From Gammaproteobacteria bacterium (GTDB taxonomy: Bacteria > Pseudomonadota > Gammaproteobacteria > Ga0077536), in NCBI GenBank assembly GCA_021773835.1, contig JAJFJQ010000073.1, positions 186,001 through 250,000 of the forward strand: a DNA stretch of 64,000 nucleotides. The letters run 5' to 3'. Every line of letters starts with the position of its first letter. Position 1 is the stretch's first letter. This document shows positions 1-64,000 of the stretch, piece by piece. Under the pieces are notes generated by a model that was not told the DNA's origin, made no database searches, and saw nothing but the letters and a program-made list of their open reading frames with translations. Made by a program: the position numbers and the translations under genes.

Positions 1-143
1 GCAATGGCTATGGCCAGAGAATGTTGAGCGCAGATGGCTATCTAGCCGTGCTGAACCACGTCACGATTGACGCGCCGGACAACATCGGCGCGCCGCCCAA
101 AGAGCGGGCGGTCGGCACCTTCAGCGACGGCTTTGATAATTAG
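1..143 (+). CDS. 3' end of an unrecognised protein (partial)
   Basis: An open frame enters from the left edge and ends at the TAG at 141-143, giving the last 46 residues of a protein. The tail is Gly/Ala/Asp rich and ends in FSDGFDN. I do not recognise the family from this fragment. It converges on the LLM oxidoreductase gene, whose stop lies 17 bases further on. Its codon use looks like that of neighbouring genes, so it is probably a real C-terminus. Confidence 0.5.
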   Translation, partial: NGYGQRMLSADGYLAVLNHVTIDAPDNIGAPPKERAVGTFSDGFDN

Positions 144-159
144 GTCGGCTAGCGTCCGC

Positions 160-1236
160 TTACACCAACGGGATCACTTGCTCGGCGAAGTCCTTGGCGA
201 CGTCGCGTATATGGGCAAGTGGGGGTAGCAAGCTAACCTCATTTAGTCCAAGCTTTTCCGCTTGTCTGATCTGCTCGGCAATTTCAGATGGGCCACCGAC
301 CATGCAAGCGCCTTCGATCATTTCGGGGGTTACGAACTTTCGTTCGCCCGGCGGATAATAGCTGCAGTGCCCTTCGTGCAAAACTTGATGGGCCTTCTCC
401 TGCGGGATCGTAAAGTTGCTTACGTGATCAACGTATTCTTCCCATATGTTTTTCATATAGTTGGGCACGACGCCATCATCTTTGGTGTAACGCCACACTT
501 CGTAGACAAAATGAATTGCAACCGCAACCCATGACCCCGCGGTTTCGATCACCCGATCGTCGGTCAACTTCTCTCCCGGCCGCAGCACGACTGCGGTCGT
601 TAGGGTCGTCGTGTGGAAATCGTCTATCGTGCGGCCCGCCTTTTCCGCGCCTTCACGTACCTTACTGAGGTTGAACTCCAGTACGTCTTTTTGTTCGTTG
701 AATATGGATATCAGTCCGTCACCGTAGCGCCCGGCCGCCTTGAGCGCGAGCGGCCCGTTGCCGGCAACATAAATTGGAATCGGTGTGTCGATATTACGAA
801 ATCCGTCTGCGTGCTCCTGCCACTTGAGTGCGGTCGTTTTACCTCGGTATTCATAGTCGACTTCTTCGCCATTGAGCATCGCCCGGACAACTCGCAAGTA
901 TTCACGAAATTCCTTAATCGGCATCGGATCTTGACCCATCACCCGCATTGCGGTGTGTCCGGTGCCGATCCCTAGGAACACGCGCCCGGGTGCGAGTACA
1001 TTGATCGAGGCGATTGAATGTGCGGTGGTCGGCGCGATGCGGGTACCGGGAATTGCAACGCCGGTACCGAGTCTAATTCTCTTTGTGTTGAGCGCTGCCG
1101 CGGCCATCGTCGCGTAGCAGTCGGACCACATCATTTGGGTGTCCGGAAACCAGCAAGCGTCATATCCGAGGTCTTCTAGTTCTTTAACGATCGGCCAATC
1201 GCTAATTCGGGTTTGTACATGCAAGCTGTATTTCAC
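160..1236 (-). CDS. LLM-class flavin/F420-dependent oxidoreductase
   Basis: A 358-residue cytosolic protein of the bacterial luciferase-like monooxygenase (LLM) superfamily, a TIM-barrel family using reduced FMN or F420. Family features visible are the N-terminal strand followed by LEDLGYDACWFPD, the RIRLGTGVAIPGTR strand (about residues 53-66), and LAPGRVFLGIGTGH (about 81-94), which builds the flavin/F420 phosphate site. IPIYVAGNGPLALKAAGRYGDG follows near 153-174. The arrangement resembles the methylene-H4MPT reductase/F420-G6PD branch more than true luciferases, but the cofactor cannot be decided from sequence. The start is GTG with a GGAG eight bases upstream. The substrate is unknown. 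It stands alone, convergent with the partial gene on its left. Confidence 0.85.
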   Translation of the reverse strand: MKYSLHVQTRISDWPIVKELEDLGYDACWFPDTQMMWSDCYATMAAAALNTKRIRLGTGVAIPGTRIAPTTAHSIASINVLAPGRVFLGIGTGHTAMRVMGQDPMPIKEFREYLRVVRAMLNGEEVDYEYRGKTTALKWQEHADGFRNIDTPIPIYVAGNGPLALKAAGRYGDGLISIFNEQKDVLEFNLSKVREGAEKAGRTIDDFHTTTLTTAVVLRPGEKLTDDRVIETAGSWVAVAIHFVYEVWRYTKDDGVVPNYMKNIWEEYVDHVSNFTIPQEKAHQVLHEGHCSYYPPGERKFVTPEMIEGACMVGGPSEIAEQIRQAEKLGLNEVSLLPPLAHIRDVAKDFAEQVIPLV

Positions 1237-1307
1237 AGTTCAATCTCCGTGGGGACAAAGGGTCACGATCATAATCGTAATTCTTTAGGGCAGACAAGCT
1301 ATCGATC

Positions 1308-2621
1308 TTATCGCCGCCGTCCGCGACGGCCTCCACCAAGATTTGCCGGGTCGAATTCGCGCACCGTTATGCCATCGACATTGACCATCGATAGAAGTTG
1401 GACGGTGGTACAGCGGTTGTTGTTAACGTCGATGGTCGAGGCGCTATCAACGATTGGTGCGCCCGTCTCATGGTTTTCGCGGATGTGAGAATTCGGGTGC
1501 GCAATACCGTTGATCGTCATTTTCCAAAAGCGACCGGATTCGTCATAGATTCTCACGAGTGCCGGATAGTAAGTTTGCGCGTCGACGTACATATAGCGTT
1601 TTGAAGCCGGGTAATCGTCGATCGATGGGCTACCTTCGACAATATAGGCATGCCGAAGCTGCCAGGTGATATTTGGGAAGCACGATCCTTTGCCATGAAA
1701 GTGCACAAACCGATAGTTCCATTCGGCCACTTTAGTTTCGGTAACGACGACCTGATCGTGGCGATACATCGGCAGGAGAACGTAAGTTGATCCGACATAC
1801 TTCCAGTCCATGTCTACGATTCGGCCGCTGTAACCAAGAAAATCATCGGGTAAGATGTCGCTACCGAACATTGTTTCGCGAGGTGGAAATGATGCCAAGC
1901 TCTGGCTACGTCTCAATTGGGGAATGTATACCCAACCTTTTTTTGCTTCACTGTCATCGCGATTAAAGAATGCGAGGACTTCGGCGCCAGTAAGGTCGCC
2001 AGCGGATACGGCGTGCATATAGAATGCGCCAAGGGAATTTTGCAAATTCTTATTTACCGCGGGGACCGGCGGTACGACATGTCGATACATGAATCGCATT
2101 AATGTCGCCTCAAACACCAAAGATCGATTCACGCGATCGTCGCGTAGATCGCGGTATTGCAAATGCAATTCGGGGATCCTGCCGCTATCGCCGTTGTACA
2201 TGACCCGCATATTCCAAGCGATTTTCTCGCCCGCGCGGCTATCGTTGAGGTTGGGAACGCTAGGGAAGGGTCGACCCCCGTTGTAGTTAACTAGAATGCC
2301 AGGGGCGTCCAGTTTGGTGCTACCGCCGTGTTGCGCGGTCGCCGCGATATATGCCGCATGCGGTCGGAATGAAATCAGCTCGCCTACCGTTAAATTGACC
2401 CAATCTAGCCGAACCATGGCCGCCAATTCCGCATCGATGATCGCGGCATAGCGGTCGATGTTCGCGCGATTAATTAGAAGCCCGGGCGGCGGGGATATCT
2501 CGTTCAATTGGTCGAATTCGATATCGAACTCGCTGGCGGCGGCCGGCATTGTCAATGCAACTTGAACGAGCCAGAACAGTGCCAGGACAAGTGCTGTAAT
2601 GCTGCGTCGATTATTGGTCAG
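1308..2621 (-). CDS. DUF1329 family exported protein (start unresolved)
   Basis: The family is recognised by the DUF1329 core: a WVYIPQLRRSQ segment, then a DDFLGYSGRIVDMDWKYVG segment, and Trp/Tyr-rich strands to the end. DUF1329 proteins are periplasmic or outer-membrane-associated, have a LolA-like fold and unknown function, and often occur in lipid or steroid catabolism regions. A clear signal peptide is encoded: NNRR, then a hydrophobic stretch, then a PAAAS cleavage region just before EFDIEFDQ. The start is a problem. The frame is open back to a GTG at 2894, but no ATG, GTG or TTG lies between that codon and the signal peptide core. The coordinate given is a CTG at 2619-2621, which would make an ideal signal peptide of a 437-residue protein. 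Alternatives are the GTG at 2894, which would overlap the phaZ start, or an undetected frameshift. The C-terminus is Gly/Arg rich. Confidence 0.75.
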   Translation of the reverse strand: MTNNRRSITALVLALFWLVQVALTMPAAASEFDIEFDQLNEISPPPGLLINRANIDRYAAIIDAELAAMVRLDWVNLTVGELISFRPHAAYIAATAQHGGSTKLDAPGILVNYNGGRPFPSVPNLNDSRAGEKIAWNMRVMYNGDSGRIPELHLQYRDLRDDRVNRSLVFEATLMRFMYRHVVPPVPAVNKNLQNSLGAFYMHAVSAGDLTGAEVLAFFNRDDSEAKKGWVYIPQLRRSQSLASFPPRETMFGSDILPDDFLGYSGRIVDMDWKYVGSTYVLLPMYRHDQVVVTETKVAEWNYRFVHFHGKGSCFPNITWQLRHAYIVEGSPSIDDYPASKRYMYVDAQTYYPALVRIYDESGRFWKMTINGIAHPNSHIRENHETGAPIVDSASTIDVNNNRCTTVQLLSMVNVDGITVREFDPANLGGGRRGRRR

Positions 2622-2896
2622 TGACTGAGGTTCCGAATGACGGGTGCCTAGCTTGACGCATGTGGCATAAAACGCCGTTGCAAAAAAAATACGGATAATT
2701 TGATCCTTTGTCGTTGCGCCGCTAACAAGCGCACCCCGAAGTTCACGGAAACTTCTACCAGCTATCGGGATGCTTGCATGTTTTGGATTGGCAAATTCGC
2801 CTATTCCACAGATGGAACAATAATTTGCAATGTTCAGACAACGGCCAAGCGATTCCGTGTAGACTGTTGCGCTGCAGCAATCGAGGAATGGCACAA

Positions 2897-4135
2897 ATGC
2901 TATATCACCTATACGAATTCAACCATGCGGTGATATCGCCAATGCGGACGGCGGTAAACGCCAATAGATTTTTCCTCGAACAGCCCTGGAATCCAATGCG
3001 CTACACCTTACCGGGCAAGGTTACGGCGGCGGCTTTGGAGGTGTTCGACCGCGTTACAAAACACTATGAGAAGCCCTCGTTCGGCATCAGCAGCGTTGAG
3101 TTACCAGATGGTGGCCGCACCGACGTCACTGAGGAGCTTGTGCACAGACTGCCATTTGCGGACCTACTACATTTTCGGCGCGAAAAGACGGATCAATCAC
3201 GCCGACCTAACGATCCAACAGTGTTGCTCGTCGCGCCGTTATCCGGCCATTACGCGACATTGTTACGTGGAACAGTGGAGGCCTTGTTGCCCGATCATGA
3301 GGTGTACATCACCGATTGGCGTGATGCCCGTGAGGTGCCATTAGCGGCGGGCCGGTTTGACCTTGAGGACTATATCGATTACGTGATCGACTTCATTCAG
3401 CATGTTGGTAGCGAAGTGCATGTTATTGCGGTGTGCCAGCCCGGGCCTGCGGTAGTCGCGGCGACGGCAATAATGGCGTCAATGGACGATCCAAATACGC
3501 CGACGACCGTTACTTTAATGGGTTCCCCGATTGATACTCGCATGAGTCCGACGAAACCGAATGAGCTTGCGATGAGCAAATCACTTGATTGGTTTAAACG
3601 CAATGTCATCGTAAACGTACCGTTTCCTAACCCTGGAGTGATGCGCCGGGTCTATCCCGGATTTTTGCAACTCACTGGGTTTATGACCATGAATCTCGAG
3701 CGTCATATGAGCGCGCATCAAAAACTTTTCTCTGACTTGGTGAACGGCGATGGCGATTCCGCCGCGGCCCATCGTCGATTTTACGACGAGTATCTCGCGG
3801 TAATGGACCTCACTGCCGAATACTATCTGCAAACCATCGATGTTGTATTTCAACAGCACGCGTTACCGGAAGGTCGCATGCTGCACCGCGGTCGGAAGGT
3901 CGACACATCGGCGATCCGCAATACGGCACTTATGACCGTAGAAGGTGAGCTGGATGATATCTCTGGGATTGGTCAGACGCAGGCCGCCCACGAATTGTTT
4001 TGCAATGTGCCTGACCACCAACACGTGGATTACATCCAGCCCGGCGCAGGGCATTACGGTGTGTTCAACGGCTCCCGATGGCGTGCCGAGATCGCCCCTA
4101 GAATTCGTGACTTTATCCGCTCGAATAGCGCTTGA
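2897..4135 (+). CDS. phaZ: Intracellular poly(3-hydroxyalkanoate) depolymerase
   Basis: A 412-residue alpha/beta hydrolase of the intracellular PHB depolymerase (PhaZ) family, which mobilises short-chain polyhydroxyalkanoate granules to 3-hydroxyacyl units. The start MLYHLYEFNH matches the family N-terminus (MLYxxxE) and is preceded by GAGGA nine bases upstream. This start is therefore preferred over in-frame ATGs at 2774 and 2888. The nucleophile is a cysteine in VIAVCQPG (about Cys180), as in the Ralstonia PhaZ1 type, in place of a lipase-box serine. A candidate acid lies in EGELDDISGIG, and the histidine in GAGHYGVFNG near residue 388. There is no signal peptide, consistent with an intracellular enzyme. 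It is divergent from the DUF1329 gene. No PHA synthase or phasin gene is in the window. Confidence 0.92.
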   Translation: MLYHLYEFNHAVISPMRTAVNANRFFLEQPWNPMRYTLPGKVTAAALEVFDRVTKHYEKPSFGISSVELPDGGRTDVTEELVHRLPFADLLHFRREKTDQSRRPNDPTVLLVAPLSGHYATLLRGTVEALLPDHEVYITDWRDAREVPLAAGRFDLEDYIDYVIDFIQHVGSEVHVIAVCQPGPAVVAATAIMASMDDPNTPTTVTLMGSPIDTRMSPTKPNELAMSKSLDWFKRNVIVNVPFPNPGVMRRVYPGFLQLTGFMTMNLERHMSAHQKLFSDLVNGDGDSAAAHRRFYDEYLAVMDLTAEYYLQTIDVVFQQHALPEGRMLHRGRKVDTSAIRNTALMTVEGELDDISGIGQTQAAHELFCNVPDHQHVDYIQPGAGHYGVFNGSRWRAEIAPRIRDFIRSNSA

Positions 4136-4227
4136 GGCCGGGCGTTTGTTGGCCGAAAGGGTACCCGAGCACGCACGTCGTTAACAAACCTGCGGCTCGG
4201 AAGTCTGGACCGAATGATTATCGCCAA

Positions 4228-4623
4228 CTAATCGGCGCTTGCTGCAATTGCCTCCAACTCGAGTTTCCACTCCGGCAGCACCAACCTTGGAACGAAAACC
4301 GCTGTCGATGCCGGTGGTTCGATACCACCGAGGGCGCGTTGGCGCGCGGCAGCGTAGAAGGGAAATACTGTCTCATCTACTATATAGGCTGTAATTTTTA
4401 CGAGATTGCTGGCTGTCATGTCTGCCGCGTTCAGGATTGCCATTACGTTTTTCCAAACGTTCTCAGCTTGCTCTTCTCCGTCCTCAGGGACCACCCCATC
4501 GGGTCGCGCACCGATCTGACCTGATAGGTGTAACACGCGAGCGTTCGGCGGAATGACAACGCCGTGACTGTAAGCGTTATTAAACGGTTGCATAATTGTG
4601 TCTGGCACGAGTTTCTGTAGCAT
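4228..4623 (-). CDS. RidA/YjgF-fold protein lacking the RidA arginine
   Basis: A 131-residue protein of the RidA/YjgF/UK114 superfamily of small trimeric enzymes. Family pattern: AYSHGVVIPPNARVLHLSGQIG near the N-terminus, NVWKNVMAILNAADMTASNLVKITAYI in the middle, and PEWKLELEAIA at the end. In archetypal RidA (2-aminoacrylate/imine deaminase) the segment before the last strand is PARS, with a catalytic arginine. Here it reads PASTAV, so that arginine is replaced. This suggests a different Rid subfamily, with unproven imine deaminase activity. The start was chosen for AGAGG about ten bases before ATG; the frame is open upstream to 4767 but without support. It is divergent from a TetR gene, so the regulator may control it. 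Confidence 0.85.
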   Translation of the reverse strand: MLQKLVPDTIMQPFNNAYSHGVVIPPNARVLHLSGQIGARPDGVVPEDGEEQAENVWKNVMAILNAADMTASNLVKITAYIVDETVFPFYAAARQRALGGIEPPASTAVFVPRLVLPEWKLELEAIAASAD

Positions 4624-4666
4624 CTTGTTACCTCTCGATGAGTCGTCGCAAAAGATCTGTATCGTT

Positions 4667-4690
4667 ACAAATTGAAATAAAATAACTTGT
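4667..4690. promoter_or_regulatory. Candidate TetR operator between ridA-like and tetR genes
   Basis: An imperfect inverted repeat, ACAAATT, ten bases, AACTTGT (six of seven pairs), sits in the AT-rich divergent region. It is placed where a TetR-type repressor could block both promoters. No other symmetric element was seen here. This is inference from position and symmetry only. Confidence 0.28.
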
Positions 4691-4787
4691 TCAAACCGCG
4701 TCCAAGAAGCGCCGCATGCACGCCGTGTACAAAATAAATTGCGGCTGCTAAGCTCCGAGCCTAGCACACGGAGAAGCTAGTCATAAG

Positions 4788-5405
4788 ATGCAGGCCGTAG
4801 AATTAGAATCAGGACAAACACGAAATGCCGGCCGCCCACGATGTCCAGTCGCGCGCGAATCGATCCTAAGCGCAACCGTTCAACTGCTACGCAAAACTTC
4901 GTTGCGCGAACTGGCTATCGAATCAATCGCTCGCGAAGCGGGGGTTGGTAAAGCGACCATCTATCGCTGGTGGCCGAACAAGGCGGCAATTGTCATCGAC
5001 GCCTTTTTTTCCGAGGCGCTACCGCGGACTAGTTTCCCTGACGACGGATCGCCGGGTGCGGCATTAGAGGCGCAGTGCGCGAAAGTCATCGATGTACTAA
5101 GTGGTCCGCTAGGTAAGGTGGTCGCGCAGGTCATCGGCGAAGGGCAGTCGAACGAAGATGTGCTGTCGAAATTTCGCGAAGTGTTTGAACAACACCGCCG
5201 TGTGGAATTTCGCGAACTGTTCGCGCGCGGAATTCAGGAGGGAGAATTCAATTCGAACATTGACGTAGAGGTCGCTAGTGATCTCGTTTACGGTCCGGTT
5301 TGGTACCGGTTGTTAGTTGCACACCAGCCCTTAGACACAGCGTTTGCGCGAATTCTGCCAAAGTTAGCGGTTGCCGCGCTCCGAGTAGAGTCCGCCGAAG
5401 ATTAA
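4788..5405 (+). CDS. TetR/AcrR family transcriptional regulator
   Basis: A 205-residue TetR-type regulator. Residues about 25-70 form the DNA-binding domain: RESILSATVQLLRKTSL, then the helix-turn-helix IESIAREAGVGKATIYRWWPNKAAIV, a very typical TetR recognition segment. The rest is the helical ligand-binding and dimerisation domain. Its ligand is unknown. It is divergent from the RidA-like gene, which is the usual layout for a TetR regulator and its target. Its stop codon overlaps that of the following convergent gene by four bases (5402-5405). Confidence 0.9.
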   Translation: MQAVELESGQTRNAGRPRCPVARESILSATVQLLRKTSLRELAIESIAREAGVGKATIYRWWPNKAAIVIDAFFSEALPRTSFPDDGSPGAALEAQCAKVIDVLSGPLGKVVAQVIGEGQSNEDVLSKFREVFEQHRRVEFRELFARGIQEGEFNSNIDVEVASDLVYGPVWYRLLVAHQPLDTAFARILPKLAVAALRVESAED

Positions 5406-6043
5406 TTTTCGTTGCGGTCATAGACTCGTACAAATTCAACCTCGCGCCGCCAGTCGGGGTTAAATAAACGCGTTGTCACTTTCAATTGATCGACGGGAGT
5501 GACTTCGAATCGCTCCGCGAGACGCTCTGTACTTTTTGTCCGAGTTTCGATTACCACGGCATCTTCATCCATGTACGCCAATGTCTCACCGATCGCATCT
5601 TTGGATATCCCGAGTCCTTTTGCGGAGTGAACGCGGCCAAGAGGGTTAGGGTTGATCAGGCGTCGAAGTTTGCCGTCATACGCAACTACAATACGTTCGG
5701 ATATGTAAAGCTTAATGAGTTCGGCGGTGACCATTCGATTCACCGCGATACTAGGTTTCGGTACCGGGCCACTACGTCGATCTGCCCATTTTTTATTTTT
5801 GAGATTGTTGTTGTCGAAGGGACTTGGTTTTCCCGAGTCCTCCTCCTTGTCCCCATGTTCGCTTTCGAAGAGCCGGTGCTCTTGTTTTAGGTCGTTCATT
5901 TGTTTTTCCAGGGAGTCTGATGCGTCTTCGTTGAGCGCCCAGGTGCCTGTGATGGCATCAATTTCGGCCCCCGCATAAGGTGCAATCGCAATGAACAAGA
6001 ATGCGACTAGGGGCCTAAACCAGTTGTCTTTAAATGCTTTCAT
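5402..6043 (-). CDS. Exported protein of unknown function
   Basis: A 213-residue protein with a signal peptide: KDNWFRP, a hydrophobic core, then a PYAGA cleavage region. The mature part opens with an ITGTWALNEDASDSL segment, a pattern seen at the start of small exported beta-rich proteins. A charged linker rich in Lys, Glu and Asp follows (about residues 47-90), then a C-terminal half predicted to be mostly beta strands (VVAYDGKLRRLINPNP, DAVVIETRTKS, LKVTTRLFNP). I cannot assign a family or function. It is convergent with the TetR gene. Confidence 0.7.
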   Translation of the reverse strand: MKAFKDNWFRPLVAFLFIAIAPYAGAEIDAITGTWALNEDASDSLEKQMNDLKQEHRLFESEHGDKEEDSGKPSPFDNNNLKNKKWADRRSGPVPKPSIAVNRMVTAELIKLYISERIVVAYDGKLRRLINPNPLGRVHSAKGLGISKDAIGETLAYMDEDAVVIETRTKSTERLAERFEVTPVDQLKVTTRLFNPDWRREVEFVRVYDRNEN

Positions 6044-6248
6044 GTCGGCATATTCTCAATTACTCCGGCTGCAAAGATGGCCGGATGCTTTCCCGTCTCG
6101 GCGGTCGTTCAATAACCCTGTGGCCTATATGTTATCAACCGAAACCCGGCACGTCCCGGACTATTCGTCCGATGGAGATACCACGCTGAGCGCCTATGCG
6201 TAGTAGACTTTAGTTATACCGAACCAAATCGAAGTGGGAGAGACAACG

Positions 6249-6638
6249 ATGAGCGACCGCTACGCCGAATTAAAGCAGTTAGGTGGTGAATTTCTGGGTG
6301 TGTTCAATCGCGCGGATGTGGATGGCATTATGGCGTTTTTCACCGAGGACGCTGTTTACGAAGAATTCCATGGCAAGGTAAATGAGGGTAAGGCGGCAAT
6401 ACGAAAGTCGTTTGACGGTCTGTTCAGCGGCCGTTTTGGCACCATTCGCTTCGACGAGGATGACACGTTCATTGACGCCGATGAAGGGAAAGTGATGAGT
6501 AGCTGGAAGCTCCACCTGGACATGGATGACGAACCGGTGGTGCTGGCAGGGCTCGATCTTCTGTATTTTGACGGAACAAAGATCACGCGCAAATTAACCT
6601 ATGTGAAGGCAAAGGCCGGTCTTTACGAACCAGCGTGA
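6249..6638 (+). CDS. SnoaL-like / NTF2-fold protein
   Basis: A 129-residue protein with the NTF2-like alpha+beta barrel pattern of SnoaL/ketosteroid-isomerase-like proteins: a first helix ending in FNRADVDGIMAFFTEDAVYEE, then HGKVNEGKAAIRKSFDGLF, then paired strands ending with a short tail. Such proteins are small cyclases, isomerases, hydrolases or ligand carriers, and function cannot be read from the fold. The ATG at 6249 was chosen because GGGAGAG lies about six bases upstream; a GTG fifteen bases earlier is possible. It is monocistronic and convergent with the acyl-CoA dehydrogenase gene. Confidence 0.8.
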   Translation: MSDRYAELKQLGGEFLGVFNRADVDGIMAFFTEDAVYEEFHGKVNEGKAAIRKSFDGLFSGRFGTIRFDEDDTFIDADEGKVMSSWKLHLDMDDEPVVLAGLDLLYFDGTKITRKLTYVKAKAGLYEPA

Positions 6639-6657
6639 TGCGCTTGCTGAAAGGTTG

Positions 6658-6679
6658 CCGCAAGCGTCGTTGCTTGCGG
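6658..6679. terminator. Hairpin between convergent genes
   Basis: A perfect 8-bp stem, CCGCAAGC paired with GCTTGCGG, encloses a six-base loop between the convergent SnoaL-like and acyl-CoA dehydrogenase genes. There is no U-run on either side, so an intrinsic terminator is not proven. Position and symmetry suggest a shared transcript end or 3' protecting hairpin. Confidence 0.4.
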
Positions 6680-6705
6680 GGAAGTCGTAGCCGTCGCGCT
6701 ACCCT

Positions 6706-7872
6706 TTAATACGACCTCGGCAGGCCGAGTTCGCGTTCGGCGATGTAATTGAAGATCATTTCTCGGCTGACCGGCGCTATCCGGGGGATCATCATTTCCC
6801 GCATATATCGCTCGACGTGATACTCCTTCGCGTATCCCATGCCGCCGTGCGTCAACATCGCTTGCTCACAGGCATGGAACCCAGCCTCCGCGGCGAGATA
6901 TTTGGCTGCATTGGCTTGAGCGCCGCACTCGCGGTCGGCGTCGTATAGCATCGCTGCATTGTAGGCGAGTAACTCAGCCGCCTCTAAGTCTATCCAACAT
7001 TTTGCCAATGGGTGTTGAATCCCTTGGTTTTGGCCGATTGCACGACCGAAGACCGTCCGCTCTTTGGCGTAATCGCAGGCGCGACTCAAAGCCGCTCGGC
7101 CGAGGCCGATGGACTCCGCTGCGAGGAGAATACGTTCCGGGTTGAGACCATGCAGGATGTAGTGAAACCCTTTCCCTTCTTCACCAATCAGGTCTTCGAC
7201 CGGGATTGGTAAGTTATCAAAGAATACCGCGTTGGAGTCCACTGCCTTGCGGCCCATCTTTGGAATCTCGCGTACCTCGAGATAATCACGATTGAAATCA
7301 GTGAAGAATAAGCTCAAACCGTGGGTTCGCTTTTCAACGGCTTCTTTTGGCGTCGTCCGCGCGAGCAGTAATATCTTATCGGCGCGTTGCGCCATTGAGG
7401 TCCAATGCTTTTGGCCATTGACGATATAGCCGTCGCCACTGCGTTCGGCGCGCGTTTCCAAGCTCAGCGTATCGAGGCCGGCATTTGGTTCAGTAACGCC
7501 GAAACAAGCCGTTTTCTCACCGCGAAGCATGGGTGGCAGCATCCTGCGTTTCTGCTCATCGGTACCAAATACCACGACCGGATTGAGTCCAAAGACGTTG
7601 AGATGGATAGCAGAGGCACCGGAGAAGCCGGCGCCGGACTCAGTCACTGCCTGCATCATCAGTGAGGCTTCGGTAATGCCGAGTCCGGACCCGCCATATT
7701 CTTCCGGCATGGCCACGCCCAGCCAACCACCGGCGCTTATCGCATCGACAAATTCCTGGGGAAAACGCCCTTCGTTGTCACAGGTGAGCCAATAATCTGC
7801 GTCGAAATCCGCACACAGTTTGGTCATGGCATCGCGGATCGCGAGTTGATCATCGGACAGAAAAAACGACAT
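6706..7872 (-). CDS. Acyl-CoA dehydrogenase
   Basis: A 388-residue FAD-dependent acyl-CoA dehydrogenase, introducing a 2,3-double bond into an acyl-CoA and passing electrons to ETF. Domain order is typical: N-terminal helices (LSDDQLAIRDAMTKLCADFD), the beta domain with CFGVTEPNAGLDT and VNGQKHWTS, and a C-terminal helical domain with GGMGYAKEYHVERYMRE. A glutamate in SREMI near the C-terminus aligns with the catalytic base of MCAD-type enzymes. ATG at 7872 has GGGAG nine bases upstream. Chain-length specificity cannot be read. It is divergent from the BCAT-type gene. Electrons would go to the ETF/ETF-QO encoded at 22.7-26.1 kb. Confidence 0.93.
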   Translation of the reverse strand: MSFFLSDDQLAIRDAMTKLCADFDADYWLTCDNEGRFPQEFVDAISAGGWLGVAMPEEYGGSGLGITEASLMMQAVTESGAGFSGASAIHLNVFGLNPVVVFGTDEQKRRMLPPMLRGEKTACFGVTEPNAGLDTLSLETRAERSGDGYIVNGQKHWTSMAQRADKILLLARTTPKEAVEKRTHGLSLFFTDFNRDYLEVREIPKMGRKAVDSNAVFFDNLPIPVEDLIGEEGKGFHYILHGLNPERILLAAESIGLGRAALSRACDYAKERTVFGRAIGQNQGIQHPLAKCWIDLEAAELLAYNAAMLYDADRECGAQANAAKYLAAEAGFHACEQAMLTHGGMGYAKEYHVERYMREMMIPRIAPVSREMIFNYIAERELGLPRSY

Positions 7873-7997
7873 CTCTAAACTCCCAGTTTGATTACCCAAG
7901 AAGCTAAAGGTGTGGATGGTAGGGTGTCAAGCTGCGTCGATGGTTTGGACTTTAACGGATATTTCAATAGGCGGAATCAGATCCATGCCGAGTCGGG

Positions 7998-8003
7998 TAT
8001 AAT
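7998..8003 (+). promoter_or_regulatory. Candidate -10 box for the BCAT-type gene
   Basis: A perfect TATAAT lies 31 bases before the chosen ATG at 8035 and is preceded by GG. No good -35 hexamer stands 16-18 bases upstream. It is suggestive only. Confidence 0.35.
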
Positions 8004-8034
8004 TAACGCCTTCGCTCGACCAAGCTCCAAAATT

Positions 8035-9144
8035 ATGGCTAAACACGCAATTCGAATTGAGTCGATCGCGCCGAATCTATCGCCATCGATCCCGGCGCAG
8101 CTTGGCTTCGGACGCCATTTTACCGACCGAATGTTTACCCATCGATATACGGCGGAAAATGGTTGGCAAGACCCGACAATCGGTCCGTATCACGATCTGA
8201 TCCTAGATCCAGCGGCGGCAGCACTACATTGCGGACAGATGGTATTCGACGGGACAAAGGCGTACCGACGACCTGACGGTGATCTTAATCTTTTCCGAAT
8301 CGATCGAAACGTTGCCCGGATCAATCGTTCGGCCGAACGCATGGGCATGCCGGCCGTCGATGAGGAACTACACACCGAAGCGATAGAGACCTTGGTAAGT
8401 CTCGAACATCGATGGATGCCAAATATCGAGTCGGCGTCGCTTTATATCAGACCCGTGATAATGGCTACGGAACCGGTATTAGAGGTGCGCGCGAGCCACG
8501 AATACCTGCATTACATCATCGTGAGCCCAGTGGGACCATATTTCCCCGACGGCTTCAATCCAATTTCCGTTTTTGTGTCGCACGACCACGTGCGCGCCGT
8601 TCGTGGCGGTACTGGAGAAGCGAAGACACCGGGAAACTACGCCGCCAGCATTGCGATTTCCGAAGCCGCACGTAACAAAGGATGCCAACAGGTATTGTGG
8701 CTAGACGCGGTCGAGCGACGTTACATCGATGAGGTCGGCGCGATGAACATCGCCTTTGTCTATGGGGATAAAGAGATCCGCACGCCACCGTTGTCGGGTG
8801 CGATCTTGCATGGTGTGACGCGGGACTCGATACTGCGCTTGGCACCTGACTTGGGATTTGAGATGCACGAAACGCCGATGACGATTGCGGAGGTGTGGCG
8901 GGATATTGAAAATGGCCAAATCACGGAGGCTTTTGGGATGGGTACGGCGGCCGTCGTCGCCCCAGTTGGTGCCCTGGTATACCAAGAGCGTGAAGCCACC
9001 TTAAATGGGGGCCAGACAGGCCCTGTGGCGCGCCGCCTGTACGACGAGTTAACCAGTATCCAATACGGGCGTGCAGCCGATCCCTATGGATGGACTACCG
9101 TTGTGCCCGTGGCTGTGGACGAGCAATCTCTGGCGATGCGCTGA
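8035..9144 (+). CDS. ilvE: Branched-chain amino acid aminotransferase (type II)
   Basis: A 369-residue fold-type IV PLP aminotransferase of the eukaryote-like BCAT branch, interconverting Leu, Ile and Val with their 2-oxo acids. Recognisable segments are FGRHFTDRMF near residue 25, ALHCGQMVFDGTKAYR (64-79), SLYIRPVIMATEP (135-147), and the PLP-lysine motif GGTGEAKTPGNYA with Lys at about 197. DEVGAMNIAFVY follows. Length is normal for this branch. The ATG at 8035 was preferred over the long open frame upstream because family similarity begins there. Transamination products would suit the acyl-CoA dehydrogenases nearby, but an anabolic role is equally possible. Confidence 0.9.
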   Translation: MAKHAIRIESIAPNLSPSIPAQLGFGRHFTDRMFTHRYTAENGWQDPTIGPYHDLILDPAAAALHCGQMVFDGTKAYRRPDGDLNLFRIDRNVARINRSAERMGMPAVDEELHTEAIETLVSLEHRWMPNIESASLYIRPVIMATEPVLEVRASHEYLHYIIVSPVGPYFPDGFNPISVFVSHDHVRAVRGGTGEAKTPGNYAASIAISEAARNKGCQQVLWLDAVERRYIDEVGAMNIAFVYGDKEIRTPPLSGAILHGVTRDSILRLAPDLGFEMHETPMTIAEVWRDIENGQITEAFGMGTAAVVAPVGALVYQEREATLNGGQTGPVARRLYDELTSIQYGRAADPYGWTTVVPVAVDEQSLAMR

Positions 9145-9284
9145 GGACCCTAATTGACTCGCATTGTTGCCTTAGGATTGCCACAATTGCAGTCTATGAT
9201 TCACGTCGCTAGGAGCACTGAAGCCAACACGGACGTCGGTGTCGAAATTGGACTTGAGCGAATCTATACCCGGTGAGGTGATTT

Positions 9285-10214
9285 ATGACGAACTCCATTT
9301 ACGCTAAAGGTTGTGCGTGGATTAACGATGAATTCGTGCCGATCGATAAGGCCGCGATTCCGATCACCGATACGGGATTTACGCGATCGGATCTTACCTA
9401 CGATGTTGTCGCGGTTTGGAATGGAAAGTTTTTTCGACTCGCGGACCACCTCGATCGCTTCGAACGTGGGTGGAACCGAATTCGGATGCAACCGCAAATC
9501 ACGCGCGCAGCGATGGAAGATATCTTGTTTGATTGCGTCGCTAAATCAGGTCTGCGTGAAGCTTATGTCGAAATGATAGTCACCCGCGGCATTCCCGTAG
9601 ATGGGGATCGAGACCCACGAAATTACATCAATCGATTTTATGCCTTCGCAATACCCTACGTATGGATTGCCAAACCAGACCATCAGCTGGAAGGAATCAA
9701 ACTCGTCATCGCAAACGACACGCTACGTACACCAACGACATCGATTGATCCGACGGTGAAGAATTTTCAATGGGGCGATTTAGTCAAGGGTTTATTGGAG
9801 GCCTACGATAGAGACGCGTATACGGCGGTTTTACTCGACGGAGACGGGAACGTTACGGAAGGCCCAGGATTCAATGTTTTCGCCTATTTTGAAGGTCGGC
9901 TGATCACTCCCCCGGACGGCGTGTTGCAGGGCATCACGCGTGCGACAGTCATCGATTTGGCTGAAGAGCTCGGGATCCCGTGTTCCGTCGAGCGCTTAAG
10001 TGCAGAACAACTACGCGTGGCAGATGAGGTATTTTTAACCAGTACGGCAGGTGGTGTGATGCCAGTCAGCATGATCGACGGGCAGGCGGTTGCCAACGGC
10101 GACCCAGGCAAGGTAACAATGCTGGTACGCGAACTCTATTGGCAAGCGCATGAGCGGGAGCAATGGACGTCTGTCGTTACCTATGAGCAACCAGCTTTGG
10201 AGTCGATTGGCTAG
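9285..10214 (+). CDS. Fold-type IV aminotransferase, (R)-amine transaminase-like
   Basis: A 309-residue class IV PLP aminotransferase. The PLP lysine lies in IDPTVKNFQW (about Lys159), and VTEGPGFNVF (about 195-204) carries the cofactor-contacting glutamate. The N-terminal half has SDLTYDV followed by VWNGKFFRLADHLDRF, and later AYVEMIVTRG. These segments closely resemble the fungal and bacterial (R)-selective amine:pyruvate transaminases rather than typical IlvE or D-alanine aminotransferases. This subfamily assignment is from memory of the motif. The natural substrate is unknown; amines, D-amino acids or branched-chain substrates are all possible. It follows the BCAT-type gene by 140 bases on the same strand. 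GAGG precedes the ATG. Confidence 0.88.
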   Translation: MTNSIYAKGCAWINDEFVPIDKAAIPITDTGFTRSDLTYDVVAVWNGKFFRLADHLDRFERGWNRIRMQPQITRAAMEDILFDCVAKSGLREAYVEMIVTRGIPVDGDRDPRNYINRFYAFAIPYVWIAKPDHQLEGIKLVIANDTLRTPTTSIDPTVKNFQWGDLVKGLLEAYDRDAYTAVLLDGDGNVTEGPGFNVFAYFEGRLITPPDGVLQGITRATVIDLAEELGIPCSVERLSAEQLRVADEVFLTSTAGGVMPVSMIDGQAVANGDPGKVTMLVRELYWQAHEREQWTSVVTYEQPALESIG

Positions 10215-10244
10215 CACATTACGGTTAACCGCAATTGCCGGACG

Positions 10245-11210
10245 CTAAGGCGTGTTTGACAGCGCACCAATACCTGAAATCAAGTCATAGAAGATCGCTA
10301 AGTTCGGTGTCTTAACGCCAACACGGCTCGCTTCAGTGAGTGCGAAACCGAGGGTCTCCTCGACCTCCAACGGTTTTCCTCGTTCCAGATCCTGGAGTGA
10401 TGACATGCGATGCTCTGGCGCCGAGCGCCGCAAATCCTCGCCAACTTCCATCACAATCTCGCGACCTCTATCGGGCTTTGCGGTTGCGATACTTGCCACC
10501 GGCATGGGTGATTGGTCGATAATCTCGATCTCGTTCGCCTCGGCAATTGCCGCCATTTCTTTGATCATGGCGGCCGCTAGGTTGGCGCAATAGGGGTCGG
10601 CAAGAAAGCTGCCAGTCGGTGATCGGGTAGCGACGGACAGGGAAAGCAAAGCTGTCCAGCCGACAAATTTTGACCATTCAACAACCTGGATATCTTCTTC
10701 CGCTTGAGTCTTGATGCCGCTGCGCTCGATGGCGCTCGCAATTGCCATGGCGCGCGTGCTTAGCCCGCCGGCGAGCTCGCCGAGATGGAGGCACACATTG
10801 CGAGTGAAGTGTACGGTGCCATCGTCGAGGAGTTCACCGCTGGTGTTGGCCATACAACCTAGCACTGCATTTGCGCCAAAGTGATGCTGCAGCTGCGCAT
10901 TTTTCAACACGCCGTTGGCCACGGAGAAAACCGAATCGAAGCGGCGCGGTGGCAAGGCTGCAATTGCAGCTTCATTGTCGTAGGTTTTGACCGTGACGAT
11001 CAGCAGATCTGTGTCTGTCACTGAAGCCGGGTCGGTGACGACAGGACATACGGCCGTGAAATCGGCGAGGCCAAGCACCACCAATCCGTCTTGTTTAACC
11101 TGGTCCGCGCGGCGTCCGCGCGCAAGGATCGTGACTTCATGCCCGGCCCGGCTAAGATGCGCGGCAAGGATGGTGCCGAGTGCCCCGGCGCCGACGACTA
11201 CGACGTCCAC
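10245..11210 (-). CDS. panE: Ketopantoate reductase-like NADPH oxidoreductase
   Basis: A 321-residue protein of the PanE/ApbA family (2-dehydropantoate 2-reductase). The N-terminal Rossmann motif is GAGALG at about residues 7-12, with VTILARGRRA giving the NADPH site. LIVTVKTYDN and VFSVANGVLKN follow. The C-terminal helical domain has EWSKFVGWTALLSLSVATR, equivalent to the NKL catalytic-lysine region. Many catabolic paralogues use this fold for other 2-oxo acids, so a pantothenate role is not certain. It follows the LLM gene by 15 bases, probably as its operon partner. No panB or panC is nearby, which favours a catabolic function. Confidence 0.85.
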   Translation of the reverse strand: MDVVVVGAGALGTILAAHLSRAGHEVTILARGRRADQVKQDGLVVLGLADFTAVCPVVTDPASVTDTDLLIVTVKTYDNEAAIAALPPRRFDSVFSVANGVLKNAQLQHHFGANAVLGCMANTSGELLDDGTVHFTRNVCLHLGELAGGLSTRAMAIASAIERSGIKTQAEEDIQVVEWSKFVGWTALLSLSVATRSPTGSFLADPYCANLAAAMIKEMAAIAEANEIEIIDQSPMPVASIATAKPDRGREIVMEVGEDLRRSAPEHRMSSLQDLERGKPLEVEETLGFALTEASRVGVKTPNLAIFYDLISGIGALSNTP

Positions 11211-11225
11211 GATAAATCCGGTGGC

Positions 11226-12248
11226 CTATTCGCCCCTGAAGCTCGGCATTATTTCGGTTGCAAACAATTCCATCGAGCGCGTCGCTTTAGCCGGGTCCAA
11301 ACCGGGAAACTGCATGTCCATAATGAAATCGGTACATTGAAAGTCTTTACAAAATTGCTCCAATTTTTCCCCGACCTCAGCTGGCGTGCCTATCATCATC
11401 GCATCCGCGGCAGGCGAACTGCGTAATTCCTTCGCATTCGCCGCTGGTAGCGGGTTGGCGTCGCCTTCAGCATCCTTGGCTTCGGACAGAATGTCCTGAT
11501 AGAACGTCATCAGATGCCATAGGTGATCTTGGCACTCGTCCCACGCTTGGTCACTGCTATCGGCGACGTAGACCATGCGCAATTGGGCGACGTTGAAGTC
11601 GGCCGGATCGTAGCCACATTCCTTGAGTGTTTCGATATACAGCGGCGCCGGATCCGGCCCAAGAGTTGCCATCAAATGATAGCCACTCTTGGCCGCATTC
11701 CGGATCGCCTTTGGCCCGCGTGCACCGACCCAGATTGGCGGGTGCGGTTGTTGCACCGACTTCGGCGATAAAGTCATATCCTTTATTTGCGTGTATTTTC
11801 CGTTAAACGTTACCCGGTCTTCAGAAAACAGCTTCTTGATGATCTCCGTGCTTTCACGGGTGCGCTCTCCGCGGGTGCTGCGATCCATGCACAGCGCGTT
11901 CCATTCGTGATACGAGTAACCTTGTCCGATGCCGAAGTCGAAGCGTCCATTGGAAAATATGTCGACGCAGGCGGCGTCTTCGGCCGCACGAACGGGGTGC
12001 TGGTACGGCAGAACTACGATAAAGCTTCCGATCCGGATCTTTTGGGTTCTGGCCGCGATTGCAGTGGCTGTTGGGAACAGCGATGGATTGTAGCCGTCTT
12101 CTGTAAAATGGTGTTCCGTGAGCCAGACATTGTCGTAGCCGAGCTCTTCGCCACGGACGATCTGGTCGAGGATGGCGCTGTAGAATTCCGGAAACGGCTT
12201 ACGCCACTTAACGGGATTGCGGAAGTCCTCCATAAAGCCAAAACGCAT
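11226..12248 (-). CDS. LLM-class flavin-dependent oxidoreductase (alkanal monooxygenase-like)
   Basis: A 340-residue luciferase-like protein closer to the bacterial luciferase alpha branch than the LLM enzyme at the left end: GEELGYDNVWLTEHHFTEDG (about 34-53) carries the EHHF motif of this branch, followed by ARTQKIRIGSFIVVLPYQHP and FDFGIGQGY. These enzymes use FMNH2 and oxygen to oxidise or cleave organic substrates. The start ATG has GGAG about eight bases upstream. It is first in a two-gene operon with the PanE-like gene, 15 bases downstream. No flavin reductase gene is adjacent. The substrate is unknown. Confidence 0.9.
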   Translation of the reverse strand: MRFGFMEDFRNPVKWRKPFPEFYSAILDQIVRGEELGYDNVWLTEHHFTEDGYNPSLFPTATAIAARTQKIRIGSFIVVLPYQHPVRAAEDAACVDIFSNGRFDFGIGQGYSYHEWNALCMDRSTRGERTRESTEIIKKLFSEDRVTFNGKYTQIKDMTLSPKSVQQPHPPIWVGARGPKAIRNAAKSGYHLMATLGPDPAPLYIETLKECGYDPADFNVAQLRMVYVADSSDQAWDECQDHLWHLMTFYQDILSEAKDAEGDANPLPAANAKELRSSPAADAMMIGTPAEVGEKLEQFCKDFQCTDFIMDMQFPGLDPAKATRSMELFATEIMPSFRGE

Positions 12249-12405
12249 AGGTGTTCTCCAGATTAAACCGAAAGAGGACGAGCCTATTGCGTGGTGCCGA
12301 GAGCGTCAATAAGCGCTACGTAGTGTCAGAGCTTTACGCGCACTCTTAAACTAAGAGGCCGGCTTCAGAAAACCTTGAGCAGTTGGCGAGATGGTTGGTC
12401 CGTCG

Positions 12406-12424
12406 CCGCAAATCACATTTGCGG
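12406..12424. terminator. Hairpin downstream of the ComFB-like gene
   Basis: A perfect 8-bp stem, CCGCAAAT paired with ATTTGCGG, has a CAC loop. It lies 33 bases beyond the stop of the ComFB-like gene. No U-run follows, so it is a probable transcript-end hairpin, not a proven terminator. Its outer six pairs are the same as in the hairpin at 6658-6679. Confidence 0.4.
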
Positions 12425-12456
12425 ACATTAATCAGACAAGCTGTAGCCGTTCGCTA

Positions 12457-12771
12457 TTAGCCGGTTTCAGCAAGAGGCGGGTTGTCGAGCACGCGTGCGA
12501 TTGCATTGGTCACCGCCACATCGACAGCCCGATTAATCTTTTCGAGTTCGCTCGCGCTAATAAAAAACATCCAATCGACTGCATGACGGACGTACTTCGG
12601 CGGTAGCTTGTTAAGCGCGAGGCAAGCCGCGTCGGCTTGTGCTTCCGGTGACAGGTCGCCCCCAACTTTTTGCAGGTGCTCGATAACGAGATTTTCGTAG
12701 ACGTTCGATAGGTCGTTTAGCGCCTCCGAGCGTTCCGAGTTCGGTTCAATATTCTGCACCTTGTCATTCAT
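12457..12771 (-). CDS. ComFB-like protein
   Basis: A 104-residue protein matching the late-competence ComFB pattern: NVYENLVIEHL, an acidic spacer, then ADAACLALNKLPPKYV. ComFB proteins are small helical proteins. The typical zinc-binding cysteines before the ALNxLPPxY block are not conserved here, where only one cysteine is seen. Some ComFB members have been described as cyclic dinucleotide binders; that role is not shown here. The start could be ATG 12771 or TTG 12804; the latter has GGAG four bases upstream. The gene is isolated, with no competence genes nearby. Confidence 0.75.
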   Translation of the reverse strand: MNDKVQNIEPNSERSEALNDLSNVYENLVIEHLQKVGGDLSPEAQADAACLALNKLPPKYVRHAVDWMFFISASELEKINRAVDVAVTNAIARVLDNPPLAETG

Positions 12772-12998
12772 CGTATTCAGCTCTTTACGTTGTTGTTTAT
12801 CCAAATCGCTCCGCGGCTCGGTGCCGCTAGGAGTCCCTCTGGGCTCAAGGTTGTCGGACCTGACCCCAGCCTGATGCCTAAACTAACGTTGCTACACTGG
12901 TAGTTAGGCCAGCAGGCTAGCATGGAGCCCAATCTGCAATCACTGGTTTGGATGTGTCAAAATGATAAATCTTTGATCGCCGCAACAGGACTCACAAA

Positions 12999-14000
12999 AT
13001 GGCCGAATATGTCATGTCAGCGCTACATGAGGGGTTGCATCTCCCCACCACAGACACAAATTTCAATGAAAGCGTCTATACCAACGGATTCGACCCGGCG
13101 AGCCGCATTGGCGGCTGGATGCGGCTAGGAAATCGCGTGAACGAGGGCTATGCAGAACTCTCGGTTTGCTTCTATTTGCCAGACGGGCGGGTCGCATGCC
13201 AGTTTCATCGACCGCGGATTGAGGCCAATGAGTGTTTTATGGCGGGGGGCATGGAGTATCGGGTAACCGAAGCTTTGCAGGCCGTCGAGATGAGCTATCG
13301 TGGTGAGATCCTCGTATTGGACGATCCGAATTTGCTCCGGGATCCCAAGCGTCTCTACGCGGAGGTGTCGCCGCAAGCGTGCGAAATCGAGTTCGAACTC
13401 AAAAAATTGTCACCGATCCACGGCGGCGAGCCGGCAACCGCCGAACAACAGACCATGTACGGTCGCGATTTCTCTTTGGGGCATTTTTATCAGCATATGA
13501 AAACGCTCGGCACGATCCGGATCGGCAATGACGAATGGAAAATGGATGGGCTCGGCTGGCGCGACCATTCGTGGGGTCCGCGCTATTGGACCAATATCAA
13601 TTACTACCGATTATTTATCGCTAATTTTGGCGAGGACCGTGGCATCACGGTGCTGAAGATTACGGACACCGATGGCACCACTCGGCGTACGGGCGTGGTG
13701 CATTTCGACGGACAGCTTGAGGACATCACTGATATAGATTTACTGACCGAGTGGACAGCTGAGAAAGACCCGAGTGCCATGCGGCTCATCCTACGCACGG
13801 CCAACCGGTCGGTAACATTAGACGGCAAGGTTCTAACCTTGGCGCCGTTGCGCAACCGTCGCAAGATTGGTGACGAGATGTTGCTGACCCGAATCGCCGA
13901 GGGCTTTACCGAGTGGCGCTGGGACGATCGTGCGGGTCTAGGGGTGAGTGAATATATCGAGCGAATAGAGCACGGACAGCCAGTCGGGTTTCCGCAGTGA
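12999..14000 (+). CDS. CrtC/AttH-like (DUF7064/7065-type) protein
   Basis: A 333-residue protein without signal peptide, made of two beta-rich halves. The central DGLGWRDHSWGPRYW segment (about residues 184-198) is the hallmark I associate with lipocalin-like AttH/CrtC (hydroxyneurosporene hydratase) relatives and the DUF7064/DUF7065 proteins found beside acyl-CoA metabolism genes. No catalytic mechanism is established for these and I infer none. AGGA stands nine bases before the ATG. It is the first gene of a run with an APH-type kinase, a DUF6285-like protein and a crotonase, which suggests a shared lipid, terpenoid or steroid catabolic role. Confidence 0.75.
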   Translation: MAEYVMSALHEGLHLPTTDTNFNESVYTNGFDPASRIGGWMRLGNRVNEGYAELSVCFYLPDGRVACQFHRPRIEANECFMAGGMEYRVTEALQAVEMSYRGEILVLDDPNLLRDPKRLYAEVSPQACEIEFELKKLSPIHGGEPATAEQQTMYGRDFSLGHFYQHMKTLGTIRIGNDEWKMDGLGWRDHSWGPRYWTNINYYRLFIANFGEDRGITVLKITDTDGTTRRTGVVHFDGQLEDITDIDLLTEWTAEKDPSAMRLILRTANRSVTLDGKVLTLAPLRNRRKIGDEMLLTRIAEGFTEWRWDDRAGLGVSEYIERIEHGQPVGFPQ

Positions 14001-14043
14001 ATACATTTGTAGTCTAACTTTGACGACCTTGACCCAGCAGTAA

Positions 14044-15066
14044 ATGGCCCAAGATCTGAGTATTGATCCGGACGTTGCGCAGGTCCGCGATCGGCTGCTC
14101 GCGGCCGTACGTAGGCGATACGGCGAGCGCGCCGGGATCGAAAATCTAGTATCAGCGACACTTGGCGGATCGAATCGGACAGTATTGTTCGATTTTAATG
14201 ACGATCGCGCATCCACTCGTCGACTTGTCTTGCGCCAAGAAACTTATGCGCTTGCACAATCACCGTTTCTCGCACCGCACCCGCAGTTTCGTCTGTTAAA
14301 GATCGCCCACCGCGCCGGAATACCCGTGCCCGAGCCGATTTTCGAATTGGATGATGATGATGGTTTAGGGCGCGGTTACATCGTCGCCTGTGTCCTCGGA
14401 GAGACATTGCCAAAGCGCTTGGTCAACGATCCTGACTTCTCCACTGCTCGCGCACGATTTTCCGCGCAATGCGGAGAAATTTTGGCCCGCTTACATGCAC
14501 TAGATCCGGTCGCTGCCGAGTTTCTTGCAGACGTGCCTGACAGTCTGGATCCGGTGGCCGCGCAAACGGCGCGATATGATAGTTACGCACAAACACACCC
14601 AGCGATTGAGCTTGGTTTGCGCTGGTTGCACTTAAATCGTCCCACAGCCTCGAAGCCATGTTTGCTCCATGGCGATTTCCGCAATGGGAACTTAATTGTC
14701 GATCACGGCGGGATCCGCGCCGTGTTGGACTGGGAGTGCGCGCACTTGGGCGACCCAATGGAGGACATCGGTTGGCTTTGCACCAGGTCCTGGCGCTTTG
14801 GGTACCCGGATCGACCGATTGGGGGTATCGGTACCAGGAAAGAGTTTGCGACTGCCTACGCGGCCAACGGTGGCGTTGACGTAGACTGGGAGCGAGTACA
14901 TTGGTGGGAAGTTTTCGGCTTAGTTCGATGGGCGGTACTGAATGTCATGCAAGCCCACGGGCACATTGGAGGCCAACGACGGGCCATTCCGTTCGCCGCG
15001 TGTGGACGCAACACCTGCGTTATCGAATATGATCTTTTAATGACCTTATCGGGAGAATACGACTGA
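14044..15066 (+). CDS. APH-type phosphotransferase family protein
   Basis: A 340-residue kinase-fold protein of the aminoglycoside phosphotransferase/choline kinase superfamily. It has the catalytic loop LLHGDFRNGNLIVD (about 206-219) and the metal-binding AVLDWECAHLGDPMEDIGW (about 225-243). The N-lobe has SATLGGSNRTVLFDF. This acyl-CoA-dehydrogenase-associated branch (ACAD10-like) occurs in fatty acid and steroid catabolism operons, where it probably phosphorylates a hydroxyacyl intermediate rather than an antibiotic. Its TGA overlaps the next gene's ATG by one base, implying translational coupling. Confidence 0.88.
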   Translation: MAQDLSIDPDVAQVRDRLLAAVRRRYGERAGIENLVSATLGGSNRTVLFDFNDDRASTRRLVLRQETYALAQSPFLAPHPQFRLLKIAHRAGIPVPEPIFELDDDDGLGRGYIVACVLGETLPKRLVNDPDFSTARARFSAQCGEILARLHALDPVAAEFLADVPDSLDPVAAQTARYDSYAQTHPAIELGLRWLHLNRPTASKPCLLHGDFRNGNLIVDHGGIRAVLDWECAHLGDPMEDIGWLCTRSWRFGYPDRPIGGIGTRKEFATAYAANGGVDVDWERVHWWEVFGLVRWAVLNVMQAHGHIGGQRRAIPFAACGRNTCVIEYDLLMTLSGEYD

Positions 15067-15458
15067 TGAGTCGCAACTGGCCGACGGTTGATGAAATTAT
15101 GGCTACGGTCGACGAGCTTCTGGAGACAATTGTTGACCGGTTGGATGAGCGGGACCGTTACGACGCGCTATGTGCGCGCTACCTCTTAGACGTCGGCAGA
15201 CGTGAACTTGCGGTCGGCAAGGTTCTCGACGCGCAAGAATTGCGTGAACTGCAATCTTTTACGGGCGAGTCGGGCAGCCTTGAGGAACTGCACAAAAATC
15301 TGGGTCAGTCAATTCGTGCGGGCCGTTACGACGAACAATGGCAGCAGGTATTCGAGCTTGTGTTAGCACACGTGGTCAACAACGTCTCGGTATCGAGGCC
15401 GGATCAATTGGAGCCACACCACCGCAAAGCCAAGGAGTCGACACAGGATTCTAGTTAA
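15066..15458 (+). CDS. DUF6285-like protein
   Basis: A 130-residue acidic, mostly helical protein. The N-terminal pattern (PTVDEIMATVDELLE, then a helix with LCARYLLDVGRREL) resembles DUF6285 proteins, which habitually sit next to APH-type kinases and acyl-CoA dehydrogenases. No catalytic motif is visible, and it may be a partner of the kinase. The one-base stop/start overlap with the kinase gene supports joint production. The C-terminus is polar and likely flexible. Confidence 0.7.
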   Translation: MSRNWPTVDEIMATVDELLETIVDRLDERDRYDALCARYLLDVGRRELAVGKVLDAQELRELQSFTGESGSLEELHKNLGQSIRAGRYDEQWQQVFELVLAHVVNNVSVSRPDQLEPHHRKAKESTQDSS

Positions 15459-15480
15459 GGCAATCACTTGAGAGAATACA

Positions 15481-16245
15481 ATGGAATTTGAAAGGATCGA
15501 CTTGCGAATTGCCGATGGCGTTGGCCGCATTACGCTTGATAATGTTGAAAACCATAACACCGTGGACCTTCGATTCACGCAAGAGCTGGCTAGCGCGGCG
15601 CGGCTTCTGGAAGCTGATCAAACGGTAAAAGTTGTTGTGCTCGGAGCCAACGGACCGGTGTTTTCCTTCGGTGGTGATCTGAACGATTTCATGCGTAATC
15701 GAGAGAATATTCAGACTCACATTAGAGAGATGGCGGCCCACTTCCATAATGCGGTTCTTTGCTTGACGCGCATGTCCGCGCCAGTTATTGCGGCCGTTAA
15801 TGGTATGGCTGCTGGGGGTGGTTTTAGTCTCGTATGCATGTCGGATATGGCGATTGCACGGCGATCGGCAAAATTTAATTTTGCCTACACCCGGTCAGGC
15901 TTAACCCCGGACGGTGGTTCTACGTATTTTTTAACCCGTTTGGTGGGGCCGCAGAAGGCGTTCGACATTATGGCAACGAACCCGACCTTGAGCGCCGAGC
16001 AGGCCCACGCGTTGGGTATCATCTCGCGGGTGGTTGACGACGACGATTTTGAAGCAGAGGTCGAGCACGTGGTGGCCGAGCTCATTGCCCTACCTTCGCA
16101 AGCGCTCCCGCGGCTGAAGGGACTATTACGTACGTCACTTAGCGCATCGCTCGAGCAGCAGTTCGAGCACGAGGCTAAATCGATTTCCGAAGTGGCCGCG
16201 ACCACCGAGACGGTCGCGATGCTGCAGTCGTTCCTTAAGAAGTAG
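15481..16245 (+). CDS. Crotonase-fold enoyl-CoA hydratase/isomerase
   Basis: A 254-residue crotonase superfamily enzyme. It has VVVLGANGPVFSFGGDLNDF (about 50-69), AAVNGMAAGGGFSLVCMSDMAIA (oxyanion hole) and SGLTPDGGSTYFLTRLVG. The two catalytic glutamates of true enoyl-CoA hydratases are absent: GGGFSL replaces GGGCEL, and the second position is not glutamate. The Asp of LTPDGG, used by PaaG-type and delta3,delta2-enoyl-CoA isomerases, is present. An isomerase is therefore more likely than a hydratase. It is last in the operon starting at 12999, 22 bases after the DUF6285-like gene. Confidence 0.88.
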   Translation: MEFERIDLRIADGVGRITLDNVENHNTVDLRFTQELASAARLLEADQTVKVVVLGANGPVFSFGGDLNDFMRNRENIQTHIREMAAHFHNAVLCLTRMSAPVIAAVNGMAAGGGFSLVCMSDMAIARRSAKFNFAYTRSGLTPDGGSTYFLTRLVGPQKAFDIMATNPTLSAEQAHALGIISRVVDDDDFEAEVEHVVAELIALPSQALPRLKGLLRTSLSASLEQQFEHEAKSISEVAATTETVAMLQSFLKK

Positions 16246-16297
16246 TTGCCACGCGCAATCGAATGAATCGGCGCCGAGTTTTGCGCTGATGCTCTTC

Positions 16298-16714
16298 CTA
16301 TTTTGTCGCGAGAAGGTCGCGGATCTCGGTCAATAGCTTTTCTTCGGCAGATGGTTCCGGCGGTGCTTCCGGCGCGGCTTCCTCTTCCTCTCCGGCGCGC
16401 GCTTGTTGGGCGGCATTCATCGCCTTAATTGCCATAAAGATGGCAAACGCGATGATAAGAAAATCAATAATGGTCATGATGAAGGTGCCGTAGTTGACCG
16501 ATACAGCTGCGACCTCACCTTGCGCTTCCTGGAGCACGTAGGCCAAATCGCTGAAATCGACCCCGCCCATAGCCAACCCAATCGGGGGCATAATGATGTC
16601 CTTAACTAGTGATGCGATGATCTTGCCGAAGGCTGCGCCAATGATGATGCCGACGGCCATATCGACAACGTTGCCTTTCATGGCGAATTCTTTGAACTCA
16701 CTCATCATTCCCAT
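16298..16714 (-). CDS. mscL: Large-conductance mechanosensitive channel MscL
   Basis: A 138-residue inner-membrane channel that opens under high membrane tension during osmotic downshock; it acts as a homopentamer. Typical sequence: [36 protein letters not shown] at the N-terminus and TM1, a periplasmic loop, TM2 ([20 protein letters not shown]), and a C-terminal cytoplasmic helix ending [12 protein letters not shown] after an acidic/proline linker. Length is normal for the family. ATG at 16714 has GGGAG seven bases upstream; the frame extends upstream without support. It is a single gene, convergent with the crotonase gene. Confidence 0.97.
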
Positions 16715-16949
16715 TTTGCGTCTCCCGATTAGATTAATTATTGTTTTGATGATGCGCCGCACAAAAATATTTCGTTTTGCTTAAGCTGGCAGCGACGCAG
16801 CGATAATAACAACGTCTTTTTGCGGACGCTAGGTAGACTGAATTGACTGAGGCTCGGATAGTTTAGTCCGCGGTAGTGTCCTAGTAACGCTGCGTGGACA
16901 ATGCGCGGGCCCTCCGATAACCTCCGCCTTCGCAGACGCCCTACATCGA

Positions 16950-16955
16950 TATAAT
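16950..16955 (+). promoter_or_regulatory. Candidate -10 box for the acyl-CoA dehydrogenase-SDR pair
   Basis: A perfect TATAAT followed by a run of T lies 28 bases before the ATG at 16984. No convincing -35 hexamer is at the expected distance, so this is a weak promoter call. Confidence 0.35.
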
Positions 16956-16983
16956 TTTTTACCGGCCGCCTTTGGAGCCTTAC

Positions 16984-18201
16984 ATGTCATCACCAGCAGC
17001 AACGGATCCTTCACAATTTCAATCGGACGTTCAGCACAACTTCGGTCTTACGTCGGATCAGCAGCTGATGCTTGACGAGGCGGACAGGTTTTCGCGCAAC
17101 GAGCTCTATCCGCTTGCGTCCCGCATGGATGACGAGGAGTGGTGGCCAGAAGATATCTTTCCGAAGATCGGTGAACAAGGATATTTCGGCCTCACCGTGC
17201 CTGAGGAGTATGGTGGCGCAGGGCTCGACTATTTCACGAGCGGACTCGTGTCTCAAGCAATGGCGCGTTGGAACTATGCACTATCGCTATCTTGGGTAGC
17301 GCATGAAAATTTGTGTCTGAATAATATTTACCGTAATGCGAACGATGATCAAAAACGAAAATACCTCCCGAATTTGTGTTCCGGGCGCGCTACAGGTGCG
17401 CTTGGGCTCACCGAGCCCGGTGCCGGATCAGATGCGCTCGGATCAATGCGCACAAGCGCGCGACGCGACGGCGGTCACTACATACTGAACGGGCGCAAAA
17501 TGTATATCACCAACGGTCCGGTTGCGGATATTTTGTTGGTCTACGCTAAAACATCACCCGATAAGGGCGCGCACGGCATCTCTGCGTTTATCGTGGAAAA
17601 AGACTTCCCAGGATTCAGCGTTGCGCAGAAGTTGACGAAGATGGGCTTCCGCGGGAGCCAAACCGGCGAGCTGTTATTCGACGAGTGCCGAGTACCGGCT
17701 GAGAATCTCGTCGGTACCGAGGACCTCGGGGTCGCAATTGTGATGAGCGGCCTAGACTTAGAACGCGCAGTCATTTCCCCGATTTGCCTAGGCATCGCGG
17801 AGCGCGCGCTGGAATTGTCAATTGAGTATGCGCAAACGCGCGAGCAGTTCGGCCGACCGATTGCCGATTTTCAGATGATCCAATCCAAGATCGCGGACAT
17901 GTATGTGTGGGTTGAGACGATGCGCACCTTTACCTACCGTGGACTCGCGGAAGCGAATGACCTCGAGGTCGGCGACGGGGGTCGTGGGCACATCCATGCC
18001 TTGACCGCCGCGTCGTTGATGTATGCCGCCAATACCCTGAACCGAGTGCTGGATGAGGCGCTGCAGATCCATGGCGGCGCAGGATACATCTGGGAGTCCG
18101 AAATTAATCGCCTGTATAGGGCAAATAAATTACTTGAAATTGGTGCCGGCACGACCGAGGTTCGGAAAATGATCATTAGCGGCGAACTATTGCGCAGCTA
18201 G
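16984..18201 (+). CDS. Acyl-CoA dehydrogenase
   Basis: A 405-residue acyl-CoA dehydrogenase. It has GEQGYFGLTVPEEYGGAGLDY in the N-terminal domain, ALGLTEPGAGSDALGSMRT and GRKMYITNGPVADILLVYAKT in the beta domain, and IHGGAGYIWESEINRLYRANKLLEIGAGTTEV in the C-terminal domain. The glutamate in GTTEV is the usual catalytic base. It resembles the isovaleryl/citronellyl-CoA dehydrogenase type. The ATG at 16984 is chosen because GGAG lies seven bases upstream; an in-frame TTG at 16972 is weaker. It overlaps the SDR gene by one base (TAGTG), indicating coupled translation and a joint pathway. Electrons go to ETF. Confidence 0.94.
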   Translation: MSSPAATDPSQFQSDVQHNFGLTSDQQLMLDEADRFSRNELYPLASRMDDEEWWPEDIFPKIGEQGYFGLTVPEEYGGAGLDYFTSGLVSQAMARWNYALSLSWVAHENLCLNNIYRNANDDQKRKYLPNLCSGRATGALGLTEPGAGSDALGSMRTSARRDGGHYILNGRKMYITNGPVADILLVYAKTSPDKGAHGISAFIVEKDFPGFSVAQKLTKMGFRGSQTGELLFDECRVPAENLVGTEDLGVAIVMSGLDLERAVISPICLGIAERALELSIEYAQTREQFGRPIADFQMIQSKIADMYVWVETMRTFTYRGLAEANDLEVGDGGRGHIHALTAASLMYAANTLNRVLDEALQIHGGAGYIWESEINRLYRANKLLEIGAGTTEVRKMIISGELLRS

Positions 18202-19079
18202 TGGTGGATATCCCAACCACAAATAACGAACTCGCCGAGCACCCAACCGTCTATCGGGATGGCCTGCTCGATGGCAAAGTCGTTCTCATCTCCGGCGGTG
18301 GCAGCGGCATGGGTCGAGCAACCGCGTGGCTCGCGGCGCGACTCGGGGCACAAGTCGTTATTTGTGGACGCACCGAGGCGAAGTTAATCGATGTTGTTGA
18401 GGCAATTAATGCGCGGCATTACAAATCGGATTATGCGATTGTGGATATCCGTGAGAGGGAATCTGTCGTTGCGGCATTCGAAACGGTGAGTGCGCGCTAT
18501 GGAACAGTCGATATCTTGATTAACTGCGCCGGCGGTCAGTTCCCGCAACCAGCAATCGAGTTCAGCGAGCGGGGATGGAACGCCGTTGTGAATACGAACC
18601 TTAACGGTACCTGGCACATGATGCAGGTGGCGGCGCAATATTGGCACGAATTAGGCTCGGGCGGGAACATTGTCAATATCGTGGTAGTGGAGCAGGGCCT
18701 GCACGGCGTTGCGCACACACGCGCGGCCCGTGCGGGGGTCATCGCGCTGTCTCAAGCCGTTGCGGTCGAATGGGCGCCACAAGCGATCCGGGTCAACTGT
18801 ATCGCGCCGGGCGCGATTAAAACGGAGGGGTGGGCGGTTTATTCTGAGTCTGCGCGGGAGAAATATCCTCGGACCAACCCGTTGATGCGGGCAGGTTCCC
18901 CGTGGGAAATCGCGGAGGCCTGTATCTATCTCGCTGGACCGAGTGGCGGATTCATCACCGGTGAAGTGCTTACCGTAGATGGCGGCGGTCAGCACTGGGG
19001 AGAAATTTGGACCGGTGGCAAGCCCGAATACTTCGCTGCCGCAACACGCTTATGGGACGATGACGCCGTCGCAGGCTGA
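18201..19079 (+). CDS. SDR family oxidoreductase (dienoyl-CoA reductase / citronellol dehydrogenase-like)
   Basis: A 292-residue short-chain dehydrogenase/reductase. The cofactor site is VLISGGGSGMGRATA (about residues 28-42), with ICGRTEAK after the second strand suggesting NADP, and NCAGGQF at the fourth strand. The usual YxxxK active site is replaced by HTRAARAGV, so the canonical Tyr and Lys are absent. This replacement also occurs in dienoyl-CoA reductase-like and citronellol/citronellal dehydrogenase-like SDRs, which use other residues, so the protein is not necessarily inactive. The GTG start overlaps the stop of the acyl-CoA dehydrogenase. The pair suggests branched or terpenoid acyl-CoA breakdown. 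Confidence 0.88.
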   Translation: MVDIPTTNNELAEHPTVYRDGLLDGKVVLISGGGSGMGRATAWLAARLGAQVVICGRTEAKLIDVVEAINARHYKSDYAIVDIRERESVVAAFETVSARYGTVDILINCAGGQFPQPAIEFSERGWNAVVNTNLNGTWHMMQVAAQYWHELGSGGNIVNIVVVEQGLHGVAHTRAARAGVIALSQAVAVEWAPQAIRVNCIAPGAIKTEGWAVYSESAREKYPRTNPLMRAGSPWEIAEACIYLAGPSGGFITGEVLTVDGGGQHWGEIWTGGKPEYFAAATRLWDDDAVAG

Positions 19080-19098
19080 GCCCGCTAGAAACGTTGAA

Positions 19099-19416
19099 TC
19101 AGTGCGTCGGACCTTGCGTCGTCTCGGCTATCTCGCCCATCAACCTAAGCAGCATGTCGCGCGCCTTAACGTCGGTCGCGCCAAGCGCCTTGATCGCCTG
19201 CGAGAATTCGGCCACGCAGCGGTCGTGTTGTGCAAGGAGTGTTGCCAGTCGGGCGCGCTCGGCTAGGCTCCGCGTACCGCCGTGCTGATACTTTGCATCG
19301 AGATGCTCTAGGAAGCCGTAGTGTGCTTGCTTGGATTGAAGCATCGCGGCATAGGCCAGCCATGCCGCATGAGCGGCGGGCGGTAGTTCTCGAGGCGGCT
19401 GGTCGGCGTCGGTCAA
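19099..19416 (-). CDS. Small helical protein of unknown function
   Basis: A 105-residue, probably all-helical protein rich in Ala, Leu and Arg, with no recognised domain, signal peptide or membrane segment. Its TTG start overlaps the TGA of the upstream RRM gene in a TTGA arrangement, and the reading frame is compact and in operon order. A real translationally coupled gene is therefore likely. A role linked to the RNA-binding partner is possible but unproven. It is convergent with the SDR gene. Confidence 0.6.
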   Translation of the reverse strand: MTDADQPPRELPPAAHAAWLAYAAMLQSKQAHYGFLEHLDAKYQHGGTRSLAERARLATLLAQHDRCVAEFSQAIKALGATDVKARDMLLRLMGEIAETTQGPTH

Positions 19417-19784
19417 CCGAAAATTCGTTTAATTAACCCAATCAAGCCGGTACCGTTGTCGGCCGCTGGTGCCTGCTCCGCCTTACCCTTATTTTGGTTG
19501 CGATTGCGCTTCTGGTCGCGCGGGCGCGAAGACGGTTTTTCGTCTTTCGGCTTGGATTCGTCAACGCGGAGCTCGCGGCCCTGGAAGTCACTGCCATTGA
19601 GCGCCGCGATGGCCTCATGGCCCTCATCGTCGTTTTGCATTTCTACAAAACCGTACCCGCGCGAGCGCTGCGTACGACGGTCGAATATGACTTCGGCAGA
19701 CATTACATCGCCGTATGCTTCAAATGCTTCGCGCAGTTCTTCGTCCTGCACACTGTAAGGTAGGTTACCAACGTAAATGTTCAT
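19413..19784 (-). CDS. RRM-domain RNA-binding protein
   Basis: A 123-residue protein with a single RNA recognition motif over residues about 1-75. RNP2 is IYVGNL at the very start and RNP1 is RGYGFVEM near residue 42, both with the aromatic residues that stack on RNA bases. A basic, Arg/Lys/Asn/Gln-rich low-complexity tail follows (about 76-110), then a hydrophobic GLIGLIKRIFG end. The architecture matches small bacterial Rbp-type RRM proteins, often cold-induced; that regulation is not shown here. It is the first gene of a pair with the coupled 105-residue protein. Confidence 0.9.
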   Translation of the reverse strand: MNIYVGNLPYSVQDEELREAFEAYGDVMSAEVIFDRRTQRSRGYGFVEMQNDDEGHEAIAALNGSDFQGRELRVDESKPKDEKPSSRPRDQKRNRNQNKGKAEQAPAADNGTGLIGLIKRIFG

Positions 19785-19936
19785 GGTTTAGCTCATTGTG
19801 AAAGTGGTTCGTAACGTATCACTCGATCGTCGAGTCGATGCTTGTGTCGATGTTGAAAATGACCCGGCATGTCGTCGTTCTTTGCTCCGGCGGTGGCGAA
19901 CAATGCCGTCGCGAGTTGTGGCCGCCGAGTTGGAGT

Positions 19937-19975
19937 AATGCCGCTCCCGAGACACGTCCGGGATGCGGCGGCATT
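19937..19975. terminator. Large two-part hairpin between mscS and the RRM gene
   Basis: AATGCCGC at 19937-19944 pairs with GCGGCATT at 19968-19975. Inside it TCCCG (19945-19949) pairs with CGGGA (19959-19963), with a nine-base loop and a TGCG bulge on one side. It lies 46 bases beyond the mscS stop and about 150 bases before the RRM start, both on the minus strand. No U-run follows, so it may end the mscS transcript or sit in a long RRM leader. The remainder of 19785-20020 shows no gene. Confidence 0.42.
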
Positions 19976-20020
19976 CAAGCATATTCGTCGCACACGCGCA
20001 ATCGTGCGTCCACTGCGAAA

Positions 20021-20818
20021 TTATGCGGCCTGGTGCAGGTGCACGTCCGTCTGGGGATACGGGATATTGATACCGTTGTCATCAAAGCACTTTTTCAAGC
20101 GCTCATGCGTCGAAAAATGTACCGCCCAGTAGTCGCTGCTATTGACCCACGGGCGCACGACGAAATTCACCGCGCTGTCTGCGAGCTCGGCAATGGCGAC
20201 GGTCGGCGGCGGCTCGGCGAGTACCCGATCATCATTGTCCAGCACCTCTTCGATGATCTTTTGCACCTTATCGAGATCGGCATCGTAGCCAACACCAAAT
20301 ACCATATCGACGCGCCGCGTCGATTTGGCTGAAAAATTCGTTATCGTCCCTGCCGCCAGCGTACCGTTTGGAACGATGACGGCCTTGTTGTCGGGGGTGA
20401 GTATGGTCGTGGTAAAGATCGATGTCTGCTCTACCAATCCGGATACCCCACCAGCTTCGACGAAATCGCCAAGCTTGAACGGCCGAAATGTCACCAACAT
20501 CACGCCGGCTGCCAAATTCGATAGTGAACTTTGGAAGGCCAGGGCAACGGCTAGGCCCGCAGCGCCAAGGATTGCGACGAACGAGGCTGTTTGGATGCCG
20601 AGTCTGCCAAGGGCTGCAATGACGACGAACGCAATCATCGCGGTGTAGGCGATATTACTAAAGAAAGTACAAAGCATCGGGTCAATATCGTGCTTCTCCA
20701 TCGCCCCGACGAAAAAGCGTTTTGCTAGTTGCGCAAGCCATCGCCCGATGACCAAAATAGCGAGTGCGGATACGACGTTAATGCCGTAGGGAATTACTGA
20801 GTCCATTATGGTGTCCAT
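20021..20818 (-). CDS. mscS: Small-conductance mechanosensitive channel MscS family
   Basis: A 265-residue inner-membrane channel of the compact MscS type (E. coli MscS has 286 residues). It has three transmembrane helices in the first ~110 residues. The pore-lining TM3 is GAAGLAVALAFQSSLSNLAAGVML, with the alternating Gly/Ala pattern. The beta domain has the family motif PNGTLAAGTITNFS (about 140-153). A cytoplasmic alpha/beta domain with FVVRPWVNSSDYW completes the cage. ATG at 20818 is preceded by AGGAG eight bases upstream. With MscL at 16.3 kb it gives the two standard osmotic safety valves, but it is a separate transcription unit. Confidence 0.95.
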   Translation of the reverse strand: MDTIMDSVIPYGINVVSALAILVIGRWLAQLAKRFFVGAMEKHDIDPMLCTFFSNIAYTAMIAFVVIAALGRLGIQTASFVAILGAAGLAVALAFQSSLSNLAAGVMLVTFRPFKLGDFVEAGGVSGLVEQTSIFTTTILTPDNKAVIVPNGTLAAGTITNFSAKSTRRVDMVFGVGYDADLDKVQKIIEEVLDNDDRVLAEPPPTVAIAELADSAVNFVVRPWVNSSDYWAVHFSTHERLKKCFDDNGINIPYPQTDVHLHQAA

Positions 20819-20991
20819 AGGATTACTCCTGCCTATCGTGTAGTGCGAAGCTTCCACGGGTATCCGTAGCCCACAATAAGGTGGTGCAGACGGAATCCGT
20901 CGCTTCGGGTATATTACCGGCGCTCTCAGGCAGCGTTTGCCACGGCCTGGAATAACGAGAACCGAATTAGCAACTGAACGTCTGGACCATT

Positions 20992-21690
20992 ATGGATAAA
21001 GTAGTCACCAACGCGAAACAGGCAATCGAGGGCATCGAAAGCGGAATGACGCTGATGATCGGTGGTTTCGGAGTTTGTGGGCTTCCCGAGAATGCTATCG
21101 CAGCACTAGCAGAAACGGACGTCAGGGATGTCACCTGCATTTCAAACAATGCGGGTGTCGGCGACTTCGGGCTTGGCCTGCTGTTAAAGGACAAGCGAAT
21201 CAAAAAAATGATTGCCTCCTATGTTGGTGAAAACGACGAGTTCGAGCGCCAAATGCTAAGTGGCGAACTCGAGGTCGATCTCATTCCACAAGGTACGCTC
21301 GCCGAGCGCTGCCGTGCGGCGGGTGCCGGGATCCCTGCGTTTTTTACCCCGGCAGGTTATGGGACGGAGGTAGCGGAGGGAAAAGAGGTTCGGGTTTTTA
21401 ATGGCAAACCGCACATCCTAGAGCAGGCATTTAGCGCGGACTTCGCCCTCGTCAAAGCATGGCGCGGCGACCGCGCGGGCAATCTGATATTTAAAGGCAC
21501 GGCGCGTAATTTCAATCCAGTGATGGCAATGGCTGGTAAAATCACCGTGGCTGAGGTCGAAGAGTTGGTAGACAATACCGAACTAGACCCGAATGCGATC
21601 CATACCCCGGGAATTTTCGTGCAGCGTATTTTTCAGGGTGAAAAATATATCAAGCCGATAGAACAGCGGACCGTCCGTGTTCGTGCATAG
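20992..21690 (+). CDS. scoA: 3-oxoacid CoA-transferase subunit A
   Basis: A 232-residue alpha subunit of a two-subunit family I CoA-transferase, which moves CoA from succinyl-CoA to a 3-oxoacid such as acetoacetate. Family pattern: a glycine-rich [18 protein letters not shown] (about 20-37), [15 protein letters not shown], and [25 protein letters not shown] (about 102-126). Length is normal for ScoA. It is followed after 21 bases by subunit B. Together they could channel acetoacetate or 3-oxoadipate-like acids into acyl-CoA metabolism; the succinyl-CoA:acetoacetate type is the best guess. Confidence 0.94.
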
Positions 21691-21711
21691 ATCCGAGAGC
21701 GAAGATCTACC

Positions 21712-22368
21712 ATGTCATTAGATAAAGAAGGTATTGCGAAACGAATCGCCCAGGATCTGCGCGATGGTTGGTATGTGAATTTGGGTATTGGGATCCCAAC
21801 CCTGGTTGCCAATTATGTGCCGGATGGAATCGGCGTCGAATTTCAATCGGAAAACGGCATATTAGGTATGGGGCCATTCCCATACGAGGGCGAGGAAGAC
21901 CCGGACATGATTAATGCAGGTAAGCAGACGGTGACCTTGCTACCTGGCGCATCGCTGTTCGATTCGGCGATGAGCTTCGCAATGATACGCGGGCAACACG
22001 TTCAATTAACCGTCCTCGGCGCAATGGAAGTATCAGACACTGGGGACATCGCAAATTGGAAGATCCCCGGCGCCATGGTTAAAGGCATGGGCGGCGCCAT
22101 GGATCTGGTGGCATCTGCAAAAAACATCATCGTCGCCATGATGCACACCAATAAGAAGGGCGAATCGAAAGTACTACCAAAGTGTACCTTGCCGCTGACC
22201 GGAGTTAGCTGTGTCAACCGTATCGTATCTAATCTAGCGGTACTGGATGTTACCCCAGATGGCTTTAAGTTGATTGAGCGGGCACCGGGGGTAAGTGTGG
22301 AAGAGGTCAGGAATGCTACGGCCGGTCGCTTAGTGATCGACGGCGACATACCGGAAATGGCCCTATAA
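21712..22368 (+). CDS. scoB: 3-oxoacid CoA-transferase subunit B
   Basis: A 218-residue beta subunit of the same CoA-transferase. The catalytic glutamate that forms the enzyme-CoA thioester is in VEFQSENGILGMGP (about residue 46). GIGIPTLVANYVPDG precedes it, and GAMEVSDTGDIANWKIPG, KGMGGAMDLVASAKN and SCVNRIVSNLAVLDV follow, all typical of ScoB. Operon with scoA (21 bases apart). A 343-base region without genes separates it from the ETF genes, so co-transcription with them is uncertain. Confidence 0.95.
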   Translation: MSLDKEGIAKRIAQDLRDGWYVNLGIGIPTLVANYVPDGIGVEFQSENGILGMGPFPYEGEEDPDMINAGKQTVTLLPGASLFDSAMSFAMIRGQHVQLTVLGAMEVSDTGDIANWKIPGAMVKGMGGAMDLVASAKNIIVAMMHTNKKGESKVLPKCTLPLTGVSCVNRIVSNLAVLDVTPDGFKLIERAPGVSVEEVRNATAGRLVIDGDIPEMAL

Positions 22369-22711
22369 GGAGCTGTGTCACCCGTTCGTGCTGGGGACTT
22401 TGGCCTAAAGCACTGAAGCGTCTAGCCTTTTGCACCGCGTCATTTATTGGTATTATCCGACCTCCGCGTGAGGCCTAAGTGTCCCCGTACAACGATTACA
22501 AGGAACTAAGGAAAACCTGCGCGAATTCGACCGTAGTCGCTCTAAGCGGCGGGCGGTAACCCGAACCGGGTTCCAATTGTTTCCGTAATCAACCACGGGC
22601 CCGTTTGCCGAACGCCATGCGCGATGGCGGCCCCGTGTCGCAAAAATGTTGCTAGACATATCTAAATCGAGACCCGCTGTGTCCAAGTGACCCAGTGGAT
22701 TGGAGGCAAGC
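22369..22711. other. Intergenic region between scoB and etfB
   Basis: Without a credible gene on either strand. Three symmetric elements are visible: a 6-bp stem with AAC loop at 22558-22572 (AACCCG/CGGGTT), a ten-base palindrome ACGGGCCCGT near 22585, and a 6-bp stem at 22613-22629 (CGCCAT/ATGGCG). None is followed by a U-run. They may mark the end of the scoAB transcript or the leader of the ETF transcript. GGAGG stands before the etfB ATG. Confidence 0.5.
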
Positions 22712-23461
22712 ATGAAAATCTTGGTGGCGGTTAAGCGCGCCATTGACTACAACGTCAAGGCTCGGCCGAAATCGGATGGCAGTGGCGTCGATCTCGCCAA
22801 CGTAAAAATGTCCATGAACCCGTTCGATGAGATCGCGGTAGAAGAGGCTATCCGGATGCAGGAGGCCGGCGTCGCCGAGGAAATTGTCGCCGTCTCGGTA
22901 GGGCCGAAGCAATGCCAAGAAACCTTGCGCACTGCAATGGCGATGGGTGCGGATCGAGGCATCTTGGTTGAGACCGACGAAGAGGTTCAGCCGCTTGCCG
23001 TGGCGAAAATATTGAAGGCATTGGTGGAAAAAGAATCTCCACGGGTCGTTCTACTCGGTAAGCAGGCGATCGATGATGATTCGAATCAGACAGGTCAGAT
23101 GTTGGCTGCGCTGTTGGGATGGGGGCAGGGGACATTTGCGTGCGATGTGGAGGTTGACGGAGAACAACTTAAGGTCAATCGCGAAGTAGATGGCGGAACC
23201 CAGTCAATCGCGGTCCAACTGCCTGCAGTGGTCACCGTCGATCTACGTCTAAACGAACCACGCTACGTCAAACTACCCAACATTATGAAAGCGAAAAAGA
23301 AGCCGCTCGATACCTATTCACCTTCCGATCTTGCGGTGGATACCGCGCCTCGGCTTAAGTTGATTAAAGTAGAAGAACCGCCAGTGCGTGCGGGCGGCGT
23401 CAAGGTTGCGGACGTCGATGAGTTGGTTGATAAACTTCGCAACGAAGCAAAGGTGATCTAA
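22712..23461 (+). CDS. etfB: Electron transfer flavoprotein beta subunit
   Basis: A 249-residue small ETF subunit, which binds AMP and takes electrons from acyl-CoA dehydrogenases. Hallmarks: [14 protein letters not shown] at the start, [14 protein letters not shown] (about 35-48), [39 protein letters not shown] (AMP site), and [30 protein letters not shown], containing the recognition loop that docks to dehydrogenases. GGAGG about six bases upstream fixes the ATG at 22712. It is two bases from etfA. The nearby acyl-CoA dehydrogenases are obvious electron donors. Confidence 0.97.
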
Positions 23462-23463
23462 CT

Positions 23464-24399
23464 ATGGCTGTACTCGTCCTCGCGGAGCACGATAACGACT
23501 CGTTGAATCCCGCAACACTCACGGCGGTCGCTGCCGCGTCACAGCTTTCCGACACCGTCGAGATATTGGTGGCGGGATCGAATTGCTCGGGGGCGGCTGA
23601 AGCCGCCGCCGCCGTTGCCGGTGTTGCTAAAGTCCTCGTGGCTGACGCCTCGCATTACGGCAACGCCTTGGCGGAAAACGTGGCGCCACTAGTTGTCAAA
23701 TTGTCAGACGCCTACAGTCATGTGCTCGCCGCATCCACGACCGACGGAAAAAATGTAATGCCAAGGGTGGCGGCGCTGATGGATGTGGCACAAATATCCG
23801 ACATCGTTGCTGTTGAATCGGAGTCTGTATTTAAACGACCAATTTATGCCGGTAACATTATTGCCACGGTTGAGTCTCTAGACCCGAAAAAGGTCGTCAC
23901 CGTACGCACCACCGCGTTTGACCCAGTCGCGGCAGAAGGCGGTAGTGCAACTGTTGAAAATATTGAAGGCGATGCAGACAGTGGCTTGTCACAGTATGTG
24001 GGACAAGACCTAACGAAATCTGATAGACCAGAGCTCGCGGCCGCGGATATTATCGTATCCGGTGGCCGAGGCGTTGGCAGTGCAGAGAATTTCGCCATCA
24101 TCGAAGAATTGGCGGACAAACTTGGTGCCGCTGTCGGCGCATCGCGTGCGGCAGTTGATGCCGGCTACGTTCCGAACGATTATCAGGTCGGCCAGACCGG
24201 AAAAGTAGTTGCACCGGGTCTTTACATTGCGATTGGAATTTCGGGCGCAATTCAACATCTCGCCGGTATGAAAGATAGCAAAGTCATTGTTGCAATAAAC
24301 AAAGACGAGGAAGCGCCGATATTCGGGGTCGCGGACTATGGGCTGGTCGGCGATTTATTTAAGGAAGTTCCCAATATGATTGCGGCACTAGATAAGTAA
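23464..24399 (+). CDS. etfA: Electron transfer flavoprotein alpha subunit
   Basis: A 311-residue large ETF subunit carrying the FAD. The N-terminal domain resembles the beta subunit. The C-terminal FAD domain has IIVSGGRGVGSAENF (about 197-211), GASRAAVDAGYVPNDYQVGQTGKVVAPGLYIAIGISGAIQHLAGM, and the end KDEEAPIFGVADYGLVGDLF, all strongly conserved. It directly follows etfB. The ETF heterodimer passes electrons to ETF:quinone oxidoreductase, encoded next. Confidence 0.97.
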   Translation: MAVLVLAEHDNDSLNPATLTAVAAASQLSDTVEILVAGSNCSGAAEAAAAVAGVAKVLVADASHYGNALAENVAPLVVKLSDAYSHVLAASTTDGKNVMPRVAALMDVAQISDIVAVESESVFKRPIYAGNIIATVESLDPKKVVTVRTTAFDPVAAEGGSATVENIEGDADSGLSQYVGQDLTKSDRPELAAADIIVSGGRGVGSAENFAIIEELADKLGAAVGASRAAVDAGYVPNDYQVGQTGKVVAPGLYIAIGISGAIQHLAGMKDSKVIVAINKDEEAPIFGVADYGLVGDLFKEVPNMIAALDK

Positions 24400-24455
24400 C
24401 AGTCCCAGCCGCATCACACCGTCGCAGCGGGTGCGTTAGTTGAGGTAGGTAGCGA

Positions 24456-26090
24456 ATGTCGGAACGTGAATCGATGGACTTCGACGTCGTGGTCGTCGGC
24501 GGTGGGCCTTCCGGCCTCGCGACGGCGATTCGTTTGCGTCAACTTGCGATGGAACAGGGCGCTGATCTAACCGTTTGCGTGCTTGAGAAAGGCTCTGAAG
24601 TTGGTGCGCATATTCTATCTGGCGCCGTAATTGAGCCCCGCGCGTTAAACGAATTACTACCGGATTGGAAAGATCGTGGCGCACCACTGCACACTCCAGT
24701 AAGCAAAGACCGCTTCGTATTCCTTACCGAAAAGCGTGCGATTCCCTTCATTACCCCCCCGCAAATGCATAACGAAGGGAACTACATAATTAGCTTGGGT
24801 AATTTTTGTAGGTGGTTGGGAGAACAGGCGGAGGCTTTGGAAGTTGAAGTTTATGCCGGATTTGCGGCTGCCGAGATCCTATACGATGACGCCGGCGCCG
24901 TCATGGGTGTTGCGACAGGCGACATGGGTCGGCTCAAAGATGGTAGTGAAGGTCCCAATTTTGAGGTGGGCATGGAATTGCACGCCAAACAGACGGTCTT
25001 CGCAGAAGGTTGTCGCGGCTCCTTGACGAAGCAGTTATTCGAACGGTTCGACCTGCGCGACGGAGTCGAGCCGCAAGTCTACGGTATCGGAATAAAGGAA
25101 TTGTGGGAGGTCGAGCCGGCCAAACATCAACCAGGTCTGGTTACTCACACGGTCGGTTGGCCAATGGACATGAAAACCTACGGTGGCTCCTTTCAGTATC
25201 ACTTCGAAGAAAACCTGGTCTCAGTCGGTTATGTCATCGGACTCGATTATGCCAATCCGTACCTAAGTCCGTTCGATGAAATGCAGCGATTCAAGACGCA
25301 TCCGTCCGTGCGCGACACTTTCGCCGGCGGAAAGCGGATTGCCTATGGCGCGCGCGCAATCAGCGCCGGCGGCTTTCAATCGATTCCAAAATTGACGTTT
25401 GCCGGTGGCTTGATTGTTGGGGACGCCGCGGGGTTTCTTAACGTCCCCAAGATCAAGGGCACTCACACCGGGATGAAATCCGGTATGACGGCTGCCGAGG
25501 CGATATTCGAGGAATTGCAAAGCGACAATGCAGGTGCAATAGAAGCGCGTGGCTACCCGGAAAAACTCGAGCGGAGTTGGGTATGGGACGAGCTGTATCG
25601 CGAACGAAATATAAAACCCGCGTTTCATTGGGGCCTGCTTCCGGCAATGGCTTATTCTGGCATCGATAGCCTCCTGCTGCGCGGCAAGGCCCCGTGGACC
25701 TTGCATCATCGACCGGACCATACGACGGTGAAGCCTGCGGCCGACTGTCAACCGATCGACTACCCAAAGCCAGACGGCGAGCTCACATTCGATAAACTAT
25801 CGTCTGTCTTTCTATCGAATACGAACCACGAAGAAGAACAACCGTGCCACCTCACCCTAAAAGACGACACGATACCGGTGGCCCTTAATCTTGAAAAATA
25901 TGCTGGGCTGGAACAACGATACTGCCCAGCCGGAGTGTACGAATTCATTGAGACCGACGGCAAGATGCAGTTACAAATCAACGCTCAAAATTGCGTCCAC
26001 TGTAAGACCTGTGACATCAAAGATCCGAGCCAGAATATTACCTGGGTTACCCCAGAGGGAAGTGGGGGACCGAATTACCCCAACATGTAG
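24456..26090 (+). CDS. etfD: Electron transfer flavoprotein:ubiquinone oxidoreductase
   Basis: A 544-residue membrane-associated FAD and 4Fe-4S enzyme that oxidises ETF and reduces ubiquinone. The N-terminal FAD motif is [16 protein letters not shown] (about 12-27), with [21 protein letters not shown] next. The middle carries [30 protein letters not shown]. The C-terminal cluster motif is [20 protein letters not shown], with a further cysteine upstream in [10 protein letters not shown], and the protein ends GGGPNYPNM-like, as usual ([10 protein letters not shown]). Full length. It follows etfA by 56 bases and completes the beta-oxidation electron route to the respiratory chain. Confidence 0.97.
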
Positions 26091-26139
26091 CGCGTTTTAT
26101 AGATGAACATACTTCAAATGACGGATGGAACAGTAGAAC

Positions 26140-26463
26140 ATGCCCAAGATTACCTATATTAGCCATGCTGGCGAGCGAGCGGTCGTTGAAGTCCCCGTCG
26201 GGTGGTCGGTGATGGAGGGTGCCATCCAAAACGATGTGGCCGGTATCGTCGCCGAGTGCGGCGGCGGTTGCGCATGTGCAACTTGCCATGTCTTCGTCGA
26301 TCCTTTGTGGACCGACAAAGTTGGCGAACGATCCGCCATGGAGCAGGATATGCTGGAGTGTACGGCAACTGATAGCACTGAAGTTTCGCGTTTGAGCTGC
26401 CAGATCAAGGTCACTGAGGACCTTGATGGTTTGATCGTTGAGCTGCCGGAAAGCCAAACTTAG
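26140..26463 (+). CDS. [2Fe-2S] ferredoxin (adrenodoxin/putidaredoxin type)
   Basis: A 107-residue ferredoxin. The cluster ligands are Cys40, Cys46, Cys49 and Cys87, in [15 protein letters not shown] and RLSCQIKV: the CX5CX2C...C spacing of adrenodoxin and putidaredoxin. Such ferredoxins deliver electrons to cytochrome P450s or to Rieske or desaturase-type oxygenases. It is 50 bases after ETF-QO and before the ferredoxin reductase. A related ferredoxin follows at 27905. The oxygenase partner is not in the window. Confidence 0.94.
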
Positions 26464-26576
26464 TGAATCTCCTCCCAGGCCCGGCCGGTTCTACGAGTTG
26501 CGTCGCTGTTCGTGGTTCGCCTGTGTCGGCGACTGCGTTTTAGTTTCAGATTGATTAATGCGTAGGAACTCATTAA

Positions 26577-27797
26577 ATGGCTGAGCCTCCGATTATCGTT
26601 GTCGGTGCTGGGCAGGCAGGCTTGCAGATCGTCGACTCGCTTCGCCGCGGGGGTTACAGCGGTCGGCTCATGCTCATCGGCGATGAAAAGTCCTTGCCAT
26701 ACCAGCGCCCGCCGTTGTCGAAGCAATACATGAGCGAGAATATGTCGGACGATCGGCTTTTGTTCAGGCCGGCGGATTATTACGAAAAGAAGGGCGTTGA
26801 GCTGATTCTGGGGGAACAGGTCAGCGCCATCGACACGCAAGCCCGGACAGTAGTAATTGATGGACAGACATGCGAATACGCCAAGCTCGCAATTACTACG
26901 GGCGCCTCAGTGCGGCACATACCGGTACCCGGGGCTGAACTGGAAGGTGTTTGCTACCTCCGCAGTGTCGAGGACGCGCAATACATTCGCACACAGTTGA
27001 GTTCAGGTCCGCAGCGCGTGGCGGCAATTGGCGGTGGCTTTATTGGACTTGAGATTGCCGCTTCCGCTCGCGAGCTTGGGCATTCGGTAACGGTCATCGA
27101 AGCCCAAGATCGGCTTATGGCCAGAGTCGTCGCGCCGCTCGTATCCGAGTACTTTGGAGATCTGCATCGATCCCATGGGGTTGAGGTCTTATTGGATGCG
27201 GCGGTAAGCGGAATCGAACGCGCGGATGATGATTCGCTCATTGTTGATTTAACGGACGGGCGTCGTATTTCTGCGGATCTCATTGTTGTTGGGATAGGCT
27301 CAATCCCGCATAGCGCATTGGCCGAGGCGGCTGGGTTGACTTGCAATAACGGCATCGTCGTCGACGAATTTGCCCAAACTTCGGATCCCAATGTGGTTGC
27401 GGCCGGCGATTGCACCATGCATAAGAACGCCAGACTCAACGTGTCGCATCGGCTCGAATCGGTTCAAAATGCGGTTGACCAAGCGAAGATAGCCGCAGCG
27501 ACCTTGCTCGGCGAGCCGAAACCATACGAACAAGTTCCATGGTTTTGGTCAGACCAATTCGATGCAAAATTGCAAATGGTTGGAAGTTCGGTTGGATTCG
27601 ACCGAACGGTACTTCGCGGTTCGATTGCGGACGGCGAGTTTTCGGTGTTCTATTTTAACGATGGCGTTCTAATTGGAGTGGATTCGGTCAACCGTCCGTC
27701 GGATCATGTGACCAGCCGAAAACTAATAGCGAACCGCACCGCTGTTTCAGACGACGTGCTCACTGACATCGAGCAAAATTTGAAAACACTTTTATAA
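26577..27797 (+). CDS. FAD-dependent ferredoxin reductase
   Basis: A 406-residue NAD(P)H:ferredoxin reductase of the putidaredoxin/rubredoxin reductase family. The FAD site is IIVVGAGQAGLQIVDSLRR at the start; PPLSKQYM follows (about 43-50). The NAD site is VAAIGGGFIGLEIAASARELG (about 146-166), and VVAAGDCTMHKN (about 273-284) closes the FAD domain. A C-terminal dimerisation-type domain follows (WFWSDQFDAKLQMVG). It lies between two ferredoxin genes of the same type, so it probably reduces one or both. The three genes form an electron-supply module for an unseen oxygenase. Confidence 0.95.
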   Translation: MAEPPIIVVGAGQAGLQIVDSLRRGGYSGRLMLIGDEKSLPYQRPPLSKQYMSENMSDDRLLFRPADYYEKKGVELILGEQVSAIDTQARTVVIDGQTCEYAKLAITTGASVRHIPVPGAELEGVCYLRSVEDAQYIRTQLSSGPQRVAAIGGGFIGLEIAASARELGHSVTVIEAQDRLMARVVAPLVSEYFGDLHRSHGVEVLLDAAVSGIERADDDSLIVDLTDGRRISADLIVVGIGSIPHSALAEAAGLTCNNGIVVDEFAQTSDPNVVAAGDCTMHKNARLNVSHRLESVQNAVDQAKIAAATLLGEPKPYEQVPWFWSDQFDAKLQMVGSSVGFDRTVLRGSIADGEFSVFYFNDGVLIGVDSVNRPSDHVTSRKLIANRTAVSDDVLTDIEQNLKTLL

Positions 27798-27904
27798 TAA
27801 CGACACCGGTAAACGTGACTTGGGGAGATTCAGTCTTTCCAGCGTTGATGCAACGGGATTGATATAACAATAGGGCGGCCAAGGCCGAGAGAGGATCATT
27901 TAAA

Positions 27905-28225
27905 ATGCCGAAGGTGATATATATCGACGTGGATGGCGAGCGCCACGAGACCGACGTTGCGAACGGATTATCTGTGATGGAAGGTGCGATCGCGAATGGC
28001 GTCACGGGGATACTAGCGATTTGCGGAGGGAGTTGCGCCTGCAGCACCTGTCACGGTTACATCGACGAGGCATGGATAGAATTGGTGGGGCCGCCAAATG
28101 AAATCGAGGAGTCGACTCTGGAGCTCGCATCGGAACGGCGTGCCGGCAGTCGATTGACCTGTCAAATTGCGATGCGCGACGAGTTAGATGGGCTCGTCGT
28201 GCACGTCGCTGACAACGACGGATAG
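27905..28225 (+). CDS. [2Fe-2S] ferredoxin, second copy
   Basis: A 106-residue adrenodoxin-type ferredoxin with Cys40, Cys46, Cys49 and Cys86 (AICGGSCACSTCHGY and RLTCQIAM). It is paralogous to the ferredoxin at 26140 but clearly diverged across most of its length, so the two may serve different partners or different redox states. It is 108 bases after the reductase gene on the same strand. It converges on the first PilZ-type gene. Confidence 0.94.
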   Translation: MPKVIYIDVDGERHETDVANGLSVMEGAIANGVTGILAICGGSCACSTCHGYIDEAWIELVGPPNEIEESTLELASERRAGSRLTCQIAMRDELDGLVVHVADNDG

Positions 28226-28253
28226 GCGTGGGCGTACGGCATATCAACGCCTA
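28223..28253. terminator. Weak inverted repeat after the second ferredoxin gene
   Basis: TAGGCGT at the stop codon pairs with ACGCCTA at 28247-28253 across 17 bases, between the convergent ferredoxin and PilZ-type genes. There is no U-run and the loop is long. A transcript-end role is possible but poorly supported. Confidence 0.22.
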
Positions 28254-28300
28254 GCGGATCCGTTTAAACATGCTACGCTCGGGCACCAGTACGGACCGAG

Positions 28301-28648
28301 TCATCCATTTAGCGCAGGGTCGCTGAGCGTGCCGATATAGTCCAGCCATTGCTTCTTAACGACCGAGTCGAATTTGGTGAACTGAATGCCAATCAGATAT
28401 TCGTCGTCGGCGGGATTCGCATAGCAGACCCTCCCGGCCACGGTAAGCCATTCGCCTGTCCCGGGGGATCTGATCTGAAGCGTGATCACGCCATCCTTTT
28501 CGGCGCGTCGAAGACCAGAATAGCGCATCTGCGGACAACACAGCTGGACGCCGCCGTGAGCAACATTGGTTGTGCGAATTTTAAGGCCGTCGATGTTGAC
28601 CTCAAGTTGCCGCGAATAACGCGGTGAGATGCGTGCCTCAGCTACCAC
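28301..28648 (-). CDS. PilZ-type domain protein (copy 1)
   Basis: A 115-residue single-domain protein resembling PilZ, the c-di-GMP receptor domain. The first motif RISPR fits RxxxR. The second reads NVAHGG, fitting [DN]xSxxG except for Ala in place of Ser, so c-di-GMP binding may be weakened. The strand ending DDEYLIGIQFTKF is typical of the PilZ barrel. A shared layout with the next gene, including LCCPQMRY versus LVCPAMRF, shows they are tandem paralogues. GTG is the likely start, without a clear Shine-Dalgarno. Confidence 0.8.
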   Translation of the reverse strand: MVAEARISPRYSRQLEVNIDGLKIRTTNVAHGGVQLCCPQMRYSGLRRAEKDGVITLQIRSPGTGEWLTVAGRVCYANPADDEYLIGIQFTKFDSVVKKQWLDYIGTLSDPALNG

Positions 28649-28770
28649 AGGATTTGATTGGATTCGCTACGAAATCTAAACCAGGTCGTAGCCTATCCTA
28701 GCATGTGCGGAAATCTGCGTAATATGGTTAGCGCAGATACCTAAGCACCCGGGCTGGGTTTTGCCGAAGC

Positions 28771-29148
28771 TTAAACGGGTCGCAATACGGGATTACTGAG
28801 CCAATCGATATAGGCGTACCATCCCGCGGCGTCGCCGTCGCGAAACGATTCGAACTCGATGCCGACTAGAAACTCATCGTCGCAGGGGCAGGTGTAGCGC
28901 ACTCGCACAAGCGCGGTAATCTCACGGCCAGTTGGTATCTCGATAGAAAGCTCAACGCGTTCTGCGATTAACTGACGTTGCAGCGCGGGAAAGCGCATTG
29001 CCGGGCACACCAGCTGCGCCCCCTCGCGGGACACATTGCTCGTATGAACAACGAGGCCTGCTACATCGACATTGATCCGCCGTATGCGAAGCTGCCGTAA
29101 TAGTCGTGTTGCGGTGCGCTGTTCAGCTTTTTTGTTAACTGCGATCAT
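28771..29148 (-). CDS. PilZ-type domain protein (copy 2)
   Basis: A 125-residue PilZ-type protein. RTATR supplies RxxxR and NVSREG gives a full [DN]xSxxG motif, so this copy is the better candidate c-di-GMP binder. The end DDEFLVGIEFESF matches copy 1. ATG at 29148 lies behind GGGA; a TTG twelve bases further up is possible. It is the upstream member of the tandem, 122 bases before copy 1 on the same strand. A GGDEF-EAL protein at 51.2 kb shows that c-di-GMP signalling exists in this organism. Confidence 0.83.
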   Translation of the reverse strand: MIAVNKKAEQRTATRLLRQLRIRRINVDVAGLVVHTSNVSREGAQLVCPAMRFPALQRQLIAERVELSIEIPTGREITALVRVRYTCPCDDEFLVGIEFESFRDGDAAGWYAYIDWLSNPVLRPV

Positions 29149-29401
29149 CAATATTCCCAAGCGTTTTGAGCGTAGCTGTGGATTGTGGCCAATCCCATCT
29201 ATTAAACTGTATGTTTAGAGAGGCTGAATTCCCGGTCCTAGTAGCCTTGCCTGCAGCAATTATAGGAGGCGCTTAAATGCGTCAGTGACCGGCGCAGCAC
29301 AAAATAGTGACTAAGAGTGTTAAGAAATGTAGCCGTGAGTGGTCTACCCGTATGGATGCTGCTTACAAACTCCCCTTGGCGGATAATTTAGGGCAGAGCT
29401 G

Positions 29402-30052
29402 ATGTTCGAATTGCACGAGTTCCACTTGTCGACCGCATCCTATCGGGTTCGGATCGGCTTGAACCTAAAAGGTGTCGAATATCAATCCGTGCCTGTGTCG
29501 CTCGTAAAGGGTGGCGGCGAACAACATTCACCCGAGTTTCGTTCGCTTAACCCGCAAGGCACGGTTCCGACTTACACGGATCACGACATCAGCCTCAGCC
29601 AGTCGTTGGCGATACTTGAATATCTTGAAGAACGCTATCCGCAACCGACATTTTTACCCGGTGACGCGCTACTGCGTGCGCGAACTCGACAATTCGCGCA
29701 AATCATAGCGTGCGACATCCATCCGTTAACCAATCTCCGCGTGCTGGGATACCTTAGAAATGCGTTCAAGGCGAACACAGACCAGCGCAGCCAATGGTTT
29801 CGCCATTGGTTGCTTGAAGGATTAGACGCACTCGAACTTTGGCTAGCCGCCGAGCGACGAACGTTTAAATACAGCGTTGCTAACGAGGTTTCCCTGGCAG
29901 ATATCTGTATTGTGCCGCAGCTATATCAAGCGCGCCGATTCAAATTACCCTTGGATGACTTTCCTCGTCTATGCGCAATCGAAGCCGCTTGCCTTGAGCT
30001 CGAGGCATTTAAAAACGCCGTGCCTTCCAGCTCAGATGTGACCCCAACATAA
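29402..30052 (+). CDS. maiA: Zeta-class glutathione S-transferase / maleylacetoacetate isomerase-like
   Basis: A 216-residue GST-fold protein. The thioredoxin-like domain begins FELHEFHLSTASYRVRIGLNLKGVEY and has NPQGTVPTY and SQSLAILEYLEERYP (about 45-80); the helical domain contains CDIHPLTNLRVLGYL, typical of the zeta class. Zeta enzymes isomerise maleylacetoacetate or maleylpyruvate with glutathione. The motif SSCxxxRVRIAL is here STASYRVRIGL, so the conserved Cys is Ala, a known variation in maleylpyruvate-type members. It ends 26 bases before the LigB-type gene, convergent, at the edge of the aromatic cluster. A role on a ring-cleavage product is inferred. Confidence 0.85.
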   Translation: MFELHEFHLSTASYRVRIGLNLKGVEYQSVPVSLVKGGGEQHSPEFRSLNPQGTVPTYTDHDISLSQSLAILEYLEERYPQPTFLPGDALLRARTRQFAQIIACDIHPLTNLRVLGYLRNAFKANTDQRSQWFRHWLLEGLDALELWLAAERRTFKYSVANEVSLADICIVPQLYQARRFKLPLDDFPRLCAIEAACLELEAFKNAVPSSSDVTPT

Positions 30053-30078
30053 GTCATAAGCCGATTACCAATTCTATA

Positions 30079-30900
30079 TCACTCGACCGACATTGTTGCG
30101 ATGGTGCAGCCGACGGCGAAAATTGGGATTGGTGCATAGAACCAGATTTCCCCTGTACTACCTTCCGTTGCGCCAGCGATGGCAACAAATGTTCGGATTT
30201 CAAAGCCGCCTTGGCCGGCATCTTGATATGTTTGTTCGTCAGTGTAGGCGACGAGTTGTTCGCGGCGGTTGTTGACGAAGTGATCGAGGAATTGACGATC
30301 CCATTGCTCGTTGATCTGGCCAGAGTCGGGCGTTGCAGGCCAGTGCGAGATGCCGCCGGTGCCAATGATGGCGATCCGCTCGGGTCGCTCATCGCAGGCT
30401 CGGCGCAGCGCTCGACCGAACTCGTAGCAACGATGGAGCGGAATCAAGGGCGGTCCCTGGCAGTTGATATTGACCGGGATGACCGGCAAGTCATACCGCG
30501 GAGTCAGAAAATGTAGCGGTACCATAATACCGTGATCGAACTTCCATTCCTGCGCATAGGCAAGGTCAATATCCTGCATGATCGATTTGATAAGCTGCTC
30601 TGACAGCGCTTCATTCCCCGGTATTTGCGCGCTGTCGATCCCGAGCCACTGTTCATCCTCAATTGGTCCTGTGTATGAGTCAGCCATGCCCATGCAGATG
30701 GCAGGCATGTTATCCATGAAGAAGTTTGCGAAATGTTCTGCCCCTATGACCACTAAGGCGTCGGGATTGGATTGCTCAATTGCGCGTCTAAGTCGATCAA
30801 AATTTGCGTACAATTCGTTCCGTAGGCTCACATCCGCTTGCTCCGCGCGGCCGGTGATCCCAGGTCCATGACTACAGGCGCCGGCGAATACTAAGCTCAT
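30079..30900 (-). CDS. Class III extradiol dioxygenase, LigB-type catalytic subunit
   Basis: A 273-residue LigB-superfamily extradiol ring-cleavage enzyme. The Fe(II) ligands and acid-base residues of LigB are in place: His11 in CSHGPG, His56 in GAEHFANF, Glu234 in GFEIRTF, plus His123 (DHGIMVPL) and the catalytic His186 (GGISHWP). Together with the LigA-type subunit encoded three bases upstream, it should form a LigAB-type alpha2beta2 dioxygenase. In this cluster the expected substrate is homoprotocatechuate (3,4-dihydroxyphenylacetate), cleaved at the 2,3 position. Protocatechuate or gallate are alternatives. It is last in the minus-strand operon. Confidence 0.9.
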   Translation of the reverse strand: MSLVFAGACSHGPGITGRAEQADVSLRNELYANFDRLRRAIEQSNPDALVVIGAEHFANFFMDNMPAICMGMADSYTGPIEDEQWLGIDSAQIPGNEALSEQLIKSIMQDIDLAYAQEWKFDHGIMVPLHFLTPRYDLPVIPVNINCQGPPLIPLHRCYEFGRALRRACDERPERIAIIGTGGISHWPATPDSGQINEQWDRQFLDHFVNNRREQLVAYTDEQTYQDAGQGGFEIRTFVAIAGATEGSTGEIWFYAPIPIFAVGCTIATMSVE

Positions 30901-30903
30901 TGT

Positions 30904-31206
30904 TTAATCCCAAACAGTCGCATACAAACCGGCACGAACGGGACCGTGCTCTACCAGTGCTTGACGCAATGTCGCCAGATATGTGCTCCATTCGAGGCCG
31001 CAGTGTGCCGCAAAGTGCATTAATATCTGTCCGTTAACACCCATGATGTAAAGCAGCCCAATGTCGCCTTCACGCAGCGCCGTGATTTCATCAATGGACA
31101 GATCGTAGTCGCCGATCAGTTGATCGAAATCGGTATCAAAGCGCTTGCGGATATACGGTTCACGATTGACCTGATAGAGGAGTTTTTGGACATAATAAAG
31201 ACTCAT
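30904..31206 (-). CDS. Extradiol dioxygenase LigA-type small subunit
   Basis: A 100-residue helical protein of the LigA family (alpha subunit of protocatechuate 4,5-dioxygenase). It has YQVNREPYIRKRFDTDFDQLIGDYDLSIDEITALREGDIGLLYIMGVNGQIL in reduced form: helices ending with the conserved LREGDIGLLYxMGVNGQ pattern. In LigAB this subunit closes the active site over the substrate. Single-component homoprotocatechuate dioxygenases such as E. coli HpaD lack it. The stop is three bases before the LigB gene's start, and the MarR gene lies three bases upstream, so the operon is very tight. Confidence 0.88.
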   Translation of the reverse strand: MSLYYVQKLLYQVNREPYIRKRFDTDFDQLIGDYDLSIDEITALREGDIGLLYIMGVNGQILMHFAAHCGLEWSTYLATLRQALVEHGPVRAGLYATVWD

Positions 31207-31209
31207 TTG

Positions 31210-31689
31210 TCACAGGCTATCGAGTGATGTAGCGAGTTCTCGAAGAAGCGTATGTAGCTCGGACAATTTGTTTTTGCCGAATGCGGCTTCAATTTTATCG
31301 TAATGGGCTTCTGAATATGGCGCTATTGCATCAAATAAACGCCGACCTTTTTCTGATATGGAGATCCGCGCCCGTCGTTGATCCGACTGCACAGCAAGGC
31401 GCTTCACTAAGCCGCGCTCTTCAAGATTTTGTAATATTCGTGACAGGCTAGGAGATAGGATATAGCTTCGTTTGGCGAGCTCGGTAACTTCCACCTCGAC
31501 CAGGTCTACTAATGCGCGTAACACCCGCCATTGTTGCTCGGTGACGCCGTGCTCCCGCAACATCGGACGAAATTGGCTCATTACTACTTCGCGTGCGCTA
31601 AGCAGCGCCATTGGAAGTGAATGGGCGAAATCCCGCATCGGTAGTGCGCGCTCATGGCTATTATCGAACAGCGCGCTAGATCGTTTCAT
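31210..31689 (-). CDS. MarR family regulator (HpaR-like), inside the catabolic operon
   Basis: A MarR-type dimeric repressor, 159 residues from the ATG at 31689 (an ATG at 31638 is also possible). SLPMALLSAREVVMSQFRPMLREHGVTEQQWRVLRAL is the typical start of the homoprotocatechuate regulator HpaR group, followed by the winged helix (ELAKRSYILSPSLSRILQNLEERGLVKR) and the wing DQRRARISISEKG. The start overlaps the stop of the FAH-family gene by 14 bases. Ligands of HpaR are 4-hydroxyphenylacetate and related compounds. It probably controls the divergent promoter at 33.5 kb. Confidence 0.88.
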   Translation of the reverse strand: MKRSSALFDNSHERALPMRDFAHSLPMALLSAREVVMSQFRPMLREHGVTEQQWRVLRALVDLVEVEVTELAKRSYILSPSLSRILQNLEERGLVKRLAVQSDQRRARISISEKGRRLFDAIAPYSEAHYDKIEAAFGKNKLSELHTLLRELATSLDSL

Positions 31690-32539
31690 CGACAACGCCA
31701 TTGCTGAGCTTGCCAATCGCCGGTGAATCGACTTCGACGATGTCACCGGGTTTGAGATATCTGGGGGGGTCGAAACGGGCACCTGCACCATTTGGTGTGC
31801 CGGTGGAGATAATATCGCCAGGCTTTAGCCGCATGAAAGTCGAGAGGTAACTTAACAAATAGCTAAACGGGAAGAGTAGATTCGCCGTGGTATCGTTTTG
31901 GCGTTGTTCCCCATTGACCTGTGTCTGGATGAGAAGGTTTGTGTAATCGGAGAATTCATCGGCGCTGACCATCCATGGCCCGAAGGATCCCGTCCGTTCA
32001 AAATTTTTGCCTTGGGTAACGTTGAATTTGGCATGTCTAAGCCAATCACGGATCGAACCCTCGTTGATCAACGATAGGCCGGCAATATGATCTATTGCCT
32101 GTTCTTGCGGGATACGACGGCCCTCGCGACCGATTATGATAGCGATTTCACCTTCGTAGTCGAGCTGAATAGATTCGGGCGGTCGGACCAAGGGTTGTTG
32201 ATGGCCGACCAGCGAATCCCGAGTACGCATAAAGACACTGGGGTATTTGGGGAGCGCCGAGTCATCTTTGTACTCGGCATTACGTTTGACGTAGTTGACT
32301 CCAATGCAGATGATTTTTTCGGGGTCGACGACAGGCGGGAGGAATTGGATCTCGTCGATCGAGTAGTCCGGATCCGCGGACGTCAATGCGGCGCGCACCA
32401 CATCCAGTTGCCGTCGCTCCAGTACCTCGCGTAAGGACGAGAACCCGTCGCCCAAACGTGCAGACAAATCGACTACACCGTTATTTACTACCGCGCCGAG
32501 CGCGTTGCGGCCGCCGTATTCGAAGCTTAATAGGCGCAA
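31676..32539 (-). CDS. hpaG: Fumarylacetoacetate hydrolase family enzyme (HpaG-like)
   Basis: A 287-residue FAH-superfamily enzyme. Visible are IICIGVNYVKRNAEY (about 95-109), YPSVFMRTRDSLVGHQQPL, the metal site LDYEGEIAIIIGREGRRI, and the C-terminal KPGDIISTGTPNGAGARF. In the homoprotocatechuate pathway, HpaG decarboxylates 5-oxopent-3-ene-1,2,5-tricarboxylate and isomerises the product. E. coli HpaG is a two-domain fusion of about 430 residues; here only one FAH domain is present, so one homodimer may do both steps or only one. The start is TTG with AGGA about ten bases upstream. The gene lies 14 bases after the DapA-family gene. Confidence 0.9.
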   Translation of the reverse strand: MRLLSFEYGGRNALGAVVNNGVVDLSARLGDGFSSLREVLERRQLDVVRAALTSADPDYSIDEIQFLPPVVDPEKIICIGVNYVKRNAEYKDDSALPKYPSVFMRTRDSLVGHQQPLVRPPESIQLDYEGEIAIIIGREGRRIPQEQAIDHIAGLSLINEGSIRDWLRHAKFNVTQGKNFERTGSFGPWMVSADEFSDYTNLLIQTQVNGEQRQNDTTANLLFPFSYLLSYLSTFMRLKPGDIISTGTPNGAGARFDPPRYLKPGDIVEVDSPAIGKLSNGVVDETI

Positions 32540-32553
32540 TTCAAATTTATTCC

Positions 32554-33450
32554 TTATATCAGCCCGGCGCGTTCGAGTACGCCGTCGAGCCGTTGTTCTA
32601 AGTCGGCGGTTGCCGCCATCATTGGCAGACGATGTTCGTTTTGTGGGATCAGTCCGAGGCGCTTCATCATGTATTTAATCGCAATCGGATTGGTATCGAA
32701 GAAGACCGCCTGATTCAGTTCAAGAAGACGCTGGTGGTGGTCCCGCGCCGCGCCTAAATCGTTATGCCATACCGACTCGCAAATATCGGCTAAGGCCTGC
32801 GGTTTAAGATTGCCGACGGCGTTCATTAACCCGCATGCGCCAACGGCCATCATGGGAAAGGACAGTTCTTCGAGCCCGACGAAAATGCGGAAATCGGTAC
32901 CGAATTCGCTGAGGCATTCGGATACGAATCCGAGGTCGTTGACGGCATGCTTCATACCGACGAAATGCGGCGACTGGTCCTTGATCGCTTTTAGCGTGTC
33001 GAGCGTTACGCTCACTGCTGTCCGGCCAGGGATGTGATAGATCATCCAGGGCAGATCATGTCGTTGGGCGAGCTCGAGATAGTAGGCGGTGATGCCACGT
33101 TGCGGCGGACGAATATAGTACGGGGTGACAATCAACAATGCATCGGCGCCCGCTTTGACCGCATGGTCCGTAAGTTCTTTAGTTTCGGTGAGTGATTGCG
33201 AACCGGTGGCGGCATACACCGGCACACGGCCAGCGCTTACTTCGATAGCAATATCGACGAGGCGGTTTCTCTCCGAGACGGTCAGGGTCGAGGGTTCCGC
33301 AGTTGTGCCATTTACCAGGATCCCGTGCGAACCATTCGCGATTTGGAAGGCCACCAGGTCGGCGTAGGTTGCGTAATCCACTGCCTCCTCCGCTATCGGA
33401 GTGATGATTGGGGGCACTGAACCGCGCAAATGTCCTATTTCCAATCCCAT
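32554..33450 (-). CDS. DapA-family pyruvate lyase (candidate hydratase-aldolase)
   Basis: A 298-residue class I aldolase of the DHDPS/NAL superfamily. The Schiff-base lysine is in FVGMKHAV (about Lys167) and the active-site tyrosine in IYHIPGRT (about Tyr138, Arg143). The pyruvate-carboxylate loop reads GTTAEPSTL. In the E. coli hpa cluster the final steps need a hydratase (HpaH) and a class II aldolase (HpaI), and neither is present here. A DapA-family lyase could perform the retro-aldol step giving pyruvate and succinic semialdehyde, perhaps with hydration, as in NahE-type hydratase-aldolases. True lysine biosynthesis (DapA) is less likely in this context. GAGGAG precedes the ATG. It is first in the operon. 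Confidence 0.88.
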   Translation of the reverse strand: MGLEIGHLRGSVPPIITPIAEEAVDYATYADLVAFQIANGSHGILVNGTTAEPSTLTVSERNRLVDIAIEVSAGRVPVYAATGSQSLTETKELTDHAVKAGADALLIVTPYYIRPPQRGITAYYLELAQRHDLPWMIYHIPGRTAVSVTLDTLKAIKDQSPHFVGMKHAVNDLGFVSECLSEFGTDFRIFVGLEELSFPMMAVGACGLMNAVGNLKPQALADICESVWHNDLGAARDHHQRLLELNQAVFFDTNPIAIKYMMKRLGLIPQNEHRLPMMAATADLEQRLDGVLERAGLI

Positions 33451-33500
33451 GAAAGACTCCTCAAAATGAGATGTTCGGCGCCGTGCGCATGGACGATATA

Positions 33501-33514
33501 CTTAACATGTTAAG
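33501..33514. promoter_or_regulatory. Perfect 14-bp palindrome in the divergent hpa promoter region
   Basis: CTTAACATGTTAAG is a perfect palindrome midway between the divergent DapA-family and hpaF genes. Its size and AT-rich arms suit a MarR-type operator. On the minus strand, TTGCCA (33530-33535) and TAACAT (33507-33512) are spaced by 17 bases and would form a promoter whose -10 lies inside the palindrome. The operator role is inferred. Confidence 0.55.
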
Positions 33515-33573
33515 CGTATTGCGTTAGGCTGGCAATCATAATCAAGATCTCATACTGAAGAGTCCATAGAGCG

Positions 33574-33969
33574 ATGCCGCATTTCATTGTTGAATATTCC
33601 GCTAATTTAGCGCCAGAGGTGGATATCGAAGGCCTCGTCGCGGTAGTGCACCGTGCGGCGATCGCGACCGGCATCTTTCCGCTGAAGGGCACCCGGACGC
33701 GTGCCTCCCGCCGGGAGATTTATATTGTCGCCGACGGTCACCGCGACAATACCTTCGTACACGTCAGCGCGAGAATCGGCCACGGACGTCCACTCGAGGT
33801 CCGAACGCAAGCCGGCGAGGCGGTCTTCAACGCGGCACGTGAATTTCTCCGTCCCTATTTCGAATCACATCCGCTTGCACTGTCGTTTGAAATGCAAGAG
33901 ATCGAACCTGGAACGAGTTTTAAGTCGAACAACCTGCCTCAATGGATCGAAAGCCGAGAACCTACGTGA
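33574..33969 (+). CDS. hpaF: 5-carboxymethyl-2-hydroxymuconate delta-isomerase
   Basis: A 131-residue tautomerase-superfamily enzyme (CHMI, HpaF/HpcD). After removal of Met, the catalytic Pro1 is exposed in PHFIVEYSANL, as in characterised CHMI. Further conserved segments are FPLKGTRTRA and FVHVSARIGHGRPLEVR. It converts 5-carboxymethyl-2-hydroxymuconate to 5-oxopent-3-ene-1,2,5-tricarboxylate after the HpaE step. Its presence makes a homoprotocatechuate pathway much more likely than a protocatechuate one. Its 3' end overlaps the hpaE start by 28 bases. Confidence 0.94.
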   Translation: MPHFIVEYSANLAPEVDIEGLVAVVHRAAIATGIFPLKGTRTRASRREIYIVADGHRDNTFVHVSARIGHGRPLEVRTQAGEAVFNAAREFLRPYFESHPLALSFEMQEIEPGTSFKSNNLPQWIESREPT

Positions 33970-35486
33970 GCGTGAGAGAAGACAACCTAGAGCGTGCTGC
34001 AGAATTCCTTAATCGATTTCGCTCTAAGCCATTACCGCATTTTATCAATGGTGAACAGGTGTCGAGTCACGGCGCAGCGGTATTCGATAATGTCACGCCC
34101 GTCGACAACAGCAGTCTAGGTAAGGTCTGCGCAGGCACCCCGGCCGATATTGACGGCGCGGCGAGCGCGGCGCGTGACGCATTCGATAGCTGGCGCCGCG
34201 TTTCCGGTATAGACCGAAAACGACTACTCCACCGGGTCGCCGATGCGATAGTGGCGCGGCAGGACGAGATCGCATTGGTCGAGAGCATCGATACCGGGCA
34301 GCCGATCCGCTACATGAGTAAGGCCGCGATAAGAGGCGCGGAGAATTTTAGATTCTTCGCCGATCGAGCGCCGAGTAGCCGTGATGGTCTGGCCTTGCCG
34401 GCAGAGGAACATCTCAATTACACGCTACGGCAGCCAATTGGACCGGTGGGAGTGATCACACCGTGGAATACACCATTCATGCTGTCGACCTGGAAGATCG
34501 CGCCCGCGTTAGCAGCAGGCTGTACAGTGGTGCATAAACCGGCGGAGTGGAGTCCGCTAACCGCCGCCTTATTGGCAGAGATCTGTCATGAGGCTGGTTT
34601 GCCGGATGGCGTACTCAACACGGTACAGGGATCTGGTGAAATCGCGGGCAAGGCCTTGACCGAACATGCTGCGATCAAGGCAATCGCGTTCGTCGGTGAA
34701 TCTAGCACTGGCGCTCAGATAATGGGTCAAGGCGCACCGAGCTTAAAGCGCCTACATGCTGAACTCGGCGGTAAGAACCCGGTCATCGTATTCGCGGATG
34801 CGGACCTTGAACGGGCGCTAGATGCCGTCGTTTTTATGATTTATAGCCTCAATGGTGAGCGCTGCACATCCTCTAGCCGAGTACTCATTCAGGCCTCGAT
34901 ATACGATCAATTCACCGCAGCAATCCGCGACCGCGCGTTGCGTCTTAAGGTCGGACATCCCTTGGACCCCAGTGTTGAAATTGGCCCGCTGATCCACCCT
35001 CATCATTTGGACAAGGTCACGAAGTACTTCGATATTGCTCGAGCAGAGGGCGCGACAATCGCCGCCGGCGCACAAAAATGGCCTGAAAGTAAACTCGGCA
35101 ACTATGTCGAACCAACCCTATTTACCCATGCCACCGAGAGTATGCGCATCGCGAGCGAGGAGATCTTTGGTCCAGTGTTGACGGCGATACCTTTTGGTGA
35201 CGACAACGATGCGTTAAGGATCGCGAACGATGTCCAGTACGGATTGGCAGCCTACCTCTGGACCAGTGATATTGAGCGAGGCCATCGGTTCGCGCGTGAC
35301 CTAGACGCCGGTATGATTTGGGTGAATTCGGAAAACAATCGCCATCTACCCGCTCCTTTTGGTGGTATGAAGGCTAGCGGCATTGGGCGAGACGGCGGTG
35401 ATTATAGTTTCGATTTTTATATGGAAACTAAAAACGTATGTGTTGCCCTTGGGGGGCACGCGATTCCACAGATCGGCACAGCATAG
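33942..35486 (+). CDS. hpaE: 5-carboxymethyl-2-hydroxymuconate semialdehyde dehydrogenase
   Basis: A 514-residue aldehyde dehydrogenase of the HpaE group. Key residues: VITPWNTPFMLSTWKIAPAL (about 171-190), VHKPAEWSPL with the NAD-binding lysine, catalytic base Glu274 in AELGGKNP, and nucleophile Cys308 in NGERCTSSSR. EEIFGPVLTAIPF and the end APFGGMKASGIGRDGG are standard. It oxidises the ring-cleavage semialdehyde with NAD. The ATG at 33942 overlaps hpaF by 28 bases; a GTG at 33966 overlapping the hpaF stop is a possible alternative. Its end lies seven bases from the convergent hpaB stop. Confidence 0.94.
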   Translation: MDRKPRTYVSVREDNLERAAEFLNRFRSKPLPHFINGEQVSSHGAAVFDNVTPVDNSSLGKVCAGTPADIDGAASAARDAFDSWRRVSGIDRKRLLHRVADAIVARQDEIALVESIDTGQPIRYMSKAAIRGAENFRFFADRAPSSRDGLALPAEEHLNYTLRQPIGPVGVITPWNTPFMLSTWKIAPALAAGCTVVHKPAEWSPLTAALLAEICHEAGLPDGVLNTVQGSGEIAGKALTEHAAIKAIAFVGESSTGAQIMGQGAPSLKRLHAELGGKNPVIVFADADLERALDAVVFMIYSLNGERCTSSSRVLIQASIYDQFTAAIRDRALRLKVGHPLDPSVEIGPLIHPHHLDKVTKYFDIARAEGATIAAGAQKWPESKLGNYVEPTLFTHATESMRIASEEIFGPVLTAIPFGDDNDALRIANDVQYGLAAYLWTSDIERGHRFARDLDAGMIWVNSENNRHLPAPFGGMKASGIGRDGGDYSFDFYMETKNVCVALGGHAIPQIGTA

Positions 35487-35493
35487 AAAGTCG

Positions 35494-36939
35494 TTACCCC
35501 GTCCTGCCCAGCAACTCGTAAACCCGCTCGACGTATTCGTCTTTGTTATAAAGTCCAAAGTAGCTTGATGCCATAATATTCGGCGGGCCGAAGAAAAAGC
35601 GCTCATACAAGGCCTGACGCCCGCCGAACCCGGAAACTGCGACGTCGTGTGCGAGTCGGAACAGAGCGATACGCTCGCGGCTACCGAGGTGGGCGAGCTG
35701 TAAATACTGCTCGACGTCGGCACTGAGTTCATTTTTAAGGTCTGCTTCACATGGGGTCGCCATCAGCGAACTGGACCCCAGGAGCTGGACTAATTCGATC
35801 AGGCGAGGGTATAGCTTCGGGAACAGGTTTCGCGCTGTATCAAGGGGGCGGCGAAGTGGTGTAAAAAGTCCCCACTGATCTTCCGCTGCTTGCTGTTCTG
35901 CGCTGTAGACGAACGCGCGCATCGTCTCTGCAATCCACATTGCCTCAGCAATTTGCCCTTGAACGTATATGTCTTTGTCGCGTTCGCTGGCACGAGTCAT
36001 CGCACATAGTAGTCCGACGATGAATTCCGCTTTGGCCAGATTTTTACACACTACCTGATGCATCATGTGGACGACGGCATTGGTCTCGGCGTATGCACGA
36101 TTACATAGTTCCGGGTCGTCATAGAGGAAAACTCGTTCCCATGGGACCAAGACTTTATCGAAGACCACGATACAGTCCATTTCTTCAAACCGACCAGATA
36201 ACGGCGCGTCAAACAAGGATTTGCCTTGGTCATAGCTGTCCCGACAAATGTACTTCATGCCATTGGTGTTGTTCGGGAGGGCGAAGGCGAGCGCGTAGGG
36301 CTTCATTTCAGGCGCCGCCTTCAATACGGTCGACGGGAATACGGCAATCTCATCCGACAATGGACCAAGCGTTGCAAGCAATCTTGCGCCCGAGACGATG
36401 AGACCTGCGTCGGTTTCTTTTTCCACGCGTAATGCAACTTCGGGGCTCGCTAAGCCTTGTGCTGTTAGCTGCCGATTGACTTGAGGGTTGACCAAGGTGT
36501 GCGTCAATATGAGATCGTGTTTTCGTATCCTCTTGTAATAGTTTCGGACGTTGTCCGCGAATTGTGGACGGCATTGGGCGAAATAATCCGCTGCGCCTGC
36601 AAACGCCATGAACGAGCAATTGAGATAGTCTGGCGTTCGCCCCATCATGCCGTTTGACCACTTGGCCCAGTCATAAAAGGCCGCGCCGCGCCGAGCTACG
36701 TCGGCTACGGACTTCGGTTGCAGGAACGACATCGCATAGCGTTCATTGCCCGCTTCACAATAACTCAGTTGCGAGGAAAGCCCTTCCTCGTGTTGTCGGT
36801 CCAACAACCGCGCCATCGACGCTGCGCCACGCCTGAGTTTGGGATGGGTGGTGACATCTTCAACGCGGCTGCCTTCAAGCCAGACTTCGCGATCATCGCG
36901 AAGTCGGTTTAGATAGTCATTGCCTGTGCATATCCCCAT
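35494..36939 (-). CDS. hpaB: 4-hydroxyphenylacetate 3-monooxygenase, oxygenase component
   Basis: A 481-residue FADH2-utilising hydroxylase of the HpaB/PvcC/HpaH family, hydroxylating 4-hydroxyphenylacetate to homoprotocatechuate. Family segments: TGNDYLNRLRDDREVWLEG at the start, FYDWAKWSNGMMGRTPDYLN (about 90-109), LTHTLVNPQVNRQ, an active-site VPWERVFLYDD, and a helical C-terminal end. The two-component enzyme needs a flavin reductase (HpaC), which is not in this window. GGAG eight bases upstream fixes the ATG at 36939. It is 18 bases after the MarR gene and likely co-transcribed with it. Confidence 0.94.
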   Translation of the reverse strand: MGICTGNDYLNRLRDDREVWLEGSRVEDVTTHPKLRRGAASMARLLDRQHEEGLSSQLSYCEAGNERYAMSFLQPKSVADVARRGAAFYDWAKWSNGMMGRTPDYLNCSFMAFAGAADYFAQCRPQFADNVRNYYKRIRKHDLILTHTLVNPQVNRQLTAQGLASPEVALRVEKETDAGLIVSGARLLATLGPLSDEIAVFPSTVLKAAPEMKPYALAFALPNNTNGMKYICRDSYDQGKSLFDAPLSGRFEEMDCIVVFDKVLVPWERVFLYDDPELCNRAYAETNAVVHMMHQVVCKNLAKAEFIVGLLCAMTRASERDKDIYVQGQIAEAMWIAETMRAFVYSAEQQAAEDQWGLFTPLRRPLDTARNLFPKLYPRLIELVQLLGSSSLMATPCEADLKNELSADVEQYLQLAHLGSRERIALFRLAHDVAVSGFGGRQALYERFFFGPPNIMASSYFGLYNKDEYVERVYELLGRTG

Positions 36940-36957
36940 TGCTTCACTCTCCAAACG

Positions 36958-37407
36958 TTAGCCATTGCTCAGTGCATCGCTCTTAGCCGCTGCCGAGCGG
37001 TTGATTTGATCCATTGCTTCGAACAGCGAATCCCACAGTGCCGGCGTGACCGATGCTTCAAGTTCGCGGTAGATTGCGTCTATGCGTGGCCGCACGGTAC
37101 GTTCCAATGCCTTCCCCTTACGCGTGACTAGGATGTGTACGACCCGGCGATCCACTTTCGAACGGCGGCGTTCGACCAGGCCGTCGCGGGACAAACGGTC
37201 GACGATCCCCACTAAGCTCGGACTAGATATTAAAGTCGCCTGTGCGAGTGCGAGCAGGCTCTGACCATTGGCGTCCCACAGTACACGCAGAACCCGCCAC
37301 TGTTGTTCGGTGATCCCGAATTCGTGATAGATCGCGCGAAAGGGCGGGAGCACGCTGTCGAGGGTGCGATAAAGCATCATTGGTAGCGATCGGTGAAAGT
37401 CATTCAT
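36958..37407 (-). CDS. hpaR: MarR family repressor (HpaR-like) of hpaB
   Basis: A 149-residue MarR regulator. MNDFHRSLPMMLYRTLDSVLPPFRAIYHEFGITEQQWRVLRVL-type N-terminal helices are typical of the HpaR group; the winged helix (ALAQATLISSPSLVGIVDRLSRDGLVERRR) and wing (KVDRRVVHILVTRKG) follow. It is the first gene of an hpaR-hpaB unit. A 22-bp perfect palindrome covering its putative -10 lies just upstream, so autorepression relieved by 4-hydroxyphenylacetate is likely by analogy. It is one of two MarR genes in this cluster, and they are clearly different sequences. Confidence 0.9.
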   Translation of the reverse strand: MNDFHRSLPMMLYRTLDSVLPPFRAIYHEFGITEQQWRVLRVLWDANGQSLLALAQATLISSPSLVGIVDRLSRDGLVERRRSKVDRRVVHILVTRKGKALERTVRPRIDAIYRELEASVTPALWDSLFEAMDQINRSAAAKSDALSNG

Positions 37408-37412
37408 ATATT

Positions 37413-37434
37413 ATTAATTAATATATTAATTAAT
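37413..37434. promoter_or_regulatory. 22-bp perfect palindrome: probable operator of the hpaR-hpaB unit
   Basis: A perfect palindrome of 22 bases, each arm ATTAATTAATA or its complement, begins six bases upstream of the hpaR start codon. It contains only A and T. It overlaps the putative -10 of the hpaR promoter, the expected place for a MarR autorepression operator. Confidence 0.65.
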
Positions 37435-37448
37435 TGACAGTGTGCCAA
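37420..37448 (-). promoter_or_regulatory. Putative sigma70-type promoter of hpaR-hpaB
   Basis: On the minus strand, TTGGCA (37443-37448) and TATATT (37420-37425) are separated by 17 bases; each matches five of six consensus positions. The -10 hexamer sits inside the 22-bp palindrome. The start codon is 13 bases beyond the -10, so the leader would be very short, and a promoter further upstream is also possible. Confidence 0.5.
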
Positions 37449-37536
37449 GCCCATCAAACCAGTTCAAGTACAAATCGAGGAAAATTGGATTTCTACTCGC
37501 ACTACGAACGGATGAATCTCCCAATCATTCGGCAGT

Positions 37537-37578
37537 GAGGACAATTACGTGACCGCCTCGGTCACGCCGTATGTCCTC
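37537..37578 (+). promoter_or_regulatory. Long stem-loop upstream of the fumarase gene
   Basis: GAGGACA (37537-37543) pairs with TGTCCTC (37572-37578); inside a small internal loop, CGTGACCG (37548-37555) pairs perfectly with CGGTCACG (37559-37566) around a CCT loop. That makes 15 base pairs in two blocks, 57 bases before the fumarase start. No U-run follows and no plus-strand gene lies upstream, so it is not an obvious terminator. It could be a leader RNA structure or a dyad bound by a regulator. Confidence 0.45.
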
Positions 37579-37634
37579 TGTTCAATGAGTGGTTTATTCT
37601 TACGCCAGTGATGCAAATGAATGGAGTTTTATCA

Positions 37635-39161
37635 GTGACCACAATCAAGCAGGAAGATGTGATTCGAAGCGTGGCGGATGCACTGCAGTACATCTCTTAC
37701 TATCACCCACCGGATTACATCAAGAATCTTGCTCGTGCCTATGAGTTGGAGGAATCTCAGGCAGCGAAGGACGCGATGGCCCAAATTTTGATCAATTCTC
37801 GAATGTGCGCAGAGGGCCATCGGCCTATTTGCCAGGACACGGGGATCGTGACGGTGTTCTGTGAAGTCGGCATGGACGTGCAGTGGCAAGCGAGTATGGG
37901 CCTAGAAGACATGATCGATGAAGGTGTGCGGACTGCGTACCTACACCCGGATAATAAACTTCGCGCTTCGATCGTGGCGGATCCGAGCGGGCAGCGGTCG
38001 AACACTAAAGACAACACACCCGCCGTAACTCATATGCGAATCGTACCTGGCAACAAAGTTGATATTACAGTCGCAGCCAAGGGTGGCGGATCTGAAAACA
38101 AATCAAAGTTCATTATGTTGAATCCCAATGACAGCATCGTCGATTGGGTGTTGAAGACCGTACCGACGATGGGTGCGGGATGGTGCCCACCGGGAATGCT
38201 TGGGATCGGTATCGGTGGAACCGCTGAGAAAGCGATGGTGATGGCTAAGGATGCATTAATGGATCCGATCGACATGCAAGAGCTCATCGCGCGCGGTCCG
38301 CGGGACAACATCGAGGAACTGCGCATCGAGCTGTACGAGAAGGTCAACGCGCTGGGGATTGGCGCACAAGGACTTGGTGGGCTGACCACGGTACTCGACG
38401 TCAAGGTCAAAGATTTTCCCACGCATGCCGCATCGAAACCAATCGCCATGATTCCAAATTGCGCTGCGACCCGCCATATCCATTTTGTGCTCGATGGATC
38501 CGGCACAGCCGCGCTGCCAATGCCGAAGCTATCCGATTGGCCTAAGATCAGTTGGTCGGCAGGTGAAACTGCGCGACGCGTAAATCTGGACACGGTAACC
38601 AAAGAAGAAGTGGCAAGCTGGAAACCGGGCGAAACCTTGCTATTAAATGGTGCGATGCTAACCGGCCGCGATGCCGCGCATAAACGAATCGAAGAGATGC
38701 TCGGCCGTGGCGAATCTCTGCCCGAGGGTGTCGATTTTCGTAATCGGTTTATTTACTACGTGGGCCCGGTTGATGCGGTGCGCGACGAAGTTGTGGGCCC
38801 AGCCGGTCCGACAACGGCTACCCGTATGGATAAGTACACGGAAATGATGCTGAGCGAGACTGGCCTACTCGGAATGATCGGTAAGGCGGAGCGCGGCCCC
38901 GCGGCGATCGAGGCGATCAAGAAGCATGGGGCCGTCTACCTCATGGCGGTCGGTGGCGCAGCCTATCTAGTTTCGAAGGCCGTGCGATCCTCACGCATGA
39001 TCGCATTCGAAGATCTTGGGATGGAGGCGATCCGGGAATTTATTGTGGAAGACATGCCGGTCACCGTGGCGGTCGATGCTGGAGGCGAGTCGGTGCATAA
39101 GACTGGTCCGCGTGAGTGGCAATCCCGGATCGGAACAATTCCGGTCACTGTAGAGGCCTAG
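37635..39161 (+). CDS. fumA: Fumarate hydratase, class I (iron-sulfur)
   Basis: A 508-residue class I fumarase, an oxygen-sensitive [4Fe-4S] hydratase interconverting fumarate and malate. It begins VTTIKQEDVIRSVADALQYISYYHPPDYI, with the first cluster cysteine in RPICQDTGIVTVF (about 75). SENKSKFIMLNP, IPNCAATRHIHFVLDGSG, and the beta-domain LNGAMLTGRDAAHKRIEEML and YYVGPVDAVRDEVVGPAGPTTATRMDKYTE are characteristic. The start is placed at GTG 37635 because GGAG lies eight bases upstream and family similarity begins there; ATG codons at 37611 and 37617 are alternatives. It is divergent from hpaR and would handle TCA flux from succinic semialdehyde. Confidence 0.93.
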   Translation: MTTIKQEDVIRSVADALQYISYYHPPDYIKNLARAYELEESQAAKDAMAQILINSRMCAEGHRPICQDTGIVTVFCEVGMDVQWQASMGLEDMIDEGVRTAYLHPDNKLRASIVADPSGQRSNTKDNTPAVTHMRIVPGNKVDITVAAKGGGSENKSKFIMLNPNDSIVDWVLKTVPTMGAGWCPPGMLGIGIGGTAEKAMVMAKDALMDPIDMQELIARGPRDNIEELRIELYEKVNALGIGAQGLGGLTTVLDVKVKDFPTHAASKPIAMIPNCAATRHIHFVLDGSGTAALPMPKLSDWPKISWSAGETARRVNLDTVTKEEVASWKPGETLLLNGAMLTGRDAAHKRIEEMLGRGESLPEGVDFRNRFIYYVGPVDAVRDEVVGPAGPTTATRMDKYTEMMLSETGLLGMIGKAERGPAAIEAIKKHGAVYLMAVGGAAYLVSKAVRSSRMIAFEDLGMEAIREFIVEDMPVTVAVDAGGESVHKTGPREWQSRIGTIPVTVEA

Positions 39162-39180
39162 CTGGCCACGGCGCAGTCCG

Positions 39181-39666
39181 TCAATCGTCGATTGCAACCT
39201 CAGCTTCGAGCTCTACCGGTAGTCCAAACGGTAACGCCGCCATACCAACAGCCGAGCGCGCGTGGCCGCCACGTTCGGGACCGAATACCTCGACGATGAG
39301 GTCTGTACAGCCATTTATCACTAATGGTTGCTGCTGAAAATCGGGTGCCGAGCTGACCATTCCGAATATTCTTAACCAAGCCGAAACCCTATCGAGTTCC
39401 CCGAGTTCGCGTTTGAGGCTTGCGATCATTGCCAATGCAGCAAGCCGCGCTGCTTGCTGTCCGTCTTCTAACGACACCTCGCCGCCGACTTTGCCGAATG
39501 GACCGGCGAGTGAACCATCATCGTTTTGCGGTCCATGACCGGAGATGTAGGCGCGATTTCGGTGCACGCGTACCCACGGAAATGTGAGCTTGACGCCCGG
39601 CGGTAGCGATAGTGGTGGTGGTAAGGTAAGCCCAAGGGCCGCGAGCCGTTCTTCCGTTTTTCCCAT
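39181..39666 (-). CDS. RidA/YjgF-fold protein (UK114-like, larger subgroup)
   Basis: A 161-residue protein of the YjgF/UK114-like subgroup that is longer than RidA. Typical are the start ERLAALGLTLPPP, AYISGHGPQNDDG, GKVGGEVSLEDGQQAARLAALAMIASLK, FGMVSSAPDFQQQPLVINGCTDLIVEVFG, and HARSAVGMAALPFGLPVELEAEV at the end. The arginine before the final strand is kept (HARSAVG), unlike the RidA-fold protein at 4.2 kb. Function is unknown, but imine or ester hydrolysis is conceivable. AGAGG eight bases upstream supports ATG 39666. It is convergent with the fumarase gene and 70 bases after the ABC ATPase gene on the same strand. Confidence 0.85.
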   Translation of the reverse strand: MGKTEERLAALGLTLPPPLSLPPGVKLTFPWVRVHRNRAYISGHGPQNDDGSLAGPFGKVGGEVSLEDGQQAARLAALAMIASLKRELGELDRVSAWLRIFGMVSSAPDFQQQPLVINGCTDLIVEVFGPERGGHARSAVGMAALPFGLPVELEAEVAIDD

Positions 39667-39736
39667 CGTCTTATCCTCTTGTGGAGCTAGCCAGGATGCG
39701 TTCGTTGTGTTGCAAACGTTGTTGTACAAGTTTAAT

Positions 39737-40510
39737 TTAAATCACATTGATCGGAACAATAGACAGACCGGAATCCGTATGCAGTCTTGTTGCCTGCACA
39801 CCGAATACCGTTGCAAGCGTTGCATCATCTAAGGCGCGTTCAGGGATATCGGCGACAGCAACGGCGCCATTGTTGAGGACGATTAGGCGGTGGCAAAAGC
39901 GTGAGGCGAGCGCCAGATCGTGCAACGATATCACTACGGCGGTTCCCTGTGACGCCTCTCGTTCGAGCACCGAAAGAAAATGTAATTGGTACTTTGGATC
40001 TAGCGAGGTGATCGGTTCGTCCGCGATAATTGCCCGGTGCTTCCCGGCAAGCAGACGCGCAAGATGGACTCGCATGCGCTCACCTCCAGAAATTTCATCG
40101 ACCCGCCGGCCGACAAAATCTGCGATGCCGGCAATATCCATTGCGCGTTCGATCGCGTCCCGATCCTGAGACGTCGCCCTGGTGAGCGGTGATTGGTATG
40201 GGAACCTGCCTAATTTCACCGCGTGTTCTACTAGTATCGGCCAATGAAAAATCGCGTTTTGAGGAAGGTAGCCGACCGCGCGAGCAAACTCGCCAGCGGA
40301 TATTTTTTGCTGTGGGGTTTCTTCGAATTTGATCTCGCCGGAGTTCGGTATCTGAAGGCCAATCAGTGTTCGCAGTAAGGTCGTCTTTCCAGCACCATTG
40401 GGTCCGACGACCCCAATAATTTCACCCGATCCCACGTTGAAACTCACCTTGTCCAATGCTAATCGAGTTCCTCGTTGAACAACAATGTCCCGTGCGTCGA
40501 ACACGCTCAT
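39737..40510 (-). CDS. ABC transporter ATP-binding protein (FecE/BtuD-like)
   Basis: A 257-residue ATPase of a binding-protein-dependent importer for iron chelates, haem or cobalamin. Walker A is GPNGAGKTT (about 36-44), the signature ISGGERMRVHLARLL (near 140), Walker B AIIADEPITSLDP, with the switch histidine in VVISLHDLALA. Its start overlaps the stop of the permease gene by four bases. With the permease and binding protein it forms a complete inner-membrane importer. Substrate cannot be fixed from sequence; the Feo genes just upstream suggest iron. Confidence 0.92.
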   Translation of the reverse strand: MSVFDARDIVVQRGTRLALDKVSFNVGSGEIIGVVGPNGAGKTTLLRTLIGLQIPNSGEIKFEETPQQKISAGEFARAVGYLPQNAIFHWPILVEHAVKLGRFPYQSPLTRATSQDRDAIERAMDIAGIADFVGRRVDEISGGERMRVHLARLLAGKHRAIIADEPITSLDPKYQLHFLSVLEREASQGTAVVISLHDLALASRFCHRLIVLNNGAVAVADIPERALDDATLATVFGVQATRLHTDSGLSIVPINVI

Positions 40511-41538
40511 ATCAGCTGACTTCGAGTTTTCAATACGAGGTATAAAAAAAACGGTGCGCCAATAAGTGCGGTAACGACTCCCAGCATGAGTTCCGTATGA
40601 CCGACCGCGAATCGGGAGCCCAGATCGGCGGCGAGCGTCAAGCTGGCACCGCCTAATCCGCTGAGTGGCAGTAATACAACAGGCCTATGGCCGACAACCG
40701 GGCGTAGTAGGTGTGGTACGACGAGCCCAACGAATCCGATAATACCCGCAACCGCCACTCCGGCGCCGACCGACAACGCGCTGCCGAGCACGACCAACCA
40801 GCGCGTACGCCGTATGTTTACGCCCAAACTACTGGCCACCTCCTCACCCAGCACAAAGGCATCAAGCGCGTGTGCAGCCCGAAATAATAGAACCCAGCCG
40901 ATCAAGGAAAATGGCAGCACTACCCATACATGTTCGAAGCTGCGGTTGGCAAGTGATCCCATCAGCCAAAAAAATATTTCATAGGCTGCAAATGGGTTAG
41001 GAGACAGATTTAGCACCAAGGCAGTCAGCGCACCGCCAAGACTGTTGATGGCGACCCCCGCTAAAATCAGGGTCAAGGTACTCAGACCGCGGCCGGCCAA
41101 GGCCAATAAGATGATTACAGAAACAAGCGCACCGCTGATGCCGCCGATCGGTAACGCAAGTGAATGTGCATTTGCCATGCCGGTATAAAAAACGGTTACA
41201 GCGCCAAGCGCGCTCAGGGCTGAGACGCCGATAATGCCTGGTTCCGCCAGAGGATTTCGTACCAACGCCTGCAATGCGGCGCCGCTGATGCCTAGGGAGG
41301 CGCCGATAACGAGTGCAAGTATTGATCGGGGGAGCCGGATCTCATGGATAACGGTTGAGATCGCACTGCGGTCCGTTGCGAAGATTGCCGACCACACGTC
41401 ATCTGCCGCGATCGGTACCGGGCCGACGAATAACGATCCGAAGAACAGTGCCACGGTTACCAATAGCAATCCCGCCGCGACCGTACCGCTCCCATTGCGA
41501 GCGGACGCCGGTGCAATACTGATTGCGTCGATCGGCAT
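40507..41538 (-). CDS. FecCD-family ABC transporter permease
   Basis: A 343-residue polytopic membrane protein of the FecCD/BtuC family, with about ten transmembrane helices. Family segments are EIRLPRSILALVIGASLGISGAALQALVRNPLAEPGIIGVSALSALGAV (near residues 75-122), VLFRAAHALDAFVLGEEVASSLG and VAVAGIIGFVGLVVPHLLRPVVG. One permease gene would act as a homodimer. ATG at 41538 is five bases after the stop of the binding protein gene; a longer frame upstream lacks support. Its end overlaps the ATPase gene by four bases. Confidence 0.92.
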   Translation of the reverse strand: MPIDAISIAPASARNGSGTVAAGLLLVTVALFFGSLFVGPVPIAADDVWSAIFATDRSAISTVIHEIRLPRSILALVIGASLGISGAALQALVRNPLAEPGIIGVSALSALGAVTVFYTGMANAHSLALPIGGISGALVSVIILLALAGRGLSTLTLILAGVAINSLGGALTALVLNLSPNPFAAYEIFFWLMGSLANRSFEHVWVVLPFSLIGWVLLFRAAHALDAFVLGEEVASSLGVNIRRTRWLVVLGSALSVGAGVAVAGIIGFVGLVVPHLLRPVVGHRPVVLLPLSGLGGASLTLAADLGSRFAVGHTELMLGVVTALIGAPFFLYLVLKTRSQLI

Positions 41539-41543
41539 TAGTT

Positions 41544-42410
41544 TTACTTCGCAACAGATGCGGCGAGATGCGTTGCTGCAGCGGCAATAAAAGTGCCGCC
41601 GCAAGCCCAGTATTTTTCAGAGAGCTTGATGCTTCGCGATCGTCCTTTCACAAACGCCGGAGCGCCGCTCGAGCGTAGCGCGGGGTGAGCTAAAACCATA
41701 TCTGCGAGCGCCGGAAAGCGCTTGGTTCGATCGGCAAGTATGACGAAGTCAGGATTTGCGACGACAAGCCGTTCGATCGGTACGAAGCCGCCGTATTCGA
41801 TATTGAACTCGGTTGCTAGATTCGCGATCCCTGCAATCGTTAGCATCTCATTGGCGAGCGATCGTTGCCCTGGCGAATATCCGTTTGGACGATATATTAT
41901 CGCGCGCGGCCAAAGTGCCCTGTCACGTCTCACAATACTGGCGATAGCCAGATCCATTTCGCGCAACAGCTGATCCGCCTTGTTTTGTGCTCCTATTGCA
42001 GCAGCAAGGCGTACAAAAGATGTGCGAAACTCTGAGAGATTCGTCGCGGGCTGGAAAGTCATGACCCGGTATCCAAGGCGTTTTAATAGCGCGGTGGTTC
42101 CAGTCGACGTATAGCTTCCGGTCAACACGAGGTCGGGCGCCAATGCAATGACCTCTTCCGCAAGTCCTCGATTTGCCGGTATGGTGAGTGCAAGCTCGAC
42201 GTGGTGAGACAGGGCTTCGTCTTGCGACAAAGCCGTCACCGAAACTATCTGCGATGGCTCGGCGAGTTCGAACAACATCGAATCGGTGCACAAATTGAGC
42301 GATGCAATCCGCATGTTGTTTGAGCCGGCTGCACTCGAATAATAAAACACCATAAGCACGGCGAGTGCAGCCTTCAGCGCGAGCGAACGAGATTTACTAG
42401 GCGTTGACAC
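41544..42410 (-). CDS. Iron-chelate/cobalamin-type ABC substrate-binding protein
   Basis: A 288-residue periplasmic binding protein of the helical-backbone (TroA-like) superfamily. An N-terminal signal peptide (LALKAALAVLMVFYYSSAAGS) precedes MRIASLNLCTDSMLFELAEPSQIVSVT, a start typical of BtuF/FecB-like proteins. VIALAPDLVLTGSYTSTGTTALLKRLGYRV and VIERLVVANPDFVILADR-type segments support this. The GTG start overlaps the end of the DAHP synthase gene by 14 bases, so translation is probably coupled to it. No outer-membrane TonB-dependent receptor is in the window. Ligand is inferred to be an iron chelate or corrinoid. Confidence 0.87.
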   Translation of the reverse strand: MSTPSKSRSLALKAALAVLMVFYYSSAAGSNNMRIASLNLCTDSMLFELAEPSQIVSVTALSQDEALSHHVELALTIPANRGLAEEVIALAPDLVLTGSYTSTGTTALLKRLGYRVMTFQPATNLSEFRTSFVRLAAAIGAQNKADQLLREMDLAIASIVRRDRALWPRAIIYRPNGYSPGQRSLANEMLTIAGIANLATEFNIEYGGFVPIERLVVANPDFVILADRTKRFPALADMVLAHPALRSSGAPAFVKGRSRSIKLSEKYWACGGTFIAAAATHLAASVAK

Positions 42411-43461
42411 TACGGCGTGCGCGCACGCTAGCCGCGAGCTGATCGAGTAGCGGTTCCGTAGATTCCCAATCTAGGCACGCGTCGGTAATGCTTTGTCCGT
42501 ATACCAGTGAGGATCCGTCTTGGTGATTTTGTTTTCCGGCTTTGAGGTGGCTTTCGATCATGACGCCCATTATCGCGCGCGAGCCAGATGCTATCTGTTC
42601 ACTAATAGCACTGGCGACTCCGGCTTGTTTCGTGTGGTCTTTTCGGCTGTTGCCGTGACTGCAATCAACCATAATGAGATCGTTCACACCGGCGGCGGAC
42701 AGACTTTTTTGGGCGCTTGCGATCGCGTCCAGATCATAGTTCGGACCGGTATTAGACCCGCGTAGGATCAAATGACAGGTTTCGTTTCCGGTGGTGTTGA
42801 CGATCGCTGAGATGCCTTGCTTCGTTACCGACAAAAAATGATGAGGATTACGCCCGGCGCCAATCGCATCGATGGCTATTTGCACGTTACCATCGGTACC
42901 GTTTTTAAATCCGACCGGCATCGATAGTCCCGATGCGAGCTCTCTGTGGACTTGGCTCTCGGTCGTGCGCGCCCCAATCGCACCCCAAGAAATCAGATCG
43001 GCAATAAACTGAGGGGTAATGACATCCAGGAATTCAGATCCGGCCGGCAGCCCTTTTAGCGCGAGATCGACGAGTAACTGACGGGCGGTGCGGAGCCCAC
43101 TATTGATATCGAAACTACCATCCAAATGCGGATCATTGATTAAACCCTTCCAGCCGACAGTCGTGCGCGGTTTTTCGAAATATACGCGCATGATCACCAG
43201 TAAATCGTCGCTTAGGCGTTGGGCGGCAACTTGAAGTTTATCCGCGTATTCCAACGCAGCTTTGGGGTCGTGGATAGAGCAGGGGCCGACCACAACGAGC
43301 AGACGGTCGTCAATACCACGCACAATTTTGCTCGCGATGTTACGTGCACTGACGATCGTATTTGATGCATCCTCTGTAACCGGTATTTCTTCCATGAGGA
43401 TCGCCGGCGGGATCAGTGGTTTGAGACCGTCGATCCTGAGGTCATCAGTCACCTGGAACAT
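42397..43461 (-). CDS. aroF: 3-deoxy-7-phosphoheptulonate synthase (class I DAHP synthase)
   Basis: A 354-residue enzyme condensing phosphoenolpyruvate and erythrose 4-phosphate, the first step of the shikimate pathway. Hallmarks are VVVGPCSIHDPKAALEYA (about 60-77), MRVYFEKPRTTVGWKGLINDPHLDGSFDINSGL (about 92-124), WGAIGARTTESQVHRELASG and LIMVDCSHGNSRKDHTKQ. The AroF/G/H isozyme type cannot be set, so the symbol is provisional. ATG 43461 has GGAG nine bases upstream. A perfect TATAAT lies 33 bases before it. It overlaps the ABC binding protein gene by 14 bases, an unusual link of aromatic biosynthesis with metal-chelate uptake. Confidence 0.93.
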   Translation of the reverse strand: MFQVTDDLRIDGLKPLIPPAILMEEIPVTEDASNTIVSARNIASKIVRGIDDRLLVVVGPCSIHDPKAALEYADKLQVAAQRLSDDLLVIMRVYFEKPRTTVGWKGLINDPHLDGSFDINSGLRTARQLLVDLALKGLPAGSEFLDVITPQFIADLISWGAIGARTTESQVHRELASGLSMPVGFKNGTDGNVQIAIDAIGAGRNPHHFLSVTKQGISAIVNTTGNETCHLILRGSNTGPNYDLDAIASAQKSLSAAGVNDLIMVDCSHGNSRKDHTKQAGVASAISEQIASGSRAIMGVMIESHLKAGKQNHQDGSSLVYGQSITDACLDWESTEPLLDQLAASVRARRSVNA

Positions 43462-43493
43462 CGAACTAAACTCCGAAATAGACGTAACCACGT

Positions 43494-43499
43494 ATTATA
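43494..43499 (-). promoter_or_regulatory. Candidate -10 box of the aroF-ABC transporter unit
   Basis: A perfect TATAAT on the minus strand lies 33 bases before the aroF start codon. No clear TTGACA-like -35 hexamer is found at 16-18 bases. The moderate call rests on the perfect -10 and its position. Confidence 0.4.
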
Positions 43500-43574
43500 G
43501 CGATTAATTTCGCCCGGGTGGGGTGGTGCGCGGATGATTGACGGCCGACGTGCGGATTGACGCGATCGCCGAGT

Positions 43575-45686
43575 CTACGCGGTACTGAGCGACGTTCCCA
43601 ACTGATAGCACAGCAAGGCGCCCGCGTAACCTAGTGTCGTCATGTAGACCCAAGCAAATATTGGCCAGCGCCAGGTATTAGTTTCGCGACGCATGACAGC
43701 AATCGTCGCAACGCATTGTAAGCATAGTGCGTAGAAAACCATCAAACCCAATGCCATCGGTAGCGTGTAAACAAGAGTGCCGTCAGGGCGGCGTGATTGT
43801 TTTATGCGATCAATGAGCGATACCTGGTCGTCTGCATCGATGGCGTAGATTGTGCCGAGAACGGCAATAACGACTTCGCGCGCTGGAAACGAGGCGAGCA
43901 CGCCGGCGGTCACTTTCCAGTCCCAGCCAAGCGGCGCAAATAGTGGCGCGACGGATTTGCTTGCACTACCGAGATAACTATTTTCAAGTGCCAATTGCGC
44001 TGCAATTCGATCGTCGGACCCCGCGATGTGTTCATTTGGCTCCATGCGCGGGAAAGAAGCCAAAAACCAAATGACGACGGCAACACTAAAAATCACCGTG
44101 CCTGCGCGACGTAAAAAAATCTTAGCTCGACCATAAAGTTTGATCGCCATCGAACGAGGATTAGGTACCCGGTAGGGTGGCATTTCCAGTAGAAATGTCG
44201 AACTTGGGCCGCGTAAGAATGTACGGCTGAGGAGGTAGGCGGTCAATACACCGGCGACCATTCCAAGCAGGTATAAGGTGAGTAAAATTAGACCTTGAAG
44301 ATTGATCCATCCCCCCAAGTATGTGTGCGGCGGTACAAAGGCCGCGATTAACAAAGCATAGACCGGCAGTCGTGCAGAGCAGGTCATAAATGGGGCAGCG
44401 AGAATCGTCGCGATACGATCGCGTGCACCAGGGATAACTCGGGTGCCCATGATCCCTGGAACGGCACAAGCGAAACTCGACAGCATCGGGATAAATGATT
44501 GACCGCTCAGGCCGCACCAACGCATGAGTCGATCCATCAAAAATGCCGCGCGCGACATATAACCCGTATCTTCGAGCAAGATTATGAATGCAAACAAGAT
44601 GATAATTTGCGGTAAGAAGATAATGACACTCCCGACCCCGGCTACGACGCCGTCACTCAGAAAGCTGGCCATGAGCGGCGATTGGACTTTGGCATTGATC
44701 AGCTCGCCAAGCATTGCCGACTGCCCGTCGATCAACTCCATCAGCGGGCCGGCCCAGGCGAACACCGACTGAAATACAATGGCCATCGTCAATATAAATA
44801 TGAGACTACCGGCTACTGGATGATTTAAGACCCTGTCGATTAGATCTGTGGCTCGCGTCTGTTCGCTTGCGCGCACCTCCACGGCGTTTACGATTTCATT
44901 GATAGCTCCGTATCGGTGCTGAGCTTCCAAGGTCGCAAGACTGCGACCACCGCCAAGCTCATCACGCAGCGCATCTAAACGTGGTTCGAGGTCCGGATCG
45001 CGGATCAATAAACGCTGTTCGGCAAATCCGCCTTTATCAATTAACGCGCGCTCAACTTCGATCGGACTGAGCGGGGATCCGGGCGTGGTAAGCGCCGTTG
45101 CGAGATCAACAGCCGCGGCTCTCAATGTCGGGTCGACAACGGGGCGTTGTGCCATTGGTTGATCCAAAGTGTCAGCGATTGCTTGGTGTAGTTCCTGTAG
45201 TCCTTCGCCGCGTGCTGCGCACATGGGGACGACCGGACATTGGAGAGCACTAGCTAATCCTTGGACATCTATGGTGGTTCCGTTCACCGCTGCCAAATCC
45301 ATCATGTTCAGCGCGACCACCACCGGTAGTGGCGTTTCTAGGATTTGGGAGGCGAGAAATAGATTTCGGCGTAAATTATTCGCGTCTACAACAACCACGA
45401 CAACATCGGGTGTCCCGACTTCATCAATGCGGCCGAGCAACATTTCAATTGCCAGCATTTCATCAGGTGATTGTGCTGCGAGAGAATAGGTTCCAGGAAG
45501 ATCGATAATCGTTACCGGACGATCGCATATCGTAGCCTCGCCGTGCAGAGATTCGACCGTGACGCCCGGAAAATTCCCAACCTGTTGGTGCATCCCAGTG
45601 AGCGCGTTAAATAACGTACTCTTTCCCGTATTCGGGTTGCCTAAAGTAATTATTACGGGAAGTTTGTCCTGAAGCTCAGTGTTCAT
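43575..45686 (-). CDS. feoB: Ferrous iron transporter FeoB
   Basis: A 703-residue inner-membrane Fe(II) transporter with an N-terminal G-protein domain. G1 is GNPNTGKSTLFN (about 16-27), G3 DLPGTYS, G4 NMMD, followed by a helical GDI-like spacer to about residue 270. The membrane part has the duplicated Gate motifs and SFACAVPGIMGTRVIPGARDRI (near 405-426), FLEMPPYRVPNPRSMA, and the late PAREVVIAVLGTIYAID segment. The C-terminal MALGLMVFYALCLQCVATIAVMRRETNTWRWPIFAWVYMTTLGY pattern ends the protein. Full length. The start overlaps the FeoA stop by four bases. Confidence 0.97.
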   Translation of the reverse strand: MNTELQDKLPVIITLGNPNTGKSTLFNALTGMHQQVGNFPGVTVESLHGEATICDRPVTIIDLPGTYSLAAQSPDEMLAIEMLLGRIDEVGTPDVVVVVVDANNLRRNLFLASQILETPLPVVVALNMMDLAAVNGTTIDVQGLASALQCPVVPMCAARGEGLQELHQAIADTLDQPMAQRPVVDPTLRAAAVDLATALTTPGSPLSPIEVERALIDKGGFAEQRLLIRDPDLEPRLDALRDELGGGRSLATLEAQHRYGAINEIVNAVEVRASEQTRATDLIDRVLNHPVAGSLIFILTMAIVFQSVFAWAGPLMELIDGQSAMLGELINAKVQSPLMASFLSDGVVAGVGSVIIFLPQIIILFAFIILLEDTGYMSRAAFLMDRLMRWCGLSGQSFIPMLSSFACAVPGIMGTRVIPGARDRIATILAAPFMTCSARLPVYALLIAAFVPPHTYLGGWINLQGLILLTLYLLGMVAGVLTAYLLSRTFLRGPSSTFLLEMPPYRVPNPRSMAIKLYGRAKIFLRRAGTVIFSVAVVIWFLASFPRMEPNEHIAGSDDRIAAQLALENSYLGSASKSVAPLFAPLGWDWKVTAGVLASFPAREVVIAVLGTIYAIDADDQVSLIDRIKQSRRPDGTLVYTLPMALGLMVFYALCLQCVATIAVMRRETNTWRWPIFAWVYMTTLGYAGALLCYQLGTSLSTA

Positions 45687-45913
45687 GCGCGCGTTACGAG
45701 GACAATTTCGGCTTCTGTACCGCGTAGTGACAAGGAGTATCCCAGGACTCGGATCTCAATCGGATCGCCCGCCGGCGCGCGGCGGACCACGTCAACAGTT
45801 TCGCCCTCAATAATACCAAGCTGCATTAAACGCTGCGTGGTGCCGTCATCTTGAGTGAACCCGCAAACGATACCGCTTTGTCCCGCGACGAGCGAAGCCA
45901 ACGATTGGGTCAT
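45683..45913 (-). CDS. feoA: FeoA domain protein (proximal to feoB)
   Basis: A 76-residue SH3-like FeoA protein, an accessory factor of FeoB. It shows the family pattern CGFTQDDGTTQRLMQLGIIEGETVDVVRRAPAGDPIEIRVLGYSLSLRGTEAEIVLV in short segments: the RLMQLGIIEG turn and the GYSLSLRGTEA strand are diagnostic. It overlaps feoB by four bases and follows the other FeoA-type gene with a similar overlap. The ATG at 45913 was chosen; GTG at 45922 is possible. Confidence 0.92.
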   Translation of the reverse strand: MTQSLASLVAGQSGIVCGFTQDDGTTQRLMQLGIIEGETVDVVRRAPAGDPIEIRVLGYSLSLRGTEAEIVLVTRA

Positions 45914-46200
45914 CGACCCCACAATCTGTTTAGAAAGGACTTCCCGGTTTGTTTGATGATGTTGACGTGAACCAAGCCGGCGTCATTTCGGTTCATGCCC
46001 CAGCGCGCGTCATCTATCGACAATAGGATCGGATCGCCGCCGCGCAAGATCCCAACCTCAACACCTGGAACCAATCCTCTGGCAGCCAGCTTTGCGCCAA
46101 GCTTTGGGTCGCTGGTGCCAATATCGACGATCAGCGCGCGGTCGCCATCGCGTAGCGCGGCCAAAGACGTTGTGGGGATATCATCAGTACAGCGGTTCAT
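45910..46200 (-). CDS. FeoA domain protein (second, promoter-proximal)
   Basis: A 96-residue FeoA-type protein. LGAKLAARGLVPGVEVGILRGGDPILLSIDDARWGMNRNDAGLVHV in short segments matches the FeoA fold: the LAARGLVPG turn and a strand like DARWGMNRNDAGLV. It carries an extra N-terminal stretch and a basic tail (GKSFLNRLWGR) lacking in the downstream FeoA. Two different FeoA proteins before one FeoB suggest heteromeric regulation of FeoB. Overlap with the next gene is four bases. A candidate Fur box lies 36 bases upstream. Confidence 0.85.
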   Translation of the reverse strand: MNRCTDDIPTTSLAALRDGDRALIVDIGTSDPKLGAKLAARGLVPGVEVGILRGGDPILLSIDDARWGMNRNDAGLVHVNIIKQTGKSFLNRLWGR

Positions 46201-46236
46201 CGTCACATCGAGCTATAGTTGGAATCGTTATGTAAA

Positions 46237-46251
46237 TGCAAATGATTCTAA
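46237..46251. promoter_or_regulatory. Candidate Fur box of the feo operon
   Basis: TGCAAATGATTCTAA matches the 7-1-7 Fur box TGATAATnATTATCA at 10 of 14 positions. It lies 36 bases upstream of the first FeoA start. Fur control of feo genes is common; the site itself is an inference. Confidence 0.5.
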
Positions 46252-46318
46252 GTTACAACACGAATACTACTGTTTCCCAGTGATTTTGTCACCGGTCCCG
46301 ATATCTGGGTGCAGGTAA

Positions 46319-48049
46319 TCAGGAGTATCGCCTAGATGGCAACGGCGGTCGGTAGTAGGGGACGACCTCAAGGACTTCTTCATTTAGGTGTTGTTGTTTG
46401 ATATTGCGCCAATACTCGGCGGTTAGCAGGTCACCATGTACGTCTATGAATAAATCCTTTAAGTCTTTGTTCATTGAAAGGAATTTAATGAATTCGGCAG
46501 GAAATATGTCGTTGTCGTTGACGTAATACCAGCTCTCTGGTCGCATCTCGTCTTCATCGAACGATGGCTCAGGGACGTCGCGAAAGTTGCAATCGGTCAC
46601 CAGGCAGACCTCGTCGTAGTCGTAGAAAATAACGCGGCCGTGACGAGTGACCCCAAAGTTTTTCAACAACAAATCACCCGGAAATATATTGGTTAGTGCT
46701 AAATCCTTGATTGCCTGACCGTAGTCAAGCACCGCGAGTTCTACTGCTTGTCGATCATTCTCTTCGGTGTACAGATTGAGTGGCGTAATTCGCCGTTCAA
46801 CGTATAGGTGATCAATTACAAGTTGGTCTCCATCGATACGCACGCTACTCGCGGTGGAGTCTAGTAATTCATCTAGCAATTCGGTTGAAAATTTACTCAA
46901 GGGAAACTCGATGTGACGAAATTCCTGCGTATCGATCAATCTGCCCGCACGGTCGTGCTTAAACACAAACTGATACTTTTCCATGACGTGTTCATGACTA
47001 ACGTTTTTGGGATAGCCGAAGTTGTCACGGATGATCTTGAACACTAGGTCATAGCTCGGCAGTGTAAAAACCAGCATCACCAATCCAGGCGCTCCACGAG
47101 CGTGTACGAATTGGTCTTCGGTGCGCTTCAAGTGTCGCGTTAAGGTTCGGTAGCGCTCGGTTTTGCCTTGCCGTACGCGACCAAGGATTGTGTAGAGCTC
47201 ATCCAGCGGTTTATTCGGCAGTATCGAGGCCATGAAGTACACCGCACCTTCTACCGGTTCGACGTCAACGAAGAAATAGGAGCGCGTAAAACCGAATAAA
47301 ACGCTGACCTCTTCGGGAGACATCAATACTGCGTCAACCGCCACGCCTTCGGCGGTGTGTTTGAGTGCAATGATCAATGGTGCTGAATGCGCTGCCCAAA
47401 ATATTTGGCCGACAAGGTATGCACGTGATGATTGGTAAAACACCGGTTGCATGAACTCGACACGCAAGACTTCGGGAGCTGGAAGGCCAAGACCGCGACT
47501 AAACCGTGTGATCTCGGAGGTTATGAACGCGATGTCCGCATTTTTGTCCGTGTAGGGCGCGGCAAATGCGAAATCATTTAGAAATTGCTCACTTATGTCG
47601 GCTACGGTGGTCCAGTTAAGATATCTCCGATGTTTGACCAGGTGACGGTGGTGCTCTTCAGTTTCGAGGCGCAGGGTGACAAACTCTATTTCGGGATCGA
47701 TCCCGACGGTGTTGAATATCCGCCGATTAATGGAATTGAAATAGGTCTTGGAAAACTCGCCGTCCGGAATATCGTTGACCCGTTCGCCGAAGAACTTCTT
47801 AAGTTGGATCCAAATCTCACGATTAGTGCAGTTTGGGCCGAGTAAGCGCGTGAGCGCGGCCACATTCCGGTCTACGGATTTTGTGTAAAGTTCGATGCGC
47901 TCGCCAAGATCGCGTTGGGCGGCGCTCCATTCGCGTTTTTCGAAACGCTGTTTTGCGCGCTCGGTTATGCGGCGGAAATTGTCGTTGTATTTAACGAACG
48001 CTTGGAATACAGCGTTTGCAGCTTCACTGACGAGCTCGCGATTATCCAC
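46319..48049 (-). CDS. aceK: Isocitrate dehydrogenase kinase/phosphatase
   Basis: A 576-residue bifunctional enzyme that phosphorylates and dephosphorylates isocitrate dehydrogenase, diverting isocitrate to the glyoxylate shunt during growth on acetate or fatty acids. Typical segments include DNFRRITERAKQRFEKREWSAAQRDLGERIELY near the N-terminus, PEEVSVLFGFTRSYFFVDVEPVEGAVYFMASILPNKPLDELY and the kinase core NIFPGDLLLKNFGVTRHGRVIFYDYDEVCLVTDCNFRDVPEP (about 460-500), with the catalytic DYDE. The start is GTG. It follows icd by 64 bases on the same strand, an unusual linkage to its own target rather than to aceBA. Confidence 0.96.
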   Translation of the reverse strand: MDNRELVSEAANAVFQAFVKYNDNFRRITERAKQRFEKREWSAAQRDLGERIELYTKSVDRNVAALTRLLGPNCTNREIWIQLKKFFGERVNDIPDGEFSKTYFNSINRRIFNTVGIDPEIEFVTLRLETEEHHRHLVKHRRYLNWTTVADISEQFLNDFAFAAPYTDKNADIAFITSEITRFSRGLGLPAPEVLRVEFMQPVFYQSSRAYLVGQIFWAAHSAPLIIALKHTAEGVAVDAVLMSPEEVSVLFGFTRSYFFVDVEPVEGAVYFMASILPNKPLDELYTILGRVRQGKTERYRTLTRHLKRTEDQFVHARGAPGLVMLVFTLPSYDLVFKIIRDNFGYPKNVSHEHVMEKYQFVFKHDRAGRLIDTQEFRHIEFPLSKFSTELLDELLDSTASSVRIDGDQLVIDHLYVERRITPLNLYTEENDRQAVELAVLDYGQAIKDLALTNIFPGDLLLKNFGVTRHGRVIFYDYDEVCLVTDCNFRDVPEPSFDEDEMRPESWYYVNDNDIFPAEFIKFLSMNKDLKDLFIDVHGDLLTAEYWRNIKQQHLNEEVLEVVPYYRPPLPSRRYS

Positions 48050-48113
48050 CGGTTGCGGATGACGGTCTTACAATACGATACCGGCTATTTGCATTGATCA
48101 CTCGTTGTTATGT

Positions 48114-49409
48114 CTACATCCTTTCGATCATCGCATCGGCGAATTCGCTGCACTTGACCTCTGTAGCGCCTTCCATCAGACGCGCGAAGTCGTAGGTGAC
48201 AATTTTATCTGCGATAGTTTTGTCAACTGCATCTATCACGAGATCCGCCGCCTCGGTCCAACCCAGGTAGCGCAGCATCATTTCACCCGATAGCAGAACG
48301 GAACCCGGATTAACTTTATCGAGGCCAGCGTACTTTGGTGCGGTACCGTGAGTCGCCTCGAAAATCGCATGACCGGTGTCGTAATTGATATTCCCGCCGG
48401 GCGCGATGCCGATGCCGCCGACTTGCGCAGCGAGCGCATCGGATAGGTAATCACCGTTTAGATTCATCGTCGCAATGACATCGAACTCGTTGGGGCGCGT
48501 TAGCACCTGTTGCAGGGTGATGTCTGCTATCGCGTCTTTGATCAAGATTTTACCGCTATCGAGCGCCGCTTGTTGCTCATCGTTGGCCGCTTGATTGCCT
48601 TTTTCCGCGCGTGTGCGCTCCCATTGATCCCAAGTGTAGGTTTGATCTGGGAATTCTGTTTCTGCTAGTTCGTATGCCCAATTACGAAATGCACCTTCGG
48701 TGAATTTCATGATGTTGCCTTTGTGCACAACGGTAACGCTCTTACGGCCATTGGCAATTGCATAGCGAATCGCGCCGCGCGCCAACCGTGCCGTCCCTTC
48801 TTGTGAGATTGGTTTAATGCCGATGCCGGAAGTGTCGGGAAAACGGATTTTCTTAAAAAGATCTGGAAAGTTCTCCTCGAAGACCTTTAAGAATCGGGCG
48901 TTCTCTTCGGTGCCCTGTTCGAACTCGATGCCACAATAGATGTCTTCAGTGTTCTCTCTGAAGATTGCCATATCGACAAGCTCCGGGTGTTTTACCGGCG
49001 ACGGCACTCCTTTAAACCACCGGACGGGTCGTAAGCACACGTAAAGATCGAGTATTTGTCTGAGTGCGACGTTGAGCGAGCGAATGCCACCGCCGATTGG
49101 TGTCGTGAGAGGACCTTTGATCGCAACTAGGTACTCTCGACAGGCGTCGAGCGTCGCATCGGGTAACCATGACCCGGTTAATTCGTTGGCTTTTTCACCG
49201 GCGTAGACTTCCAGCCAATTGATAACCCGCTGCCCACCATAGGCCTTGGCTACAGCCGCATCGAGAACCCGTGAGCTCGCCTTCCACACATCTGGACCGA
49301 TCCCGTCGCCTTCGATAAACGGAATGATTGGGTTGTCGGGGACCTGGAGCTGACCATTTTTGATTGTAATTTTGCTTCCACTTACCGGGTTTTCCATCTG
49401 TGCGGCCAC
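48114..49409 (-). CDS. icd: Isocitrate dehydrogenase, NADP-dependent
   Basis: A 431-residue homodimeric isocitrate dehydrogenase of the E. coli Icd type. [14 protein letters not shown] (about 28-41), [17 protein letters not shown] with the phosphorylation site Ser111 (equivalent to Ser113 in E. coli), [31 protein letters not shown] and [21 protein letters not shown] are diagnostic. The presence of AceK next door supports regulation at that serine. The GTG start at 49409 has GAGG seven bases upstream and is preferred over the ATG at 49397. It shares one base with the stop of a possible short upstream gene. Confidence 0.97.
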
Positions 49410-49630
49410 TAGTTCACCTCTTCAATTATGGACGAGTCGATATCAGTCGAGCCGGTGATTATAAACGAGTCGTCAAAGCGCCGTTTGAGTTGTCGTGGGG
49501 GTGTGGTCTCGGGCGAAGATCGGGCCTTGTCCTCGGCTTCTGGCAAATCGACGATTTGGTGCGATTTGGTCAACGAGAGTACTTCATATGGGGTATGTGA
49601 CAATCTTTTAATTGAGTATTCGACGAGCAT
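49409..49630 (-). CDS. Possible 73-residue protein encoded upstream of icd
   Basis: A short frame on the icd strand begins with ATG at 49630, eight bases after a strong GGGGAG. It ends with TAG sharing one base with the icd GTG start. Its protein is polar, with an acidic/proline-containing middle ([18 protein letters not shown]) and a charged end (SIIEEVN). No family is recognised. The Shine-Dalgarno and the stop/start overlap are the evidence. Against it, the opposite strand is also open and the histidine kinase start lies at 49629. Confidence 0.32.
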
Positions 49631-51179
49631 GTCATATGCTCCCCAGAACGCATTAGTGAATCGCAATTTTGTCGCTAAGTCATTGAATTATAAATATAGA
49701 ATAATATTGTTTGATGGCGACAAGCACGATCGGGCACTGCTCGGCCTAGCGTTGCGCAGCGCGTTGCCAAACGCCGAGGTACTCGATGCCTCATCGGCAG
49801 TCGAGGTTGCCCACCATATTAGCGCCGGCCCGGTAGACGCGCTCGTCGCTGATCCGGTGGCTCGCCTGGGCGAGGTCATTTCAATCATGCTGGATATCCG
49901 GAAGCGGTATCCAGCTTGTCTGTGCTGGTTATTCAGTGGCGAAGGATCCCTGCCGTCGCTGCGCGATTGTGTCGGCCGCGGCATCGACGGCCGTTTTGCC
50001 AAGACCAGCTCTGGTTTCTTGGAGTTACCTAAGTCTTTATTCGAGCGATTGCGTTGGTTCGCAGAGCTAAAGGAACGTTTGCCAGTCGACAGCGGGACCT
50101 TATTTTCTTCAGTTTTTCCGGGTGCGACCTGTCTGATATCGGACGATGGAAATCTGCTGATGGTGAGCGAGGAATTCGAACGTTTGGTAGAGCAACCGCG
50201 ATTCGGCCTAGTCGGGCAACCGTTTGCGCAGTTCTGGTTGGATGCAGATAAGCGTGAGGAATGGCACGAGCGCATGGCAAGACCGCCGCGTGCGTGGGAG
50301 TTTGTCGGTCGATTCCGCTGTTCACGCTCGGATAAACCAGTTATGGCAATCACGTTACGGATGCTCGGTTCGGAGCCGGCTGGACGCAAACTCTGGGCCG
50401 GCAGCATGACGGATATTTCAGGTTTAGCCATCTCACGTTCGGCAGAGGTCGCAACTGGAGATGCCCACAACGATGTAGAACAGATTGCCTTTGCGCTGTC
50501 CCATGACCTGCAAGCTCCGCTCAACTCGCTTGCCAGTCACGCCGGAATGTTGAAACAAGCTTTGCAGTCAGAATCGGAAGATATCCGCGCCGCGATCGAT
50601 GACGTTGATGGGCTGACCAGGCGTATGCAGCAAATGCTTGACGGTATCCTCGAATTCTCGGTCTTGGACGCACCGGACGGACAGCGTGAAATTGTCAGCC
50701 TTGATGTCGTGCTTGAAGAAGCAATCGCGAATCTGCGCAGCCAAATAGATGAATCCGGGGCGACCATTGAGCATCAACCGTTGCCGGCCTTAGCGATCGC
50801 GCGAGCGCAGATGACCCAGGTATTTCAAAATCTAATCAACAATGCGATCAAATTTCGCGGTACCCGCATTCCGCGAATTCGGATCAGCGCCGTCGAGACA
50901 GGAGAATATCTTCGAATTCGCTTCGAAGACAACGGTATTGGTATCGAACCGGCCGATCGCGACCACATTTTTGACATGTTTCACAGACTGCATGGAGAAG
51001 CCGCCTATCCAGGCGTGGGAGCCGGGTTGGCGATATGCCGTCGAATCGTTCGCGCGCACGGTGGTGACATTAATGTCGAATCAACCCCAGGACGAGGTTC
51101 ATGCTTTATACTCGAATTCCGTGGTGCCAGCGTGCGAACGTTGAACGCCAGCGGGGGCGCAAACGAAGCAGTCGGATGA
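49629..51179 (+). CDS. REC-PAS sensor histidine kinase
   Basis: A protein of about 516 residues from ATG 49629. An N-terminal receiver-like domain (residues about 20-140) has Asp75 in ALVADPV, Ser103 in WLFSGEG and Lys125 in GRFAKTS in the right order. A PAS-like sensor domain follows (about 160-270, ending MTDISGL), then a phytochrome-type HisKA with His292 in ALSHDLQAPLN, and a HATPase with NLINNAIKF, EDNGIGIEPADRDHIFDMFHRLHG and GVGAGLAICRRIVRAHGGDI. No membrane segment is seen, so it is cytosolic. The start could lie further up, to 49428. The next gene begins five bases later, so the kinase probably signals to the REC domain there. Confidence 0.9.
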   Translation: MSYAPQNALVNRNFVAKSLNYKYRIILFDGDKHDRALLGLALRSALPNAEVLDASSAVEVAHHISAGPVDALVADPVARLGEVISIMLDIRKRYPACLCWLFSGEGSLPSLRDCVGRGIDGRFAKTSSGFLELPKSLFERLRWFAELKERLPVDSGTLFSSVFPGATCLISDDGNLLMVSEEFERLVEQPRFGLVGQPFAQFWLDADKREEWHERMARPPRAWEFVGRFRCSRSDKPVMAITLRMLGSEPAGRKLWAGSMTDISGLAISRSAEVATGDAHNDVEQIAFALSHDLQAPLNSLASHAGMLKQALQSESEDIRAAIDDVDGLTRRMQQMLDGILEFSVLDAPDGQREIVSLDVVLEEAIANLRSQIDESGATIEHQPLPALAIARAQMTQVFQNLINNAIKFRGTRIPRIRISAVETGEYLRIRFEDNGIGIEPADRDHIFDMFHRLHGEAAYPGVGAGLAICRRIVRAHGGDINVESTPGRGSCFILEFRGASVRTLNASGGANEAVG

Positions 51180-51184
51180 TCTAG

Positions 51185-53296
51185 ATGAAAAATTGCAAAG
51201 TTTTGCTAGTCGAAGATATTGAATCCGAAGCAAAACTCGTGATGAAGCATTTAAAGCGGGTTAGTGGTTGGCGATTTTCTGTCGACCATTGCGACCGGCT
51301 TGGCGCCGGCGTGCAGCGCGCCATTGAGCAACATTACGATGTCATCTTGCTCGATTTAAATTTGCCCGACTGCGCCGGAATCGAAGTTTGCCAACGAATG
51401 CACAAAGCCGTGCCGCATACACCAGTCGTCGTATTGACCAATCAAAACAGTGACGAACTCGGCACCAAGGCGATGCGCGAAGGTGCGCAGGACTATTTGA
51501 TTAAGCGGGAAGTGGATGGGCCGACATTGGGTCGGGCGATCCGTTACGCGATCGAACGCGGACAAACGGAGGAAGCCTTAAGGGAGAGTGAGCAACGATA
51601 TTCACTGGCCGTCTCGGGTGCCAATGATGGTATTTGGGATTGGAGTTTGACCGACAATCGCGTGCATTTTTCGGCTCGCTGGAAGGCTATCCTTGGGTAC
51701 TCGGAAAGAGAGATTGCGGACCGCATCGAAGAATGGTTTGAGCGTATTGATACGCGCGACAGGGAACTATTTGACGAGGCCTTGAATCATCACTTAGAGG
51801 ATGACTCTAGCCATTTTGAGTGTGAGTATCGTGTCATCGCGCGCGGTGACGAGGTCCGTTGGGTGCTTAGCCGTGGATTGGCGGTCCGTGACGATGGTGG
51901 GCAACCGCTGCGTATTGCTGGGTCGATGACGGACATTACGAGGCGCAAACAAACCGAAGCCCGTCTGTTGCACGATGCGATGCACGACGCGCTGACTGGA
52001 TTGCCGAATCGTAATTTATTTATCGATCGGCTAGAGCTGGCGCTTAGGCGCTTTCGGCGCGACTCAGGTCGTTTGTTTGCCGTGCTTTTTTTCGATCTCG
52101 ATCGGTTTAAACATATCAACGACAGCCTCGGCCATGCCGTCGGCGATGAACTACTGGCACAAATAGCAGGGCGTTTGAATAGTTGCTTGCGACCAGGCGA
52201 TACGCTGGCTCGTTTAGGGGGCGATGAGTTTGGGATCGTTCTTAACGACATCGACGGTCCAACCGACGCGATCTATGTCGTGGAGCGACTGCAAGAAGCC
52301 TTGGCTGAGGAGGTGGAAATCGAAACCCATTCGGTGTACACCTCGGCAAGCATCGGCATTGCAATATGTTCCGAACTTTATCGAACCTCAGATGAAATAG
52401 TCCGTGACGCAGATATCGCCATGTATCGAGCGAAAAATTCCGGGCACGCGACTTATGCGGTATTCGACACCTCGATGCATGACCAGGCGATGTTGCAGCA
52501 TCGCATGGAAACGGACTTGCGGCGTGCGCTCGAACGTGGGGAATTCGATATCTTTTATCAACCGATCATCGCAATGGATTCAGAACGCATTCAGGGTTTT
52601 GAGGCATTGCTACGCTGGCAACACCCATCGCGCGGGTTAATTATGCCGGATGATTTTATTGGACTCGTTGAAGAGACTACCCTAGTCATACCGATCGGCT
52701 GGTGGGTAATCGAACGGGCATGCCATCAGCTAGCAACATGGCAACGCTTATTTCCTCTGGATCCGCCCCTGGCGATGAGCGTCAATGTCTCCGGCAAGCT
52801 GTTTTTTACCGACGATATGGCGAAACGCCTAGCGGCCTTGCTCGAGGATTGCAACATACCGCGCAATAGTTTCCGTTTGGAAATTACCGAACGGGTCGTC
52901 ATGGACCATGAAGATCTCGTACTGAATGCACTATCTGATCTTCGAGACATTGGGGTCGAGCTGCATATCGATGACTTTGGCACGGGCTATTCATCATTGA
53001 GCTATCTGCAACGATTCAAATACGACTCATTGAAAATTGATCGCTCGTTTGTCTCAACGATGAGCGAGAAGGTCGACAGCAGTGCCATCGTCGAAGCAAT
53101 TATTAAGCTTGGGTCGACCCTGGGTATGAAGGTGATTGCGGAAGGCGTTGAGACCCAAGAGCAGGTGAGTCGACTGCGTGCGATGAAATGTCCTGAGGCC
53201 CAGGGGTTTTGGTTCTCGCAACCCCTACATCACGATGCCGTCAATGACTTCTTGCAGGCCGACGCGGTTAGCGTACTTCAAGGTAAAGCGCATTAG
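51185..53296 (+). CDS. REC-PAS-GGDEF-EAL cyclic di-GMP protein
   Basis: A 703-residue cytosolic protein: receiver domain (1-120, Asp57 in LLDLNLPD, Lys107 in DYLIKRE), PAS with PAC (about 133-257), GGDEF (about 265-430) and EAL (about 440-690). The cyclase signature is RLGGDEFGI (GGDEF at 345-349) with an I-site RPGD five residues before it. The phosphodiesterase signature EALLRW (473-478) is followed by EITERVV and IDDFGTGYSSLSYL and LKIDRSFV. Both active sites look complete, so either activity or a switch is possible. It is five bases after the kinase gene, which should phosphorylate Asp57. PilZ-type proteins at 28-29 kb are possible receptors. Confidence 0.95.
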   Translation: MKNCKVLLVEDIESEAKLVMKHLKRVSGWRFSVDHCDRLGAGVQRAIEQHYDVILLDLNLPDCAGIEVCQRMHKAVPHTPVVVLTNQNSDELGTKAMREGAQDYLIKREVDGPTLGRAIRYAIERGQTEEALRESEQRYSLAVSGANDGIWDWSLTDNRVHFSARWKAILGYSEREIADRIEEWFERIDTRDRELFDEALNHHLEDDSSHFECEYRVIARGDEVRWVLSRGLAVRDDGGQPLRIAGSMTDITRRKQTEARLLHDAMHDALTGLPNRNLFIDRLELALRRFRRDSGRLFAVLFFDLDRFKHINDSLGHAVGDELLAQIAGRLNSCLRPGDTLARLGGDEFGIVLNDIDGPTDAIYVVERLQEALAEEVEIETHSVYTSASIGIAICSELYRTSDEIVRDADIAMYRAKNSGHATYAVFDTSMHDQAMLQHRMETDLRRALERGEFDIFYQPIIAMDSERIQGFEALLRWQHPSRGLIMPDDFIGLVEETTLVIPIGWWVIERACHQLATWQRLFPLDPPLAMSVNVSGKLFFTDDMAKRLAALLEDCNIPRNSFRLEITERVVMDHEDLVLNALSDLRDIGVELHIDDFGTGYSSLSYLQRFKYDSLKIDRSFVSTMSEKVDSSAIVEAIIKLGSTLGMKVIAEGVETQEQVSRLRAMKCPEAQGFWFSQPLHHDAVNDFLQADAVSVLQGKAH

Positions 53297-53341
53297 CTTC
53301 GCGTGCTAGATAAGGGGCCGACGGTGCGCTAGGTTATTGTG

Positions 53342-54220
53342 ATGCGCCTAGTCTACTATCCCATCGCGATCGCCCTGGCAATTTTTGCTATCTCGTATTC
53401 GGTAGACGCAACGCGACTAACGAGAATAGCGAGTGCTCAGCTCGACATGGATCACGCAACTGACCTGGCTTGGAAATCCATTGTTGAAACGCTAACGTTT
53501 TCGCTTTATTCGGGCGCGAGCGAAACAAAAAGTAGAGTGTCTGATTTGTATCTAGAGGCCGCGCGTCGACAAGTGCTGGCGGAACGGTGCAGCCTCGCCT
53601 TTGCAATAATCGGTCTAATTTATTTATCCCTTCGTTATATGCGAGCCCCACGGGACGATAGTTCATCCAAGCTACAAGTCACATCCGACTTACTTGGAAT
53701 TGGTGTTATATGTCTTGTCGTAGGCTTACTGGCACCGATATTGATCCTCAAAGCGTACACCAGCCTGCCCGTGGTTGGGGAAGTTGTACTGAAGTTCGAG
53801 GCAAAGAGTGTGATCACGACAATCGGAAGCTTAGCAAAGGCGAACAATTATTTTATTGCATTGCTGATAGCCGGCTTTAGCGTCATTACGCCGTTGATCA
53901 AAATCATCATCGCTATTCTTGTAGTCCAACGGCGATGGCCTCGCTGGCACATGCATGGTCTTAATTTTATAAAAGCCATCGGGAAGTGGTCGATGGCCGA
54001 TGTATTTGTAGTGGCGGTTTTGGTTGCGTACTTTGCCGCAAGCGGAGATGAATTCAGCGAAGCGGATATTGGTTTAGGCCTATATTACTTTACAGCGTAT
54101 TGCTTTCTATCTCAATTTGCTACGCATAGATTAATGCAGACGTTTGGGGACGAAATTGCTAGCGCAACTGAGTCGTACGCTCCAGTCGAACCCGAACTTC
54201 GCTCGGATCGCAAAAAGTGA
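53342..54220 (+). CDS. PqiA-like inner-membrane protein
   Basis: A 292-residue membrane protein with an N-terminal helix, an extracytoplasmic segment to about residue 75, and four or five further transmembrane helices. The later part contains LLAPILILKAYTSLPVVGEVVL and FSVITPLIKIIIAI, then AIGKWSMADVFVVAVLVAYFAAS, the conserved segment of paraquat-inducible protein A. PqiA domains work with MCE proteins in lipid transport across the envelope, but no MCE (PqiB) gene is here. The fit of the N-terminal half to PqiA is weak. It is 45 bases after the GGDEF-EAL gene. Confidence 0.75.
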   Translation: MRLVYYPIAIALAIFAISYSVDATRLTRIASAQLDMDHATDLAWKSIVETLTFSLYSGASETKSRVSDLYLEAARRQVLAERCSLAFAIIGLIYLSLRYMRAPRDDSSSKLQVTSDLLGIGVICLVVGLLAPILILKAYTSLPVVGEVVLKFEAKSVITTIGSLAKANNYFIALLIAGFSVITPLIKIIIAILVVQRRWPRWHMHGLNFIKAIGKWSMADVFVVAVLVAYFAASGDEFSEADIGLGLYYFTAYCFLSQFATHRLMQTFGDEIASATESYAPVEPELRSDRKK

Positions 54221-54302
54221 ACTTCAGTATCACTTGAGAAATGAATTAGAGCAGGGCGTGGCGGAGATCCCGTTTCCTGACGTTCGCGGGATATTTCGAA
54301 GA

Positions 54303-55268
54303 TTATTGTAGGACGAATCGCCCGAAGGCACGGGTGCCATCCCCCGTTCGGATCAGCCCCACAATTTCCTGCGAGTCGGCGTCAATGACACTTATGCTGC
54401 CACTTAGCGAATTGATGACGTAGAGTTGCCGATGCGAGTCGATGAAATCGATACCTTGAGGCCCATGCCCGACGGCAACCTGTGTTAGCTCGCGACGCTT
54501 TTTTAGATCGAGTATCGACACCGTATTATCGTCACGGTTCGTTACAAATAAGTAATTTAGTACTGGGTCGTGAGCAATGGCGTAGGGTGCGTTGCCGACC
54601 GGTATTCTAAATATCTCACGGCCAAGGGAGATATTGATTACAGTAACGTCGTTGCTGTGCAGATTCGCAACGAAACCGAGAGAACCGTCGGCCGATATCG
54701 TAACTCCAACGGGTCCCTTGCCAACGGGGATCGTTGTCAGTAATCGTTGCATAGGAATGGCGAACAACATGACATTGTTGTCTCCATGATTCGTGACAAG
54801 CAATCGGGTCGCTTTAGAATTAATCGCTAGACCGGTAGGTGACGTGCCAACGATTAGTTTGGATGTACGTTTTCCCGAATCGATGTCGATCGACATTACG
54901 GTGCGCCCATCCTGGTCTGCGACGTAGATTCGATCACGTTTGGGGTCTGCTACGATGCCGAATGGGCGCTGACCCGCTGCTATAGTGGCCGTAACTTCAA
55001 GTCGCCTAGTGTCAAAAACAGAAATATTGCTGCTTTCGGTATTTGCGAAGTAGACGTAGCGTCGATGTCGGCCGATTGCTACGCCGGCCGGGGTCGTGCC
55101 AACTGCCATCGTTGTTAGAATGGCGCGGCTTGGGACGTCCAATACGCTAACGCTATCTGTAGTATGGTTGGTGACGAATGCAAAGGGCGCAGCGCGCGGA
55201 GCCGCGATTATGCTGGCGAACGCAAACATAAGGCCCACTCTGATCAGCGCAAAGCGACCTCTTCTCAC
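54303..55268 (-). CDS. Exported YncE-like beta-propeller (YVTN repeats)
   Basis: A 321-residue exported protein: a signal peptide (RFALIRVGLMFAFASIIAAPRAAP) followed by about seven repeats of some 42 residues. Each contains a strand such as FAFVTNHTTDSVSVLDV, YVYFANTESSNISVFDT or YLFVTNRDDNTVSILDL, then VAVGHGPQGI-like turns. This is the YVTN/YncE seven-bladed propeller pattern, a periplasmic binding or scaffolding fold; PQQ-associated redox systems often contain one. The start is GTG, eight bases from the stop of the SRPBCC gene, so the two are an operon. The ligand is unknown. Confidence 0.88.
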   Translation of the reverse strand: MRRGRFALIRVGLMFAFASIIAAPRAAPFAFVTNHTTDSVSVLDVPSRAILTTMAVGTTPAGVAIGRHRRYVYFANTESSNISVFDTRRLEVTATIAAGQRPFGIVADPKRDRIYVADQDGRTVMSIDIDSGKRTSKLIVGTSPTGLAINSKATRLLVTNHGDNNVMLFAIPMQRLLTTIPVGKGPVGVTISADGSLGFVANLHSNDVTVINISLGREIFRIPVGNAPYAIAHDPVLNYLFVTNRDDNTVSILDLKKRRELTQVAVGHGPQGIDFIDSHRQLYVINSLSGSISVIDADSQEIVGLIRTGDGTRAFGRFVLQ

Positions 55269-55275
55269 GATTCTA

Positions 55276-55836
55276 TTATTCGATTAAATCCTTGATGCCC
55301 TCAAGACCGGACTCGTATATGCCGGTAACCGATTGTAGCGCCGCCTCATCATTAAAATCGGTTGGCGGGTCCTTATCTTGGTGTGCAGTTTGAAACTCGC
55401 CACGCCAGACAACGTTGGTTGTATCGTCACCGTTATCGATCACTGTAAAGATTGCTGAATAATTACTAACCGGCACAACGCTGTTATCGGTCTTAGTGAT
55501 CGCATATTGGTAGCTCATTTGGTCAAACTCAAAACGTTGCAATTCTTCGTGGATTTCCGGTCCGCCGTTGCCTCCAATGGTCAACACGCGGGTTGCTCCT
55601 GGTGTGTTGCCGCCGCGACCATCGCAATTAACGACGGCAGGGTGCCATTCAGCAATTGCACAGAAATCAGAAACCAGGTCCCACACCATAGCGGCAGGGG
55701 CATTGACCGTGATTTCCTTCTGTACTTGTTGGCGCGGCACATCTTCGGCGATGAGCAGCGTCGGGATGAGGACAAGCAAGGCCGCTACAGGGAACCTATG
55801 TAATAGCGAAATCGTATTTCGAGAGACAACTGTCAT
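55276..55836 (-). CDS. Exported SRPBCC (MxaD-like) protein
   Basis: A 186-residue protein with a signal peptide (RFPVAALLVLIPTLLIAED) and an SRPBCC/polyketide cyclase-like fold: EITVNAPAAMVWDLVSDFCAIAEWHPAVVNCDGRG in the first part, then paired strands (YQYAITKTDNSVVPVSNYSAIFTV, TTNVVWRGEFQ) and a long C-terminal helix. The periplasmic location and pairing with a YncE propeller resemble MxaD-type accessory proteins of PQQ dehydrogenase systems, but no dehydrogenase gene is present. GGGAG about ten bases upstream precedes the ATG. The partner gene follows after seven bases. Confidence 0.85.
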   Translation of the reverse strand: MTVVSRNTISLLHRFPVAALLVLIPTLLIAEDVPRQQVQKEITVNAPAAMVWDLVSDFCAIAEWHPAVVNCDGRGGNTPGATRVLTIGGNGGPEIHEELQRFEFDQMSYQYAITKTDNSVVPVSNYSAIFTVIDNGDDTTNVVWRGEFQTAHQDKDPPTDFNDEAALQSVTGIYESGLEGIKDLIE

Positions 55837-56062
55837 CCTCTTTTTACTCCCTGGGCTGCGTGGCCGTTATGTTAATCTTTATGAATTGTAGCGGCCACTG
55901 GCCGTTGTTTGGAATATTTCTGGCACTAATACGTAGCGCCTTGGAAAATAATTGCGAGTAGAATCGATTGCGTCGTTGCCATAGCGTTGTATGTGTCAAC
56001 GGAATGGCCCTGCGTTATCCCGCGTTCTGGTTTCGTTTGAATTCTTGGGCTGTAGGTCACCG

Positions 56063-56566
56063 ATGAGAGCTAGCAGTACTTATAGAAGTTCTGGACGAGC
56101 ACGTATTGTGTACCGAATATCCTTGTGCATCACATTGCTCGTAGGGATGGTGACGGGTGCGCAAATCGCGACGGCCGACGAGGTCATCATATTGCGTGAC
56201 GACGCTGTCACGGTTCGGTTAGAGCTTGAAATGGCGCGCGATCCTGTTGCACTGAAAGAAGGATTGATGTGGCGTAAATCGTTAGCGCGTCATAACGGCA
56301 TGATTTTCGACTTTGGACGTTCTCGGATCGTTAATATGTGGATGAAGAACACTTTTATCCCGCTTGACATGTTGTTCGTAACCGAGTCGGGAAGGGTAGT
56401 TCAGATTGAGGAAAACCTGAAACCGCACTCATTAGAGACCGTCACCTCGATCGTCCCGGTGCGCTACGTTATCGAGCTAAATGCGAACGAAGCTCGACGA
56501 TTAGCACTCGATATTGACGATCGCGTATTGCTGGATATCGCCCGGCAGCAGAGCGGTGGCCCTTAG
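56063..56566 (+). CDS. DUF192 family exported protein
   Basis: A 167-residue protein with an N-terminal signal sequence or anchor (RISLCITLLVGMVTGAQIATA) and a DUF192 domain: LKEGLMWRKSLARHNGMIFDF, then MWMKNTFIPLDMLFV, EENLKPHS and YVIELNANEARRL, all typical. The function of DUF192 is not established. ATG 56063 is chosen because the signal sequence follows it directly; the frame continues upstream to 55991. It is convergent with the IalB gene. Confidence 0.9.
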   Translation: MRASSTYRSSGRARIVYRISLCITLLVGMVTGAQIATADEVIILRDDAVTVRLELEMARDPVALKEGLMWRKSLARHNGMIFDFGRSRIVNMWMKNTFIPLDMLFVTESGRVVQIEENLKPHSLETVTSIVPVRYVIELNANEARRLALDIDDRVLLDIARQQSGGP

Positions 56567-56585
56567 CTTTTCGAGAGCCCCGGGG

Positions 56586-57119
56586 TCATGGCGTGGAGGT
56601 TGGCGGTTTATCGTGAGCCAATGCCGCTAACCCTTCCTCAATGCCTTTCAAGGACAACGGAACGTCTATCGGTTGTCGCTTCGCATCGTAGAATGTGATC
56701 GAGAGCTGCTCGCCACGGATCAACTTCTGCAGGAGTTCTGCGCCAAGTTTAACGCCGGCTCTACAACCGTTGGGCTCGCATCGCTCTACTGCGATACGCG
56801 TCGGTTCGAGATCGTCTACCTTCAAAGTTGTCCCTGGCGGTAGCGAGATACCAAGTGGCAAACTGATAAGTGCGATCGGCTCTGGGGCTTCGGCAACATA
56901 TCCAACTGCGATTTGTAGCACGCGCTGGCCGCCTTCGCGTAACACTAAATTTTGGATCAGGAAGCAACCTTGACGACCATTTTCTGCATCGGTTTCACAG
57001 TTCACTAACCAGTTTCCGAAGGCGTCCCCATTGGTGGGTTGTGCGGGAGCTGCCGCAGATGACAATAAAGCGAAAACGAATATTAGCTGGATGAGTAATG
57101 ATTGGGTGCTGGAATGCAT
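56586..57119 (-). CDS. IalB-family (invasion-associated locus B) periplasmic protein
   Basis: A 177-residue exported protein with a signal peptide (LLIQLIFVFALLSSAAAPAQ). The IalB pattern follows: GDAFGNWLVNCE, a cysteine pair in NGRQGCFLIQN, ISLPLGISLPPGTTLKVDD, and VERCEPNGCRAGVKL with two more cysteines, which presumably form disulfides. IalB proteins were named from Bartonella but occur widely in non-pathogens; the role is unknown. Nothing here suggests pathogenicity. Convergent with DUF192, 57 bases from the TrmO-like gene. Confidence 0.9.
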   Translation of the reverse strand: MHSSTQSLLIQLIFVFALLSSAAAPAQPTNGDAFGNWLVNCETDAENGRQGCFLIQNLVLREGGQRVLQIAVGYVAEAPEPIALISLPLGISLPPGTTLKVDDLEPTRIAVERCEPNGCRAGVKLGAELLQKLIRGEQLSITFYDAKRQPIDVPLSLKGIEEGLAALAHDKPPTSTP

Positions 57120-57175
57120 TAGCGATACATATCACCAAAGACTAGATGGCGCCAATACTCTACCCGAGATAGTAA

Positions 57176-57658
57176 TTAACCGCTAGCTTTCGTGTCTGCG
57201 GTACGGGCCGCGGTGCGCTCGTCGAACCATTGGGGGACCTTGATATCAGTGACGACATCGTATCGATCATACGGCTTGATATCGATGATTGGGGTGCCGT
57301 GATATGCGTCCATCCGACGTACCGTCAACCGGTGTGCGTCACGTTTGATTAGTTCAGCGACTGCGAGTCCAATTGGATTCGGATGCCCGCGCCCACGTGA
57401 CGCGAGGACACCGGTTAGCGGTAGGTTTGTGTCGCCGCGTGGATAGACGGTTTGATTTGACGAACGTTCTACACGATGCATCCAAAACATTACGATTATG
57501 TGCGAATACGATTCGATACCCATCAATCCGTCTGCGAATTCTTCGAAAACGTGAATTTCAGAAACCATCGTACGGCGTTGGCGGGCAACGTCGCCGTCGG
57601 CGACGCTCGTCTCGACGATCCCGATCGGTCGAAATTCGAACATTTGTTCGTTGCGCAT
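57176..57658 (-). CDS. trmO: TrmO-like tRNA methyltransferase (TsaA/YaeB family)
   Basis: A 160-residue protein of the UPF0066/TrmO family, beta-barrel SAM enzymes that N6-methylate t6A37 of tRNA. Visible are FRPIGIVETSV at the start, SYSHIIVMFWMHR, LASRGRGHPNPIGLAVAEL (about 80-98) and AYHGTPIIDIKPYDRYD (about 114-130). E. coli TrmO has an extra C-terminal domain and is longer (about 235 residues); this is the short form, whose tRNA target is not proven. AGGA ten bases upstream supports ATG 57658. It is divergent from lhr. Confidence 0.85.
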   Translation of the reverse strand: MRNEQMFEFRPIGIVETSVADGDVARQRRTMVSEIHVFEEFADGLMGIESYSHIIVMFWMHRVERSSNQTVYPRGDTNLPLTGVLASRGRGHPNPIGLAVAELIKRDAHRLTVRRMDAYHGTPIIDIKPYDRYDVVTDIKVPQWFDERTAARTADTKASG

Positions 57659-57767
57659 TGAAATTCTTCCTGCTAGTTGGCTTTCGACATTGTTGCAACA
57701 CACCCGCAAGCTGTGCGCGGTGCACTAGCGTAGCGTTTTGCGACTGAAAACGTTAATCTCATAGCTT

Positions 57768-60700
57768 ATGGCCGCCGCTCATTTTCATCCAGTAGTAGAG
57801 AGATGGTTGGGGCAGGCGTTCGATGCACCGACACCGTGTCAGCAGCGGGCATGGCCCGCGATTCAGGCCGGACAACACACCCTAGTAGCAGCTCCCACCG
57901 GGTCCGGTAAAACGCTGGCGGCGTTCCTCACCGCGATTGATGATCTCGTGCGTCATTCGGTCGACGGCACGCTTGATGATTCGACCGCGGTACTCTACGT
58001 ATCCCCGCTCAAGGCCTTAAGTAATGATATTGAACGGAACTTAAATATTCCGCTGCAGATGATGCACGCAGATTTGGACGCAAGCGGGATTGACTACACG
58101 CCAGTTCGCGCGGCGGTTCGAACCGGCGATACGCCGCAAGTTGCGCGGGCTGCGATGCGGCGGCGGCCGCCGCATATCTTGGTAACAACTCCAGAATCAC
58201 TTTACATATTGCTCACTAGTGAAAGTGGACGCGAAATGCTTGGTACCGTACGTACCGTTATCGTTGATGAAATTCACGCGCTTGCCGGCAATAAACGCGG
58301 GGCGCATCTGAGCCTCAGCCTAGAGCGATTGGACGCCTTAAACTCCAGCCCGGTGCTGCGAGTCGGCCTATCGGCGACGCAGAGGCCGATCCATGAAATC
58401 GCGCGCTTTTTACTCGGGACCAGCAAGCTCGATGTTAATGGCGACCCAGATTGCACAATTGTTGACGAGGGGCACGTGCGCGATCGGGACCTTGCCTTGG
58501 AGCTACCTGGTGCACCCTTGGAGGCGGTGATATCCGGTGATGCGGCGGCAGAGAACTATGACCGGATCGCAGAGTTGATCAGGCAGCACAAGACGACGCT
58601 CGTCTTCGTCAATACACGGCGTCTGGCTGAGCGTGTCGCTCGTGCGCTTAGTGAGCGCGTCGGTGAAGAATTTGTCACGTCTCATCACGGGAGTATGGCT
58701 AAGGAACGACGACTCGATGCTGAGCAGCGTCTGAAAAACGGCGATCTTAAGGCTCTTGTCGCGACTGCCTCGCTTGAGCTTGGCATCGATATCGGAGATG
58801 TAGACCTTGTTTGCCAGTTAGGATCAACCCGATCGCTTGCAATGTTTCTACAGCGAGTCGGTAGATCGGGACACTCGCTAGGCGGAGTCGCAAAAGGACG
58901 ATTATTTCCACAGACGCGAGACCAGTTGATCGAATGCGCGGCGCTACTTGACATGACGCGTCGCGGCGAACTCGACCAGATCGAGATCCGCATCGCACCG
59001 TTGGACGTCCTCGCGCAACAAATCGTTGCCGAGGTCGCGAGTCGTGAATGGCGCGTCGACGAATTATATGCCTTGTGTACCAAGGCCTACGGTTTTCGCG
59101 ATCTAGCGCGGGCTAAATTCGATCAGGTCATCCAAATGCTAGCCGACGGCTATAGTTTCGCACGGGGGCGGCGTAGTGCTTACCTACACTGGGATGCTGT
59201 TAACGGTGTTGTACGCGGCCGCCGTGGTGCACGCTTAACCGCGGTGACTTGTGGTGGGGCAATCCCAGACAACGCCGACTACGACGTCATCGTTGAGCCA
59301 AGTGGACAATTCGTCGGTACCGTCAACGAAGACTTTGCGATTGAAAGCCTCCCAGGCAACGTATTCCAACTGGGAAATACCTCATGGCGCGTTCTCAAAG
59401 TCGATCCCGCGGCTTTGCGCGTGGCCGATGCCGCCGGCGAACCGCCAAATATGCCTTTTTGGCTCGGAGAAGCTCCAGCACGTAGCGCCGAGCTTTCGTT
59501 CGCGGTGTCACGGATCCGCGACACGTTTCGCGAAATCGCCGAGCGCGACAGCGATGATCCTCGAGCATCGATTATTCCTTGGCTAGCGAACGATATTGGG
59601 GTTGGCGAGAACGCTGCTAATCAACTCTATGATTATTTAATGAGTGGATTACGCGCGCTTGGTGCAATGCCGACGCAAAACGTGCTGGTAATGGAGCGTT
59701 TCTTCGATGAGTCGGGCGGTATGCAACTTGTGATCCACTCGCCCTTTGGCTCTGCGGTCAACCGTGCTTGGGGATTGGCGTTGCGTAAACGATTCTGCCG
59801 CACCTTTAATTTTGAGCTGCAAGCCGCCGCAATTGAAGACGCTATCGTTATATCGCTTGGCGCGGTGCATAGTTTTCCGCTGGAGGAAGTCTGGCGTTAT
59901 CTACATCCAGATTCTGTTCGTGATGTGTTGACTCAGGCGGTCCTCGACGTGCCGATGTTTACGATCCGGTGGCGTTGGGTGGCCGGTTGCGCGTTGGCCC
60001 TGCCTCGGTTTCGTGCTGGTAAGAAGGTACCACCGCGGCTACAACGAATGAACTCGGAGGATCTGGCCGCACTATTGTTTCCAGATCAGCTTGCTTGCGC
60101 TGAAAACTTGCACGGTCGACGGGATATCCCGGACCACCCGTTGGTGGAGCAGGCGCTCAGTGATTGCCTTACCGAGGCGATGGATATTGATCGGCTTGAA
60201 AAACTGTTAGTTGAAATCGCTGGTGGCAAAAAGCAACTTGTTCAACGTGATTTAACCGAACCGTCGCCCTTTGCGCACGAAATTCTGAATGCGAACCCGT
60301 ACGCCTTCCTCGATGACGCACCACTTGAAGAACGGCGGACACAGGCCGTACAAAGCCGAAGATGGTTAGACCCCGACACCGCGACAGATCTTGGCGCACT
60401 CGACGTTGCTGCAATTGAGCGGGTCGTCAACGAGGTATTGCCGGTTGCCGGCAATCTCGATGAATTTCACGAAGCGCTGATGTTAATGGGTGCGGTCAGT
60501 ACGGACGAGGCTGACCAACTTGGTGCGAACACCTGGAAGAATTGGTTTGACGAATTGCAAAGCGAAGGACGCGCTATTCGCCTCGACCGCGACCAAGCGT
60601 TACCGTCGCTTATCGTCGCCAGTGAGCGTTATGCCCAATTGCAAGCGTTGTGGCCCGATGCGCTTGTAACGCCCAAATTAAATGACGGTATGGTCGAACT

Positions 60701-62129
60701 TTTCCCGAGATTGGCTGAGGACGAGGCAGTTATCGCATTAATTCGTGCGCGCCTCGATTGTAGTGGTCCGCTAACCTCAAACCAAATAGCGGAGAGCCTC
60801 GGACTAACTTCGAACGAGGTGGTGGCGGCGCTGTCTACACTTGAACATAAAGGTGTAGTACTCCGCGGACGCTATGCGCCAGGAGTCGCCATAGACGAAT
60901 GGTGTGATCGACGCATACTCGCGCGTATCCATCGCTACACCATGCGGCGCCTGCGTGCCGAGATTGAAGCGGTTCCGGCAGCCGTTTATCTCCGTTTCTT
61001 GTTTGAATGGCAGTACTTGGCATCGAGCGTAAGGTTAGAAGGACCGCAAGCTGCCGCGGCAGTCATCGAGCAGCTTGCAGGTTTTGAAGCGGCGGCGAGC
61101 GCATGGGAACGTGACATGCTACCGGGGCGAATTCGTGATTATCGCCCGGAGTATCTGGACCAATTACATGCCGGCGGCCGCGCAGTGTGGTTGCGGCTTA
61201 ATGCGAAACGCAGCGTTTCGAGTAATACAAACGGGCCATTAAAAACTACACCGATCGCGCTTGTCCCGCGCGCCGATCTCAAAAGCTGGTTAGCCATGGT
61301 TGAAGTAGGCGCCAAACAAGGTGATGCTGCAATCGGCGGGGTCGCGAACATGATTATTCGAACGCTTGAAGATCGCGGTGCCGCATTTTTCGACGACATT
61401 GTTGAGCGTTGTGGTGTGTTGAAATCACAATGTGAACAAGCATTAGGCGAGCTTGCTGCCGCCGGTTACGTTACATCAGATAGCTTTTCTGGCTTACGTG
61501 TGCTGTTGATGCCAGCGAGCCGCCGACGGCCTCTGAATGGGAGTCGTCGTCGCGGACTAAGTACCGCTGCGCTCGATGCAACGGGACGTTGGGATCTAAT
61601 TCCACGGGAAAATATCAACGTCGGTGCATCGCTTGACAGCGACAGTGATGAGATCGAATTGGTAGCGCGTACATTGCTGAAGCGCTATGGGGTTGTATTC
61701 AAACGAGTGCTGGAACGCGAGACGGCTTTGCCGCCGTGGCGCTACTTATTGTGGGCCCTGCGGCGTATGGAGGCTCGCGGTGATGTTCGTGGTGGACGCT
61801 TCGTTGCAGGCTTCTCTGGTGAACAGTTCGCGCTTCCCGAAGCGATAACTGCACTGCGCAAAATGAATAAGCAAGTGCCTGGTTCTGAAATCGTCGTCGT
61901 TGCGGCATCAGACCCGATGAATCTTGTAGGTATCGTGGTTCCTGGATTGCGAATACCGTCCGGGACTAATAATCGAATAGCCTACTTCGAAGGCGAGCCT
62001 ATTGCCGTGTGCCTCGGCAATGAGATCAAAATGTTAAAGGAATGTGCAAGCGACCTCGAGTGTCGTATCCGTACCGCACTGATTGCGCAACGGGCGAATA
62101 GATCTCGGCGGATCTCCGCGCGTCCTTGA
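57768..62129 (+). CDS. lhr: Large helicase-related protein Lhr
   Basis: A 1453-residue superfamily 2 DNA helicase of the long Lhr type, involved in DNA repair. Walker A is APTGSGKTLAAFL (GSGKT about 45-49), motif Ia VSPLKALSND, motif II VDEIHALAGNKRG (DEIH 167-170), motif III VGLSATQRP, and motif VI QRVGRSGH near 366. An Lhr winged-helix and core domain follow to about residue 870, then a C-terminal extension of about 550 residues typical of full-length Lhr. In E. coli (1538 residues) that extension has uracil-DNA glycosylase activity. It stands alone. It is divergent from trmO. Confidence 0.96.
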   Translation: MAAAHFHPVVERWLGQAFDAPTPCQQRAWPAIQAGQHTLVAAPTGSGKTLAAFLTAIDDLVRHSVDGTLDDSTAVLYVSPLKALSNDIERNLNIPLQMMHADLDASGIDYTPVRAAVRTGDTPQVARAAMRRRPPHILVTTPESLYILLTSESGREMLGTVRTVIVDEIHALAGNKRGAHLSLSLERLDALNSSPVLRVGLSATQRPIHEIARFLLGTSKLDVNGDPDCTIVDEGHVRDRDLALELPGAPLEAVISGDAAAENYDRIAELIRQHKTTLVFVNTRRLAERVARALSERVGEEFVTSHHGSMAKERRLDAEQRLKNGDLKALVATASLELGIDIGDVDLVCQLGSTRSLAMFLQRVGRSGHSLGGVAKGRLFPQTRDQLIECAALLDMTRRGELDQIEIRIAPLDVLAQQIVAEVASREWRVDELYALCTKAYGFRDLARAKFDQVIQMLADGYSFARGRRSAYLHWDAVNGVVRGRRGARLTAVTCGGAIPDNADYDVIVEPSGQFVGTVNEDFAIESLPGNVFQLGNTSWRVLKVDPAALRVADAAGEPPNMPFWLGEAPARSAELSFAVSRIRDTFREIAERDSDDPRASIIPWLANDIGVGENAANQLYDYLMSGLRALGAMPTQNVLVMERFFDESGGMQLVIHSPFGSAVNRAWGLALRKRFCRTFNFELQAAAIEDAIVISLGAVHSFPLEEVWRYLHPDSVRDVLTQAVLDVPMFTIRWRWVAGCALALPRFRAGKKVPPRLQRMNSEDLAALLFPDQLACAENLHGRRDIPDHPLVEQALSDCLTEAMDIDRLEKLLVEIAGGKKQLVQRDLTEPSPFAHEILNANPYAFLDDAPLEERRTQAVQSRRWLDPDTATDLGALDVAAIERVVNEVLPVAGNLDEFHEALMLMGAVSTDEADQLGANTWKNWFDELQSEGRAIRLDRDQALPSLIVASERYAQLQALWPDALVTPKLNDGMVELFPRLAEDEAVIALIRARLDCSGPLTSNQIAESLGLTSNEVVAALSTLEHKGVVLRGRYAPGVAIDEWCDRRILARIHRYTMRRLRAEIEAVPAAVYLRFLFEWQYLASSVRLEGPQAAAAVIEQLAGFEAAASAWERDMLPGRIRDYRPEYLDQLHAGGRAVWLRLNAKRSVSSNTNGPLKTTPIALVPRADLKSWLAMVEVGAKQGDAAIGGVANMIIRTLEDRGAAFFDDIVERCGVLKSQCEQALGELAAAGYVTSDSFSGLRVLLMPASRRRPLNGSRRRGLSTAALDATGRWDLIPRENINVGASLDSDSDEIELVARTLLKRYGVVFKRVLERETALPPWRYLLWALRRMEARGDVRGGRFVAGFSGEQFALPEAITALRKMNKQVPGSEIVVVAASDPMNLVGIVVPGLRIPSGTNNRIAYFEGEPIAVCLGNEIKMLKECASDLECRIRTALIAQRANRSRRISARP

Positions 62130-62199
62130 TCGACAAAATGCTGATAGCGCGGAGGACGACCGTCATCGGCGTTGCGTCCAGCGACCGATTCTACAGTTA

Positions 62200-62567
62200 A
62201 CATGGCCATTATTTCAGTGGCCTTCGCCTGTCCTCAGCAAGTAATCGAGACCAAACATCACCAACAAGTAGCAACCGGTAAACGATTTGCATTCGTGGCG
62301 AACTGGCAGCAATTTTTGAGCGCTATCGATGATCGACGGATCACACTTGCCGAGCGGTCGCTACAGCAAATTCTCGGCTAGACGATTTAGCAGGAACGTG
62401 CTTTATCGACGTCGGTTTCGGGAGTGGGTTCTTTTAGTCGCGCGGCGAGAAAACCTGGCGTTGTTGTCGCGTTATTCGATTACGTACTTGCGCAGGCGGA
62501 ATTGGTTGCAACGAATTTGTGTTTCGAAAAGTTCGCGAACCAGAAAAAGTTAACTCACTTTAAATAA
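62200..62567 (+). pseudogene. Decayed class I SAM-dependent methyltransferase remnant
   Basis: Three successive reading-frame pieces match the N-terminal part of one methyltransferase type. Frame one (62200-62381) gives GKRFAFVANWQQFLSAIDD then ITLAERSLQQILG before a TAG. Frame two (from 62384) gives DLAGTCFIDVGFGSGFF, the SAM-binding motif I. Frame three (from 62433 to a TAA at 62567) gives FSRAARKPGVVVALFDYVLAQ. Intact relatives have these segments in this order: RFAFxxNWxxFL, then DLxGxxFLDIGSGSGLFS, then LAARRLGA and SFDYDP. At least two frameshifts and loss of the C-terminal two-thirds make it a pseudogene. Confidence 0.7.
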
Positions 62568-62845
62568 GTTCTATCAATTACAAAATTATGCACTTCTACT
62601 CCCCGGTGGCGTGCACGGGTAAGCGCTAAGGCGCCATAGTATCGTCGACTCAACAATTAATCGATGGTGCTGTCGGGAGCCATTGGTTCCCCGCCGCGCT
62701 TGTAGCTGCTCTGGTGCTCGTGATCCGCGTTTGTTCTAAATAAACCCGACATTGCGGCATTAGGCGTTGCTTAAACCGCGCCGTGTGGTTTTCGCTTGCT
62801 TGATTACCATGGTATCAATGCACACGTTCAATCGAGGTAACGCCA
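62568..62845. other. Intergenic region before glycerate kinase
   Basis: No convincing gene. A ten-base perfect palindrome TACCATGGTA lies near 62806-62815, about 31 bases before the glycerate kinase ATG, and could be a small regulator site. A 31-codon minus-strand frame at 62657-62752 lacks a Shine-Dalgarno and was not called. Confidence 0.4.
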
Positions 62846-64000
62846 ATGAAAATTCTGCTGGCGCCAGATTCATTTAAAGAGGGCTTGCGCGCAATCGATG
62901 TGGCGACGGCGATAGAGCAAGGGCTACGCATGGTTCTGCCCGATGTCGAGTGCATTAAGTTGCCGATGGCAGACGGCGGCGATGGCATGCTTGATGCACT
63001 GATGTTTGCACTCGGTGGCCGACGAATCCGGAAAACGGTTATGGGCCCTCTTGGTGAGCCGCTACGAGCTGCCTATGGCCTGCTTGAGGATGGCAATACG
63101 GCGGTAGTCGAAATGGCGGCGGCATCTGGACTGCATCTCGTTCCGGCCAACCGTCGAAATCCACTCAAGACAACCAGTTTCGGCACTGGCGAATTGATCG
63201 GTGCTGCGCTTAAACGAGGTGCGCGACGGATCATCGTTGGTCTCGGTGGGTCGGCGACCAACGATTGTGGTGTCGGCATGGCGCAAGCGCTCGGGATCCG
63301 ATTTTTTGATAAGGCCGGGGTTGCGCTCACTGATGGTGCAACTGGCGGATCGCTGAGCAGGGTCCATCGGGTCGATTGGGAAGCTCGGTTACCCGCATTG
63401 GCTGAGTCTGAGATTCTGATTGCCTATGACGTACGCAACAGCTTAGTCGGAAAATACGGGGCCTCAGCTACTTACGGGCCACAAAAGGGGGCCTCCGAGG
63501 CACAGGTAAAGCAACTAGATCGGAATCTGCGACATATCGGGAAGCTGCTTGAGCGTGAGCTAGGGGTCAGTCTCTTGTCGCTGACCGGCGCAGGGGCAGC
63601 AGGCGGCCTAGGGGCGGGCCTCGTCGCGTTTGCGGATGGGAGGCTACGTGAGGGCGCTGAATTAGTTGCCGAGCTAGTGGGTCTGAGGCACCAAATTGAC
63701 CTGGCGGATCTGGTTATCACCGGCGAAGGTCGAGTCGACTCCCAAACCAATTTTGGTAAAACAGCGGCTGGCGTCGCGCAAATCGCTGGTCATCTAAGTG
63801 TGCCAGTGGTCGCGGTTGGCGGCGCGCTTGCGGACAACGCGAACAAGGTTTTTGAACAAGGCATTGACGCACTGGACAGTGCCACTGTCCAGCCAATGGA
63901 TTTAGCCAGTGCAATTGAAGGCAGCCGACGAAACCTTCGTCGTACCGGTGAACGGATTGGAAGATGGCTCATTATTGGGCAAAAACTAAGCAATAAATGA
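62846..64000 (+). CDS. garK: Glycerate kinase (GarK/GlxK type)
   Basis: A 384-residue kinase of the glycerate kinase type 1 family, phosphorylating D-glycerate, usually to 2-phosphoglycerate. The start MKILLAPDSFKEGLRAIDVATAIEQGL and KLPMADGGDGMLDALM (about 39-54) are diagnostic. VEMAAASGLHLVP, TTSFGTGELIGAALKRGARRIIVGLGGSATNDCGVGMAQALG and TGAGAAGGLGAGLVAF follow, with LVITGEGRVDSQTNFGKTAAGVA in the C-terminal part. Full length, with its TGA ending exactly at the window edge. GAGG eight bases upstream precedes the ATG. The symbol is provisional between garK and glxK. Confidence 0.95.
   Translation: MKILLAPDSFKEGLRAIDVATAIEQGLRMVLPDVECIKLPMADGGDGMLDALMFALGGRRIRKTVMGPLGEPLRAAYGLLEDGNTAVVEMAAASGLHLVPANRRNPLKTTSFGTGELIGAALKRGARRIIVGLGGSATNDCGVGMAQALGIRFFDKAGVALTDGATGGSLSRVHRVDWEARLPALAESEILIAYDVRNSLVGKYGASATYGPQKGASEAQVKQLDRNLRHIGKLLERELGVSLLSLTGAGAAGGLGAGLVAFADGRLREGAELVAELVGLRHQIDLADLVITGEGRVDSQTNFGKTAAGVAQIAGHLSVPVVAVGGALADNANKVFEQGIDALDSATVQPMDLASAIEGSRRNLRRTGERIGRWLIIGQKLSNK

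Follow-up and report, generated by a model that had tools for sequence, protein, structure and literature searches.

A DapA-family lyase may replace both HpaH and HpaI in homoprotocatechuate degradation clusters

Gene organisation of the locus

In the 64,000-nucleotide stretch of DNA that was analysed (hereafter the window), a minus-strand gene read from 33450 to 32554 starts with ATG, is intact and encodes a 298-residue product, for which we use the working name DapL in the present analysis; the plus strand of the same segment is broken up by stops (Table 1). DapL matched the Pfam DHDPS model PF00701 with 222.3 bits against a gathering cut-off of 22.1, which places it in the DapA/NAL superfamily. 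The sequence-only reading of this DNA had taken the gene to be the first of a ring-cleavage operon and had singled out Lys167, Tyr138 and Arg143 in its product. Both points were borne out. The gene heads a tightly packed minus-strand series in the order dapL, FAH-family gene (HpaG-like), hpaR, ligA-like gene and ligB-like gene, with a gap of 14 bp between dapL and the FAH gene, and all three residues are found under these numbers and are invariant in 29/29 aligned homologues, as are His139 and His168.

The hpaF and hpaE genes lie on the plus strand, divergent from the dapL series, and are followed by hpaB. As HpaE, HpaB-1 and HpaR all scored over their NCBIfam cut-offs, the pathway was assigned as that of 4-hydroxyphenylacetate degradation via homoprotocatechuate (HPC). 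The TIGR02337 model matches residues 58-186 of the hpaR product, and the true start of hpaR is therefore probably internal. Ring cleavage in the window is assigned to a two-subunit LigAB-type dioxygenase (30079-31206) and not to HpaD; in other DapL clusters this step falls to HpaD or to an extradiol enzyme of type I. The near-palindrome found between dapL and hpaF is a candidate HpaR operator, and reading of the intergenic regions of 12 other HPC-type loci located its core TTAACATGTTAA, at times with 1-2 changes, in most of them.

Table 1. Features of the dapL locus, with positions in the window
Feature	Position	Strand	Basis
dapL, DapA-superfamily Schiff-base lyase, proposed hydratase-aldolase on 2-oxohept-3-ene-1,7-dioate	32554..33450	-	PF00701, alignment, tree
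Lys167 codon (Schiff-base lysine by homology)	32950..32952	-	counted from ORF
His168 codon	32947-32949	-	counted from ORF
Arg143 codon (equivalent of DHDPS Arg138)	33022..33024	-	counted from ORF
Tyr138 codon	33037-33039	-	counted from ORF
His139 codon	33034-33036	-	counted from ORF
Single-domain FAH-family protein, HpaG C-terminal-like, OPET decarboxylase candidate	31676..32539	-	PF01557; TIGR02303 164.8 bits, below cut-off
hpaR, MarR-family regulator	31210..31791	-	TIGR02337 166.9 bits, over cut-off
LigA-like small subunit, ring-cleavage dioxygenase	30904..31206	-	PF07746 36.3 bits
LigB-like catalytic subunit, ring-cleavage dioxygenase, in place of HpaD	30079..30900	-	PF02900 145 bits; HpaD_Fe model just 25 bits
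hpaF, 5-carboxymethyl-2-hydroxymuconate isomerase	33574..33969	+	PF02962 143.7 bits
hpaE	33942..35486	+	TIGR02299 778.5 bits, over cut-off
hpaB, 4-hydroxyphenylacetate 3-monooxygenase oxygenase component	35494..36954	-	TIGR02309 583.7 bits, over cut-off
Second MarR-family regulator adjoining hpaB	36958..37407	-	TIGR02337 99.3 bits, below cut-off
24-bp near-palindrome, core TTAACATGTTAA, between dapL and hpaF; candidate HpaR operator	33496..33519	.	4/200 shuffles equally good within window

Absence of HpaH and HpaI from the source genome

Profile searches of the whole source genome found no orthologue of HpaH (TIGR02312; best matches of 238 and 224 bits against a cut-off of 351.5) and none of HpaI (TIGR02311; a sole match of 191 bits against a cut-off of 368.8), in agreement with the earlier observation, made on the window, that neither gene is present. 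Since the assembly (6.1 Mb) consists of 74 contigs and is 98% complete, this absence is strong but not absolute. The two HpaH-like genes were weighed as the missing hydratase and rejected as orthologues, since each passes a catechol-pathway cut-off of its own: one is dmpE (421 bits), the other dmpH (406 bits), and both belong to a catechol cluster. DapL itself gave no match to TIGR02312 or TIGR02311 at E 0.001. A canonical dapA is located on another contig (PF00701 329.5 bits against 221.9 for DapL), and its product shares 30% identity with DapL.

Distribution of DapL and its exchange with hpaH-hpaI

Relatives of DapL were collected by scanning exact peptide patterns over 84,980 species genomes, which returned 28 loci with 58-87% identity, mostly from metagenome assemblies. 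Among plasmid records, five Paraburkholderia proteins showed 67% identity and the next match 39%, a drop which indicates that the family is discrete. Within the family of one DapL-bearing genome (G370), DapL was found in 2/249 and 2/397 genomes (the same two). Across many lineages the gene is found in clusters for aromatic ring cleavage, with two kinds of neighbourhood: HPC clusters (kind A; the window, L012-L024 and L037) and clusters in which a cupin dioxygenase gene directly precedes dapL (kind B). The cluster of one locus, L033, is nearly the same as that of the gammaproteobacterial L034; its record, an environmental metagenome assembly, is titled Klebsiella pneumoniae, probably wrongly.

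For comparison with the DapL loci, hpaF-bearing regions were drawn, blind to DapL, from samples of 369 and 398 genomes. The former gave 12 hpaF places, down to 78 bits, from 41 genomes with a match, and the latter 47 places with hpaF matches of about 90 bits or more, from 97 genomes with a match (one genome, G107, had already been read). Both hpaF and hpaE had to be present in the fetched DNA for a cluster to be counted, by which some hpaF places without hpaE were not entered and L012 (neither gene in the fetched DNA) and L024 (no hpaE) were left out of the 13 HPC clusters with DapL. As no hpaF-drawn region besides the window contained DapL, the DapL side of the comparison comes from the homologue search.

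Neither hpaH (0/13) nor hpaI (0/13) was found in the clusters with DapL, whereas hpaH was present in 41 of the 49 clusters without it, together with hpaI in 22 and on its own in 19. The Fisher p value for hpaH was 2.4e-8, or 2.1e-9 without L076, L079 and L140, both values being too optimistic owing to kinship among the genomes. These three loci end at a contig edge and belong to the eight clusters without DapL that lack both genes, and local absence alone is therefore no proof. L077, L081 and L083 carry the most weight: these LigAB-type clusters have hpaI-hpaH and no dapL, and they resemble the window in LigB (64-67% identity), in HpaE where present (64-66%) and, in L081, in the FAH protein (55%). 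HpaH of L077 and L081 scored 405 and 399 bits, over the cut-off, and HpaI 342 and 359 bits, just below the cut-off of 368.8, while HpaH of L083 was identified solely by its 52% identity to the E. coli protein. Three further loci (L146, L154 and L155) contain hpaE, hpaF and an FAH gene with no hpaH, hpaI or DapL nearby; a type I extradiol dioxygenase was confirmed in L146 and L155.

Across the 14 whole genomes of kind A, HpaH reached its cut-off in one, G372 (the genome of L015), with 351.5 bits. HpaI exceeded its cut-off in 0/14; G372 encodes a protein of 362.9 bits beside its HpaH, and all other hits were of 181 bits or less. The G372 hpaH-hpaI pair (L087:9545-11190) is carried on a contig other than that of DapL, where no further hpa gene was recognised within ~9 kb of it, and this genome is a counter-example to strict exclusion between DapL and hpaH-hpaI. 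In an HpaE tree built by a quick method, the DapL rows formed a grade with three changes, which is compatible with one origin as well.

The cupin dioxygenase of kind B is remotely similar to 5-aminosalicylate, gentisate and nitrosalicylate 1,2-dioxygenases and was present in 22 of the 23 non-HPC DapL loci read, the exception being L030, where DapL has no cupin nearby. A reverse search by cupin instead of by DapL was run over plasmids and 156 genomes of one family. Eight plasmid records were obtained, five from Paraburkholderia, two from Rhodococcus and one from Cupriavidus necator (pBB1, L186). All five Paraburkholderia records have dapL adjoining (three by neighbourhood reading, two by coordinates), and in both Rhodococcus records a 36% DapA homologue lies about 7.6 kb off, with no HpaH or HpaI in 31 kb. 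The pBB1 cluster has no DapL and encodes HpaH (446 bits) and HpaI (402 bits), both over their cut-offs. In the family sample the cupin occurred in 6/156 genomes, five with dapL and one (L198) without; L198 shows the order Hyp, OCD, cupin, hpaH, hpaI, and its hpaH starts 18 bp past the end of the cupin match. Overall, hpaH and hpaI are absent from all 22 cupin clusters with DapL, some of which are on short contigs down to 4 kb (L029), and both are present in 2/2 without DapL.

The strongest sign that DapL would do the joint work of HpaH and HpaI is the recurrence of the one-for-two exchange in this second pathway. Gene content at L198:7600-13504 and L186:4524-11083 suggests an undescribed aromatic pathway that would end in the lower homoprotocatechuate pathway, and also suggests convergence on a C7 2-oxo-enedioate, the same intermediate as in the HPC pathway; its substrate may be salicylate-like. 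An alphaproteobacterial cupin-DapL cluster has a UbiD-type decarboxylase gene upstream (L026:6892-8295), hinting at a carboxylated aromatic substrate. Many cupin clusters also encode, beside an ornithine-cyclodeaminase-like gene, a conserved protein of ~199 residues with no Pfam or NCBIfam match (L041:10885-11484 and homologues).

Phylogeny and active-site residues

In a tree of 72 proteins, DapL formed a clade of 33 rows with a support of 98/100. The HPC rows (kind A) made up a single clade of 15 rows (95/88) nested within it, and the deeper DapL branches had the cupin context of kind B, some inner forks being weak (81/42). This nesting suggests that DapL entered the HPC pathway once, at a later stage. 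The four NahE/PhdJ-type rows (100/100) were placed far from both DapL and DapA. In a smaller tree, which carries a warning of long branches for its actinobacterial rows, DapL (15 rows, 100/99) and DapA (14 rows, 100/99) were on different branches. The comparison tree took DapA and NahE/PhdJ-type rows, with NanA rows left out. A tree of this kind had been proposed in the earlier reading, which had likened the pathway intermediate to the substrates of NahE-type hydratase-aldolases; in the tree DapL is neither among DapA nor a member of the NahE/PhdJ group, and occupies a separate branch. If DapL is a hydratase-aldolase, it would thus be a parallel solution.

DapL keeps the DHDPS residues Thr49, Thr50 (Ser in two sequences), Tyr112, Tyr138, Arg143, Lys167 and Gly192. 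Specific to DapL are Asn47, Ala/Ser51, Pro53, His139, His168, Val170 (which varies), Leu193, Glu194, Met209, Asn210 and Ala211, and the residues near the active site differ from those of 30/30 DapA compared (the DapA column of the residue table holds 31 entries including L115, itself a DapL). The available text of PMC5380162 names two binding residues in E. coli DHDPS: Arg138 for the C7 carboxylate of the adduct, and Asp188 for the ammonium group of aspartate semialdehyde. By alignment these correspond to Arg143 and Glu194 of DapL, the latter position being changed and not lost. The earlier suggestion that Arg143 could bind the distal carboxylate is strengthened by this equivalence with the C7-carboxylate binder Arg138 (PMC5380162, in part). 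A structure model of DapL (pLDDT 89) confirmed the DHDPS fold, its closest matches among solved structures being DHDPS (Z 40.5, rmsd 1.5, 291 residues aligned); NahE and PhdJ are absent among the best 50 structure matches listed, which is uninformative on their relationship.

A more distant homologue was located in an HPC-type cluster of the actinomycete Embleya, where a protein with 39% identity to DapL is encoded between an HpaG-like gene and hpaE, together with a type I extradiol dioxygenase and with no HpaH or HpaI within 31 kb. Relatives of the Embleya protein in Rhodococcus have a cupin/OCD context. As the Embleya and Rhodococcus proteins are without most of the DapL-specific residues, the trait would be older than those residues or would have arisen twice.

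Proposed reaction and alternatives

We propose that DapL is a class I Schiff-base hydratase-aldolase, one metal-free enzyme that would replace HpaH and HpaI, and we put the probability of this reading at about 0.83. The gene and its context, the absences, the swaps, the clade and the residues were observed, whereas both catalytic steps, the roles of the residues and the independence from metals are predicted. The idea that one Schiff-base lyase may serve for both proteins had been raised from the window, and it gained support from the comparative evidence (13/13 HPC clusters and the exchange in two pathways). Because HpaH is absent along with HpaI, more than HpaI would have been replaced, as replacement of HpaI only would leave HpaH in place.

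In the proposed mechanism, Lys167 would form an imine with C2 of 2-oxohept-3-ene-1,7-dioate (OHED), activating the C3=C4 bond, and addition of water to C4 would yield 4-hydroxy-2-oxoheptane-1,7-dioate (HKHD) as its imine. Retro-aldol cleavage assisted by Tyr138 would then release succinic semialdehyde followed by pyruvate. Arg143, in the role that Arg138 has in DHDPS, would hold the distal C7 carboxylate. His139, beside Tyr138, and His168, beside Lys167, are candidates for water handling, a guess made from their position. As with NahE and PhdJ, the substrate proposed here, OHED, belongs to the 2-oxo-3-enoic acids. The DHDPS adduct is HKHD plus an amino group, and this sole difference would explain how a DapA ancestor could take up an HKHD-type substrate. 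In Acinetobacter baumannii, the available text of PMC12718150 describes an HpaH counterpart (OHEDH) that acts on OHED and needs Mn2+, and an HpaE that also oxidises succinic semialdehyde. By analogy with this HpaE, the window cluster could be complete down to succinate.

Several features speak against a hydratase-aldolase. DapL scores over the dapA cut-off, keeps Thr49, Thr50, Tyr112, Tyr138, Arg143 and Lys167 and has Glu194 in the position of Asp188, and the known hydratase-aldolases of NahE type are without Arg143 and Tyr112. The hpaH-hpaI pair of G372 and the 8/49 clusters without DapL, hpaH or hpaI also weigh against it. DapL is very unlikely to be a dihydrodipicolinate synthase, ordinary or spare, that came to lie in the operon by chance. 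Its membership of the TIGR00674 dapA model (250.1 bits against a cut-off of 206.15), by which automatic annotation would probably call it dapA, and its nearest solved structures agree with such an assignment, and against it stand the canonical dapA elsewhere in the genome with 30% identity to DapL, the separate clade (98/100) found in ring-cleavage clusters of many lineages, and near-active-site residues unlike those of all 30 DapA. Some other reaction of the superfamily, which includes dehydratases (PMC13398020, in part), for example a dehydration as by KdgD, is barely credible: DapL scored 87.5 bits on the KdgD model against a cut-off of 374, and the swaps with hpaH-hpaI seen in two pathways indicate the combined HpaH and HpaI step.

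We regard as unlikely, in view of the gene distribution, that DapL replaces HpaI alone, with hydration left to the FAH protein of the operon, to dmpE of the catechol pathway elsewhere, or to a slow and non-enzymatic process. Running DHDPS in reverse on a substrate that lacks the amino group amounts to the HpaI reaction, DapL retains every main DHDPS residue, NCBI already names a DapA-type HpaI (TIGR02313), and the genome has a dmpE hydratase of its own. What argues the other way is that HpaH is missing together with HpaI in 13/13 HPC and 22/22 cupin DapL clusters, and that no HpaH-family match was obtained at E 0.001 in four of the 14 kind A genomes (G370, G375, G377 and G378), mostly assemblies of unknown completeness. 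FAH proteins 50-60% identical to that of the window are encoded beside hpaH in clusters without DapL (L078, L081, L082 and L131), which makes a takeover of hydration by the FAH protein unlikely.

Favouring the joint hydratase-aldolase, we lean slightly towards a wider account: DapL would be an unrecognised clade of the DapA branch, a hydratase-aldolase independent of NahE and PhdJ, perhaps with a new water-handling pair (His139 and His168), that arose beside a cupin dioxygenase in a pathway also converging on a C7 2-oxo-enedioate, was taken into the HPC pathway once and was repeatedly exchanged, one for two, with the metal enzymes HpaH and HpaI.

Significance

The open PMC literature, to which the search was confined (subscription papers being outside its scope), yielded no description of such a two-for-one replacement by a DapA-type enzyme in the HPC/4-hydroxyphenylacetate pathway. 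A DapA-type HpaI has already been named (TIGR02313); the one-for-two replacement of HpaH and HpaI did not turn up in the papers searched. In Sphingomonas wittichii RW1, the available text of PMC3425912 reports that Swit_3087, annotated as a 2,4-dihydroxyhept-2-ene-1,7-dioate aldolase, is about 17-fold up on salicylate and adjoins a gentisate-dioxygenase-like gene near an OPET decarboxylase. According to the same text, its authors could not connect salicylate with homoprotocatechuate, and none of Swit_3083-3094 appeared essential in a transposon scan, yet the table marks Swit_3087 insertions as depleted. The kind B cupin cluster would be such a connection and would bear on this region if Swit_3087 is a DapL.

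DapL would close a gap because of which these genomes would seem incapable of completing 4-hydroxyphenylacetate degradation, and the proposed function would correct a likely automatic annotation as dapA. If true, a single gene would have cleanly displaced two unrelated ones in two pathways, and hydratase-aldolase chemistry would have originated a second time within the DapA superfamily, giving a metal-free pyruvate lyase for C7 dicarboxylates with possible use in biocatalysis.

Comparison with known systems

The TIGR02313 family (HpaI-NOT-DapA, a DapA-family 2,4-dihydroxyhept-2-ene-1,7-dioate aldolase) is, like DapL, a DapA-superfamily enzyme proposed for the HpaI step; its name covers the aldolase step only, whereas hydration and the aldol step are both proposed for DapL. 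The model, presumably built on Thermus and Oceanobacillus proteins, is the best-scoring NCBIfam model for DapL (274.1 bits), 123 bits short of its cut-off of 396.7. This best match was set aside as evidence of function and is not diagnostic, since ordinary DapA (defined by tree and residues in the 398-genome sample) scored about alike, with about 260-304 bits and none over the cut-off. The actinobacterial homologues gave 335 and 346 bits, also below the cut-off, which was exceeded in 2/14 control genomes.

In NahE and PhdJ (PDB 6DAO, 6DAN), one Schiff-base superfamily enzyme carries out both the hydration of a 2-oxo-3-enoic acid and the cleavage that releases pyruvate, as proposed for DapL. 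They differ from DapL in having aryl substrates, in their distant position in the tree, in the lack of Arg at position 143 and in having Trp for Tyr112. PhdJ works after a cupin dioxygenase, and DapL homologues in cupin clusters probably do likewise. E. coli HpaH and HpaI catalyse the same two homoprotocatechuate steps and are present in most clusters without DapL; unlike DapL, they are two unrelated metal-dependent proteins with FAH/MhpD and HpcH/HpaI folds, HpaI being a class II metal aldolase (PMC8560999, in part).

Lastly, DHDPS (DapA) has the fold, the Schiff-base lysine, the Tyr and the C7-carboxylate Arg in common with DapL. More specifically, His139, His168, Val170 (which varies), Leu193, Met209 and Asn210 of DapL correspond to Asn, Glu/Asp, Thr, mostly Asp, Ile and Ser of DapA. 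DHDPS works in the opposite direction to that proposed for DapL, whose substrate would be without the amino group.
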